A DNA stretch of 45,222 nucleotides, from NCBI GenBank assembly GCA_030576275.1, contig JALIBN010000034.1, positions 50,629 to 95,850 on the forward strand. Reading direction: 5' to 3'. The notes beneath the pieces are model-generated. The model ran no database searches and was not told where the DNA came from. It saw only the letters and a list, made by a program, of their open reading frames with translations. Below, piece by piece: positions 1 to 45,222 of the stretch. Numbering within the stretch: position 1 is the first letter of the stretch; each line of letters begins with the position of its first letter. The translations under genes were made by a program, and so were the position numbers. The DNA comes from Pseudomonadota bacterium. Lineage in GTDB: Bacteria > Pseudomonadota > Gammaproteobacteria > Nitrosococcales > Methylophagaceae.

Positions 1-1787
1 GGTGTAGTCGTGACCGAAATTTCAGTCGCATTGTTTGCTAATGCAGTCTGTTGATCAATATAACGCTGAACACCGGTGATTGATTGTACAGGCGTTAAGT
101 CACCTTCGTCAGTTGCTGATAAGGACGATTCTGCCGCGTGAGTATCGATCCGCTTAGCTTGTTCGAAATTATCAAGGATGTTCTGCGCGCCCTGTAATAA
201 TTGCGATTTTTCTGAGCCACGATGTTGCAAGTTATCCATGTATAGATCAGCGGCGGCAATTACTTCGGCAAATAAGTTGAGCTCATGGCTACTAATGGCT
301 TGTTGTTCAAGTTTCGTTTGTTCTATTTGGCAGGCTGTACTTTCAAATAAGTTTGCCGCCTCATCTAGGTTCAACATAGAGAGACTGCCGGCAATTAATT
401 GTAATTGACTCGCGATGTCCGATAATGACTGATCTGAGTATTCAGGATGCTCTACCAATAAAGACAGTGTTTCTTTAACCGTTATCAGCTCATGCTGACA
501 TTCAGTGATAACCGCTTTCTGAAGTTGGAGATGACTATTCGAGTCGTTACTAGTGCTGTGCTTTTCTATTTGTAATAGATTTTCAATGTGCAATAGATCA
601 TTTGCCAGCGCCATCAGTTGATCATCATTGGGTGCTTGTTGTTGATTGGCTAAGTCTTGGAATTGTTGAGCCTGGTTTTGTAATAATGTGCTTACAACGT
701 GCTCTTCTAACAATTGAAATGTATTAGACATGCTCGATAATTGTTCAATAAGTATTTTTGTTATATCGGGCGAGTACTGGCCACTAAGCTCTAGTCGATC
801 AGTGTGTTCTTTTATCTCTTGAAGTTGTAATAATAATTCTGAATTAACTTCAGATAATGCGTTGCCAGAAAAACTATAAATTTTTTGATGTTGAAGCTGA
901 TTAAAAAAATCTAGGTTAAACGCTTTTTTTAATGAGTTTACATATTTACCATCGCTGGTGGAATGAGCAACGTGTAGCAATAAGTTTTTTACCAATTCTT
1001 TAGGAAATACAGATAAAAGGTACTTTTCATCCTGATTAGCAAATAACTTTATTGACTGATTAAGTGTGCCGATTCTAATCTTCGTATCAGGTGTAGTAGC
1101 GATGCCATTATCTAAAATAGCCTCAATGACACCTTCTGCAGCCCACCACAGAATGATCGTGCGTTCTTGAATGCAACTAAGACGCAAATAGTGCACAATT
1201 TTAGCCATTCTTTGTAGGCTAGCAAGATCATTTGTTTTAAACCAGTTTAATAATGAAACTTGGAAAATCTGACTAAGTTTATCAGCAGGGATGCCTATAC
1301 TGGGTTTACTTTGGTGGGGATTAGGTCTGATGTCATCTGGTAATTGAATCGAAAGGGATGGCTTAAATAACTCTTGTTCATCAAGGGCTAAGGCACCACG
1401 CGCATTGCGTAGCTCATTGATCGTTTCTATCAGCCGAAGGGGATGGTCTTGTAATGACGTGCCGAGCAGTTTCAAGTAATTGGGTAACAAGAGGAAGCTT
1501 TTTAGCAGGCCATCTTGGGCCGGTGCAATGTCCGATATTTTTTTATCTCGAAGTGCAATAGCTGAAGCAAGCATTTCAGCCACCAAAAGTTGCGCGCCCT
1601 CTAGATTTAACATTTCCATTGTGCCGTTGACTTGATGTATTTGGGTAATACAAAGTGCTATAGCATCATCATCATCGGGTGAGTCAACAAACCGTGTAAG
1701 CGCTTGTAGGGCATTAGCTAAAGATTTTTGAACTTCATCCTGCACCCAAGCAAGAGCATCATAATTGCCACTAGTAGTCCGTGCCAT
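1..1787 (-). CDS. chpA: ChpA/PilL-type hybrid histidine kinase of the Pil-Chp system, N-terminal part (3' end outside window)
   Basis: The minus-strand frame is open from the ATG at 1787 to the window edge, about 595 codons with no stop. The first 110 residues resemble the N-terminus of Pseudomonas ChpA, an HPt-like helical bundle with His51 in an I-H-Q-V-N-G context, the place of the phosphotransfer H-x-x-x-G motif. A later helical segment (S-L-S-M-L-N-L) looks like a second HPt-type bundle that lacks the His. The region between is Gln/Leu-rich and predicted helical. The kinase, CheW and receiver domains expected in this family would lie beyond base 1. It is the last gene of pilG-pilH-pilI-pilJ-chpA, 70 bases after pilJ. 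Known role of the family: CheA-like kinase controlling type IV pilus twitching and, in Pseudomonas, cAMP levels. Confidence 0.85.
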   Translation of the reverse strand, partial: MARTTSGNYDALAWVQDEVQKSLANALQALTRFVDSPDDDDAIALCITQIHQVNGTMEMLNLEGAQLLVAEMLASAIALRDKKISDIAPAQDGLLKSFLLLPNYLKLLGTSLQDHPLRLIETINELRNARGALALDEQELFKPSLSIQLPDDIRPNPHQSKPSIGIPADKLSQIFQVSLLNWFKTNDLASLQRMAKIVHYLRLSCIQERTIILWWAAEGVIEAILDNGIATTPDTKIRIGTLNQSIKLFANQDEKYLLSVFPKELVKNLLLHVAHSTSDGKYVNSLKKAFNLDFFNQLQHQKIYSFSGNALSEVNSELLLQLQEIKEHTDRLELSGQYSPDITKILIEQLSSMSNTFQLLEEHVVSTLLQNQAQQFQDLANQQQAPNDDQLMALANDLLHIENLLQIEKHSTSNDSNSHLQLQKAVITECQHELITVKETLSLLVEHPEYSDQSLSDIASQLQLIAGSLSMLNLDEAANLFESTACQIEQTKLEQQAISSHELNLFAEVIAAADLYMDNLQHRGSEKSQLLQGAQNILDNFEQAKRIDTHAAESSLSATDEGDLTPVQSITGVQRYIDQQTALANNATEISVTTT

Positions 1788-1857
1788 TTGTTACTCCGAA
1801 ACAATGATGGGAAAAATGTCTGTAATGGACAAAAATATCATGATATTGAAACTGGTA

Positions 1858-3120
1858 CTAAGGCAACTTAAAACCAGAAACTGATTTCCGTAGATCATTC
1901 GTTAGTTCTAATAATCGACCGATAGAAGCTGCACTTTCATAGGTTCCCGTAGAAGTCTGCATCGTTATCTCTTGTATCACATTCATGCTGTCTGATGTAC
2001 TGATAGCGGCTTTAGCTTGTTGCTTAGCTGCATTTGAGATGTTATCAATTAACGCCGCTAACTGGTTTGATACGGTTTCAATTTGTTCGAGTGAAGTACC
2101 GGCATCTTGAGATAATTTTGCCCCTAAGACTACCCCGGTAGTACTCTTCTCCATTGAACTTATTGCTTCATTGGTATCGCTTTGGATCGTTCTCACGATG
2201 GCTTCAATTTGCTTCGTAGCTTTACTTGACCGTTCAGCCAAGCGCTGTACTTCATCGGCAACAACCGCAAAACCTCGACCAGCTTCGCCTGCCATGGTGG
2301 CTTGGATGGCGGCATTGAGTGACAAAATATTGGTTTGTTCCGCGATGTCATTGATAAGCTCAACGATATCACCGATTTCTTGTGAACTTTCACCTAAGCG
2401 TTTAATCCGTTTTGATGTTTCTTGAATATGTTCGCGGATAGAGTCCATTCCTGTGATGGCTTTTTTCACCGCCACATTACCTTCAGTGGCGAGTTTCACA
2501 GATTGTTTAGCAACGTCTGATGATTGGCTGGCATTTTGAGATACTTGTTCAATAGATCCGGCCATCTCGTTAATGGCTGTACTTACTTCGGTAATTTGCT
2601 GTGCTTGGTGCTCACTGGCATCAGTAAGGTGTAATGAGGTTGCTTGTGTTTCTTGGGCTGCGGAAGCTACTTGTAATGTTGTGTTGTTAATATTTTCCAC
2701 AAGGTCACGTAAAGCATCGATGGTGTAGTTGACTGAGTCGGCAATCGCTCCTGTAATATCTTCTGTTACGGTGGCTGATGCAGTGAGGTCACCATCGGCA
2801 AGATCACCCATCTCATCAAGTAATTGTAAAATCGCATCTTGATTATGGCGATTTTGTATTTCCATCGAATCTAGTGCTGTACTGATTGTTTTATGCGGCT
2901 GATAGCTCAAGCGAAGTAGCATGATAATGGTGAGTACGAGCGACACAACAATACCAGCAGCAAATATCAAACTATTTGGGTGAATTTGTTGGAACTGATT
3001 GGTGGCAAGTAGCCAGATTCCGACCAAGGTTATACTAATAAATGCTACAAAAAGTATTAAGTTGATTAAATTGTTTTTTGCAACTAAAGCGGAAAGAAAA
3101 AGCTTGTTTGTTGGATTCAT
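1858..3120 (-). CDS. pilJ: PilJ-like methyl-accepting chemotaxis protein, short form without periplasmic sensor domain
   Basis: A 420-residue chemoreceptor. Two hydrophobic segments (about residues 18-40 and 50-70) are separated by only about ten polar residues, so almost nothing projects into the periplasm. A linker with the PilJ-typical stretch [11 protein letters not shown] follows, then the MCP signalling domain. Its hairpin tip near 265-315 reads [13 protein letters not shown] and continues with the PilJ-like M-A-G-E-A-G-R-G-F. Pseudomonas PilJ is about 680 residues and carries two periplasmic sensing modules that are absent here. The upstream gene pilI ends only 23 bases away, so no missing exon-like piece can be hidden between them. 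Position between pilI and chpA supports the assignment. Predicted role: inner-membrane signalling scaffold for the ChpA kinase. Confidence 0.88.
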
Positions 3121-3143
3121 AAAGATTGTCCTAAACCAGAGTG

Positions 3144-3692
3144 TTATGCTGCTGCATTTAAAAATCGTTGGTCAGCCGCGAGCTTGTTAAAACTAAAGAT
3201 ATTCCAGTGCATGTCTTGTTGGCTTATGCTACCCGTTATGTAAGGTGAAATAGGTGTATCGCTGATGGCACTTTTGGATTTAGGCTCATGTTGGAAATGT
3301 TTTAAGCCAAAAACCTCATCGAGTAATAAGCCGGCGTATAGCTGAGAATTATTAGTGACAACGATACGGCTGCGCTTATTTACTTTTGTTGCCTCACCGT
3401 ATAGAAAATATTTGAGGTCAAAAAGGGGTAATAATTCACCACGTAGATTAGCAATACCAAAAACCCAAGGTTGGGCGCGAGGTACGGGGCTGATTTGTGA
3501 GGGTACAATGAATACTTCTCGTGCTTCATTTAATGGAATAAGTAAATTTTCTTGTGCGATTCTAAAGCCAATTGCTGTCCATGTGCCATGAAATGAGTCT
3601 AACTGGGAGGCGTTGGCGGCACTTTGCAGGCTACGTTGCTGGATATCGCGTAGTAGTGAAATTACATCTGCAGGACAAAAGGCGTTATTCAC
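3144..3692 (-). CDS. pilI: CheW-like adaptor PilI
   Basis: A 182-residue CheW-domain protein; the core motif area reads [18 protein letters not shown], typical of CheW/PilI strands. Such adaptors dock the receptor PilJ to the kinase ChpA in the cytoplasm. The start is a GTG at 3692 that overlaps the TGA of pilH (GTGA), which implies translational coupling; there is no better ATG upstream. It lies between pilH and pilJ in the canonical order. Confidence 0.9.
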
Positions 3693-4069
3693 GAAGTTGA
3701 AGTCGGAGTAGATAAAAGGGTGTTGATTTCAGTGAGTAACTGGTCTTCATTAACCGGTTTACATAAATATCCTTTCGCCCCTTGTCTAAATCCCCATAAT
3801 TTATCTGTTTCCTGGTTTTTGGATGAAACTATAATAATTGGGATATTCAGTGTTGCGGGATCTTTGCTTAGACGGCGAGTCGCTTGAAAGCCATTTAAGT
3901 TGGGCATGACCACATCCATAATAATGAGGTCTGGTTTTTTACTTAAGGCCAACTCAATTGCTTGTAAACCATCTTCGGCGGCAATAACTTGATGATTATG
4001 TTTTTCCAACATCTTTTTGATTAGAAAAATTTCAGTTGGTGAGTCATCTGCAATCAGGATAAGTGCCAT
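3689..4069 (-). CDS. pilH: Single-domain response regulator PilH
   Basis: A 126-residue CheY-like receiver with the acidic pair Asp8-Asp9, phosphoacceptor Asp52 (I-I-M-D-V-V-M-P) and Lys104 in the K-P motif, so all phosphorylation residues are present. No output domain. It sits directly after pilG (5 bases apart) and overlaps pilI by 4 bases. In Pseudomonas PilH is one of two receivers phosphorylated by ChpA and is linked to pilus retraction or phosphate drain; that role is inferred here from order and similarity. Confidence 0.9.
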   Translation of the reverse strand: MALILIADDSPTEIFLIKKMLEKHNHQVIAAEDGLQAIELALSKKPDLIIMDVVMPNLNGFQATRRLSKDPATLNIPIIIVSSKNQETDKLWGFRQGAKGYLCKPVNEDQLLTEINTLLSTPTSTS

Positions 4070-4074
4070 AGACG

Positions 4075-4482
4075 TTATGCTTCCTTAATTTTATTGATAA
4101 GGTGAGTACGAATAGCACCGAGAAGATCTTCACGCGTAAAGGGTTTAGTTAAGTATTGCTCTGCACCAACGACGCGTCCTTTTGCTCGATCAAATAGGCC
4201 ATCTTTACTTGAAAGCATAATGATGGGAGTATTTTGGAATTTGGCGTTATTTTTTATCAATGAACAGGTTTGATAACCATCGAGGCGGGGCATCATAATG
4301 TCGATGAATAGAATATCTGGATGTTGCGCACTAATAATGGGCAAAGCCTCAAAGCCATTTTCAGCCGTAAGTACGTCACAGCCCGCTTTTTTGAGCAGCG
4401 TTTCTGCTGTTCGACGAATCGTCTTACTATCGTCGATCACCATGACTTTTAAGCCGGAAAATTCACTTTGGACATCATTCAC
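4075..4482 (-). CDS. pilG: Single-domain response regulator PilG
   Basis: A 135-residue receiver, very close to Pseudomonas PilG by eye (V-M-V-I-D-D-S-K-T-I-R-R-T-A-E-T-L-L, then D-I-M-M-P-R-L-D-G-Y-Q-T-C). Asp17-Asp18, phosphoacceptor Asp61, Ser91 and Lys113 are all present. The chosen start is GTG at 4482; the family begins only a few residues before the G-L-K-V-M motif, which fits. It is the first gene of the pil-chp operon, so its promoter should lie in 4483-4721, shared with the divergent gshA. Family role: CheY-like output controlling pilus extension and, in Pseudomonas, adenylate cyclase activity. Confidence 0.92.
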   Translation of the reverse strand: MNDVQSEFSGLKVMVIDDSKTIRRTAETLLKKAGCDVLTAENGFEALPIISAQHPDILFIDIMMPRLDGYQTCSLIKNNAKFQNTPIIMLSSKDGLFDRAKGRVVGAEQYLTKPFTREDLLGAIRTHLINKIKEA

Positions 4483-4721
4483 TCTAAAACATACCTATTA
4501 TCTTTAATGCATGACAAAATAGTCAGGCTAGGAAGATAACCCATTTTTTATTATCAGGCTAGTGGTGAGTCGAATTTTAATAAACTTAATTCTTGCCTGG
4601 TACAGGGTTTACATAAGAAAATGAATGACCCTCTTTCTTAAAATAAAATATTGTTTTGATGACAATAGTTAATTATGACTTTTCCATCAAAGTAGGTTTT
4701 TGCTAAATAGTAAGGATTATT

Positions 4722-5996
4722 ATGATTTCAGGTGTCCCACATTTAACAACTGCATTGAAAGGGCCTCTATTAAAGCTTGAGTCTCATTTATTGGCACATC
4801 AAGCTGAAGTTGAGTCTTGGTTACGCGAGCAGTGGCTATTAACACCAGCTCCTTTTTATGCATCTGTTGATCTCCGCAATGCGGGGTTTAAGTTGGCGCC
4901 TGTAGATACTAATTTATTTTCAGCCGGATTTAATAATCTCAACCCTGCCTTTATGCCCTTGTGTATTCAAGCAGTGCAATCGGCTGTTGAGCGAGCATGT
5001 CCACACGCGAGAAAAGTATTGATTGTGGCTGAAAATCATACGCGAAATTTATTTTATTTAGAAAGCCTTGAAACCCTGCGTCTTATTTTCGAAAAGGCAG
5101 GTCTTGAAGCGAGAATAGGTAGTTTGCGTGAGGATTTGCTTGAGGCAACGTCGATCGACTTACCGTCAGGAAATAGCTGTCTTCTTGAGCCCTTATTACG
5201 CGTTGAAAATCGTGTTGCAGTGGGCGACTTTTCGCCATGCCTTGTGCTATTAAATAATGATCTGTCAGCTGGCAGGCCTGCGATTCTAGAAGGATTAGAA
5301 CAAACATTGACTCCGCCCTTATCTGCCGGCTGGTCTAATCGCAAAAAATCTGACCATTTTTCACATTATCACGATGTATCGAAAGCATTTGCACAGCAGA
5401 TAGGCATCGATCCTTGGTTGATTTCACCTCTGTCATTGCAATGTGGTGAGGTGAATTTTATGGAGCGGTTAGGCAATGAATGTTTGGCCAAAAATGTTGA
5501 GAATATGCTAGCGTCTATTCAACAGAAATATGATGAGTACGGCATAGATAAAGACCCATTTGTGGTAGTGAAATCTGATTCTGGTACTTATGGAATGGGC
5601 ATTATGATGGTAAAAAGTGCTGATGAAATAGTGAATTTGAATCGCAAACAGCGTACTAAAATGTCCTCCGCAAAAGAAGGCATGAGTGTTGAGAATGTAT
5701 TAATACAGGAAGGCGTTTATACCTTTGAAACATTAGGTGAGGAGAAGGCGGTAGCCGAACCCGTGATTTACATGATTGATCATTTTGTTGTAGGCGGTTT
5801 TTATCGCGTACATACTGGACGCGGTGTTAATGAGAATTTAAACGCACCTGGTATGCACTTTGAGCCATTAGCCTTCGCTCAGCCTTGTAATTCGCCAGAT
5901 AAATCAGAACAACCAGATGCGGAACCAAACCGATTTTACGCATACGGCGTTATTGCTCGTTTGGCGTTACTAGCTGCTGCGAGAGAATTAGCTTAA
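4722..5996 (+). CDS. gshA: Glutamate-cysteine ligase, Acidithiobacillus ferrooxidans-type
   Basis: A 424-residue protein that matches the 'T. ferrooxidans' type of glutamate-cysteine ligase rather than the E. coli GshA family. Recognisable parts are an N-terminal A-S-V-D-L-R-N-A-G-F-K-L-A-P-V-D segment and an ATP-grasp-like stretch V-V-V-K-S-D-S-G-T-Y-G-M-G near residue 285. It makes gamma-glutamylcysteine, the first step of glutathione synthesis in the cytoplasm. An AAGGA ribosome site precedes the ATG by a good distance. The second gene of the pathway, gshB, is 23 kb away. In a methylotroph glutathione may also serve formaldehyde handling (inference). It is followed by a strong inverted repeat. 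Confidence 0.88.
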   Translation: MISGVPHLTTALKGPLLKLESHLLAHQAEVESWLREQWLLTPAPFYASVDLRNAGFKLAPVDTNLFSAGFNNLNPAFMPLCIQAVQSAVERACPHARKVLIVAENHTRNLFYLESLETLRLIFEKAGLEARIGSLREDLLEATSIDLPSGNSCLLEPLLRVENRVAVGDFSPCLVLLNNDLSAGRPAILEGLEQTLTPPLSAGWSNRKKSDHFSHYHDVSKAFAQQIGIDPWLISPLSLQCGEVNFMERLGNECLAKNVENMLASIQQKYDEYGIDKDPFVVVKSDSGTYGMGIMMVKSADEIVNLNRKQRTKMSSAKEGMSVENVLIQEGVYTFETLGEEKAVAEPVIYMIDHFVVGGFYRVHTGRGVNENLNAPGMHFEPLAFAQPCNSPDKSEQPDAEPNRFYAYGVIARLALLAAARELA

Positions 5997-6018
5997 AACA
6001 CCAGACTAAAATATAAGC

Positions 6019-6052
6019 GCAGTTCACTTTAAGGTTAATTAAAGTGAACTGC
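6019..6052. terminator. Perfect 14-bp hairpin between gshA and the FIST gene, probable bidirectional terminator
   Basis: Arms 6019-6032 and 6039-6052 pair perfectly around a 6-base loop (GGTTAA). It lies between the convergent ends of gshA and the FIST-domain gene. The U-tract on the plus side is short (TTTAT) and the minus side has none of note, so termination efficiency is uncertain. Confidence 0.6.
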
Positions 6053-6064
6053 TTTATGTAATAC

Positions 6065-7216
6065 CTAACTCATATGTTCGCTTAAGTAAGCGATCGTCAT
6101 CGTTTGGTTATGTAGCATGCTTTCACCATCACCATCACGTTCGCCAGAGCAAATCTCACCATTCGAGTAAAATCCTGTTATGCCGGTTTGTACGCCTAAT
6201 AAACGTTGCACGGCAAAGACTTCATCTGAAGCTTGTTCTTGCATGACCAATTTGCGACCGACACAGCTCACACAAATAGCGAGTGCTTTGTCATTAACGT
6301 TAATATCTTTGCTTAAAATTTGGCGAGCAGCTTCACTGGCACCATTGACGAGTTGGTCATGGTCTGATTTTAGAAAACGTACGGTTGAACCTTCATCGAC
6401 ATTACCTGCAAAGGTTAGGCTATTATTTTTATTATCAATTCCTAACAGTGTTCTGATAACGGTGATTTTTTTATCTTCCGACATAATTGCGAACGGGAAG
6501 TTAAGCCCTGATGCGGGTAAGGTATTGGCATAATAACCAATGTACATTTTGTATAAAGGTAGTGCGGGTTTGTTATCTAATTCAAATACAACGTTTTTTA
6601 ATGAACGGGTGATTTTTCGTGGAGGTCCATAGGGGCTCCAGCCGCCTAGGGCACCGCTAGTAACCACGGCATCTTTGCCATAAATACCTACGGCAATAAC
6701 CACTTTGTCACGTACTTTGTCATTATGAAGTAGCAATGTTTGGGTGAATGCTGCATTGTCGCCAGCAAGTCCCCCAGTGATGGGGGTTTCTGGTAATACT
6801 TGTTGTAAACCTTCTACTAGCTCGGATCCATTAATATTTAAACCATCACTTAATACAAACACACCCTTGAGGTCATTCTGAGCGAGTTCACTCGCTATTT
6901 GTGCACCTAGTGCATGTGATTGCGCCATGCTATTAATAGGTTTAATAACAAATTTTAGCAAGCTACGTTCCCAAAGCATAGCTGTAATGTGAAGGCTATC
7001 ATCATGTGCTCCATCTTCGGTGATTTCTCCAGAAGTAGTGCAACCAATTATTTGAGCATTGGGGTAGCGTTTTTGTAATTTATCGCCAAAGTTGCGTTCT
7101 TTAAATTTATTGATAGATCCAAATACTAACACCCAGTTTGCTTCTGGCAGTGGCGATGTTGACGGCAAAGACTTTAGGGTCATTTTTGATGAAAGATACT
7201 CTTGCTGAAACTTCAT
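6065..7216 (-). CDS. FIST domain-containing signal transduction protein
   Basis: A 383-residue soluble protein with the FIST layout. The FIST_N part (about 25-220) includes I-I-G-C-T-T-S-G-E-I and G-G-L-A-G-D-N, and the FIST_C part (about 220-365) ends in G-E-R-D-G-D-G-E-S-M-L-H-N-Q-T. FIST proteins are predicted small-ligand (amino acid or derivative) sensors, usually encoded near or fused to chemotaxis and two-component proteins. No kinase or GGDEF gene is adjacent; the nearest signalling operon is pil-chp 2 kb away, across gshA. No signal peptide or membrane segment is seen. The ATG at 7216 lacks a clear Shine-Dalgarno; a second Met at residue 12 is possible. Ligand and partner unknown. 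Confidence 0.85.
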   Translation of the reverse strand: MKFQQEYLSSKMTLKSLPSTSPLPEANWVLVFGSINKFKERNFGDKLQKRYPNAQIIGCTTSGEITEDGAHDDSLHITAMLWERSLLKFVIKPINSMAQSHALGAQIASELAQNDLKGVFVLSDGLNINGSELVEGLQQVLPETPITGGLAGDNAAFTQTLLLHNDKVRDKVVIAVGIYGKDAVVTSGALGGWSPYGPPRKITRSLKNVVFELDNKPALPLYKMYIGYYANTLPASGLNFPFAIMSEDKKITVIRTLLGIDNKNNSLTFAGNVDEGSTVRFLKSDHDQLVNGASEAARQILSKDINVNDKALAICVSCVGRKLVMQEQASDEVFAVQRLLGVQTGITGFYSNGEICSGERDGDGESMLHNQTMTIAYLSEHMS

Positions 7217-7659
7217 ATTTACTTATGCCTAAATTGCCAGTGAAATATTTCCGAAACATAGCTGTGTTATGCCTCGTCGAAATCATTAGCGGATACTACC
7301 TCACTTTATGGACCTGGGAAAGATGCAAAACAAAAACTGCAACTCTTTAACGTTGTTGATTAATGACAATAATAATTGGGAGCCGTTTAATTGACCGCGG
7401 TTAGAAAGGCTATGGGAATTAAAGTTTAATGGATTGCACTTTACGAGCAAGATTAGTCATAAGTAAGGCTGATAATTATTATGATGGCATGAGCTGAGGG
7501 ATTGAACTATGTAGAAAAGTATGTTTTATTATCTGCCAAGCGTATTGTTAATACGCTTGGCAAGTAACCATTTTCAATGCAGTAACAAAAATAAGCATTA
7601 TGTAAATAGGACTGTGTTGAAAATAAAATTAACTTCATAATAATAAAGAGAGAAAAACT
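7217..7659. other. 443-base noncoding gap between FIST and DUF1097 genes
   Basis: No convincing coding frame is seen. The gap holds one striking palindrome (7534-7562, listed separately). Upstream of the DUF1097 gene it is AT-rich, ending in a GAGAG ribosome site 6-10 bases before the ATG at 7660. A TTGAAA at 7617-7622 followed by ATAATA-type sequence could be a promoter, but the spacing is not decisive. Confidence 0.5.
7534..7562. repeat. Perfect 13-bp inverted repeat with 3-base centre
   Basis: Arms 7534-7546 (TGCCAAGCGTATT) and 7550-7562 are exact reverse complements around GTT. No run of T follows on either strand, so it does not look like a standard intrinsic terminator. It lies about 100 bases before the DUF1097 gene; an operator for a dimeric regulator or an mRNA leader hairpin are both possible. 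Confidence 0.7.
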
Positions 7660-8145
7660 ATGTTTGGATTAGCATTAAGTATAGGTGGGTTAGGTGGTGT
7701 GGCTACATGGCTGTCATTCGGCCCACTCGCAGGATTCGTTACAATTTGGGCAATCTTTATTGGTTGGGCACAATATTTCCATAATGGTGCTGATAATGCA
7801 GCGTTAAAGAATACGATTGTGTGTAGTATTTACGGTGCTGTTTTAGCAGGCGTAGCGTTTATTTTAATGGGGCTAATCCCGTTAGGTGATATTCTAACTG
7901 CACCTGTATGGGTTGCTGTAACAGTATTTATTTTGGTCATGGGCGCATCAATTCCTGCTTTCTCTGTTATTCCATCTGCAGTTTATGGGTATGCGGCTAC
8001 AGCAGCCTACGTAATTCATGTCGGTGGTAGTGCTACAGCAATGGATATGACAAACCCTGTTCTTGTGGTTTCATTATCTATTATTGTTGGTGCTCTATTT
8101 GGATTAGCGTCAGCTAAACTATCTGCAATGATTTCTGGAAGTTAA
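7660..8145 (+). CDS. DUF1097 family inner-membrane protein
   Basis: A 161-residue, very hydrophobic protein with about five to six membrane helices, Gly/Ala-rich, resembling the DUF1097 family (E. coli YcdZ type). The conserved-looking N-terminal part contains W-A-I-F-I-G-W-A-Q-Y-F-H-N-G-A. Function unknown in the family; no transporter signature is visible. It is a single-gene unit: a 0.44 kb gap upstream with a palindrome, and a strong terminator 15 bases after the stop. The nearby FIST gene runs the other way and is probably unrelated. Confidence 0.75.
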   Translation: MFGLALSIGGLGGVATWLSFGPLAGFVTIWAIFIGWAQYFHNGADNAALKNTIVCSIYGAVLAGVAFILMGLIPLGDILTAPVWVAVTVFILVMGASIPAFSVIPSAVYGYAATAAYVIHVGGSATAMDMTNPVLVVSLSIIVGALFGLASAKLSAMISGS

Positions 8146-8153
8146 TAGCGCTT

Positions 8154-8193
8154 AAAAAAAAGGCTGTGTTTATTAATGAACACAGCCTTTTTT
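8154..8193. terminator. Bidirectional intrinsic terminator between DUF1097 gene and gatB
   Basis: Stem AGGCTGTGTT (8161-8170) pairs with 8179-8188 around an 8-base loop. It is flanked by A7 on the left and T6 on the right, giving a U-tract on both strands. It serves the two convergent genes. Confidence 0.88.
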
Positions 8194-8213
8194 ACGTCTT
8201 ATATTTAATGAAA

Positions 8214-9656
8214 TTAGCCAGCAAGTTTGGCTTTTAATAACTCATTTACCTGTGCGGGGTTAGCTTGACCTTTTGATGCTTTCATCACTTGGCCAACAAA
8301 GAAGCCAAATAACTGCTCTTTACCATCACGATATTGTTCAAGTTGTCCCTGATTATTAGCTATTACTTGATCAATAATGGCTTCAATGGCGCCTGAGTCA
8401 GTAACTTGTTTTAAGCCTTTCGCGTCAATAATACTGTCGGCATCTTTACCTTCAGCATTCCATAAACTCTCGAAGATTTGTTTAGCTATCTTACCCGAGA
8501 TGGTATTGTCACTTATACGAATCAATAAACCGCCTAATTGTTCTGCGCTGACAGGTGATTGGGTGATTTCTAAACTAGCTTTATTCAACGCGCCTAATAA
8601 TTGAGAAATAACCCAATTTGCACATAGTTTTGGATCTTGATTGTTGGATGCAACTAAAACTGCTTCAAAATAATCAGCAAGTTGGCGACTGCTAGTCAGG
8701 ACTGATGCATCATAACTAGATAAATTCATATCTTTAATGAATCGATTACTTTTAGCATTTGGTAATTCAGGTAGCGTTGCACGAATTTGTTCAATTATTT
8801 CTGGGTCTAGTAAAACTGGCAATAAGTCAGGGTCAGGGAAGTAACGATAATCATTAGCTTCTTCTTTGCTTCGCATTGACCGAGTTTCATTTTTATCGGC
8901 ATCGTATAGACGTGTTTCCTGAACTACGGTTCCGCCATCTTCGATCAACTCAATTTGACGTTCTATTTCGATATTTATGGCACGCTCAACATTACGGAAT
9001 GAATTGATGTTTTTGAGCTCGGCACGGGTACCTAGTTTTTTTTGCCCTTTTGGACGAACAGAAACATTGGAATCACAGCGGAAAGAGCCTTCTTGCATAT
9101 TACCGTCACAGATCTCAATGTATTGAACCAAAGAGTGGATTTTTTTCATATAGGCAACGGCTTCTTTCGCGCTACTCATATCGGGTTCAGAAACGATTTC
9201 TAAAAGTGGTGTTCCGGCACGATTAAGATCAATGCTGGTTTGACCTGGATAGTTTTCATGAGACGATTTACCCGCATCTTCTTCTAAATGAGCGCGCGTA
9301 ATACCGATGATCTTTTCAGAACCATCTTCTAGTTCAATAGACAATTGGCCTTTGCCGACAATTGGCAAATCAAGTTGACTGATTTGGTAGCCTTTAGGCA
9401 AGTCAGGATAGAAGTAGTTTTTACGGGCAAATACCGAACGGTCAGTGAGCTCCGCATCTACTGCCAAGCCAAATTTGATGGCCATTTTCACCGCTTCTTG
9501 GTTCAGTACCGGCAAAACGCCAGGGAAACCAAGATCAACAGCACATGCTTGGGTGTTGGGTTCCGCGCCATAGGCGGTTGGAGCACCAGAAAATATCTTA
9601 GTTTTGGTGGCGAGTTGGGCGTGAATTTCTAACCCAATAACAACTTCCCATTCCAT
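8214..9656 (-). CDS. gatB: Aspartyl/glutamyl-tRNA(Asn/Gln) amidotransferase subunit B
   Basis: A 480-residue GatB of full length. It begins [22 protein letters not shown] and has [10 protein letters not shown] near residue 90 and [13 protein letters not shown] near 185, all GatB hallmarks. The C-terminal YqeY-like tail domain ends in [10 protein letters not shown]. It works in the GatCAB complex, converting Glu-tRNA(Gln) or Asp-tRNA(Asn) to the amidated forms in the cytoplasm. In many bacteria gatC and gatA precede gatB; here neither is adjacent, the upstream neighbour being a HAD phosphatase 89 bases away. Confidence 0.97.
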
Positions 9657-9745
9657 GATTGACGGCCTGATTCTGAATTTAAAAGAGGAATTGTACCAAC
9701 TATTAGTGGGCTTTACCTAGATCGTGAGTAGCTTCAATTTATTCT

Positions 9746-10402
9746 TTATGTTCGCAAACTGATCGTTTGCCAACCTTGCTGTTGAGCGACCGCTAATAAT
9801 TTTGGATCAGAATCAACGGCTATGGGGTGGTCAACCATGTTTAACAGCGGCAAATCATTATGAGAGTCACTATAAAAATAACTACCGGTCAGGGTTTGGT
9901 TTTGGGTGTGTAACCATTCTTGCAGGCGTTGAACTTTACCGTGTTGATAGGAAGGTGTGCCAGCCACTTTACCCGTGTAATGACCATTGAGCATTTCAGC
10001 TTCCGTCGCTATTAAATGAGGAATGCCTAATTTTTGAGCGATGGGCGTAGTGATAAAGCTGTTTGTTGCGGTGATGATCAATAATGTGTCGCCGCGTTGC
10101 CTATGGTGTGAAATCAGTTTTTGTGCCGCTGGTAAAATAATGGGGTCAATTTTTTCAACGAGATATTGTGTGCGCCAACGTTCTAAATCAGCCGGATTAT
10201 TATCGGCAAGTGGTTTTAGTTGAAAAGCCAAAAATTCAAAAATATCCATGGTGCCAGCGAGATATTGGTCATAAAAATCTTGATTAGCTCGTTGATAACT
10301 TTCGCTATCAACTAGATTATTTTCAACTAAAAATTCACCCCATAAATAATCACTATCGCCACCGAGCAGCGTGTTATCCAAGTCAAAGATTGCTAATGCC
10401 AT
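9746..10402 (-). CDS. HAD-superfamily (IB, SerB-like) phosphatase
   Basis: A 218-residue HAD hydrolase. Motif I is F-D-L-D-N-T-L-L (nucleophile Asp7, acid/base Asp9), motif II I-I-T-A-T-N (Thr), and motif IV Y-S-D-S-H-N-D-L-P-L-L. An alpha-helical C1 cap follows motif I. The pairing with divergent rppH is conserved in Pseudomonas, where the homologue has been reported to act as a histidinol-phosphate phosphatase; by analogy this may be the histidine-pathway phosphatase. Phosphoserine or another phosphate ester cannot be excluded from sequence alone. It is separated by 89 bases from gatB and may share its transcript. Confidence 0.85.
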   Translation of the reverse strand: MALAIFDLDNTLLGGDSDYLWGEFLVENNLVDSESYQRANQDFYDQYLAGTMDIFEFLAFQLKPLADNNPADLERWRTQYLVEKIDPIILPAAQKLISHHRQRGDTLLIITATNSFITTPIAQKLGIPHLIATEAEMLNGHYTGKVAGTPSYQHGKVQRLQEWLHTQNQTLTGSYFYSDSHNDLPLLNMVDHPIAVDSDPKLLAVAQQQGWQTISLRT

Positions 10403-10537
10403 TACGATTCAAGTCACGAATTAAAAAATAGTCACTATTGTAAGGCAAAATGGATTGAATACCGTGATAACCTATGAGTATTGACAAATTATGACGTTAT
10501 GGAAGCGGTGGCTTCTTTTAACGAGAGATGTAGGATT

Positions 10538-11047
10538 GTGATTGATAAAGATGGCTTTAGGCCCAATGTAGGGATCATTCTCTGCAACAATAACAATGAG
10601 GTTTTGTGGGCACAGCGTGCGCAACATGACTCATGGCAGTTTCCGCAAGGTGGCATAAAAGCCGATGAAACGCCGGAGCAGGCTGTTTATCGTGAATTAA
10701 TGGAAGAGGTGGGTTTAGCCCCCGAACATGTTGAGTTACTCGGCATGACAAGTGGCTGGTTACGCTATCGATTGCCCAAACGTTATTTACGTTATGGCAA
10801 TAAACCACTGTGCATTGGTCAAAAACAACGCTGGTTTTTATTGCGATTGACGGGCAGTGAATCCGATGTGAATCTAACCCGGCATGATAAACCTGAGTTT
10901 GACGATTGGCGCTGGGAAAATTACTGGCAACCGGCAAAAGAAATCGTGTTTTTCAAACGCCGAGTTTATGAAAAAGCGCTACATGAATTAGCACCGCTAT
11001 TATTTCCTGAGTATAAAAAACGGGTTGATAGTCAGCGAAAATACTAA
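10538..11047 (+). CDS. rppH: RNA pyrophosphohydrolase RppH
   Basis: Nudix hydrolase that removes pyrophosphate from mRNA 5' ends and so triggers RNase E decay. The start is set at GTG 10538 because the family begins M-I-D-x-D-G-[FY]-R-P-N-V-G-I, which this reproduces exactly; a longer frame from a TTG at 10481 would add 19 unrelated residues. A GAGAG lies about 10 bases before the GTG. The 169-residue product has the Nudix box at 38-60, with Arg52, Glu53, Glu56 and Glu57, and the W-Q-F-P-Q-G-G motif before it. Its 3' end overlaps the convergent argA by 4 bases. The divergent HAD gene is its usual partner. Confidence 0.95.
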
Positions 11048-12354
11048 GTCAGTATTTTCTTGAATACTTTGGCATTTCGCTGATAGTTATATAGCGCTTG
11101 TTTTTCCATCGGTAGATCACTGATTTTAGCACCGCCAAAACCATGCTCTATAAACCAATGGGCTGTTTGCGTGGTCAGTACACAAAGTGCATTTAAACCG
11201 AGGCTGATAGCTTGCCGTTCGATGGCAGACAACAGTTGATCGCCGCGTCCTAGACTTTGATAATCCTTGGAAACAGCAAGACAGGCTAGCTCAGCAACAT
11301 CGCTGTGCGGATAAGGATATAGTGCTGCGCAGGCGACTACCGAACCATCACGCTCCATGACGGTAAAATGGCCTATTTCTACTTCTAATAAGTCACGCGA
11401 ACGTTTTACTAGGATACCGTTTTGTTCTAATGGTTCGATTAGATCAAGAATTCCGCCGACATCATCAATAGTTGCCTGACGAATCGTTTCAAAAGATTTA
11501 GCGGTGATTAATGTGCCAGCGCCATCGCGACTAAATAATTCTTGTAGTAAGGCCCCATCTTGCGAACGATCTAGTAGGTGGACACGTTTCACCCCTGATT
11601 TACAGGCGCGAAGGGCTGCATTGAATGGATGTTGCGCCGCCACTGCCGGTGAAGTCTGTTCAGCTTGTTCAACGGTTAGTTCTCGCGGTAATCCATGATT
11701 ACTTTCACCAATAAAGATAAGTTTGTCGGCTGTTAATGCCGTTGCCACAGCGGTAGCAATGTCTTCTGCGGCAAGATTAAATATTTCACCTGTTGGCGAA
11801 TACCCTAAAGGCGGTAACAAGACCATGTTACCCAAGGTTAATTGATCGTTAATACCTTGAATATCAACACGACGGACTTCGCCGGTGTGACCAAAATCGA
11901 TACCATCTCTAATACCGACCGGCCGCGCGGTGATTAAATTGCCGCTAGTGCAACGAATGCGAGCATGAGCCATTGGTGTGTGGGGTAGACCGAAGGAGAG
12001 TTTGGCTTCGATGGCAATACGTAATTTGCCCATTACGGCTTGGGCTATTTTAAGACTGGCATCGTCTGTAATGCGAAGTCCTTGATGGTAGTGAATTTCA
12101 ATATTTTGGCTGTGGCATTGTTGTTCGATTTGTGGTCGAGCGCCATAAATCAGTACCAGTTTTATCCCTAAACTACTTAATAACGCTAAGTCATGAACGA
12201 GACTATCGAAGCCTGGGGTCTCTATTGTTTCACCATCAAAGGCAATGACAAAAGTCGCGCCACGATGCGCATGAATATAAGGGGCCGCAGTACGAAACCA
12301 ACTGGTCGTTGTGGCAGAATTACTCGAGATGAGGGAGTTATGTCTTGTTTTCAT
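11044..12354 (-). CDS. argA: N-acetylglutamate synthase (amino-acid acetyltransferase)
   Basis: A 436-residue bifunctional-looking ArgA: an amino-acid-kinase fold (about 20-275) followed by a GNAT acetyltransferase domain (about 290-430). The N-terminal [14 protein letters not shown] motif and G-A-R-P-Q-I-E are diagnostic of classical ArgA. In the GNAT part, the acetyl-CoA loop is [10 protein letters not shown]. It makes N-acetylglutamate, the first step of arginine synthesis, and is usually feedback-inhibited by arginine through the kinase-like domain. It is divergent from ilvD with 120 bases between them and convergent with rppH. Confidence 0.96.
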
Positions 12355-12474
12355 AATGCTCTTTTTATCCTAGTCTCAGCAAGGTTGCAAAGTTGCGTGT
12401 AAAATCATTGTTAAAATTGCTGACAAATTCTATGTCATCGACGAAACACTATAATATTTATTTAGAGAGCGAGC

Positions 12475-14328
12475 ATGCCAGAATATAAATCAAGAACTTC
12501 TACCGCCGGCCGTAATATGGCGGGCGCACGTGCCTTATGGCGAGCGACAGGCATGAAGGATGAAGATTTCAGTAAGCCGATTATTGCTATTGCCAACTCG
12601 TTTACACAGTTTGTTCCTGGTCATGTGCATTTAAAAGACATGGGCCAGTTAGTTGCGCGTGAAATTGAACGTGCGGGCGGTGTTGCGAAAGAATTTAATA
12701 CGATTGCCGTTGATGACGGTATTGCGATGGGTCATGGTGGTATGTTGTACAGCTTGCCTTCGCGCGACATTATCGCTGACTCGGTTGAATATATGGTTAA
12801 TGCGCATTGTGCTGATGCGATTGTCTGTATTTCTAACTGTGACAAAATCACTCCGGGCATGTTGATGGCCGCACTACGATTAAATGTGCCGGTGATTTTT
12901 GTGTCAGGTGGTCCGATGGAAGCGGGTAAGACTAAACTGGCAGGTAAAGACGTCAAGTTAGATTTGGTTGACGCGATGGTACAAGCGGCAGATGAAAATG
13001 TTAGTGACGAAGATGTCGCGCAAATAGAGCGTAGCGCTTGCCCAACTTGTGGTTCATGTTCAGGTATGTTCACAGCGAACTCGATGAACTGTTTGACGGA
13101 AGCCTTAGGTTTATCGTTGCCTGGAAACGGCTCATTATTAGCCACTCATTCTGACCGTGAAGAATTGTTTTTAGAAGCGGGTCGCACCATTGTGTCTTTA
13201 GCTAAACGTTATTATGAACAAGATGATGAATCTGCCTTACCACGTTCTATCGCATCGAAAGCGGCATTTGAAAATGCAATCGCTTTAGATGTGGCAATGG
13301 GTGGATCAACTAATACCGTATTGCATTTGCTGGCCGCCGCACATGAAGGCGAAGTTGATTTTACTATGGCTGATATCGATCGCATGTCTCGCCTCATCCC
13401 GAACTTATGTAAAGTGGCTCCTGCGACACCTGAATATCATATGGAAGATGTACATCGTGCTGGCGGCGTGATGAGTATATTGGCTGAATTAGCCGCGGGT
13501 GGTTTATTGCACACTCACTTACCGACGGTACATAGCCCGACATTGGGTGATGCCATAGCAAAATGGGACGTCAAACGTAGCGATAGCGAAGTCGCTAAAC
13601 TGCGTTATTCAGCTGGCCCAGCAGGTATTCCTACTCAAACAGCCTTTAGTCAAAGCACTCGTTGGCCGAGCTTGGATTTAGACCGTGAAGCGGGTTGTAT
13701 CCGTGATATTGAACATGCTTATAGCAAAGACGGTGGATTAGCCGTGCTATTCGGTAATATTGCCCTTGAGGGCTGTATTGTTAAGACTGCAGGCGTGGAT
13801 GACTCTAATCTAACGTTCTCAGGTCCCGCGCGTATTTACGAGTCACAAGAAGCTGCAGTAACGGCGATTTTGACTGAGCAAGTTGTGGCTGGGGACGTGG
13901 TTCTTATTCGTTACGAAGGGCCGAAAGGTGGTCCGGGTATGCAAGAAATGTTGTATCCAACCAGCTACTTAAAAGCAAAAGGAATGGGTAAGGCCTGCGC
14001 CTTGTTAACAGATGGTCGTTTCTCAGGTGGAACATCAGGTTTATCTATTGGTCATGCTTCACCAGAGGCTGCGGAAGGCGGTAACATCGGCTTAGTGGAA
14101 GAAGGCGATATTATTGTGATCGATATTCCTAAGCGCATCATTAAAGTAGATGTTTCTGATTTGGTGTTAGCTGAACGTCGTTTGGTGATGGAAGCAAAGG
14201 GCCATCTTGCTTGGCAACCCGTTAAACGTGAACGTAAAGTGAGCTTGGCCTTACAAGCTTATGCCGCATTAACCACCTCAGCATCAAAGGGTGCAGTGCG
14301 TGATTTGGAGCAGTTAAAACGTCGCTAG
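12475..14328 (+). CDS. ilvD: Dihydroxy-acid dehydratase
   Basis: A 617-residue IlvD, the usual length. Iron-sulfur ligand candidates are Cys122 (S-N-C-D-K) and the C-P-T-C-G-S-C cluster at 189-195; the C-terminal G-R-F-S-G-G-T-S-G loop binds substrate in the family. It dehydrates dihydroxyisovalerate and dihydroxymethylvalerate in valine, leucine and isoleucine synthesis. The 120-base region shared with argA has a TATAAT at 12450-12455 and a purine-rich ribosome site (AGAGAGCGAGC) before the ATG. Monocistronic: an intrinsic terminator follows within 25 bases. Confidence 0.98.
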
Positions 14329-14352
14329 TCATAACTAGACTGAATTAAAATA

Positions 14353-14386
14353 AAGCCCTGATATTGAATAAATATCGGGGCTTTTC
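14353..14386. terminator. Intrinsic terminator between ilvD and a GGDEF-EAL gene
   Basis: Arms 14353-14365 and 14371-14383 pair over 13 positions (one G-T wobble) around loop GAATA. The tail is TTTC on the plus strand and TATTTT on the minus strand, so it can serve both convergent genes. Confidence 0.8.
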
Positions 14387-17300
14387 TTATAGCTTATTTT
14401 TTTGCACGAATGACAGTAAATCCACCGCTGTTAGTGGGCGGCTGAAATGGTAACCTTGGAATAAAACACAACCATTTGCAGTTAAAAAATCAAGTTGCTG
14501 AAAATTTTCTACGCCTTCAGCAACCACGGTTAAGTTTAAGTGCGAAGCCATTGCAATAATGGTAGCAACGATTGCTGCATCATCTTTATCGGTCGCAATA
14601 TCACGGACAAAACTTTGGTCGATCTTCAACTCATCAATAGGTAAACGTTTGAGATACGACAGGGAAGAGTAGCCGGTACCAAAATCATCAATAGAAAACT
14701 GTATGCCGATCTGTTTTAACGTATCCATTTTTTGGATAGTGTCTTCAACATTATCTAAAACAATACCCTCAGTGATCTCCAGCATCAGATTTTTAGCGGG
14801 CAACCCTGATTGGTTTAGTGCAGATTTAATGTTGGCAATGAAATCGTTTTGGCGGAATTGTTTTGGGCTGACATTGACCGAGATATGTTGGATCTGAAGA
14901 CCTTGTTTTAGCCAAGATTGTAGTTGGGTGCAAGCGTTAATCAATACCCACTGACCAATAGGTATAATGAGTCCGGAGTCTTCAGCAAGCGGAATAAACT
15001 CGGCTGGTGAAACCCAACTCCGCTCAGGGTGTTGCCAACGTAGTAACGCCTCAATAGCTAATACTTTTCCTGAATTATCGACTTGTGGCTGGTAGTTTAA
15101 GCTGAACTGTTGTTGTTCAATAGCACGTCTTAAATCATGTTCTAGCGCTAACTTCGCTTCAGCTATGGCTTGCATCGCTTGCTCATAAAAGCAGAAAGTA
15201 TTTTTACCCATTTTTTTTGATTTATACATGGCGGTATCGGCTTGGCCTAGTATTGATACTGCCGTTTGTTCTGTCGGTGGGAAAATCGTTATACCTATAC
15301 TGCTAGATATATGATGTTCATAGCCCTTAATATGGAATGGTTGCTGAAAGGCTATGATTATTTTTTCCGCTAGGTTTGATGCAAACTCAATTAAGGCTTC
15401 ACCTTCTAGTGTTTGATTGGCCACTAAAATCACAAACTCATCACCACCTAAACGGGCTAAGGTATCAGCTCTTCTCAGAGGGAGTTTTATCCGAGCGGCG
15501 GCTCGTTGTAAAAGTTCATCTCCTACTTCATGACCCAGAGAATCATTAATTTTCTTGAAATCATCAAGATCAAGAAACATAAGTACGCCATGTTTTTTAT
15601 TACGTTGCGATAGTGATAAATTGTACTGCAAGCGGTCGAGTAATAAACGGCGGTTAGGTAATGACGTTAGTTGATCATAAAAGGCAAGGAATTGAATACG
15701 ATCCTTATGGGCTTTTTGGCTGGTTATATCTGAAAAAACAGAGACATAGTTGGTTATTTTTCCTGACTCATCGCTAATAGAAGTAATCGTATGGCGCTCT
15801 GGGTAAACTTCACCATTCTTACGTCGATTCCATATTTCACTTTCATAACTTCCATTTTCTTTGAGCTGTTGCCACATGTTCTCATAGAAGGAAACACTAT
15901 GTTTTCCTGAAGATAAAATGTCAGGATTTTTTCCTAATACATCTTCTTGTGTATAGCCTGTGACTTTAGTAAAAGCTTGATTGACTCGTATTATGAGGTT
16001 ATCAGAATCAGTAATCATAATGGCTTCATTCGATTCAAAGGTGATGGCAAGTAGGCGTAAATCTTCTTTAGCTTTCTGTAGACTTGCTGTTCTTTGGGTG
16101 ACAACTTCCTCAATACAAGCCCGTCGACCTGTTGATATCATTAAGGCGACGGTCAGTGTTGCCGTAAATAACATCCCAATAAACAGTACTATCCACATAT
16201 TGTTAGAATAATTATTTTTGAAATAATCTGCTGATGGTGTGATCTTAATTTGCCATATTCGATTAGCAATATGGGTAGAGTAGAAGGTAGTGAGGTTGTT
16301 ATCAATGATCGCGTTTGTTATTGTTGAATAAAGCTTAATGGGGTGATCATTTTCAGTTATATCAAGGATAGTAAGATCTGAATCAAGTAGCGGATGCGCT
16401 TTTAGTTCGTCAGCAATGATATCGTCTAAATAGAAAATACTAGTAAGGTTACCGATAAAGGCAATTTGACGTTGGATGATGGTATCTAATAAATGTCCGT
16501 TTTTATAGACCGGTAAGTAGTTAATGATACCAATGCGAGCGTTGCCGCTTTGTGCCAAATTGACACGACTAGTAATGGTTGCTTTTCCGGTGTCACGAGC
16601 ATTATAAAAAAATGCCGCCAACTCTGGATTTGAGGTGAGGTCATAGCCTAATGATTTTTCATTGTTTTTATAGGGTGAGATATAGGCAATAGCTGCATAT
16701 TCTGGCTTGCCTTCAATGCGAATCATATTGTCCTGGCCATCACGTTTGGTGATTTGATAGTCGAGATGATGAATTGATTGCATCTGTTTTTCAAATAATG
16801 ATCTTTGTTCATTCTTTACGAGCACATCCCACGTTATGGCTTGAATATCTGGATGTAGTTGTCGAATAGAATGAGTCGACGCGATGAAATTATCTAATTC
16901 GACATAGCCGTTAGTAACGATAGTATCCCGTAGGTATTGAGTGAGATTGATATGCGTATTGATTTCTCGGTTCAGTTCGGCACCAATCGTGCTCGCTTTG
17001 TAATCTAGATCCATTTGAAGTCGCTTATTTTCGCTATCAACACTATTTTGAAATAGGCCAATGGTAATTAGCAGTGCGAAAATGACCGGAATAGTGACTG
17101 CCCATTTGCGATTGGCATCGGTTTTTCCTGGTAAATCAACAAATAGTAATATTAATGGAGTAATGATAAAAACACCTACACTATCGCCTAACCACCAAGT
17201 AAAACAACTAAACAATGCGTGTTCTGTTGAGATGATACCGGTGAAAATTAATGCGCTGATACTTATCATCATCGGCAATATTGCAGCAATAGGACCGCCA

Positions 17301-17689
17301 AGAACTAGTAGCTTTAAGGTGCTGAGTTCAGAAGTAAGCGGATCGGGGTAGCGGGCATATTTCTGAATTAACTTGAGTCCAAAATAGGCCGATAAAGTGC
17401 TACTTAAGGCGATGATAACAAATAAGAGTATAGATGCACTCGGTGATGACAGCATATTTAAACCGTAAAGTTCAATGTTTGTCATTAAACTGCCAATAAA
17501 AACTCCAGGCAGTAGTTTAGGACCAAATTTTAATACGAAAGCTAATGAGATGCCTGCCGCCGGCCAAAATGCACTAGCACCACTCGGTGGCGCAGTAAGT
17601 GGCTGACTTAATTTCGCGGCTAAATAATAGGCAAGTGCTAGCCCAGCTATTGCCAATATTGTTTGCATTATGGATCTGACATTAACCAT
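14387..17689 (-). CDS. Membrane diguanylate cyclase/phosphodiesterase (MASE1-CHASE-PAS-GGDEF-EAL)
   Basis: An 1100-residue inner-membrane c-di-GMP enzyme. Order: MASE1-type multi-helix segment (about 5-210, with G-A-S-A-F-W-P-A-A-G-I-S-L-A), periplasmic CHASE-like domain (about 240-435), one more helix (about 495-515), PAS (about 545-660), GGDEF (about 675-835), EAL (about 850-1090). The GGDEF motif is intact (R-L-G-G-D-E-F) and the EAL domain keeps E-A-L-L-R and D-D-F-G-T-G-Y-S-S-L, so either activity is possible. CHASE and PAS inputs suggest response to an external small molecule and an internal signal. It stands alone, with terminators on both sides. Confidence 0.9.
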   Translation of the reverse strand: MVNVRSIMQTILAIAGLALAYYLAAKLSQPLTAPPSGASAFWPAAGISLAFVLKFGPKLLPGVFIGSLMTNIELYGLNMLSSPSASILLFVIIALSSTLSAYFGLKLIQKYARYPDPLTSELSTLKLLVLGGPIAAILPMMISISALIFTGIISTEHALFSCFTWWLGDSVGVFIITPLILLFVDLPGKTDANRKWAVTIPVIFALLITIGLFQNSVDSENKRLQMDLDYKASTIGAELNREINTHINLTQYLRDTIVTNGYVELDNFIASTHSIRQLHPDIQAITWDVLVKNEQRSLFEKQMQSIHHLDYQITKRDGQDNMIRIEGKPEYAAIAYISPYKNNEKSLGYDLTSNPELAAFFYNARDTGKATITSRVNLAQSGNARIGIINYLPVYKNGHLLDTIIQRQIAFIGNLTSIFYLDDIIADELKAHPLLDSDLTILDITENDHPIKLYSTITNAIIDNNLTTFYSTHIANRIWQIKITPSADYFKNNYSNNMWIVLFIGMLFTATLTVALMISTGRRACIEEVVTQRTASLQKAKEDLRLLAITFESNEAIMITDSDNLIIRVNQAFTKVTGYTQEDVLGKNPDILSSGKHSVSFYENMWQQLKENGSYESEIWNRRKNGEVYPERHTITSISDESGKITNYVSVFSDITSQKAHKDRIQFLAFYDQLTSLPNRRLLLDRLQYNLSLSQRNKKHGVLMFLDLDDFKKINDSLGHEVGDELLQRAAARIKLPLRRADTLARLGGDEFVILVANQTLEGEALIEFASNLAEKIIIAFQQPFHIKGYEHHISSSIGITIFPPTEQTAVSILGQADTAMYKSKKMGKNTFCFYEQAMQAIAEAKLALEHDLRRAIEQQQFSLNYQPQVDNSGKVLAIEALLRWQHPERSWVSPAEFIPLAEDSGLIIPIGQWVLINACTQLQSWLKQGLQIQHISVNVSPKQFRQNDFIANIKSALNQSGLPAKNLMLEITEGIVLDNVEDTIQKMDTLKQIGIQFSIDDFGTGYSSLSYLKRLPIDELKIDQSFVRDIATDKDDAAIVATIIAMASHLNLTVVAEGVENFQQLDFLTANGCVLFQGYHFSRPLTAVDLLSFVQKNKL

Positions 17690-17724
17690 ATTGTCGCTCT
17701 GAGATATTCAAATGACTTGTTGGT

Positions 17725-17753
17725 AAATAAAAAGGCCACGTATTACGTGGCCT
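17725..17753 (-). terminator. Intrinsic terminator after ssb
   Basis: Inverted repeat 17733-17742 / 17744-17753 (AGGCCACGTA and its complement). On the minus strand the hairpin is followed by TTTTTATTT, so it should end the MFS-ssb transcript before the next GGDEF-EAL gene. Confidence 0.8.
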
Positions 17754-17790
17754 AGTGGTTGATTCTTTACGTTATAGTCCCAGGTGCTTT

Positions 17791-18294
17791 TTAGAACGGG
17801 ATATCATCATCCAAATAATCTGCACCACCTTGGGGTGAGCCATAATCAGGACCGGCGGAAGGTGATGCTGGTTGAGGAGCATAGCCTTTTTGTGGTGCCG
17901 ATGAATTCCGCTGAGGTGCATTTTGTTGGTAATCACCACCTGCTGAACCACTTGCAGCGCCGCCTTTCGCGTCGAGCATTGTCATTGAATCACCAACAAT
18001 CTCGGTTGAATAACGGTCTTGGCCACTTTGGTCTTGCCATTTACGTGTTTGAATGCGACCTTCAATATAAATTTGGGAGCCTTTGTGTAGGTATTGCTGT
18101 GCAACTTCACCTAGACGATTGTTCAATGTGACACGATGCCACTCAGTACGTTCTTTGCGTTCACCGGTTTGTTTATCTTTCCAGCTTTCTGAGGTAGCTA
18201 AGCGTAAGTTACAAATGGAGCCACCATTAGGAAATGCACGGCTTTCTGGCTCTGCGCCGAGTCTTCCTACAAGAATTACTTTATTTACTGACAT
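17791..18294 (-). CDS. ssb: Single-stranded DNA-binding protein
   Basis: A 167-residue SSB. The OB-fold occupies residues 1-112 ([10 protein letters not shown] and E-W-H-R-V), then a Gly/Gln/Pro/Ser-rich disordered linker, then the acidic tip D-D-D-I-P-F that recruits replication and repair partners. It lies 44 bases downstream of the MFS transporter gene on the same strand. The ssb-MFS-uvrA grouping is common in Pseudomonas-like gammaproteobacteria. No SOS box was seen just upstream. The ATG follows a GGAGCACA-type ribosome site. Confidence 0.97.
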
Positions 18295-18338
18295 GGAGTG
18301 TGCTCCTTTAGCGAAATTAATTTTTAAGCGAATTCATT

Positions 18339-19751
18339 TTACGATGCTTGAGCAATAAATGCATCCAATGCCTCATTATCTATCTTATCAGGTGAGAATT
18401 TAACATAGGCGACGAATTCTTCAATGACGATGACTGTTTCGATTACACCTGGAATGTCATTCAGCTGTTGGGCAATATCATTAGCATTACTAGTTGTAAC
18501 CTTTTGTAACTGAATAATACGTGTAGACAAATGTTTGGGCGGTTTCATCGGAAAGATAACAATTAACCAGATTGTGGATAACACGGCTCCGGCGATAAAT
18601 ACCCCTGAGATGCCCAATTTGCTGAAGATTAAACCACCTGATGCGCCACCAATAAATGCACCAATAAATTGAGCAGTGGAATAAATGCCCATTGCTGTGC
18701 CCTTATTAGCAAGCGGACTGAGCTTTGACATCAACGACGGTAAACTCGCTTCTAAGATATTAAATGCAGTAAAAAACAACCATAAACAAAATAGCATGCC
18801 TGAGATCGAGTAGGAGAATTGGCTCCAGCCCAATTCGGCGATAGCCAAAGTTGCAATGGCACCTAAGAATATCGGTTTCATCTTGCGGTATTTTTCGGCG
18901 ATAATGATAAAAGGCACCATAGCAACAAACGCGAGGACTAATACTGGCAAATAGGCCATCGCATGCTGGTCTTTGGGTAAGCCTGCATGTTCAAGTAAGG
19001 CAATGGGCAGGGCAAAAAAGCTGATAGTGAGCAAGCAATGCAATATCATGATGCTAAAGACCATACGCATGATGTCAGGGTTACCAAGCACATTAAGGAA
19101 TTGTTTGGGTACCGGCTCAATATCGCGATGGTTAATAAGCCTAGTAGGCGTGGGAACCCATAAATGTAATATGGCGATGCCGACAAGTGATAATACGGCT
19201 GTCGACCAAAATATGCCTGATAAACCAACCCAATGTTCTAGTGCTGCGCCAGCGGCTAATGCGACGGAGAATGATAGGCCGATACTAATACCAATACTCG
19301 CCATGGCTTTAGTGCGGTGTTCATCACGAGTCAAATCTGCCGTCAGCGCCATAATCGCGGCGGCAATAGCACCACTGCCCTGTAATAGGCGTCCTGCAAT
19401 AACCATATAAATAGAATCGGCCAGTGCTGCGACAATACTACCTGCTGCAAATAACAACAATCCGATAGTGATGACCCGTTTGCGGCCAATGCGGTCAGAC
19501 AACATGCCGAATGGAATTTGTAATAAGGCTTGAGTTAGCCCATAGGCACCAATAGCTAAACCAGTCAGAATAGGTGTGGCTCCGCTGTATTGACCTGCCG
19601 CTAAAGAAAATACCGGCAAAATCATAAATAAACCCAGCATACGGAGGGCAAATATGCTCGATAAGCCGGCTATGCTACGCTTTTCTAAAGAGGTCATTGC
19701 GGATGAAGTGTTTTGTTTTTGCGTCATAGTAGTCGGTTGGCGTATATTCAT
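18339..19751 (-). CDS. MFS transporter, YajR-like with C-terminal YAM-type domain
   Basis: A 470-residue major facilitator protein with twelve hydrophobic segments. The signature loop between helices 2 and 3 reads [11 protein letters not shown]. After helix 12 (about residue 395) a soluble tail of about 70 residues looks like the ferredoxin-like YAM domain of E. coli YajR ([12 protein letters not shown] with beta strands V-I-V-I). Substrate unknown. Its ATG (19751) lies only 27 bases from the divergent uvrA start; Met9 or Met19 (19697) are alternative starts, the last fitting the YajR-like N-terminus best. It probably forms an operon with ssb. Confidence 0.88.
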
Positions 19752-19778
19752 CCGTTAGAACATTTATACGGAAGATGC

Positions 19779-22598
19779 ATGAAAAGTATAAGTATACGCG
19801 GTGCGCGCACCCATAACTTAAAAAATATTGACGTAGACCTACCCCGTGATTCACTAATCGTAATTACAGGATTGTCTGGATCAGGCAAGTCATCGCTTGC
19901 TTTTGATACGCTTTATGCAGAAGGACAACGTCGTTATGTTGAATCCTTATCCGCTTATGCCAGACAATTTTTATCGATGATGGAAAAACCTGATGTGGAT
20001 CATATTGAGGGTTTATCGCCCGCGATTTCGATAGAACAAAAATCGACTTCACATAACCCGCGCTCTACCGTTGGCACTATTACCGAAATTTATGATTACT
20101 TACGTTTATTATTTGCGCGAGCGGGAGAACCACGTTGCCCGAGCCACGATAAACCTCTAGCCGCGCAAACCGTAAGTCAGATGGTTGATACTGTACTTGC
20201 AATGCCTGAAGGTCAGCGCATGATGTTGTTAGCACCCGTGGTGCAAGATCGCAAAGGCGAACATAAAGATGTGCTAGATAATTTACGGGCGCAAGGCTTT
20301 GTTCGGGCACGTGTAAATGGTGAATTGATCGAGCTTGATAGCCCGCCAGAACTTGAATTACGCAAAAAACACACTATTGAAGCTGTAGTTGATCGCTTTA
20401 AAGTCCGTGAGGATCTGCAACAACGTTTGGCTGAATCATTTGAAACCGCATTGCTAATGAGTGATGGCGTTGCTCATGTGGTCGCGATGGATGATGCAAG
20501 CAACACCACCCTGTTTTCCTCACGATTTTCATGTCCTAGTTGCGGTTATTCCATTGCCGAACTTGAACCACGTATGTTTTCTTTTAATAATCCAGCTGGC
20601 GCTTGTGGTACTTGCGATGGCTTGGGTATTAAACAATTTGTAGATCCGGCTCGCGTTGTTGCCCATCCAGAATTAAGTTTAAATGCCGGTGCTGTACGAG
20701 GTTGGGATCGTCGTAATGCCTATTATCATCAACTATTAATTTCCTTAGCTGATCATTTCCAATTTGACTTAGAAACGCCTTTTGAGGCACTGTCTGATGA
20801 AGTTCGTAAGGCTGTGCTATATGGTAGCGGGCGCACCAAAATTGATTTTAGTTATATCAGTGACCGAGGTAAAAGTGTGGTGCGCAGTCATGCTTTTGAA
20901 GGTGTGATCCCTAATATGCAACGGCGGTATCTTGAAACTGAGTCGAATAGTGTCCGTGAGGATTTGGCTAAATATCATACTGTGCGAGCTTGTCCTGACT
21001 GTGATGGTGCTCGTTTAAATCAAGCCTCTCGTCATGTATTTCTGGGCGAAACCTCATTGCCTACTGTCAGTGATATGCCGATTGGTGAAGCAACACGGTT
21101 TTTTGAAAATTTAAGCTTGCCGGGTAATCGCGGCGAAATTGCTAGCAAAATTGTCATTGAAATTTCCCAGCGTTTGAGCTTCTTGGTTAATGTGGGCTTG
21201 GATTATTTATCCTTATCTCGCAGTGCCGATACTTTATCGGGTGGCGAAGCTCAGAGAATCAGACTAGCTAGCCAGATCGGTGCTGGATTAGTGGGCGTAA
21301 TGTACATTCTTGATGAGCCATCGATTGGCTTACATCAACGTGATAATGAACGTTTATTAGGTACCTTAACGCGGCTAAGAGATTTGGGTAATACCGTGAT
21401 TGTAGTGGAGCATGATGAAGAAGCCATCCTTGCCGCTGATTACGTATTAGATATTGGACCGGGGGCGGGCGTGCATGGTGGTGAAATCGTTGCTCGAGGA
21501 ACACCAAAAGATATAATGGATAGTGAGCAGTCACTAACTGGCCAGTATCTATCGGGTAAACGAAAGATTGCCGTGCCGACAACACGCGTGCCTTATCATG
21601 CAGGGCGTGCTATTTCAGTACGTGGTGCTTGTGGCCATAACTTGAAAAATGTCGATGTTGATATTCCTATTGGATTGATGACTTGTGTGACTGGCGTCTC
21701 TGGCTCAGGTAAATCAACCTTAATTAATGACACCTTATTAAAAATGATTTCTAAAACACTCAATGGCGCTTCTGAAGAAGCTGCGCCACACAGTGATATT
21801 TTAGGCCTAGACCAACTTGATAAAGTGGTGGCAATTAATCAAAGCCCAATAGGAAGAACCCCCCGATCTAATCCTGCCACTTACACGGGTATTTTTACGC
21901 CCGTTCGGGAATTATTTGCCGGTACGCCTGAAGCACGATCACGTGGTTATACGCCTGGGAGATTTAGTTTTAATGTTAAAGGCGGCCGTTGCGAAGCCTG
22001 CCAAGGTGACGGTTTAATCAAGGTTGAAATGCACTTTCTACCCGATATCTATGTGCCTTGTGATATCTGCCAAGGTAAGCGTTACAACCGTGAAACCTTA
22101 GATATTCGTTATAAAGGTAAAACGATTACCGACGTGTTGGATATGACGATCGAAGAAGCGATGGTATTTTTTACTAACATTCCAGTGGTTGCGAAAAAAC
22201 TTGAAACCTTGATTGATGTCGGACTGACTTATATTAAGTTAGGTCAAAATGCGACGACCTTATCGGGCGGTGAAGCACAGCGTATAAAACTGGCAAAAGA
22301 ATTATCTAAGCGTGATACCGGTAAAACGTTGTATGTACTTGATGAGCCAACCACGGGTTTACATTTCTTTGATATCGAACAATTGATGAAGGTATTACAA
22401 AGATTGCGTGAACGAGGCAATACCATTGTGGTTATTGAACATAATTTAGACGTGATAAAGACGGCGGATTGGATTATCGATATGGGACCAGAAGGCGGTT
22501 CTGGTGGTGGTATGGTGGTGGCGTTTGGTACACCTGAAGATGTAGCTAAAAATACTGCTTCCCATACTGGGCATTATTTGGCGCCGTTGTTGAATTAG
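19779..22598 (+). CDS. uvrA: Excinuclease ABC subunit A
   Basis: Damage-recognition ATPase of nucleotide excision repair. The start is taken at ATG 19779, preceded by GGAAGA, because the family begins M[13 protein letters not shown]; an upstream frame extension to 19713 has no support. The 939-residue product is full length. It has two ABC ATPase units with Walker [10 protein letters not shown] (about 31) and G-V-S-G-S-G-K-S-T (about 640), two L-S-G-G-E-A-Q-R-I signatures, and two zinc modules (C-P-S-C...C-G-T-C and C-E-A-C...C-D-I-C). No LexA-type box was seen before it. A GGDEF-EAL gene begins 1 base after its stop. Confidence 0.98.
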
Positions 22599-22599
22599 T

Positions 22600-25500
22600 A
22601 TGAGCCGCTATCATAAACATGGAATGTTATTTGCCGTGATTATTTATGTTCTTGGGGTGGCGACTTATGCTTATTTTGATTTCAAATTTGAAAAACAACG
22701 CATATATGAATCATTGGATAAACGGTTGGAGAATGCGGCAATTCTTACCCCGATTTTATTGCCAAAAAACTTTCATTATGAAGGCTTGGCTAGCAACAAT
22801 TTCACACCTGAGCAAAATTCAAATAACACCTTAAAATTATCTAGACTGACAGACAATAATATCGACATTAAATATATTTACACGCTTATCTTGCGAGATG
22901 ACAAGATACTTTTTACATCATCTAGCGCAACTAAAAATGAACGAGATACAGGCCAAAGTCTTACTTTCTTTTTGGACGAGTATAAGGATGTCGATCCTCG
23001 GGTTTATGAAGTATTTAGCCGTAATCAAAAAGCTTTTCTAGAGTACACCGATCAATGGGGTTCGTTTCGTAGTATTTTTATTCCTCAATATGCAGAAGAT
23101 GGAAGCCTGTTTGTTACTGCCGCTGATATATCAACTAGTGAAATCAGAAACGCATTGAATCGACGTTTTACATTCACGTTGGTCGTGGCTATTTTATTTG
23201 TACTTTTTGCCTTCCCCTTTTATTTCTTATCAACACAAACAATAAAGCGATTTTCCAAAGGTCTAGAACGTCAAGTGCAACTCCAAACAACACAATTAAG
23301 CTTAAATGAAGAACGACTTAACTACGCGCTCAAGGTCGCTCATCAAGGATGGTTTGATTTAAATCCGCAAACTGGAAAGGTACTGATCGGGGACGAATAT
23401 GCTCGCTTATTAGGCTATGAGCCCGGAGAGCTTGATCTCGATGTAAAGACTTGGAGTGAGAACATTCATCCTGATGACAAGCTTGCTGTCGAACGGGCTT
23501 ATCATGAAATGTTAGCAACAAATGAATCGATTGTAACCGAGTACCGTAGAAAGAGTAAGGACGGGCGATGGCTTTGGTTGCATTCAATTGGCGAAGTGGT
23601 TGAACGCGATAATGATGACAATCCGATACGGGTGATTGGCATTCATGCCGATATTACTGAACGCAAACAGAATGATCAGGTACTACGGTTATTAGCAGAA
23701 AGTGGTGATGTTGGTAACGAAACAATTTTTCAACTCATGGTCAAGCAACTGGCATACTCACAAAATAGCCGTTATGCCTTTATTGCTTGTCTTAGCCAGA
23801 CTATTGAAAATCAAATAGATACTGTTGCTGTCTGGGCGGGTGACGATTACCGTGACAATTTTTCTTATTCACTCGAAGGCACTCCCTGTCAAAATGTAAC
23901 CGAAACGGGACTGTGTTTCTATCCTGATAACATTCAAGGCTTGTTTCCTGATGATGCTATGTTGGTGGAAATGGATGCCGTAAGTTACCAAGGGATTGTA
24001 TTGAAAAATAGTCACAATCAAGTCATTGGTTTGCTAGCCATTGTTGATGATAGACCGATGACGGTCGGCACCCATACCAGTAGCTTACTAAACAGCCTTG
24101 CAGTGAGGGCATCAATTGAATTAGAACGAATAGAATCAGGTAAGCAGTTAGCGCTAGCTGCACGTGTTTTTAACGATAGCCATGAAGCTATTATGCTGAC
24201 GGATATTAATGGCGATATTATTAATGTGAACCCTGCGTTTACTGAAATAACGGGTTATGAACGCGGTGATATTCTAGGTGAAAATCCCAGTATATTTGCT
24301 TCAGGTAAAAACGGGCCTGAATTTTATATCGATATGTGGGAAAAAATCCATGCTACCGGCTTTTGGCATGGTGAGGTGTCGAATCGTAAGAAAAATGGCC
24401 AGCCTTATATTGAGTTACTGACAATTTCGGCATTAAAAGATGAACATGACAATATCTTGAACTATTTAGGTATGTTCTCTGATATAACTGAAAGTAAAGA
24501 ACAGCAAGAAGAGCTTCATTTAATGGCCCATTATGATGTACTTACGCAATTACCAAATCGCACCTTATTTGCCGATAGGTTTTCGCAGGCTGTTTCGGAT
24601 AGTAAACGTAATGAGACATTACTGGCTATTTGTTTCCTTGATTTAGATGATTTTAAACCAGTGAATGACCATCACGGGCATGAGGTCGGCGACTTATTAC
24701 TGATAGAGGTTGCCAAACGGATCAAGGCAGAACTAAGAGAAGAAGATACGGTCTCTCGACAAGGTGGAGATGAGTTTGCACTATTACTAAAAGACATAAT
24801 GTCTGTTGAAGAATGTGATCCATTATTAACCAGATTACACCATTCTCTTGCTCAACCTTATCAAATTAATGGCTATCTGCTTACGATTGGTGCCTCGAGT
24901 GGTGTGACGGTCTATCCCTCAGATAACAGTGATATTGATACCTTGTTACGGCATGCCGATCAAGCGATGTATCAGGCTAAACTGGCAGGCAAAAATCGTT
25001 ATAAAATATTTAATGCTGAACATGATTTAAAAACGGTTCAGCACCAAAGCAAGTTGCACGAAATACAGCAAGCCTTGCTCAATGACGAGATGTGTTTATA
25101 TTACCAGCCAAAAGTAAATATGAAAACGGGCAAGGTATTTGGTGTGGAAGCCCTTATTCGTTGGCGGCATCCTGAAAAAGGGCTTATTCCACCTTTAGAC
25201 TTTTTGCCACTGATTTCTGGCACTGATTTAGAAATACAGGTCGGTGAATGGGTTATCATTCAGGCATTAAAACAGATGTCGATATGGCGGGAACAAGCCA
25301 TTGCTCTTGAAGTTAGCGTCAACGTGTCGTCTTATCATTTGCAAGATAAGTGCTTTATCGAACACCTTAAGAGTGCTTTAGCCCTCGTTCCTGAAATAAA
25401 TGCTAAGCATTTTCAACTTGAGATTTTAGAAAGTAGTGCCTTAGGTGATATTCATACTATAAGTCGAATTATTAAATACTGTCGGGATCTTTTAGGCATC

Positions 25501-26199
25501 AAGATCGCGTTAGATGATTTCGGTACCGGTTACTCGTCATTAACCCATCTCAGAAGCTTGGCGATAACAACCGTCAAAATAGATCAAAGTTTTGTACGGG
25601 ATATGCTCGATGATCCGAGCGATTACTCCATTATTAATAGTGTCATTGGCTTGGCTGATTCATTTAGTCGAGAAGTGATTGCGGAGGGGGTTGAAACTAC
25701 GGAGCACGGGTTAATGTTGTTGCTTATGGGCTGCCATCAAGCACAAGGTTATGGTATCGCAAGGCCAATGACTGCGGATGAGATGTCTCATTGGCTACTC
25801 CACTATAAACCCAACCAGCAGTGGCTAGCAACGGCTAAACAATCCTTAACGACAAAACAAATTCAGCTTAGATTATTAAGATTAACAACAAAGCAGTGGC
25901 AAGCTTATTTTGAAAAAAAAATCTTATCAATGCCTACACAAATAGAATGTTGGCCGATTATGACTAAAAACAAATGTCAGTGTGGAACGTGGCTTAAACG
26001 CGCGCGCCAAGATGCCATTTTTAGCGATAGATGGCTGACGGAATTTGAAAAGGTACATCTTGATATGCACCTAATAGCCAACGACTTATTGTTAAAATAT
26101 GAAAATGATTTGCAAGAAGAGGCTCGTATAGGGCTTACACAACTTCGAACAAGCTTTGAAAGTATGGAGCAGTTAATAAGTTCGGAGATTATTGGCTAA
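22600..26199 (+). CDS. Membrane GGDEF-EAL protein with PAS-GAF-PAS inputs and CZB-like C-terminal tail
   Basis: A 1199-residue protein starting 1 base after uvrA. Layout: helix (about 6-26), periplasmic region with few recognisable features (30-185), helix (about 188-208), PAS with W-L-W-L-H-S-I-G-E (about 235-355), GAF-like (370-510), PAS (520-640), GGDEF (650-805; R-Q-G-G-D-E-F), EAL (820-1075; V-E-A-L-I-R-W and D-D-F-G-T-G-Y-S-S-L), and a 120-residue tail. Both catalytic motifs look intact. The tail has Cys1126 in C-x-C-G-T-W-L and His1153/His1157 in V-H-L-D-M-H, like the chemoreceptor zinc-binding (CZB) domain, though its first His is not obvious. The stop overlaps the CYTH gene start (TAATG). 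Confidence 0.9.
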   Translation: MSRYHKHGMLFAVIIYVLGVATYAYFDFKFEKQRIYESLDKRLENAAILTPILLPKNFHYEGLASNNFTPEQNSNNTLKLSRLTDNNIDIKYIYTLILRDDKILFTSSSATKNERDTGQSLTFFLDEYKDVDPRVYEVFSRNQKAFLEYTDQWGSFRSIFIPQYAEDGSLFVTAADISTSEIRNALNRRFTFTLVVAILFVLFAFPFYFLSTQTIKRFSKGLERQVQLQTTQLSLNEERLNYALKVAHQGWFDLNPQTGKVLIGDEYARLLGYEPGELDLDVKTWSENIHPDDKLAVERAYHEMLATNESIVTEYRRKSKDGRWLWLHSIGEVVERDNDDNPIRVIGIHADITERKQNDQVLRLLAESGDVGNETIFQLMVKQLAYSQNSRYAFIACLSQTIENQIDTVAVWAGDDYRDNFSYSLEGTPCQNVTETGLCFYPDNIQGLFPDDAMLVEMDAVSYQGIVLKNSHNQVIGLLAIVDDRPMTVGTHTSSLLNSLAVRASIELERIESGKQLALAARVFNDSHEAIMLTDINGDIINVNPAFTEITGYERGDILGENPSIFASGKNGPEFYIDMWEKIHATGFWHGEVSNRKKNGQPYIELLTISALKDEHDNILNYLGMFSDITESKEQQEELHLMAHYDVLTQLPNRTLFADRFSQAVSDSKRNETLLAICFLDLDDFKPVNDHHGHEVGDLLLIEVAKRIKAELREEDTVSRQGGDEFALLLKDIMSVEECDPLLTRLHHSLAQPYQINGYLLTIGASSGVTVYPSDNSDIDTLLRHADQAMYQAKLAGKNRYKIFNAEHDLKTVQHQSKLHEIQQALLNDEMCLYYQPKVNMKTGKVFGVEALIRWRHPEKGLIPPLDFLPLISGTDLEIQVGEWVIIQALKQMSIWREQAIALEVSVNVSSYHLQDKCFIEHLKSALALVPEINAKHFQLEILESSALGDIHTISRIIKYCRDLLGIKIALDDFGTGYSSLTHLRSLAITTVKIDQSFVRDMLDDPSDYSIINSVIGLADSFSREVIAEGVETTEHGLMLLLMGCHQAQGYGIARPMTADEMSHWLLHYKPNQQWLATAKQSLTTKQIQLRLLRLTTKQWQAYFEKKILSMPTQIECWPIMTKNKCQCGTWLKRARQDAIFSDRWLTEFEKVHLDMHLIANDLLLKYENDLQEEARIGLTQLRTSFESMEQLISSEIIG

Positions 26200-26810
26200 T
26201 GCCCTTAGAACAAGAACTAAAACTAGTTGTTAATGGTGGCGCGGCGATTGAATTATCTTCATTGGTTTTGCCTAATCATACTATTGAGGGCAATATCAAG
26301 GCTATGAGGTTGGTCAGCACCTATTTTGATACCGCTGAATTGTATTTAGTTTCGCAAGGCTTAGGGTTGCGAATGAGGCAAAGTGACGGTGTGTCGATGC
26401 AAACGGTCAAAACATCAGGTCATGTTCAAGATGGCTTACATCAACGTGAAGAATGGGAGCATCAACTAGATGGCGCTGAATGGGATTTGGCAAAATTAAA
26501 ACAAACACCACTGGCCGCGATAATTGAAAACACGGCTATTTGGTCGAAGATTGGCCCTGTATTCACCACTGATTTTGAGCGTAAAACGTTACAACTTTGC
26601 ACAGAAGATGGCACGAGAATCGAGTTGGCTTATGATCGGGGAAGGGTTATTGCTGGTGAATTAAGCCAAGTTATCCATGAAATTGAGTTGGAATTAAAAG
26701 CGGGCAATGTAGAGCATTTAAATGTGTTGGCCAATGAACTACAACAGCAATTGTCACTCAGTCCCAATGATACAAGTAAAGCCAAAATGGGTTATCAATT
26801 AATCAGCTAA
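26199..26810 (+). CDS. CYTH-domain (triphosphate tunnel) phosphohydrolase
   Basis: A 203-residue single CYTH domain. The N-terminal E-x-E-x-K signature is present as E-Q-E-L-K (residues 4-8), followed by R-L-V-S-T-Y-F-D-T, G-L-G-L-R-M-R and a C-terminal E-I-E-L-E-L-K. This fold binds triphosphates within a beta-tunnel; members are inorganic triphosphatases (YgiF type), thiamine triphosphatases or class IV adenylate cyclases. Unlike YgiF it lacks the C-terminal CHAD domain. Overlap of its ATG with the stop of the GGDEF-EAL gene suggests translational coupling. Substrate cannot be told from sequence; inorganic triphosphatase is the safest guess. Confidence 0.85.
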   Translation: MPLEQELKLVVNGGAAIELSSLVLPNHTIEGNIKAMRLVSTYFDTAELYLVSQGLGLRMRQSDGVSMQTVKTSGHVQDGLHQREEWEHQLDGAEWDLAKLKQTPLAAIIENTAIWSKIGPVFTTDFERKTLQLCTEDGTRIELAYDRGRVIAGELSQVIHEIELELKAGNVEHLNVLANELQQQLSLSPNDTSKAKMGYQLIS

Positions 26811-26886
26811 CAGAAACTAGCATACTGTGAGCGGTATAACATTAAACCAGATGCTTACAACAACGTGTCGATCAAGGCGAGCAATG

Positions 26887-27876
26887 TTATCGAGTAGATA
26901 AGCCACGATTAGTTTCAAATTTCCAGGTGCGAATAATAGTCAGCATATCACTACTTTTAAGTACGTTTTCTGGAATGGCTGCGTAAGGTGCACCGAGCCG
27001 TACAATTTTGACTGCGGCATCATCGAGAACTTTGTAGCCAGACGACCGAGAAATCACAATTCCATTTGGCGGTACACTGCCATCTGGATTGATATCGACA
27101 GAGAGCATTAAACTGCCATTTAGTCCTTCGCGTTTAGCCTCTTGTGGATAATTCATATTGCCAATGCGTTCGACTTTCATTTCCCATGATTTCATATACG
27201 CGGCGGCTGCATATTCTTTGGTAGAGGCAGAAATACGACGTTTTTTAGGTCGTTTACTCAGTGATTGTGCCGCATTATCCAGTTGTTGTTGCAAACTGTC
27301 GATTTCATTTCTGGCCTGAAACATTATGTCACTGGCCGATAATGTTGGCATGGCGGCTAAGGGCTCGACAATGTCAGCAAGATCAACTTGCTCAACTTTA
27401 CGTTTAGCAACTTTTTGAGTGACCACTTTAGCCTGTTGGGCTGGCGGCTTTGGTTTTTCTGGAACAGGTTTTGGGGGCTCAGGTTTTATTTCATGAACTT
27501 CAGCGATCACGGGTGTAGGTTCTACAATCGTTAATGGCTCAGGTTCTGGGATAGGCTCATCGGCGAGAGGTGCGGCTTCTGTCGAGGTCGATGATGCTGT
27601 TTCTTCTGTAACGGGAATGGGTGCATCAGGACTCGGTTCTGGTGACTTTTCATCCGTTAGACCACCACCTTCATTATTCACTTGTGCTAAATAATCCGCC
27701 TGCTCGGGCGCTAATTGGGTTTGTTGTTTTACCAGTGTAATATCAAGACTAATTAACGGGGTATTTTTGGGTGGTGAAGTGGCATCAAAGCTCACGCCTA
27801 ATATAATCGCCAAATGAATGATGACTGAAAATACTAAAGTGAAAATAAGCCGGTCAACAGCGGTGATTGTACCCAT
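26887..27876 (-). CDS. TonB-family energy transducer
   Basis: A 329-residue TonB-like protein: one N-terminal membrane anchor (about 12-32), a long Pro/Glu/Lys-rich periplasmic spacer (about 70-170), a helical stretch and a TonB C-terminal domain (about 235-325, with Y-P-Q-E-A-K-R-E-G and G-S-L-M-L-S-V-D-I-N-P-D-G-S). No exbB or exbD is adjacent. It lies 1 base after apbE in the run gshB-apbE-tonB. In Pseudomonas the tonB gene beside gshB (tonB3) is needed for twitching motility, so a role in type IV pilus function is plausible here, though the pil operon is 22 kb away. Confidence 0.88.
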   Translation of the reverse strand: MGTITAVDRLIFTLVFSVIIHLAIILGVSFDATSPPKNTPLISLDITLVKQQTQLAPEQADYLAQVNNEGGGLTDEKSPEPSPDAPIPVTEETASSTSTEAAPLADEPIPEPEPLTIVEPTPVIAEVHEIKPEPPKPVPEKPKPPAQQAKVVTQKVAKRKVEQVDLADIVEPLAAMPTLSASDIMFQARNEIDSLQQQLDNAAQSLSKRPKKRRISASTKEYAAAAYMKSWEMKVERIGNMNYPQEAKREGLNGSLMLSVDINPDGSVPPNGIVISRSSGYKVLDDAAVKIVRLGAPYAAIPENVLKSSDMLTIIRTWKFETNRGLSTR

Positions 27877-27877
27877 A

Positions 27878-28927
27878 TTATGGTGTCAGTTTTTCAATTT
27901 CACGAATAATCGGTGGATTAGCATTATTGATCAGTCGAACACGTTCTGCCATCTTAGGACTTAGTTCTATCTGACCATCTGGTCGTGCCAGCATAACACG
28001 CTCAATACCCATCGCTGCCGCGATCTCTGGCCAGTCTTTTCCGGCAACTAATAATGCGGTTGCTGCTGCATCAGCTTCGGAGGCGTTAGTGTGTAACACC
28101 GTTACTGATGTGGCATCACGTGCCGGTAACCCCGTTCTAGGATCAATTATATGCGGGTAACGAGTGCCTTCGAATTCAAAGAAACGTTCGTAATCGCCAG
28201 AAGTGAATACACTTTCATCACCTTTCAGTGCGATAGAGGCCATCATGCCATCTTTGCGTGGGTGACGAATGCCAATTATCCAAGGTCGTTTACCGTGTGA
28301 ACCAATGGCGCGAAGATCACCACCAATATTGACAATGGCATTAGTAACCCCTAAATTTTGTAAAGTGGTAATGGCCGCATCAACCGCATATCCTTTGGCA
28401 AAACCTCCAAAACCGAGCTTAACTTTAGGGGTATCGCTAGTCAGCTCACCATTGTTAAGATGAATATCGGCCATAGTAGGAATATCACTCAACCACTCGT
28501 TGATGGCGGCATCACTTGGCGGCGGATGCGAGACAAACCAGTCATCTTGGTGAAAACCCCATAATTCAAATAGTTTGCCTGCGGCTGGATTGAATAAGTT
28601 GTTGCTTGCTATAGAGAGTGTTTTGGCTTGATTAATTAATGTTGCAACATCGGAGGTGACAGCGATACTTTTACCTTCGCTGATAGATTTATTGATAGTG
28701 GTTAAAACGCTGGGATGCCAAGCGTGCCATGTATTGTTAACGCTAGAAAAAGATTCTTCCAAAAGTGTCACTGTCTTATCTGCTGTGGCTTCATCGACAC
28801 CATACAAACTGACATCAATTTCGGTGCCGAAAGCATCAAATTTAGCTTGTAGTGCTTTGTCATCATCACTACTACAGGCGCTTAATGTTAATAGGCAAGC
28901 CAATAGGAAAAAACGCAATAAGGTCAT
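27878..28927 (-). CDS. apbE: FAD:protein FMN transferase, lipoprotein
   Basis: A 349-residue ApbE. It has a lipoprotein signal with lipobox L-S-A-C (Cys18), Ser at +2 suggesting outer-membrane sorting, and an ApbE body with G-G-F-A-K-G-Y-A-V-D, N-I-G-G-D-L-R-A-I-G and H-I-I-D-P-R-T-G. ApbE attaches FMN to Thr/Ser of exported or membrane proteins such as NqrB/C and RnfD/G in the periplasm. No client gene is seen in the window. Its ATG overlaps the gshB stop by 4 bases and its stop lies 1 base before the tonB start, so the three are surely co-transcribed. Confidence 0.94.
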   Translation of the reverse strand: MTLLRFFLLACLLTLSACSSDDDKALQAKFDAFGTEIDVSLYGVDEATADKTVTLLEESFSSVNNTWHAWHPSVLTTINKSISEGKSIAVTSDVATLINQAKTLSIASNNLFNPAAGKLFELWGFHQDDWFVSHPPPSDAAINEWLSDIPTMADIHLNNGELTSDTPKVKLGFGGFAKGYAVDAAITTLQNLGVTNAIVNIGGDLRAIGSHGKRPWIIGIRHPRKDGMMASIALKGDESVFTSGDYERFFEFEGTRYPHIIDPRTGLPARDATSVTVLHTNASEADAAATALLVAGKDWPEIAAAMGIERVMLARPDGQIELSPKMAERVRLINNANPPIIREIEKLTP

Positions 28928-29871
28928 GATAACTGATGCTCGATGCAGTCCATCAAATCGGCTGCAATATTAAGGTTAAATTGAGTATCTAATTCGCGGA
29001 TACAAGTTGGGCTTGTGACATTGATCTCTGTGAGATAGTTGCCAATGACATCTAGCCCAACAAATAATAAGCCTTTTTCACGTAAGGTTGGGCCTACTTG
29101 TTGGCATATCCAGCGGTCACGGTCAGTTAAAGGTCGTCCCTCGGCGCGGCCACCGGCGGCGAGATTGCCGCGAGTTTCTCCTTCGGCAGGAATGCGTGCC
29201 AATGCATAAGGCACCGGTTCACCATTAATCATTAATATTCGTTTATCACCATCAACAATTTCAGGAATGAATTTTTGGGCCATCACTGATTTTTGACCGT
29301 GATCGGTCAGTGTTTCGATAATGACACTGAAATTAGGATCGTCCTGTTTTACTCTGAAGATAGATGCGCCACCCATGCCATCAAGGGGTTTGAGGATAAT
29401 ATCTTGATGCTGTTGATGGAATCCACGTATGAGATGTTTTTTCCGTGAAACCAAGGTTGGCGGACAACATTGTGGAAACCATGCAGTGTAAAGTTTTTCA
29501 TTGGCATCGCGGAGGCTTTGAGGATGATTAACTACTAATACACCTGCCGCCTCGGCTTGTTCTAATAAATAAGTACTGTAGATATACTCCATATCAAACG
29601 GCGGATCTTTACGCATTAATATAGCATCAAGATCGGCTAAAGGCAGGGTTTGACTCTTACCTAACTCAAACCATTTTTCAGCATTTTCGAATACACGCAG
29701 TGATTTCATCTCTGCGGAGACGATGCCTTGATGCAGAAATAAATCCTGCTGTTCCATGTAATACAACGTCCATCCCTTAGCTTGTGCCGCTAATAACATG
29801 GCAAAACTACTGTCTTTTTTGATGGTGATGGCTGAAATAGGATCCATCACGATGCCAATATGTCGAGTCAT
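28924..29871 (-). CDS. gshB: Glutathione synthetase
   Basis: A 315-residue ATP-grasp enzyme of the bacterial GshB family. It begins with G-I-V-M-D-P-I-S-A-I-T-I-K-K-D-S-S-F-A-M and has L-K-P-L-D-G-M-G-G (glycine-rich loop) and N-V-T-S-P-T-C-I-R-E-L near the end. It joins glycine to gamma-glutamylcysteine in the cytoplasm, completing the pathway begun by gshA at 4.7 kb. It heads the gshB-apbE-tonB operon. In Pseudomonas gshB is adjacent to pilG; that link is broken in this genome. Confidence 0.97.
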   Translation of the reverse strand: MTRHIGIVMDPISAITIKKDSSFAMLLAAQAKGWTLYYMEQQDLFLHQGIVSAEMKSLRVFENAEKWFELGKSQTLPLADLDAILMRKDPPFDMEYIYSTYLLEQAEAAGVLVVNHPQSLRDANEKLYTAWFPQCCPPTLVSRKKHLIRGFHQQHQDIILKPLDGMGGASIFRVKQDDPNFSVIIETLTDHGQKSVMAQKFIPEIVDGDKRILMINGEPVPYALARIPAEGETRGNLAAGGRAEGRPLTDRDRWICQQVGPTLREKGLLFVGLDVIGNYLTEINVTSPTCIRELDTQFNLNIAADLMDCIEHQLS

Positions 29872-30081
29872 GCTACGTTACTCATGCTGTGAATTGAAGG
29901 TGAATTTTACCTGAAATTTGTGTTGTGAGTTTACTTGCCATATTTTGGCCTAAATTAATTGCCAGATTGGTTAAGTTCAATCTTTAAATTAATCCCTTGT
30001 TATTGTAATGAGCGCCTTGATACTTAATTATTAGGGAATTTTTTTGTATAAATGCCGAGAATTATCAATATCAACTTGCTT

Positions 30082-30140
30082 GGCAAGGTGTAAGCCATTT
30101 GATGCTATACAAGCTACATAGCAGCTTAGCTTACCTTGCC
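30082..30140. repeat. Nested imperfect hairpin upstream of glyQ
   Basis: Outer arms: GGCAAGGT-G-TAAGC (30082-30095, one bulged G) with GCTTACCTTGCC (30129-30140). Inner arms: TGCTAT (30103-30108) with ATAGCA (30118-30123) around a 9-base loop. It lies 83 bases upstream of the likely -10 box of glyQ, so it is outside that transcript. It could belong to a small RNA, an upstream operator or the gshB 5' region. Confidence 0.5.
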
Positions 30141-30183
30141 GCAAAAGTAACGTTAGCCGAATTTTCAGCATATTTAGGTATAA

Positions 30184-30219
30184 AATATCCAGTTTGCTAC
30201 GACAAGTGGGCTGGATATT
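30184..30219. repeat. 9-bp inverted repeat around the glyQ promoter
   Basis: AATATCCAG (30184-30192) and its exact complement CTGGATATT (30211-30219) are 18 bases apart, about two helical turns centre to centre. They bracket the likely -35 region, with the -10 box just after. This is compatible with an operator site; no regulator is identified. Confidence 0.45.
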
Positions 30220-30228
30220 CGCTATAAT
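30199..30228 (+). promoter_or_regulatory. Probable sigma-70 promoter of the glyQ operon
   Basis: A perfect TATAAT lies at 30223-30228. An ACGACA at 30199-30204 (four of six matches to TTGACA) is 18 bases before it. The start codon of glyQ is 37 bases after the -10 box. Confidence 0.5.
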
Positions 30229-30265
30229 CATAGAGTTTTTGATTTTAGATTGTGATGTGTAATAA

Positions 30266-31204
30266 ATGACGACTTCAGTAGTAACGGTGGCGGAGACGCC
30301 AAAAACTTTTCAGGAACTCATCCTGCGGCTCCAGCAATATTGGGCAGAACAAGGCTGTGTCTTGCTTCAACCTTATGATATGGAAGTGGGTGCTGGTACC
30401 TTTCACCCTGCAACATTCTTGCGTGCAATAGGGCCTGAGCCTTGGAGCGCGGCCTATGTTCAGCCATCACGTCGTCCGACAGATGGTCGTTATGGTGAAA
30501 ATCCCAACCGGTTACAGCATTACTATCAGTTCCAAGTGGTGTTAAAACCATCACCAATTAATATTCAAGAGTTATATATCGGCTCATTACATATGTTGGG
30601 TTTAGATACTTCGATTCATGATGTACGTTTTGTAGAAGATAACTGGGAATCACCCACTTTAGGTGCGTGGGGCCTCGGTTGGGAAATTTGGCTAAACGGT
30701 ATGGAAGTGACACAATTTACCTACTTTCAGCAAGTAGGCGGACTAGAATGCAGTCCTGTTTCAGGCGAAATCACCTATGGCTTAGAGCGTATTGCTATGT
30801 ATTTACAAGGTGTTAGTAGTGTCTATGATCTTGTCTGGTCTGATGGCCCGATGGGCAAAGTGACTTATGGCGATGTGTTCCACCAAAATGAAGTGGAAAT
30901 GTCAGAATACAATTTTGACCACGCCGATGTTGACAGTTTATTCACTAATTTTGACAACTATGAACGTGAAAGTGCACGGATGATTGAAGCCGGATTACCT
31001 TTGCCTGCCTATGAATTAGTGTTAAAAGCATCACATACGTTTAATTTGTTAGATGCTCGAAAAGCTATTTCAGTGACCGAACGTCAACGCTTTATTTTGC
31101 GTGTCCGTACATTGGCACGTGCGGTGGCTCAAGCTTATTACGATCGTCGTGAATCATTAGGCTTTCCGATGTGTGCGTCTGTTAATAAGGAGGCGCAATC
31201 ATGA
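30266..31204 (+). CDS. glyQ: Glycyl-tRNA synthetase alpha subunit
   Basis: A 312-residue class II synthetase catalytic subunit of the bacterial alpha2-beta2 type. It shows [10 protein letters not shown]-x-[14 protein letters not shown] and [19 protein letters not shown] (motif 2 area). It charges tRNA(Gly) with GlyS. First gene of glyQ-glyS-gmhB-plsC-fimX; its stop overlaps the glyS ATG by 4 bases. The Shine-Dalgarno before its ATG is weak. Confidence 0.98.
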
Positions 31205-33288
31205 GTGACATGACAGATAAGCGCGATTTATTAATTGAGTTGGGTACTGAGGAGTTACCACCAAAAGCACTGAAAAAATTAATTCAAGCATTTGAAGCGG
31301 GTATCAAACAAGGCTTAGAAAAAGCGGAGTTAAGTTTTAGTGCTATTCGCTCTTATGCGGCGCCTCGTCGTATGGCGGTGGTCGTGGATGGTTTAGCTAT
31401 TCGCCAACAAGATCGCGTGGTTGAACGCCGTGGCCCTGCTATTGCAGCCGCATTTGATGGTGAGGGTAATCCAACAAAAGCCTTACAAGGTTTTGCTCGT
31501 TCATGTGGCGCAACCGTTGATGATTTAGAGAAATTAGAAACGGACAAAGGAACATGGCTAGCTTATAAGCAAGAACAAAAAGGTGCTGAAACAGCCAGTT
31601 TGCTTGTTGATATTTTACAGCAATCGCTTAATGACTTACCTATTCCAAAACGCATGCGGTGGGGAACATTGCCAGGCGAATTTGTTCGCCCAGTACATTG
31701 GTTAGTCTTGTTGTTCGGTGACGAAGTTATTCCTGCAGATATCTTAGGCGTGTCTTCAGGCCGTGAAAGTCGCGGTCATCGCTTTCATCATCCTGCAAAA
31801 ATTCGCATCGATTCGGCGCAAAGCTACGCTCCACAGTTACAAACAGAAGGTCATGTTGTGGTTGATATGGCGGCTCGACGTGCTGCGATTCATGGCCAAG
31901 TCTTAGAGTTAGCAACGCAATTGGGTGGTCAGGCAGTCCTAAATGAAGATTTATTGGATGAAGTAACTGGCTTGGTGGAGTGGCCCGTTGCCTTGTCAGG
32001 ATCATTTGATAAACGCTTTCTTGAATTACCATCAGAAGCCTTGATTTCATCAATGGAAGAACATCAGAAATATTTTGCGGTACGTGATAAAACGGGTGAG
32101 TTACTGCCTTATTTTATTACCATTTGTAATATTGAAAGTCGTGATCCGGCTCAAGTTATTGCTGGTAATGAACGTGTAATTTTACCCCGACTCAGCGATG
32201 CGGCATTCTTTTGGGCTACCGATCGCAAACGACCATTGGCCGATCGCCAAGCGCAATTAAAAACGATCGTGTTCCAAAACAAATTGGGTACGGTATTTGA
32301 TAAGTCTGCTCGTGTCGCTAAATTAGCAGCCGTTATCTCCACTGAAATTGGTGGTGATGCGGCATTAGCTGAACGTGCTGCTTTGCTGGCTAAGTGTGAC
32401 TTAGTGACTGAAATGGTCGGTGAATTTCCTGATTTACAAGGTATCATGGGGCGTTATTATGCGCACTTAGATGGTGAGCATAATGAAGTTGCTGAAGCAT
32501 TAGATGAGCAATATTTACCGCGTTTTTCAGGTGATAAATTACCACAAACAACAACTGGCCAAGCGGTCAGTTTGGCAGAAAAACTCGATACGTTAGTCGG
32601 TTTGTTTGGAATTGGTCAGCCACCAACAGGGGTAAAAGATCCCTTTGCTTTGCGTCGAGCAGCTTTAGGTGCATTACGCGTAGTGATTGAGAATAAACTC
32701 GATGTTGATTTGGTGCTGTTGTTAGAGCAAGCTCAACAAGGTTTTGATGTTACCTTGACCGAGCAAGACGTGACAACGCAGGTGATGCGTTATTTATTTG
32801 AGCGCTTGCGTGGTTATGCGTCTGATCAAGGTTTCAAAACCGATGTGTTTGAGTCTGTATTAGCCGTCCAGCCTTCGCGGCCATTAGACTTTATGGCAAG
32901 ATTGCATGCAGTCGCTGAATTTCGTCAATTAGAACAAGCTGAAGCGCTGGCGGCGGGCAATAAACGGATTAGCAATATTTTGCGTAAAAATGATACTGAA
33001 GGTGATGTCGCTACGATTGATTCTGCTTTATTGGTTGAACCTGCAGAGCAAGCCTTAGCTGAGAAGTTACATGCTGTTAGTTCGGCGATAGCACCATTAT
33101 TGATGCAGGCTGATTATGCGGGTGTATTAAACATTTTGGCGGATATGCGAGATACTGTTGATGGCTTTTTTGAGCAAGTGATGGTGATGGCTGATGACCT
33201 TGCGATACGAAATAATCGTTTAGCCTTACTTAATCAAACTAGGGCATTATTTTTGGGTGTGGCTGATATTTCCTGTTTACAGGAATAA
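31201..33288 (+). CDS. glyS: Glycyl-tRNA synthetase beta subunit
   Basis: A 695-residue GlyS with the diagnostic start [14 protein letters not shown] and the HD-like core ending in the anticodon-binding C-terminal region. It also has the conserved M-E-E-H-Q-K-Y-F and [15 protein letters not shown]. It recognises tRNA(Gly) and completes the alpha2-beta2 enzyme. Its ATG overlaps glyQ (ATGA), with an AAGGAGG ribosome site inside the end of glyQ, so synthesis of the two subunits is probably coupled. Confidence 0.98.
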
Positions 33289-33303
33289 AAGGAGAGAATC
33301 GTA

Positions 33304-33843
33304 ATGTCGCTGATAATTCTGGATCGAGATGGGGTGATCAACCATGATTCGGATGACTTTATTAAGTCACCCGCTGAATGGCAACCTATTGAAGGCAGTT
33401 TAGAGGCGATTGCTCGCTTAAATTATGCGGGTTATCGAGTGATCATTATTACCAATCAATCAGGTATTGCCCGTGGATTATTTGATGTTGAAACGCTCAA
33501 TCACATCCACAGCAAAATGCGCCGAATGTTAGCGCAAGTCGGTGGCAAAATAGAAGCTATTTTGTTCTGCCCTCATGGCCCTAAAGATGAGTGTTTGTGT
33601 CGTAAACCACAAGATGGATCATTCTCTGAATTGGCAAGTCGATTACGAATTACGCTCGAGGGTGTACCCGCAGTGGGTGATTCTTTACGAGATATTATGG
33701 CTGCCCAAGCTGCTGGAGCCACGCCTATTTTAGTGCGTACTGGAAAGGGTGAGAAAATGCTGGCAAAAGGTATTCCTGAAGGCGTTGCCGTTTATGATGA
33801 TTTAGCTGCTGTGGTAGATGCATTATTGGACCCAACAGTATAA
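33304..33843 (+). CDS. gmhB: D-glycero-beta-D-manno-heptose 1,7-bisphosphate 7-phosphatase
   Basis: A 179-residue HAD phosphatase of the GmhB type: nucleophile motif D-R-D-G-V-I-N, then T-N-Q-S-G-I-A-R-G, the zinc-binding C-P-H-G-P-K-D-E-C-L-C-R-K-P, and G-D-S-L-R-D. It removes the 7-phosphate in ADP-heptose synthesis for the lipopolysaccharide core. A GGAGAG site precedes the ATG, 15 bases after glyS. The glyS-gmhB-plsC order is common in gammaproteobacteria. Its stop overlaps the next start (TAATG). Confidence 0.95.
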   Translation: MSLIILDRDGVINHDSDDFIKSPAEWQPIEGSLEAIARLNYAGYRVIIITNQSGIARGLFDVETLNHIHSKMRRMLAQVGGKIEAILFCPHGPKDECLCRKPQDGSFSELASRLRITLEGVPAVGDSLRDIMAAQAAGATPILVRTGKGEKMLAKGIPEGVAVYDDLAAVVDALLDPTV

Positions 33844-34592
33844 TGTTGTTATTTCGCTCTTTAATCTTTGTTTTTTTTCATGTTATGACTGCGATTGTCT
33901 TTTCATTAATCGGTGTATTACTGTGGCCATTGCCCTTTAAATTGCGCTACATAGCTGTTAGCCGTTGGGCGGTGCTAAATCTGTGGCTGTTGGAAAAAAT
34001 TTGTGGTGTTCGCTATGAGGTTGAGGGGCGAGAAAATATTTCAGGCCAAGCCAGCGTTATTTTATGTAAGCATCAATCTTCATGGGAAACACTTGCATTA
34101 CAAGCCGTATTTCCACCTCAAGTTTGGGTGTTGAAACGCGAATTATTATGGATACCTTTTTTTGGTTGGGGTTTAGCCTCGTTAAAGCCTATTGCCATTG
34201 ATCGTGCTGCTGGCAGACAAGCATTAAATCAAATCATCGAGCAGGGTAAAAAACGATTATCGGACGGTTACTGGGTGGTAGTATTCCCCGAGGGAACGCG
34301 CATTCCCTCAGGTAAAATGGGTCGATTTGGCGTGGGAGGCGCGAAACTTGCGGTTGAGGCTGGTGTGCCGATTACGCCAGTGGCACATGACGCAGGAAAA
34401 GCATGGCCACGACATGGATTGATTAAATATCCTGGTGTCATTAAGTTGGTAATTGGCCCTGTAATCAGTAACAAGAATCAAACTGCGGCACAGCTAAATC
34501 AGATTGTTCATCAATGGATGACAGAACAAATGTTAGTCTTAGAAGGTCAGCAAGCAACAACTCCAGCGAAAGAGGATGCAAAACATGGATAG
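33843..34592 (+). CDS. plsC: 1-acyl-sn-glycerol-3-phosphate acyltransferase (PlsC family)
   Basis: A 249-residue membrane-bound acyltransferase with an N-terminal hydrophobic helix (about 5-30). The catalytic motif is H-Q-S-S-W-E, so the usual H-x4-D is H-x4-E. The glycerophosphate-binding F-P-E-G-T-R is intact, as is the V-P-I-T-P-V-A motif. It probably converts lysophosphatidic acid to phosphatidic acid. The Glu variant seems tolerated in related proteins beside gmhB, but acceptor specificity is less sure. The gene overlaps gmhB by 1 base and fimX by 8. Confidence 0.9.
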   Translation: MLLFRSLIFVFFHVMTAIVFSLIGVLLWPLPFKLRYIAVSRWAVLNLWLLEKICGVRYEVEGRENISGQASVILCKHQSSWETLALQAVFPPQVWVLKRELLWIPFFGWGLASLKPIAIDRAAGRQALNQIIEQGKKRLSDGYWVVVFPEGTRIPSGKMGRFGVGGAKLAVEAGVPITPVAHDAGKAWPRHGLIKYPGVIKLVIGPVISNKNQTAAQLNQIVHQWMTEQMLVLEGQQATTPAKEDAKHG

Positions 34593-36678
34593 AGCGGAAG
34601 GCATTTTACGATTGATGTTGGTGGATGATTCACTGACTGATGCTGATAATATAACCAACGTACTTCGAAGTGCAGGCCATACAGTTAGAGGTGCACGTCA
34701 AGAAGTATTGGCAGATTTAGAGCTAGCATTGACAGAAGCATCTTGGGATTTGGTTTTGTGTCGAGATACCTTGGCCGCAGTTTCACCGAGCGATGTGCTT
34801 AATTTAATACACCGTCTGGGAAGAGATATCCCTTGTATTGTACTGGTCACAAACGCTGATAGCATGGCAGATTATTATCATCATGGTGCACAAGATATTA
34901 TTACGTTTAATGACACGGAACGTTTAAAGTTTGCAGTTGCAAGGGAGTTACAAAATTTATTTATACGTCGCTCGAGTAGGCGCAATGAACATGCCTTACG
35001 TGAAAGTGAAAAACGGGCAAAGTTATTATTAGACAGCTCCCGTGATGCGGTTGCTTATATGCATGAAGGCATGCATATTTATGTGAACCAAGCTTATTTA
35101 ACCTTATTTGGATATGAAGAGTCTGAAGATGTCGATGGCTTACCAATGTTAGATATGGTCGCATTAGATGACCATGCTAAATTTAAAGCCTTTTTGAAGC
35201 AGTACTCAGAGCAAGAAAACACTAAATCCCCGCTATTATCGGTGTTGTGCTTGAAAGCTAGTGGCGACAGTTTCCCCGCCAATGTCGAGTTTACTCATGC
35301 TGAAATTGAAGGCGAAGAATGTATTCAAGTGGTTGTCCATGATGAAAATTCACAGGAAGTTTCCGTTTCAGATGAGAAGTTATTATTACTACGCGATTAT
35401 GATGTATTAACGGGCTTATTTAGCCGTATTCGCTTTATGGATGAACTCGGCCTTACCGTTAGTAAAGCCAGTGACGGCAAAGGTATCTCTTCATTATTAT
35501 ATTTGGAGTTTGATAACTTTCAGCTGATTAAAGAAGAGGTAGGATTAACAGCCAGTGAAGAGGTCTTGAAAGAAGCTGCTGGGTTACTGGGTAATATATC
35601 ACAAGATAATGAATTATTAGCGAGATACTCCGATCAAGTCTTTGCTATTATCATTGCTAGTGGCGATAACGATTATGTTGATGAGCGTGCTGAAGCTTAC
35701 CGAGAAATCATTGAAGCTTTCGTTTCTCATGCCAATGGCAAAATGGTTGATTTACGATGCAGTATTGGTATTAGTCGTATTACGGAAAGTTTTTCAATAG
35801 AAGTCATTTTAGAGAATGCCAATAAAGCCTGTATGCAAGTTCAGAAAAAGGGTGGGAATACAGTTGCACGTTATCAAACAGCTAAAGCTGATAAGGGTGA
35901 GGCAAGTAATGATGATGCATTATTTTGGCAGGGAAACATTCGTGATGCGTTAGCAAATAATGGATTTGTACTTAATTATCAGCCCATTGTAAGTTTGCAT
36001 GGTAAAGAGCAAGAGCTTTACGATGTACTGGTTCGGATGAAAGGTGCGGATGGTCAATTGATTGTCGCTGAAAACTTTATTGACTATGTAGCAAATGACA
36101 CCTTGATGTTAGGGATCGATGAGTGGGTTATAGCTCAGGCCCTAGCTAGTTTGGTCGAGCATCGCAAAGATCATCCCAAAACCCGCTTTTTTATTAAGTT
36201 ATCCAAGCCTATGTTAGCGAAAAAGGCATTTGTTGATTGGCTTGTTGCTTTATTACGCCGTCATCAATTAGATGGCTCAGCGTTAGTTTTTGAAATTAGT
36301 GAAACGGCAGCATTAGAAAATTTAGAACAAGCTCAAGCGGTTATTCTCAAGTTAAGAGCAATTGGTTGTGAGTTTGGCTTAGAGCACTTTGGATCGGGCT
36401 TGGATTTTTCATATAGTTTGAGTGTATTAGATGTTGATTATCTGAAGATTAATGGTTCATTTGTAGAGCATATGGCTCAAGATTCAGAGAACCAAGCGGC
36501 GGTGAAAGCCATTATCGAGATGAGTAAACAAGCGGGAAAGCAATGCATTGCTGAGTTTGTATCTGATGCTAATAGTTTAGCTTTGCTATGGCGTTTGGGC
36601 GTTGATTATGCAATGGGTTTTTACATACATAAGCCCTCAAATACGCCCGATTATAATTTTGAAGATGATGATTTATAA
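34585..36678 (+). CDS. fimX: FimX-like c-di-GMP receptor (REC-PAS-degenerate GGDEF-degenerate EAL)
   Basis: About 697 residues, the length and layout of Pseudomonas FimX: receiver-like (about 8-122), PAS (130-250), GGDEF (260-420), EAL (440-685). Key residues are lost. The receiver has Arg where the phosphoacceptor Asp should be (L-V-L-C-R-D), GGDEF is replaced by S-D-Q-V-F, EAL by D-V-L, and the D-D-F-G-T-G loop by E-H-F-G-S-G. It should therefore bind rather than make or cleave c-di-GMP. FimX controls type IV pilus assembly and twitching in Pseudomonas. ATG 34585 is preferred over 34576 because AGAGG (34571-34575) is 9 bases before it but touches the other. It overlaps plsC by 8 bases. Confidence 0.88.
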   Translation: MDRAEGILRLMLVDDSLTDADNITNVLRSAGHTVRGARQEVLADLELALTEASWDLVLCRDTLAAVSPSDVLNLIHRLGRDIPCIVLVTNADSMADYYHHGAQDIITFNDTERLKFAVARELQNLFIRRSSRRNEHALRESEKRAKLLLDSSRDAVAYMHEGMHIYVNQAYLTLFGYEESEDVDGLPMLDMVALDDHAKFKAFLKQYSEQENTKSPLLSVLCLKASGDSFPANVEFTHAEIEGEECIQVVVHDENSQEVSVSDEKLLLLRDYDVLTGLFSRIRFMDELGLTVSKASDGKGISSLLYLEFDNFQLIKEEVGLTASEEVLKEAAGLLGNISQDNELLARYSDQVFAIIIASGDNDYVDERAEAYREIIEAFVSHANGKMVDLRCSIGISRITESFSIEVILENANKACMQVQKKGGNTVARYQTAKADKGEASNDDALFWQGNIRDALANNGFVLNYQPIVSLHGKEQELYDVLVRMKGADGQLIVAENFIDYVANDTLMLGIDEWVIAQALASLVEHRKDHPKTRFFIKLSKPMLAKKAFVDWLVALLRRHQLDGSALVFEISETAALENLEQAQAVILKLRAIGCEFGLEHFGSGLDFSYSLSVLDVDYLKINGSFVEHMAQDSENQAAVKAIIEMSKQAGKQCIAEFVSDANSLALLWRLGVDYAMGFYIHKPSNTPDYNFEDDDL

Positions 36679-36735
36679 AATATTTTTTAGCAGGCCACTT
36701 CAGGACAGGGACACTGTTGGAAGCGGAATTGTTAG

Positions 36736-36900
36736 CTAATATTGCCGTAAGGCATTAATGTGGTCATCAATTCTAGGATGAGGCATAAATAAAGCACTTA
36801 ACCTGCCTCGATCCTTAGTGATTTTCCCAAGGCATTCATCTTGAGAGCAATGGACTAATTCTAGTAATCCTTCGGAGCTAAGCTTGAGCGGAACTATTTT
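36736..36900 (-). pseudogene. C-terminal remnant resembling HtpX (M48 peptidase)
   Basis: After the stop of the ATP-grasp gene the same minus-strand frame stays open for 54 codons to a TAG at 36736-36738. Its last 22 residues read L-S-A-L-F-M-P-H-P-R-I-D-D-H-I-N-A-L-R-Q-Y. This strongly recalls the end of HtpX proteases (L-F-M-x-H-P-P-x-D-x-R-I-x-A-L-R). No start codon with a ribosome site and no zinc-binding H-E-x-x-H part is present, so this looks like the stub of a truncated gene. The frame continuity with the ATP-grasp gene is probably chance. Confidence 0.45.
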
Positions 36901-38022
36901 TCAAGTAGCTGTGATAAGTTGTTTTAGAACTTTTTGTTCAATAAGCTGATGTAATTGAATAGCAGATGCATTTTCATCAGGTTCTACTCGAGATGTACAT
37001 ATTGGCTCACCCTGTTTGATGGTGAGTCCAGCGGCCGGAAGATCATGGCACTCTTCAGGCCATAACATATTGTCAGGAATAATAAGATCTGACATGGCAT
37101 AATGATAAAGCAACGAGGCAACGCTCTGATTTAGGGAACTTTGTGCTCTAGGAAGTCGGCCTAAACACGCATCAAGATGTTCCTTGAACAAAGTATCCGT
37201 GTTGTTAACAAGTTCTGCTGATGCACTTACACGAGGATTAATTTCAAGGATTAATAGTTTATTTAGATCCGAAATAATGAAGTCTAAACTGTTTAAGCCA
37301 ACTAAGGTCAAGGCTATAGTGAGTTGGTTAACTACTTTATCCAAATAGTCATTATGAGAGGCCGAAAGTTGCCATGCTGATTCAATTCTACCCAGACGGA
37401 AAGGGTGTTGATTATTAGGTGCAAGCTGCTGATGATTGATGCTTACCAAGCGTGCTTGATGGCCATCCGCTAAAAATAGGCATGAACCACTATTACCAGA
37501 AACAAAACGTTGATAATAAGTATCAACTTCAATTATATCTGTGGCCAACATCGTATATTGGATGTGTGTACCGCCCATGCCCGTAGCCTGTTTTTTCAGC
37601 CAGGTTAAATCATTGCGAGGCATTTCATCAAATTGAGTATCGGGATAGTTGAAATCGTGTTGATCTAACAAATCGAAAAACAATGCAGGAGTTTTGATCG
37701 TATGTACGGTGTCTGGCGTATTGCCAATAAGCTGAATATTGACGGGTAGTGGAAATAATAAGTGGTAACAGTGTTCAATGCCACTGCCACAAATAAGCAT
37801 GCACTGTTCACCCCCAGTCAGTTCTGACAGGGAGGCAATAATAGTTTCGTGGGTTAATTTGGCAAAAGGTGGGAGAGATTGCCATCGTTCGACAACCGCT
37901 AATAAATCGGTATCACCATAGCAATCAGCCACCCAAACTCTATAACCAGATTGGGTGGCTGATTCTGCTAAGAAGCGCCCACTTTGTGCAAAAATCAGTA
38001 TGGGAATATTCTGAGTTTGCAT
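36901..38022 (-). CDS. ATP-grasp protein of the H4MPT gene cluster
   Basis: A 373-residue ATP-grasp-like protein. Signs are K-K-Q-A-T-G-M-G-G-T-H (glycine-rich nucleotide loop, about 150) and L-L-I-L-E-I-N-P-R-V-S-A-S-A-E-L (metal-binding E-x-N, about 265-280). It starts 13 bases after the mtdB-like gene and is the last of four co-directional genes. ATP-grasp proteins of unproven role (the Orf17 type) occur in H4MPT clusters of methylotrophs; a part in cofactor biosynthesis, such as amino-acid ligation to the pterin side chain, is an inference. The N-terminal Rossmann-like half (P-I-L-I-F-A-Q-S-G-R-F) resembles carbamoyl-phosphate-synthase-like ATP-grasp proteins. Confidence 0.8.
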   Translation of the reverse strand: MQTQNIPILIFAQSGRFLAESATQSGYRVWVADCYGDTDLLAVVERWQSLPPFAKLTHETIIASLSELTGGEQCMLICGSGIEHCYHLLFPLPVNIQLIGNTPDTVHTIKTPALFFDLLDQHDFNYPDTQFDEMPRNDLTWLKKQATGMGGTHIQYTMLATDIIEVDTYYQRFVSGNSGSCLFLADGHQARLVSINHQQLAPNNQHPFRLGRIESAWQLSASHNDYLDKVVNQLTIALTLVGLNSLDFIISDLNKLLILEINPRVSASAELVNNTDTLFKEHLDACLGRLPRAQSSLNQSVASLLYHYAMSDLIIPDNMLWPEECHDLPAAGLTIKQGEPICTSRVEPDENASAIQLHQLIEQKVLKQLITAT

Positions 38023-38035
38023 CGTGCAATTTTAA

Positions 38036-38941
38036 TTAAACGAGCTGACGGGCACCATCAAAGGCGTTACGGAAATCAAGATAGACAGGTTTTTCAGCGT
38101 TTAGCGTTTCTTTTAGTAATGCATTTTGTAGTTTGTATTTAACATTACCTACAGCAAGCGCACCAATACCCACTGCACCTTTAGAGTTTACGGCGTGAAC
38201 GAGAGGTTCACCTGAATCCATGATGCCTAGGCCTTCAATACCTAATGGTGAAACAGCATTTACGTCGCCTGCTACTTTGAGCTGTTTAGCATCTTCTAAC
38301 ACGGAAGAATTCAATACTTGAATTCCTGCTTTTGCAGTACAGAAAACCAGATCCGCATTTGATAATAAACGTGCTTTATCGGCATCAGATGCTGCGGCAG
38401 TAGCTCGTAAACTAACGCCGTAACGGGTCTTAGCTTCTTTAGCAAAATCAAGCGCAGTATCAATTGAAAAGTGATCAACAATCGTTGTATCCGCACCTTG
38501 TTGCGCCACGATCACCGCAGTTGCTAAACCAACCGGACCAGTTCCACCAAAGACAACTGCACGCATACCAGATAATGGTAAATCAAAATTTTTCTTCAAG
38601 TCACGTTCGACACAAGCAACTAATGCTGCGGCAGTTGTAAATGCGCCGCTTGGATCGGCAAAGACTGAAACCTCAAAAGGGGGAACCATAGCCTTTTTAG
38701 CCGCATCTAACATGTCCATTGCCAGACCAATATCTCGACCACCAATAAACATGCCCGTTTTTTTGACACCAGAGGGGCCACGAGAAAAAATTGCGTCTTG
38801 CGTTAGACCCGCCACTTCCTCTAATTTAACATTACTATAAGGAATGACTACTTCGTAGCCAGCATCTACAGCCATATTAATATCAAATGGACTGTTATGT
38901 ACCATAGGGTCTAACATATGAACAATCGAACGTTTTGACAT
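38036..38941 (-). CDS. mtdB: NAD(P)-dependent methylene-tetrahydromethanopterin dehydrogenase, MtdB-like
   Basis: A 301-residue protein closely similar by eye to Methylobacterium MtdB along its whole length: start S-I-V-H-M-L-D-P-M-V-H-N-S-P-F-D-I-N-M-A, then T-Q-D-A-I-F-S-R, Rossmann loop F-G-G-T-G-P-V-G, and end G-I-G-A-L-A-V-G-N-V-K-Y. MtdB oxidises methylene-H4MPT to methenyl-H4MPT in formaldehyde oxidation. An AAGGA site precedes the ATG. It lies 55 bases after the beta-RFAP synthase gene and 13 before the ATP-grasp gene. Confidence 0.9.
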   Translation of the reverse strand: MSKRSIVHMLDPMVHNSPFDINMAVDAGYEVVIPYSNVKLEEVAGLTQDAIFSRGPSGVKKTGMFIGGRDIGLAMDMLDAAKKAMVPPFEVSVFADPSGAFTTAAALVACVERDLKKNFDLPLSGMRAVVFGGTGPVGLATAVIVAQQGADTTIVDHFSIDTALDFAKEAKTRYGVSLRATAAASDADKARLLSNADLVFCTAKAGIQVLNSSVLEDAKQLKVAGDVNAVSPLGIEGLGIMDSGEPLVHAVNSKGAVGIGALAVGNVKYKLQNALLKETLNAEKPVYLDFRNAFDGARQLV

Positions 38942-38996
38942 GTTGATTCCTTAATTTGTAGTTTTTATTGATGTTTTACTAACATCATAATCGTTA

Positions 38997-40028
38997 TTAG
39001 CTTGCCGTTTCAATAACTGCACCATGCTTATCGGCCTGAGCAATGCTAAAAGTAAGTTGATTACCATTAGGCAATATTGATTGAGCGAAAGTTTTTAAGT
39101 TATTGATAAGCGATGTAGCAGTAATTTCACTATCAACAAATACAACGCCAGTTGGCCCCCATGAGCTTTGAGCTATGCCGGTATGGCCAAGTTTGAGTGC
39201 ATGTTCAAGTACTTGTGCTACACCATTGCTGGTATAACGACCGCCTTGAGCTGGCGCAAAGTGGTCACCAATTAACCGTTGGATTTTAGTTATAGCATTA
39301 CCAAACTGATCGAGTTCATTTTCCACTATCGCTGGTAATAATTGCATTAGGCATAAGTGACAAATAGCTTGTGAATTTACCAGTGGAAATTTGGAGAGAG
39401 TTGTGAATGCCGTTTTTTCTTGCTGGCCATGTACACCCTTATGTTTTGGATCCATAATCAGCACCATTCGCCATTCATTAGGTAATTGATGGTGAGCTAA
39501 TAGAGGAGGGGGAGTGCCATGGTTAGGCTTATTACCACCATCCATAATAAAACCACCCATGTCAAAAGTCGCAATACCAATACCAGAGCGTTTACCTCGC
39601 CCTAATTGTTGAGCGAGCTCAGCGGTCGTTGCATTGATGTCATAGAGACGACATAGTGCCGTGCCGATAGTCAGTGCTAATTGTGTGCCTGAACCAAATC
39701 CCGCATGATCAGGAATCAATCGTTCTATAGTGAGTGCGACATGCTGATCTGAAGCCGCAATGTTGTTGCCTATGGTCTGATAAAACCTAGTGAGTAATGA
39801 TTCCGCTTTTTGAATGATTTGCGGGCTGGCGCTTTGACCTGTAATGCTGACATGGTCAGCCCTGCGCGCCTTAACAATCGTATAATGACTATTTATGGCA
39901 AGCCCAATACTGCCAAATTTTCTGCCAGAATCACCATTAAGATCAAGAAAACCTAGATGGAGTCGAGCTGGAGCACTCACCCGTACAGCAATGTTCGGAT
40001 GAGTGTTGTTATTTAGCTTTGATGTCAC
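38997..40028 (-). CDS. Beta-ribofuranosylaminobenzene 5'-phosphate (beta-RFAP) synthase
   Basis: A 343-residue protein with a GHMP-kinase-like ATP motif P-D-H-A-G-F-G-S-G-T-Q-L-A (about 110-122) and the family start V-S-A-P-A-R-L-H-L-G-F-L-D-L-N-G. Beta-RFAP synthase joins 4-hydroxybenzoate or p-aminobenzoate to phosphoribosyl pyrophosphate, the first committed step of methanopterin synthesis. The start is GTG at 40028, overlapping the TAG of the mtdA-like gene (TAGTG), so translation is likely coupled. Its presence is the clearest marker that the organism makes H4MPT. Confidence 0.9.
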   Translation of the reverse strand: MTSKLNNNTHPNIAVRVSAPARLHLGFLDLNGDSGRKFGSIGLAINSHYTIVKARRADHVSITGQSASPQIIQKAESLLTRFYQTIGNNIAASDQHVALTIERLIPDHAGFGSGTQLALTIGTALCRLYDINATTAELAQQLGRGKRSGIGIATFDMGGFIMDGGNKPNHGTPPPLLAHHQLPNEWRMVLIMDPKHKGVHGQQEKTAFTTLSKFPLVNSQAICHLCLMQLLPAIVENELDQFGNAITKIQRLIGDHFAPAQGGRYTSNGVAQVLEHALKLGHTGIAQSSWGPTGVVFVDSEITATSLINNLKTFAQSILPNGNQLTFSIAQADKHGAVIETAS

Positions 40029-40891
40029 TATTCGCTATCGATCTTACAAGCAATATCGTAGATAGTTGTTTCATCGAGGAATTGATCATTGGATTCAAAT
40101 AAAGATGATACTGAGCCACGATGCACTTTCATTTTAAAGTTACCAATAGCAATGGCACCATATAATTTAATACCTTCTTTTTCTGTACCATTGTCCATAA
40201 CTTCAATGCCCTCAACACCAAGTGGCGGCACCGCGTTGACATCGGCAATAACTTCTAATGTATCACTTGCAGACCATGCAGATTTTTGTAATACACAGAC
40301 ACCTGCAGGGCCGCTAGCAATAGCAACATGAGCATCTTTTAATAATCCTTTCACCGCTTCATCACTACGACTTTCACCAGGCGTAACGTCCACGCCATAA
40401 GCCGCTTTCATTTGATCTGTAATGACCTTCGCTCGCGCTAAACTACGGGAAGTAATAACGACTTCGCTAGCACCTTCTTTTAAGAAATAAAGTGCAGAAC
40501 GTTGGCCTACAGGGCCAGATCCTAAGATAACAACTTTTTTACCTGTAATGTCATAGTTTGTCATTACTTTGCGGGCGATAGCTGCAGCTGTTGTATTGGA
40601 GCCATTTGGGTCAAGCATTACTGAGACACGAACAGGGCCAAAGAAGGCCTTCTTAACTGCCTTACCAACGAGTTCGCTGGCTGCAACGTTAGAGCCTCCG
40701 ATAAAAATCGCACTATTTTTTAAGTTTTTTCCACCGCGTGTAAAGATCATGCCATGGACATGAGGCGTTACATTGTCACGAGTTACACCGCCATATGCCA
40801 TGATATTGTCTACTCCCGCATCATATGCAACTGCTTGGTCAAATGCACTAACAACAGAGTCAGTATCAAGATGAAGTAACAATTTTTTCAT
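40028..40891 (-). CDS. mtdA: NADP-dependent methylene-H4F/H4MPT dehydrogenase, MtdA-like
   Basis: A 287-residue paralogue of the MtdB-like protein that matches Methylobacterium MtdA (288 residues) better: K-K-L-L-L-H-L-D-T-D, I-F-T-R-G-G-K, M-L-D-P-N-G-S-N-T-T-A-A-A and the end L-F-E-S-N-D-Q-F. Rossmann loop L-G-S-G-P-V-G. MtdA reduces NADP with methylene-H4F or methylene-H4MPT. No methenyl-H4F cyclohydrolase (fch), its frequent partner, is in the window. It heads the operon, with a GGAGAG site before the ATG. Promoter-like AT-rich sequence lies in the 262 bases upstream. The exact cofactor choice (MtdA versus an MtdC-like variant) is not certain. Confidence 0.82.
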   Translation of the reverse strand: MKKLLLHLDTDSVVSAFDQAVAYDAGVDNIMAYGGVTRDNVTPHVHGMIFTRGGKNLKNSAIFIGGSNVAASELVGKAVKKAFFGPVRVSVMLDPNGSNTTAAAIARKVMTNYDITGKKVVILGSGPVGQRSALYFLKEGASEVVITSRSLARAKVITDQMKAAYGVDVTPGESRSDEAVKGLLKDAHVAIASGPAGVCVLQKSAWSASDTLEVIADVNAVPPLGVEGIEVMDNGTEKEGIKLYGAIAIGNFKMKVHRGSVSSLFESNDQFLDETTIYDIACKIDSE

Positions 40892-41153
40892 AGGTCTCTC
40901 CTGCCCAGTGGTATGGGTCTATATATAATTATGTAAAGATGTAAAACTACAAAGTTTACCTTAATTACTTTAACTTATCATGCCGTTGAGAATAAAATTC
41001 TTGATGTCGTTATCTGCCTATGATGAATACGAATAGCTAAAGTTAGGGTATGATGCAAAATTATGTATCAACGTGTTTAAGGAACTATAAGGTTGACGCA
41101 TGAGTCAGATGAAATCCCACGAGGAATAATTAGCATAATTTAGGAGTTACTTG
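40892..41153. other. 262-base divergent region between the H4MPT operon and a small secreted protein gene
   Basis: It should hold promoters for both directions. Next to mtdA it contains TATATATAATTAT (40920-40932) and a tandem ATGTAAA (40931-40945), read as TTTACAT on the minus strand. A TATGAT at 41049-41054 is a possible plus-strand -10 box. No coding frame of note. Confidence 0.4.
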
Positions 41154-41507
41154 ATGAATAAAGCGGGTTTAACACTATTAATGACTGGATTGCTTGCGCT
41201 TCCAGGGATTAGCTCGGCCAATGACTTTTCAACTGTCACACGTGTTCAATATGTTCAGGATTGCATTGCATCAAATCAGGGCAAAATGAATATTTATGAA
41301 GCAACAAATAAATGTTCATGTGTTATTGATAAGTTATCAGAATCGTTTACACAAACTGAACTTGAAGATGCTGATACGGGATTTCAATACCGAAACTTGC
41401 CGGGTGACCGAGGTGCCATGTTCAGAGACGATGCCGATGTAGTTGATGGCATCAGTGAATTTAAAAAAGCGCATATAGAAGCCTATAAAAGCTGTCGGAT
41501 GCGTTGA
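41154..41507 (+). CDS. Small secreted cysteine-containing protein, unknown function
   Basis: A 117-residue protein with a signal peptide (hydrophobic 5-15, cleavage likely after S-S-A at about 23). The mature part has four cysteines: one in D-C-I-A-S-N, two in N-K-C-S-C-V-I-D and one near the end in K-S-C-R-M-R, so two disulfides are possible. The C-S-C-V-I-D core recurs in small exported proteins of gammaproteobacteria that have no assigned role. ATG 41154 is chosen over TTG 41151, with TAGGAG 9-14 bases before it. It converges on the SoxYZ-like gene across a strong terminator and diverges from the H4MPT operon. A periplasmic redox or carrier role is only a guess. Confidence 0.75.
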   Translation: MNKAGLTLLMTGLLALPGISSANDFSTVTRVQYVQDCIASNQGKMNIYEATNKCSCVIDKLSESFTQTELEDADTGFQYRNLPGDRGAMFRDDADVVDGISEFKKAHIEAYKSCRMR

Positions 41508-41532
41508 TCATAAAAAAGCGTTTCACATAAAA

Positions 41533-41567
41533 ACAAAAAGGCCGTATTAGAATACGGCCTTTTTTTT
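41533..41567. terminator. Strong bidirectional intrinsic terminator
   Basis: Arms AAGGCCGTATT (41538-41548) and 41551-41561 pair perfectly around AG and are followed by T7. On the left AAACAAAAA gives a U-rich tail for the minus strand. It separates the small secreted protein gene from the convergent SoxYZ-like gene. Confidence 0.92.
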
Positions 41568-41592
41568 GGGTAATTTTAGTGCTGATTCTTAA

Positions 41593-42390
41593 CTAGATGT
41601 CTTTATGTTCACTAAAAGCCTGATTTTCACTGTCAGTTGCCTCAGCTTTTAATGTCCCTTTTTCTGTTGGCGTAAAGGTAAATCGAATGCTTGGATCTTC
41701 ACTAACAGAAATGCCCGTATCAACTGACATTAATGGTTTATCGTTGTAAGAGATATTAATATTTTTCACATAATGTGCTGTAATATATCTGCGTGAAGCC
41801 TGATCAAATTGTAAACCATTGTAGTTAGGATGGCTGATAATCACTTGGGCTTGCACTGGCTCGCCAACGGTTGGTGTACGCATGCGAATTTGCATCTTAC
41901 CTAAGCGGGCTAGGGCTGCGGCCGCATCTTTACCTGCAGGCGCACTACAACCACCAGATGCTTTAACAAAGCGGGATACCATATGTAATGAGCCATCGTT
42001 CATTTCAGCGATAGCGCGTACAAAAGTGTATTGATCCACCCGCATTCGGGTAGAAATATCGATTAAACCTAATTCTGGCGATAAGTGAAAGTTAGCTGAA
42101 TAAGGTTCCGGATTATTATCAACTACAATATGAATGTTTTTGATGTATTTTTCGGCTGACTGAGGTACGAGTGATTTTACTGTAATAGGTACTATTGCTG
42201 CATCCTCGGCTCGTTTAGGTGCTTCAATAACTAATAGATCACTTGCATCTTCTCGAATCACTTTATCACCAAAGTAAGCTACTTTAAGTGTTGGCCATAA
42301 AGGTTCTTTTGGCGTCGCGGCATAGGTCGTTAGCCCAAATGACATGAGGGCTAGACTGATGATAAAAAGATTAAATATACGACTAGACAT
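41593..42390 (-). CDS. Quinoprotein dehydrogenase-associated SoxYZ-like carrier protein
   Basis: A 265-residue exported protein: signal peptide (residues 1-24, T-T-Y-A-A), a SoxY-like domain (about 30-155), and a SoxZ-like domain (about 165-260, with I-R-M-R-T-P-T-V-G-E-P-V and A-T-D-S-E). The joint between them contains G-G-C-S-A-P, where SoxY proteins carry the swinging Cys at their C-terminal G-G-C-G. It is thus a natural SoxY-SoxZ fusion with the carrier Cys internal. Such fusions are known beside PQQ-dependent dehydrogenase genes; what they carry is unknown. It follows the metallohydrolase gene by 20 bases, with a GGAGAGAA site before the ATG. Confidence 0.85.
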   Translation of the reverse strand: MSSRIFNLFIISLALMSFGLTTYAATPKEPLWPTLKVAYFGDKVIREDASDLLVIEAPKRAEDAAIVPITVKSLVPQSAEKYIKNIHIVVDNNPEPYSANFHLSPELGLIDISTRMRVDQYTFVRAIAEMNDGSLHMVSRFVKASGGCSAPAGKDAAAALARLGKMQIRMRTPTVGEPVQAQVIISHPNYNGLQFDQASRRYITAHYVKNINISYNDKPLMSVDTGISVSEDPSIRFTFTPTEKGTLKAEATDSENQAFSEHKDI

Positions 42391-42410
42391 AGTTTCTCTC
42401 CACTATTTTA

Positions 42411-43340
42411 TTATTCCCATTCGAGTTCGACGAATGATGCTGTGATGTTACGACGATGATATTGTTCAAAAAGTTCCCATTTACTGGATTCTTGAAGTCC
42501 TACCGTTTGGGTGGCTTCCTCAATGGTGCCCATATTATTAATAATTTCGCGAACTTCATTTCGCAATACCGTAAAGTATTTTATTTGTGCTAATAAGCCT
42601 TGTTGCCATTCTTTACTCCCAGCTTTGCCATGACCTGGGATGACAAAATTAAGATCCATAGACTGAAGTTTTTGCATTGTTATAAGCCAACCATTAATAC
42701 TACCATCGAGTGCTGGAATACGACTCATAAACAACAAATCACCTGTCCACAGCGTTTTAGTTGTGTTATCTAATACTGTCAAATCATTGTCGGTATGAGA
42801 TGTTGAATAGGCAGTAAGAGTTAATAAGCGGTTTCCTAGATCAATAGTAATAGGCTTATCTATTGAAACTGTAAGTGTGGGACTAATAAATTCAGTTCCG
42901 GTGTACGCTTGTCCTAATAACACTTTGAAAGTCTTGGCAAAATAATCTTGTCGAGCGGCAATGGCTGCAGGCAACTTTTCATGGCCGATGAATTGCGGGG
43001 AATCCACTTTAAAAGCCGCATTGCCGAATAGGTGATCAGGATGAACGTGACTATTGATGACATAACAGATAGGCAAGTCAGTTTGTTTCTTGATTGCACG
43101 TCGTAAATATGTACCTTCAAGATAACTACCTCCACTATCAATTACAGCGACACATCGCTCGCCGATGATAAAGCCAACATTGGCAATCGCACCAATATTA
43201 GCTTCTGTAGGGTCTTCATGAATGCCTTGATGATAGAAAATGCCTGGGCTGACTTCTGATAATGAATAATTTTCGTCAGCATAACAGGAGGTTAAAAAGA
43301 TAGAGACAAATAAACCTGCGAACTTTGAAAGTGTTTTCAT
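42411..43340 (-). CDS. Quinoprotein relay system zinc metallohydrolase (SoxH-like MBL fold), lipoprotein
   Basis: A metallo-beta-lactamase-fold protein of about 309 residues. The metal motif is N-S-H-V-H-P-D-H-L-F-G (H-x-H-x-D-H), with further ligands likely in S-T-S-H-T-D-N-D, W-T-G-D-L-L-F and V-I-P-G-H-G. The N-terminal signal has a lipobox L-T-S-C, so it is probably a periplasm-facing lipoprotein. The start is set at ATG 43340; a TTG at 43352 would add four residues. It resembles SoxH and the PQQ-associated 'relay' hydrolases found with SoxYZ-like fusions. First gene of a two-gene operon, divergent from gltX. Substrate unknown. Confidence 0.85.
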   Translation of the reverse strand: MKTLSKFAGLFVSIFLTSCYADENYSLSEVSPGIFYHQGIHEDPTEANIGAIANVGFIIGERCVAVIDSGGSYLEGTYLRRAIKKQTDLPICYVINSHVHPDHLFGNAAFKVDSPQFIGHEKLPAAIAARQDYFAKTFKVLLGQAYTGTEFISPTLTVSIDKPITIDLGNRLLTLTAYSTSHTDNDLTVLDNTTKTLWTGDLLFMSRIPALDGSINGWLITMQKLQSMDLNFVIPGHGKAGSKEWQQGLLAQIKYFTVLRNEVREIINNMGTIEEATQTVGLQESSKWELFEQYHRRNITASFVELEWE

Positions 43341-43424
43341 AGAAATCAACAACCATATATATAGAGTACATACTGGTACAATAACTGATATTTGAAATAA
43401 TATTCCAGTTTAAGAGATTAATAC

Positions 43425-44840
43425 ATGACCATTCGCACCCGATTTGCCCCTAGTCCTACCGGTTACCTTCATGTTGGCGGTGCCCGTACAGCATTATTCT
43501 CATGGCTGTATGCTCGTAAACATGGCGGAAAATTTGTTTTAAGAATTGAAGATACAGATTTAGAGCGGTCAACCGAAGAGTCCGTGAACGCTATATTAGA
43601 AGGTATGACTTGGCTTGGTCTTGAATACGACGAAGGCCCTTTTTATCAAACGCATCGTTTTGATCGATATAAAGACGTCATTGCAAAGCTATTATCGCAG
43701 GGGGATGCATATTGTTGTTATTGCTCTAAAGATGAGTTGGATGCGATGCGTGAACAGCAACGTGCCAATAAAGAAAAGCCACGTTACGATGGCCGTTGTC
43801 GTCATCTCACAACGCCACGAGATGGCGTGCAGCCTGTTGTGCGATTTAAAAATCCGCTTGAAGGTAGTGTGATCGTTAAGGATGTAGTTAAAGGTGATGT
43901 GGAATTTCAAAACAGCGAATTAGATGATTTAGTCATTGCACGACCTGATGGCACACCAACTTATAATCTAACGGTTGTGGTTGACGACTTAGATATGGGA
44001 ATGACTCATGTTATTCGAGGTGACGATCATTTAAATAACTCACCAAGACAAATTAATATTTTTAAAGCATTAGGCGCCGAGCCTCCCGTTTTTGCTCATC
44101 TTCCAATGATCTTGGGGGATGATGGTGCACGGCTATCTAAACGTCATGGTGCAGTAGGTGTGATGAGCTTCCGTGATGATGGCTTCTTGCCGGAAGCTTT
44201 ATTGAACTACTTAGTTCGTTTAGGTTGGTCTCATGGTGATCAAGAAATTTTCACTATTGATGAAATGGTTCAGTTTTTTGATATCAAAAATGTGAACAAG
44301 TCGGCATCAAGTTTTAATACAGATAAATTATTATGGCTCAACCAGCAATATATTAAAACGAGCTCACCAGAACACATTGCCCATCATTTAAGTTGGCACA
44401 TGGGTTCATTGGGTATTGATCCAACGCAGGGACCCGAGTTGACCAAAGTGGTGGTATTGCAACAAGAACGAGCGAAGACCTTAGTAGAGATGGCGACAAA
44501 TAGTGTCTTTTTCTATAAAGAAATAACTGAGTTTGATGATAAAGCGGCACGTAAAAACTTAACAATAGATAGTCTCGTGCTACTGGATGATATGCAAAGT
44601 CGATTATCAGCATTATCGGAATGGTTAGCTGAACCTATTCATGTCCAAATAAAAGACTGCTCAGTTGAACGAGGAGTAGGCATGGGAAAAGTAGCGCAAC
44701 CTATTCGGGTGGCGATTACAGGAAATACGATGTCACCACCTCTTGATTTAACCTTGGAATTACTGGGACGCGAACGCACCTTAGCGGCTATCACTCTGGC
44801 TAAAAAATGGGTTAAAGATAATGTTGAAGCTCAAGCATAA
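43425..44840 (+). CDS. gltX: Glutamyl-tRNA synthetase
   Basis: A 471-residue class I synthetase with the HIGH-like [11 protein letters not shown] (9-19) and the KMSKS-like R-L-S-K-R-H-G-A (about 238-245). A Cys pair region (C-C-Y-C-S near 98) is the usual zinc site. It charges tRNA(Glu). Because GatB is also encoded, this or another GluRS may mischarge tRNA(Gln); the window cannot tell. A TAAGAGA site precedes the ATG. The 84-base region to the divergent metallohydrolase holds promoter-like GTACAAT. Monocistronic in appearance. Confidence 0.98.
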
Positions 44841-44858
44841 AAGTACCTAGGTTTTACT

Positions 44859-44889
44859 ACTAAGATGCGAGGTATGAGCGCATCTTAGT
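44859..44889. repeat. Perfect 11-bp hairpin after gltX
   Basis: ACTAAGATGCG (44859-44869) pairs with 44879-44889 around a 9-base loop. It lies 19 bases after the gltX stop, the usual place of a terminator, but has no T-run; it may act with Rho or protect the 3' end. Confidence 0.55.
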
Positions 44890-44950
44890 GATATTGACCG
44901 TAGTAAGGGTAAGAATTAATGAGAATGTTAAAGATTTACCACTAGAGTAA

Positions 44951-45064
44951 TACTCCTTTGGTTTCACTGACTTAGCGGGTCGGGAAGTTTTTCCCGAAAA
45001 GAATATGAAAAAAGTCTTAGAAAAACTAGGAGAGAAGCTTGACTATCAGTTTCGAGACGATTAA
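44951..45064 (+). pseudogene. Short remnant resembling the C-terminus of a GNAT acetyltransferase
   Basis: A 37-codon open stretch between two TAA codons ends K-N-M-K-K-V-L-E-K-L-G-E-K-L-D-Y, which resembles the N-x-x-S-x-x-V-L-E-K-L-G-F end of RimJ/RimL-type acetyltransferases. There is no start or upstream domain; an ATG at 45005 would give only 19 residues. Best read as a decayed fragment. A 6-bp hairpin (44981-44996) lies inside it. Confidence 0.3.
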
Positions 45065-45070
45065 TGTTTG

Positions 45071-45106
45071 GACACGCATGGAGCTCAGAGTGAGTTCAAT
45101 CGTGTC
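45071..45106. repeat. Two-part hairpin before the last gene
   Basis: Outer arms GACACG (45071-45076) and CGTGTC (45101-45106) pair exactly. Inner arms GAGCTCA (45081-45087) and TGAGTTC (45091-45097) pair with one G-T wobble around GAG. Small internal loops separate them. No U-tract follows. It ends 38 bases before the next start codon, so it could be a leader structure or an operator. Confidence 0.5.
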
Positions 45107-45143
45107 GTAAAAATAACTATAAAGCAATTAGAGGAAATTTTTA

Positions 45144-45222
45144 ATGAAGCTGAAAACATTATCAATCGCAATGATGGCATTAGCCGCTACGGGTGTAGCA
45201 GTAGCTGATGAAATCTTGACAA
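45144..45222 (+). CDS. Exported protein, N-terminal 26 residues only (continues beyond window)
   Basis: An ATG at 45144, preceded by AGAGGA at a good distance, opens a frame that runs off the window. The 26 visible residues form a typical signal peptide: M-K-L-K, a hydrophobic core rich in Ala and Met, and a likely cleavage site A-V-A followed by D-E-I-L-T. The product is therefore periplasmic or outer-membrane. Its identity cannot be told. The nearby quinoprotein relay genes make a PQQ dehydrogenase or a c-type cytochrome a possibility, but no diagnostic residue is visible. Confidence 0.65.
   Translation, partial: MKLKTLSIAMMALAATGVAVADEILT

Follow-up and report, generated by a model that had tools for sequence, protein, structure and literature searches.

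An H4MPT operon of Methylophagaceae combines mtdB with an MtdA-like gene from a separate Mtd group

Organization of the operon and of its genes

The window (the whole stretch of 45,222 nucleotides analyzed here) carries four consecutive ORFs on the minus strand, which constitute one operon (40891-36901; Table 1). The gene of beta-RFAP synthase, the enzyme of the first committed step of methanopterin synthesis, lies between the genes of two methylene-pterin dehydrogenases, and the last gene encodes an ATP-grasp protein that we take to be orf17-like, after the H4MPT cluster of M. extorquens. The original prediction of one operon with MtdA-like and MtdB-like dehydrogenases around beta-RFAP synthase was borne out by the four ORFs, by the domains of their products and by the 46 named loci described below, and the junctions that it gave are those observed: TAGTG (a 1-base overlap) between the mtdA-like and RFAP synthase genes, then 55 and 13 bases.

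Table 1. Genes of the operon, in order of their reading
Gene	Positions	Strand	Length (aa)	Remarks
mtdA-like gene	40028-40891	minus	287	member of the fourth Mtd group; putative methylene-H4MPT dehydrogenase, NADP-linked
beta-RFAP synthase	38997-40028	minus	343	GTG start
mtdB	38036-38941	minus	301	MtdB clade
ATP-grasp protein	36901-38022	minus	373	adjoins mtdB in nearly all loci

Both dehydrogenases pass the Pfam Mpt_N cut-off of 27 bits (106.8 bits for the MtdA-like protein and 132.5 bits for MtdB) and are homologous to the solved MtdA of M. extorquens, the former by a near full-length match (E = 1e-72) and the latter by a weaker match to the same structures (E = 1e-34); both therefore belong to the Mtd superfamily. 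The third gene is identified as mtdB by the clade of its product and by its position between the RFAP synthase and ATP-grasp genes. As predicted, the two paralogs are clearly different, sharing 32% identity and falling in different clades. With 189.1 bits, the RFAP synthase exceeds the cut-off of TIGR00144 beta_RFAP_syn (113.5 bits), and its 210.6 bits for NF040726, a stricter equivalog, fall short of the required 328. No Rfam match was found at gathering cut-offs in positions 36000-42500, and a scan for promoter-like (13 vs 12.4 in shuffles) and terminator-like sites (5 vs 3.4) was given no weight. An AlphaFold2 model built from a 10-sequence alignment was discarded (mean pLDDT of 46.6).

Conservation of the locus

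The genome containing the window (2.37 Mb, 99.98% complete) encodes an MtdA-like protein whose best named match, from 'Methylophaga sp. isolate LH_M6', is 98% identical. This genome carries two hexulose-phosphate synthase genes above the curated cut-off, and the organism was therefore taken as a RuMP methylotroph. The search for fch, folD and mch that had been proposed as a check found Mch and FolD, the former on the contig of the operon about 46 kb away and outside the window, and did not find Fch.

The order mtdA-RFAP-mtdB on one strand is present in all 46 named Methylophaga-type loci, in 30/30 further loci of the family (which overlap the named ones in species) and in the two loci of Nitrosococcus-like genomes from the same order. 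The ATP-grasp gene comes next after mtdB in 44 of the 46 named loci, the remaining two being short contigs. Since this order is kept across loci, the arrangement is not due to chance; it is real and old. Among the 36 genomes of the family, 31 have two Mpt_N genes, two have one and three have none, and in all 31 two-gene genomes both genes share one contig, 1.9-2.1 kb apart. The contig scan for loci was not exhaustive, as it missed the two Nitrosococcus-like loci that a genome-level Mpt_N search retrieved. Both of these genomes (G039 and G040) have the order mtdA-RFAP-mtdB-orf17-mch, with pntA-pntB 99 bases upstream of mtdA in G039 (locus L096, checked with Pfam) and pntB 87 bases upstream in G040 (L097). 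According to PMC5020050, the H4MPT set is encoded by N. halophilus and N. wardiae, while key genes are missing from N. oceani and N. watsonii.

On two counts, the surroundings agree with vertical inheritance of the locus in this bacterial order: the window and G039 each have a small gene upstream of the operon, the two being 35% identical, and gltX (named from reading of the sequence) is a neighbor of the operon both in the window and in G040. One genome of 1.2 Mb (G022, 84% complete) still has RFAP-mtdB-orf17, on a single contig and amid similar neighbors; no mtdA was found in this genome, and all that is left before the RFAP gene is a short start with ATG and an end resembling TAGTG. Loss of mtdA is therefore possible with mtdB retained.

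Phylogeny of the Mtd proteins

A tree of 135 sequences (at least 200 aa, identical ones dropped from 205) placed the 33 MtdA-like rows of the family and of the same order apart from the MtdA proteins found across the class (SH-aLRT of 98). A second tree of 73 proteins, which includes the window, 10 loci chosen from the 46 named Methylophaga ones and 16 of the MtdB rows, revealed four groups, each forming one side of a branch: (i) MtdB (16 rows, support 100/100), (ii) planctomycete MtdC (14 rows, 100/100), (iii) MtdA, including that of M. extorquens AM1 (28 rows, 99/100), and (iv) a new group gathering the proteins of Methylophaga, of the Nitrosococcus-like genomes and of two Bacillota (15 rows, 99/95). 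This tree leaves out L208 (short) and rows with at least five X, L082 was taken out of the search alignment because of its X residues, and no tree includes G048, a genome of the class that has Fch and a partial Mpt_N gene. The MtdA-like protein of the window lies outside the clade that holds AM1 MtdA; it belongs to a separate Mtd group and is not an ordinary serine-cycle MtdA. Of the identities considered in the original prediction, the MtdA type was not retained and the unassigned subgroup proved right, the new group forming a well-supported branch of its own (99/95). The proposed phylogeny also put the two paralogs in different clades and not both in the MtdB clade.

The relationships between the groups are less sharply drawn. 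In the best tree, MtdC pairs weakly with MtdA (67/56), and AU tests rejected neither a clade uniting the new group and MtdC (p-AU 0.276) nor one uniting the new group and MtdA (p-AU 0.534). A clade of MtdA plus the proteobacterial members of the new group, with the Bacillota outside, was rejected (p = 0.0197), this clade having been named after the tree was seen. Median identities of the new group are 42% to MtdC and 45% to MtdA.

Residue patterns were compared in 50 sequences of the new group, 13 of MtdC, 28 of MtdA and 90 of MtdB, the latter set holding near-copies (window numbering). All 50 proteins of the new group have R131, R149 and R153, as do nearly all MtdA and MtdC but few MtdB; these residues follow the glycine motif and the second Rossmann strand, a location that suggests NADP binding. 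At position 57, all proteins of the new group and 13/13 MtdC have L, and 28/28 MtdA have K. At position 95, P is found in 48/50 members of the new group, 13/13 MtdC and 90/90 MtdB, and S in 26/28 MtdA. Position 254, adjacent to the invariant K253 (presumably Lys256 of AM1 MtdA, an active-site residue), is M in the new group and MtdC, L or I in MtdA and Y in 88/90 MtdB. Positions 57, 95 or 254 might set the choice of the pterin, a hypothesis to be read with the fact that the four positions stressed here were chosen from 17 at which the new group and MtdA differ. Across these 17, MtdC has the MtdA residue at eight and the residue of the new group at four, so the pattern is mixed.

Members of the new group in Bacillota

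The two Bacillota carrying a gene of the new group, Ca. Formimonas warabiya and Gracilibacter BRH_c7a, are anaerobes. In both, this gene directly precedes the ATP-grasp gene, i.e., it occupies the slot held elsewhere by mtdB, in a cluster that also holds Ftr and Mch. The Gracilibacter cluster comprises genes for a GHMP-kinase (the RFAP synthase), a flavoprotein, a pterin-binding protein, a DUF447 protein, an ATP-grasp protein, an amidohydrolase, a GXGXG protein, Ftr and Mch; in our reading, the amidohydrolase and GXGXG proteins are probably FhcA and FhcC. The gene of the new group is the sole Mpt_N gene of Ca. Formimonas, and Gracilibacter has in addition an interrupted Mpt_N remnant of 41 positions with stops. 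Both genomes have Fch, located away from the H4MPT cluster. A survey of 43 genomes from the class of Ca. Formimonas found Mpt_N in the genome of Ca. Formimonas only, and a term search of the main text of PMC9768040, on Formimonas, found no mention of methanopterin.

Genomic context: Fch, Mch, FolD and transhydrogenase

Serine-cycle MtdA is active with both methylene-H4F and methylene-H4MPT and is NADP-specific. Among 27 loci of ordinary MtdA (4-18 kb long), 26 have fch or serine-cycle genes nearby: Fch in 19, Ppc in six (four with Hpr) and Hpr-Gck-GlyA-FtfL in one, the names Ppc, Hpr, Gck, GlyA and FtfL having been assigned by reading the sequences; the only locus without such a marker is truncated at the edge of its contig. 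Around the gene of the new group, 50 loci (46 named, two from the same order and two from Bacillota) yielded no such marker. Likewise, Fch was not found in the 36 genomes of the family (that of the window included), in six other genomes of the order or in five named Methylophaga. For the mtdA-like gene, then, no fch was found in the genome and no fch or serine-cycle gene in its vicinity; the idea of an ordinary MtdA whose fch partner lies at another site was discarded, none being found in the family. Overall, Fch is present in 20 of the 26 class genomes with an ordinary MtdA vs none of the 33 genomes of the family and order that carry the new group (Fisher p = 8e-11, kinship ignored). However, since six of these 26 genomes also lack Fch and both Bacillota have it, the absence of Fch alone is a weak argument.

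Of the 29 family and order genomes with a completeness of at least 90%, 24 have two Mpt_N genes along with Mch, and the other five have neither. These five, namely G029 (1.1 Mb, 100% complete, without Mpt_N or Mch) and four genomes of the same order, keep FolD, which was detected in 27 of the 29. PntB matches were obtained in 10 of the 36 family genomes, including that of the window (in G027 as fragments only). An argument based on the lack of transhydrogenase was dropped for this reason, and NADPH need not come from the MtdA-like enzyme.

Previous reports on MtdA in Methylophaga

A 2019 study of M. thiooxydans (PMC6548844) lists the H4MPT route with mtdB alone and reports on DMS a 5.30-fold increase of a 'methylenetetrahydrofolate dehydrogenase (MtdA)', read as H4F-linked, and a 2.20-fold increase of formate-H4F ligase. 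Since the genome of M. thiooxydans has exactly two Mpt_N genes, both in the mtdA-RFAP-mtdB operon, and no Fch was found in it, this MtdA is most likely the protein of the new group. The present evidence favors a new interpretation of its rise, although the folate ligase rose too. Work on marine DMS and methanol degraders counts mtdA as a marker of the folate pathway: the same report suggests, from the rise of MtdA, that a DMS methyl group may pass via H4F, and PMC9563715 places mtdA among the H4F genes, with Methylophaga as a close match. A naming after H4MPT is already in print, since PMC10199937, on mussel symbionts, gives mtdA as 'NAD(P)-dependent methylenetetrahydromethanopterin dehydrogenase', together with mtdB and folD. 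PMC3505017 describes three classes, with MtdA found so far only in serine-cycle methylotrophs. A search that covered the open-licence literature found no account of a fourth Mtd group.

Proposed role and alternative explanations

The operon probably encodes, beside MtdB, a second and NADP-linked methylene-H4MPT dehydrogenase (a probability of about two thirds). Formaldehyde from methanol or methylated compounds would bind (dephospho-)H4MPT to give methylene-H4MPT, of which one part would be oxidized by MtdB, probably with NAD+, and another part by the MtdA-like enzyme with NADP+. The methenyl-H4MPT made by both enzymes would proceed to Mch and then to the Fhc complex. A single C1 flow could in this way yield NADH for respiration and NADPH for synthesis, FolD serving folate. 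We infer H4MPT as the substrate in the cell, the preference for NADP, the direction of flow and the balancing role. The action on H4MPT foreseen in the original prediction appears to be the best reading because of the gene context, the lack of detectable Fch, the co-occurrence with mch and the Bacillota relatives. The balance of NADPH and NADH also proposed there gains from the position of pntAB, immediately ahead of mtdA in both Nitrosococcus-like genomes, but is still a hypothesis. In a wider and tentative form, put at close to even odds, this would define a fourth class of bacterial methylene-pterin dehydrogenase, NADP-linked and dedicated to H4MPT, which would occur in Methylophaga, in part of Nitrosococcus and in those anaerobic Bacillota that carry H4MPT. 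Within the order to which the window belongs, the enzyme would have been joined to mtdB, and in Nitrosococcus-like genomes also to pntAB, so that one operon would set the yield of NADPH vs NADH from formaldehyde oxidation.

Several observations were counted against the H4MPT role: FolD could hydrolyze methenyl-H4F made by MtdA; the folate-linked ligase rises with MtdA on DMS in M. thiooxydans (PMC6548844); FolD was not detected in G014 and G023 (two of the 24 near-complete genomes carrying the mtdA-like gene); PntB is present in the genome of the window; G022 lost mtdA; and the residue pattern is mixed. Furthermore, M. extorquens MtdA acts on both pterins, according to PMC9012536, so the genomic context does not fix the substrate. 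The protein could accordingly be a methylene-H4F or dual-use dehydrogenase lying by chance in an H4MPT operon, with FolD for the cyclohydrolase step, which is the interpretation given in PMC6548844; its identity of about 47% to AM1 MtdA, the joint rise on DMS and the six class genomes keeping an ordinary MtdA without Fch would allow this. We regard this as distinctly unlikely in view of the placement in the operon, the separate clade, the Bacillota relatives in fhc-mch clusters and the distribution of the gene, which tracks Mch and not FolD in G029 and the four same-order genomes.

It is unlikely, though a serious alternative, that the protein is an MtdC in all but name, which would group with planctomycete MtdC and be unusual only in its pairing with MtdB. 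The clade with MtdC that the AU test did not reject and the common L57, M254 and nearly constant P95 would agree with this, as would the properties of MtdC, which reportedly (Vorholt 2005) prefers H4MPT and NADP, with high affinity for methylene-H4MPT and NADP and low affinity for H4F. However, the two groups are distinct (99/95 and 100/100), the best tree puts MtdC with MtdA, albeit weakly, the median identity is lower to MtdC than to MtdA, and MtdC sides more often with MtdA at the 17 positions. A flow in the reverse direction, in which NADPH would reduce methenyl-H4MPT and feed methylene-H4MPT or formaldehyde to assimilation, could be argued from the reversibility of the methylene-pterin dehydrogenase reaction and from the anaerobic nature of the Bacillota carriers; it is quite improbable, since in Methylophaga the RuMP cycle (two hexulose-phosphate synthases) takes formaldehyde itself and leaves reductive flow without evident use. 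A recent duplication of mtdB, suggested by the presence of both paralogs in one operon, is practically negligible and was rejected on the trees (MtdB stands behind a 100/100 branch) and on the 32% identity.

If the protein is a true H4MPT enzyme, (i) the folate readings of PMC6548844 and PMC9563715 would change, (ii) a RuMP methylotroph would have a simple split of C1 electrons between NADPH and NADH, and (iii) the methylene-H4MPT dehydrogenase of two anaerobic Bacillota would be named.

Comparison with known systems

The MtdA of M. extorquens AM1 (PDB 1lu9, 6tge and 6tlk) resembles the MtdA-like protein over nearly its full length and shares R131, R149, R153 and K253, but belongs to another clade and has K57, S95 and L254 instead of L, P and M. 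Whereas loci of serine-cycle MtdA carry fch or serine-cycle genes, the mtdA-like gene lies in an H4MPT operon. Planctomycete MtdC is also MtdA-like overall and has the same states at positions 57 and 254 and mostly at 95, but it forms a separate clade, and the MtdC genomes G415-G417, with one Mpt_N gene each, have no MtdB partner. The MtdB of the same operon belongs to the same family and likely uses the same C1 substrate, and the Bacillota members occupy the mtdB slot; it differs by its low identity, its clade and its coenzyme-site residues. Finally, Ca. Formimonas and Gracilibacter BRH_c7a have an enzyme of the same Mtd group, with RFAP synthase, ATP-grasp and Mch genes nearby, but without the MtdB that accompanies it in the window.

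Variation in and around the operon

Upstream of the window operon lie sulfur oxidation genes, observed here in a methylotroph and represented by a SoxY-SoxZ fusion. A small protein gene divergent from the operon retains its position across Methylophaga-type and Nitrosococcus-like genomes, with 35% identity between the products of the window and of L096 (a Nitrosococcus-like locus), and a Pfam search with these two proteins gave no match. Matches to the transhydrogenase subunit PntB are patchily distributed in the family of the window (10 of the 36 genomes, including G027, in which the protein is broken).

Coordinates of the features at the compared loci
Locus	Position	Feature	Genome
Window	41593-43352	Fused SoxY-SoxZ protein and metallo-beta-lactamase-fold protein, upstream of operon	
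Window	41151-41507	Small protein gene, divergent from operon	
L096	1367-1717	Counterpart of the small protein gene	
L214	5424-6771	Operon remnant without mtdA	G022 (small, Methylophaga-type)
L140	6653-8482	Tandem mtdB pair	G288
L141	4561-8210	Tandem mtdB pair	G176
L101-L111		Ordinary MtdA beside ppc-like gene	G084, G224, G125, G248, G351, G219
L103	3963-7061	1032-aa ORF adjoining mtdA	G224
L191, L192	6409-18116, 6465-18121	RFAP synthase-MtdA-ATP-grasp-Fhc-Mch cluster	Ca. Formimonas warabiya, Gracilibacter BRH_c7a

The six genomes in which an ordinary (serine-cycle type) MtdA adjoins a ppc-like gene gave no match to Fch. In one of them, the start of the long ORF beside mtdA resembles a Cas9 RuvC motif, a putative assignment.

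Clusters for the H4MPT route are also found in Ca. Formimonas warabiya and Gracilibacter BRH_c7a, which are anaerobic Bacillota. In a published proteome study of Formimonas (PMC9768040), a term search of the main text found no mention of methanopterin.

The operon of G022 has lost mtdA, of which a short start and end are left, and retains RFAP-mtdB-orf17. Two genomes from other families (G288 and G176) carry mtdB twice, in tandem. Since their second copy clusters in the tree with the MtdB of Methylophaga and Nitrosococcus-like genomes, its position suggests acquisition by gene transfer.
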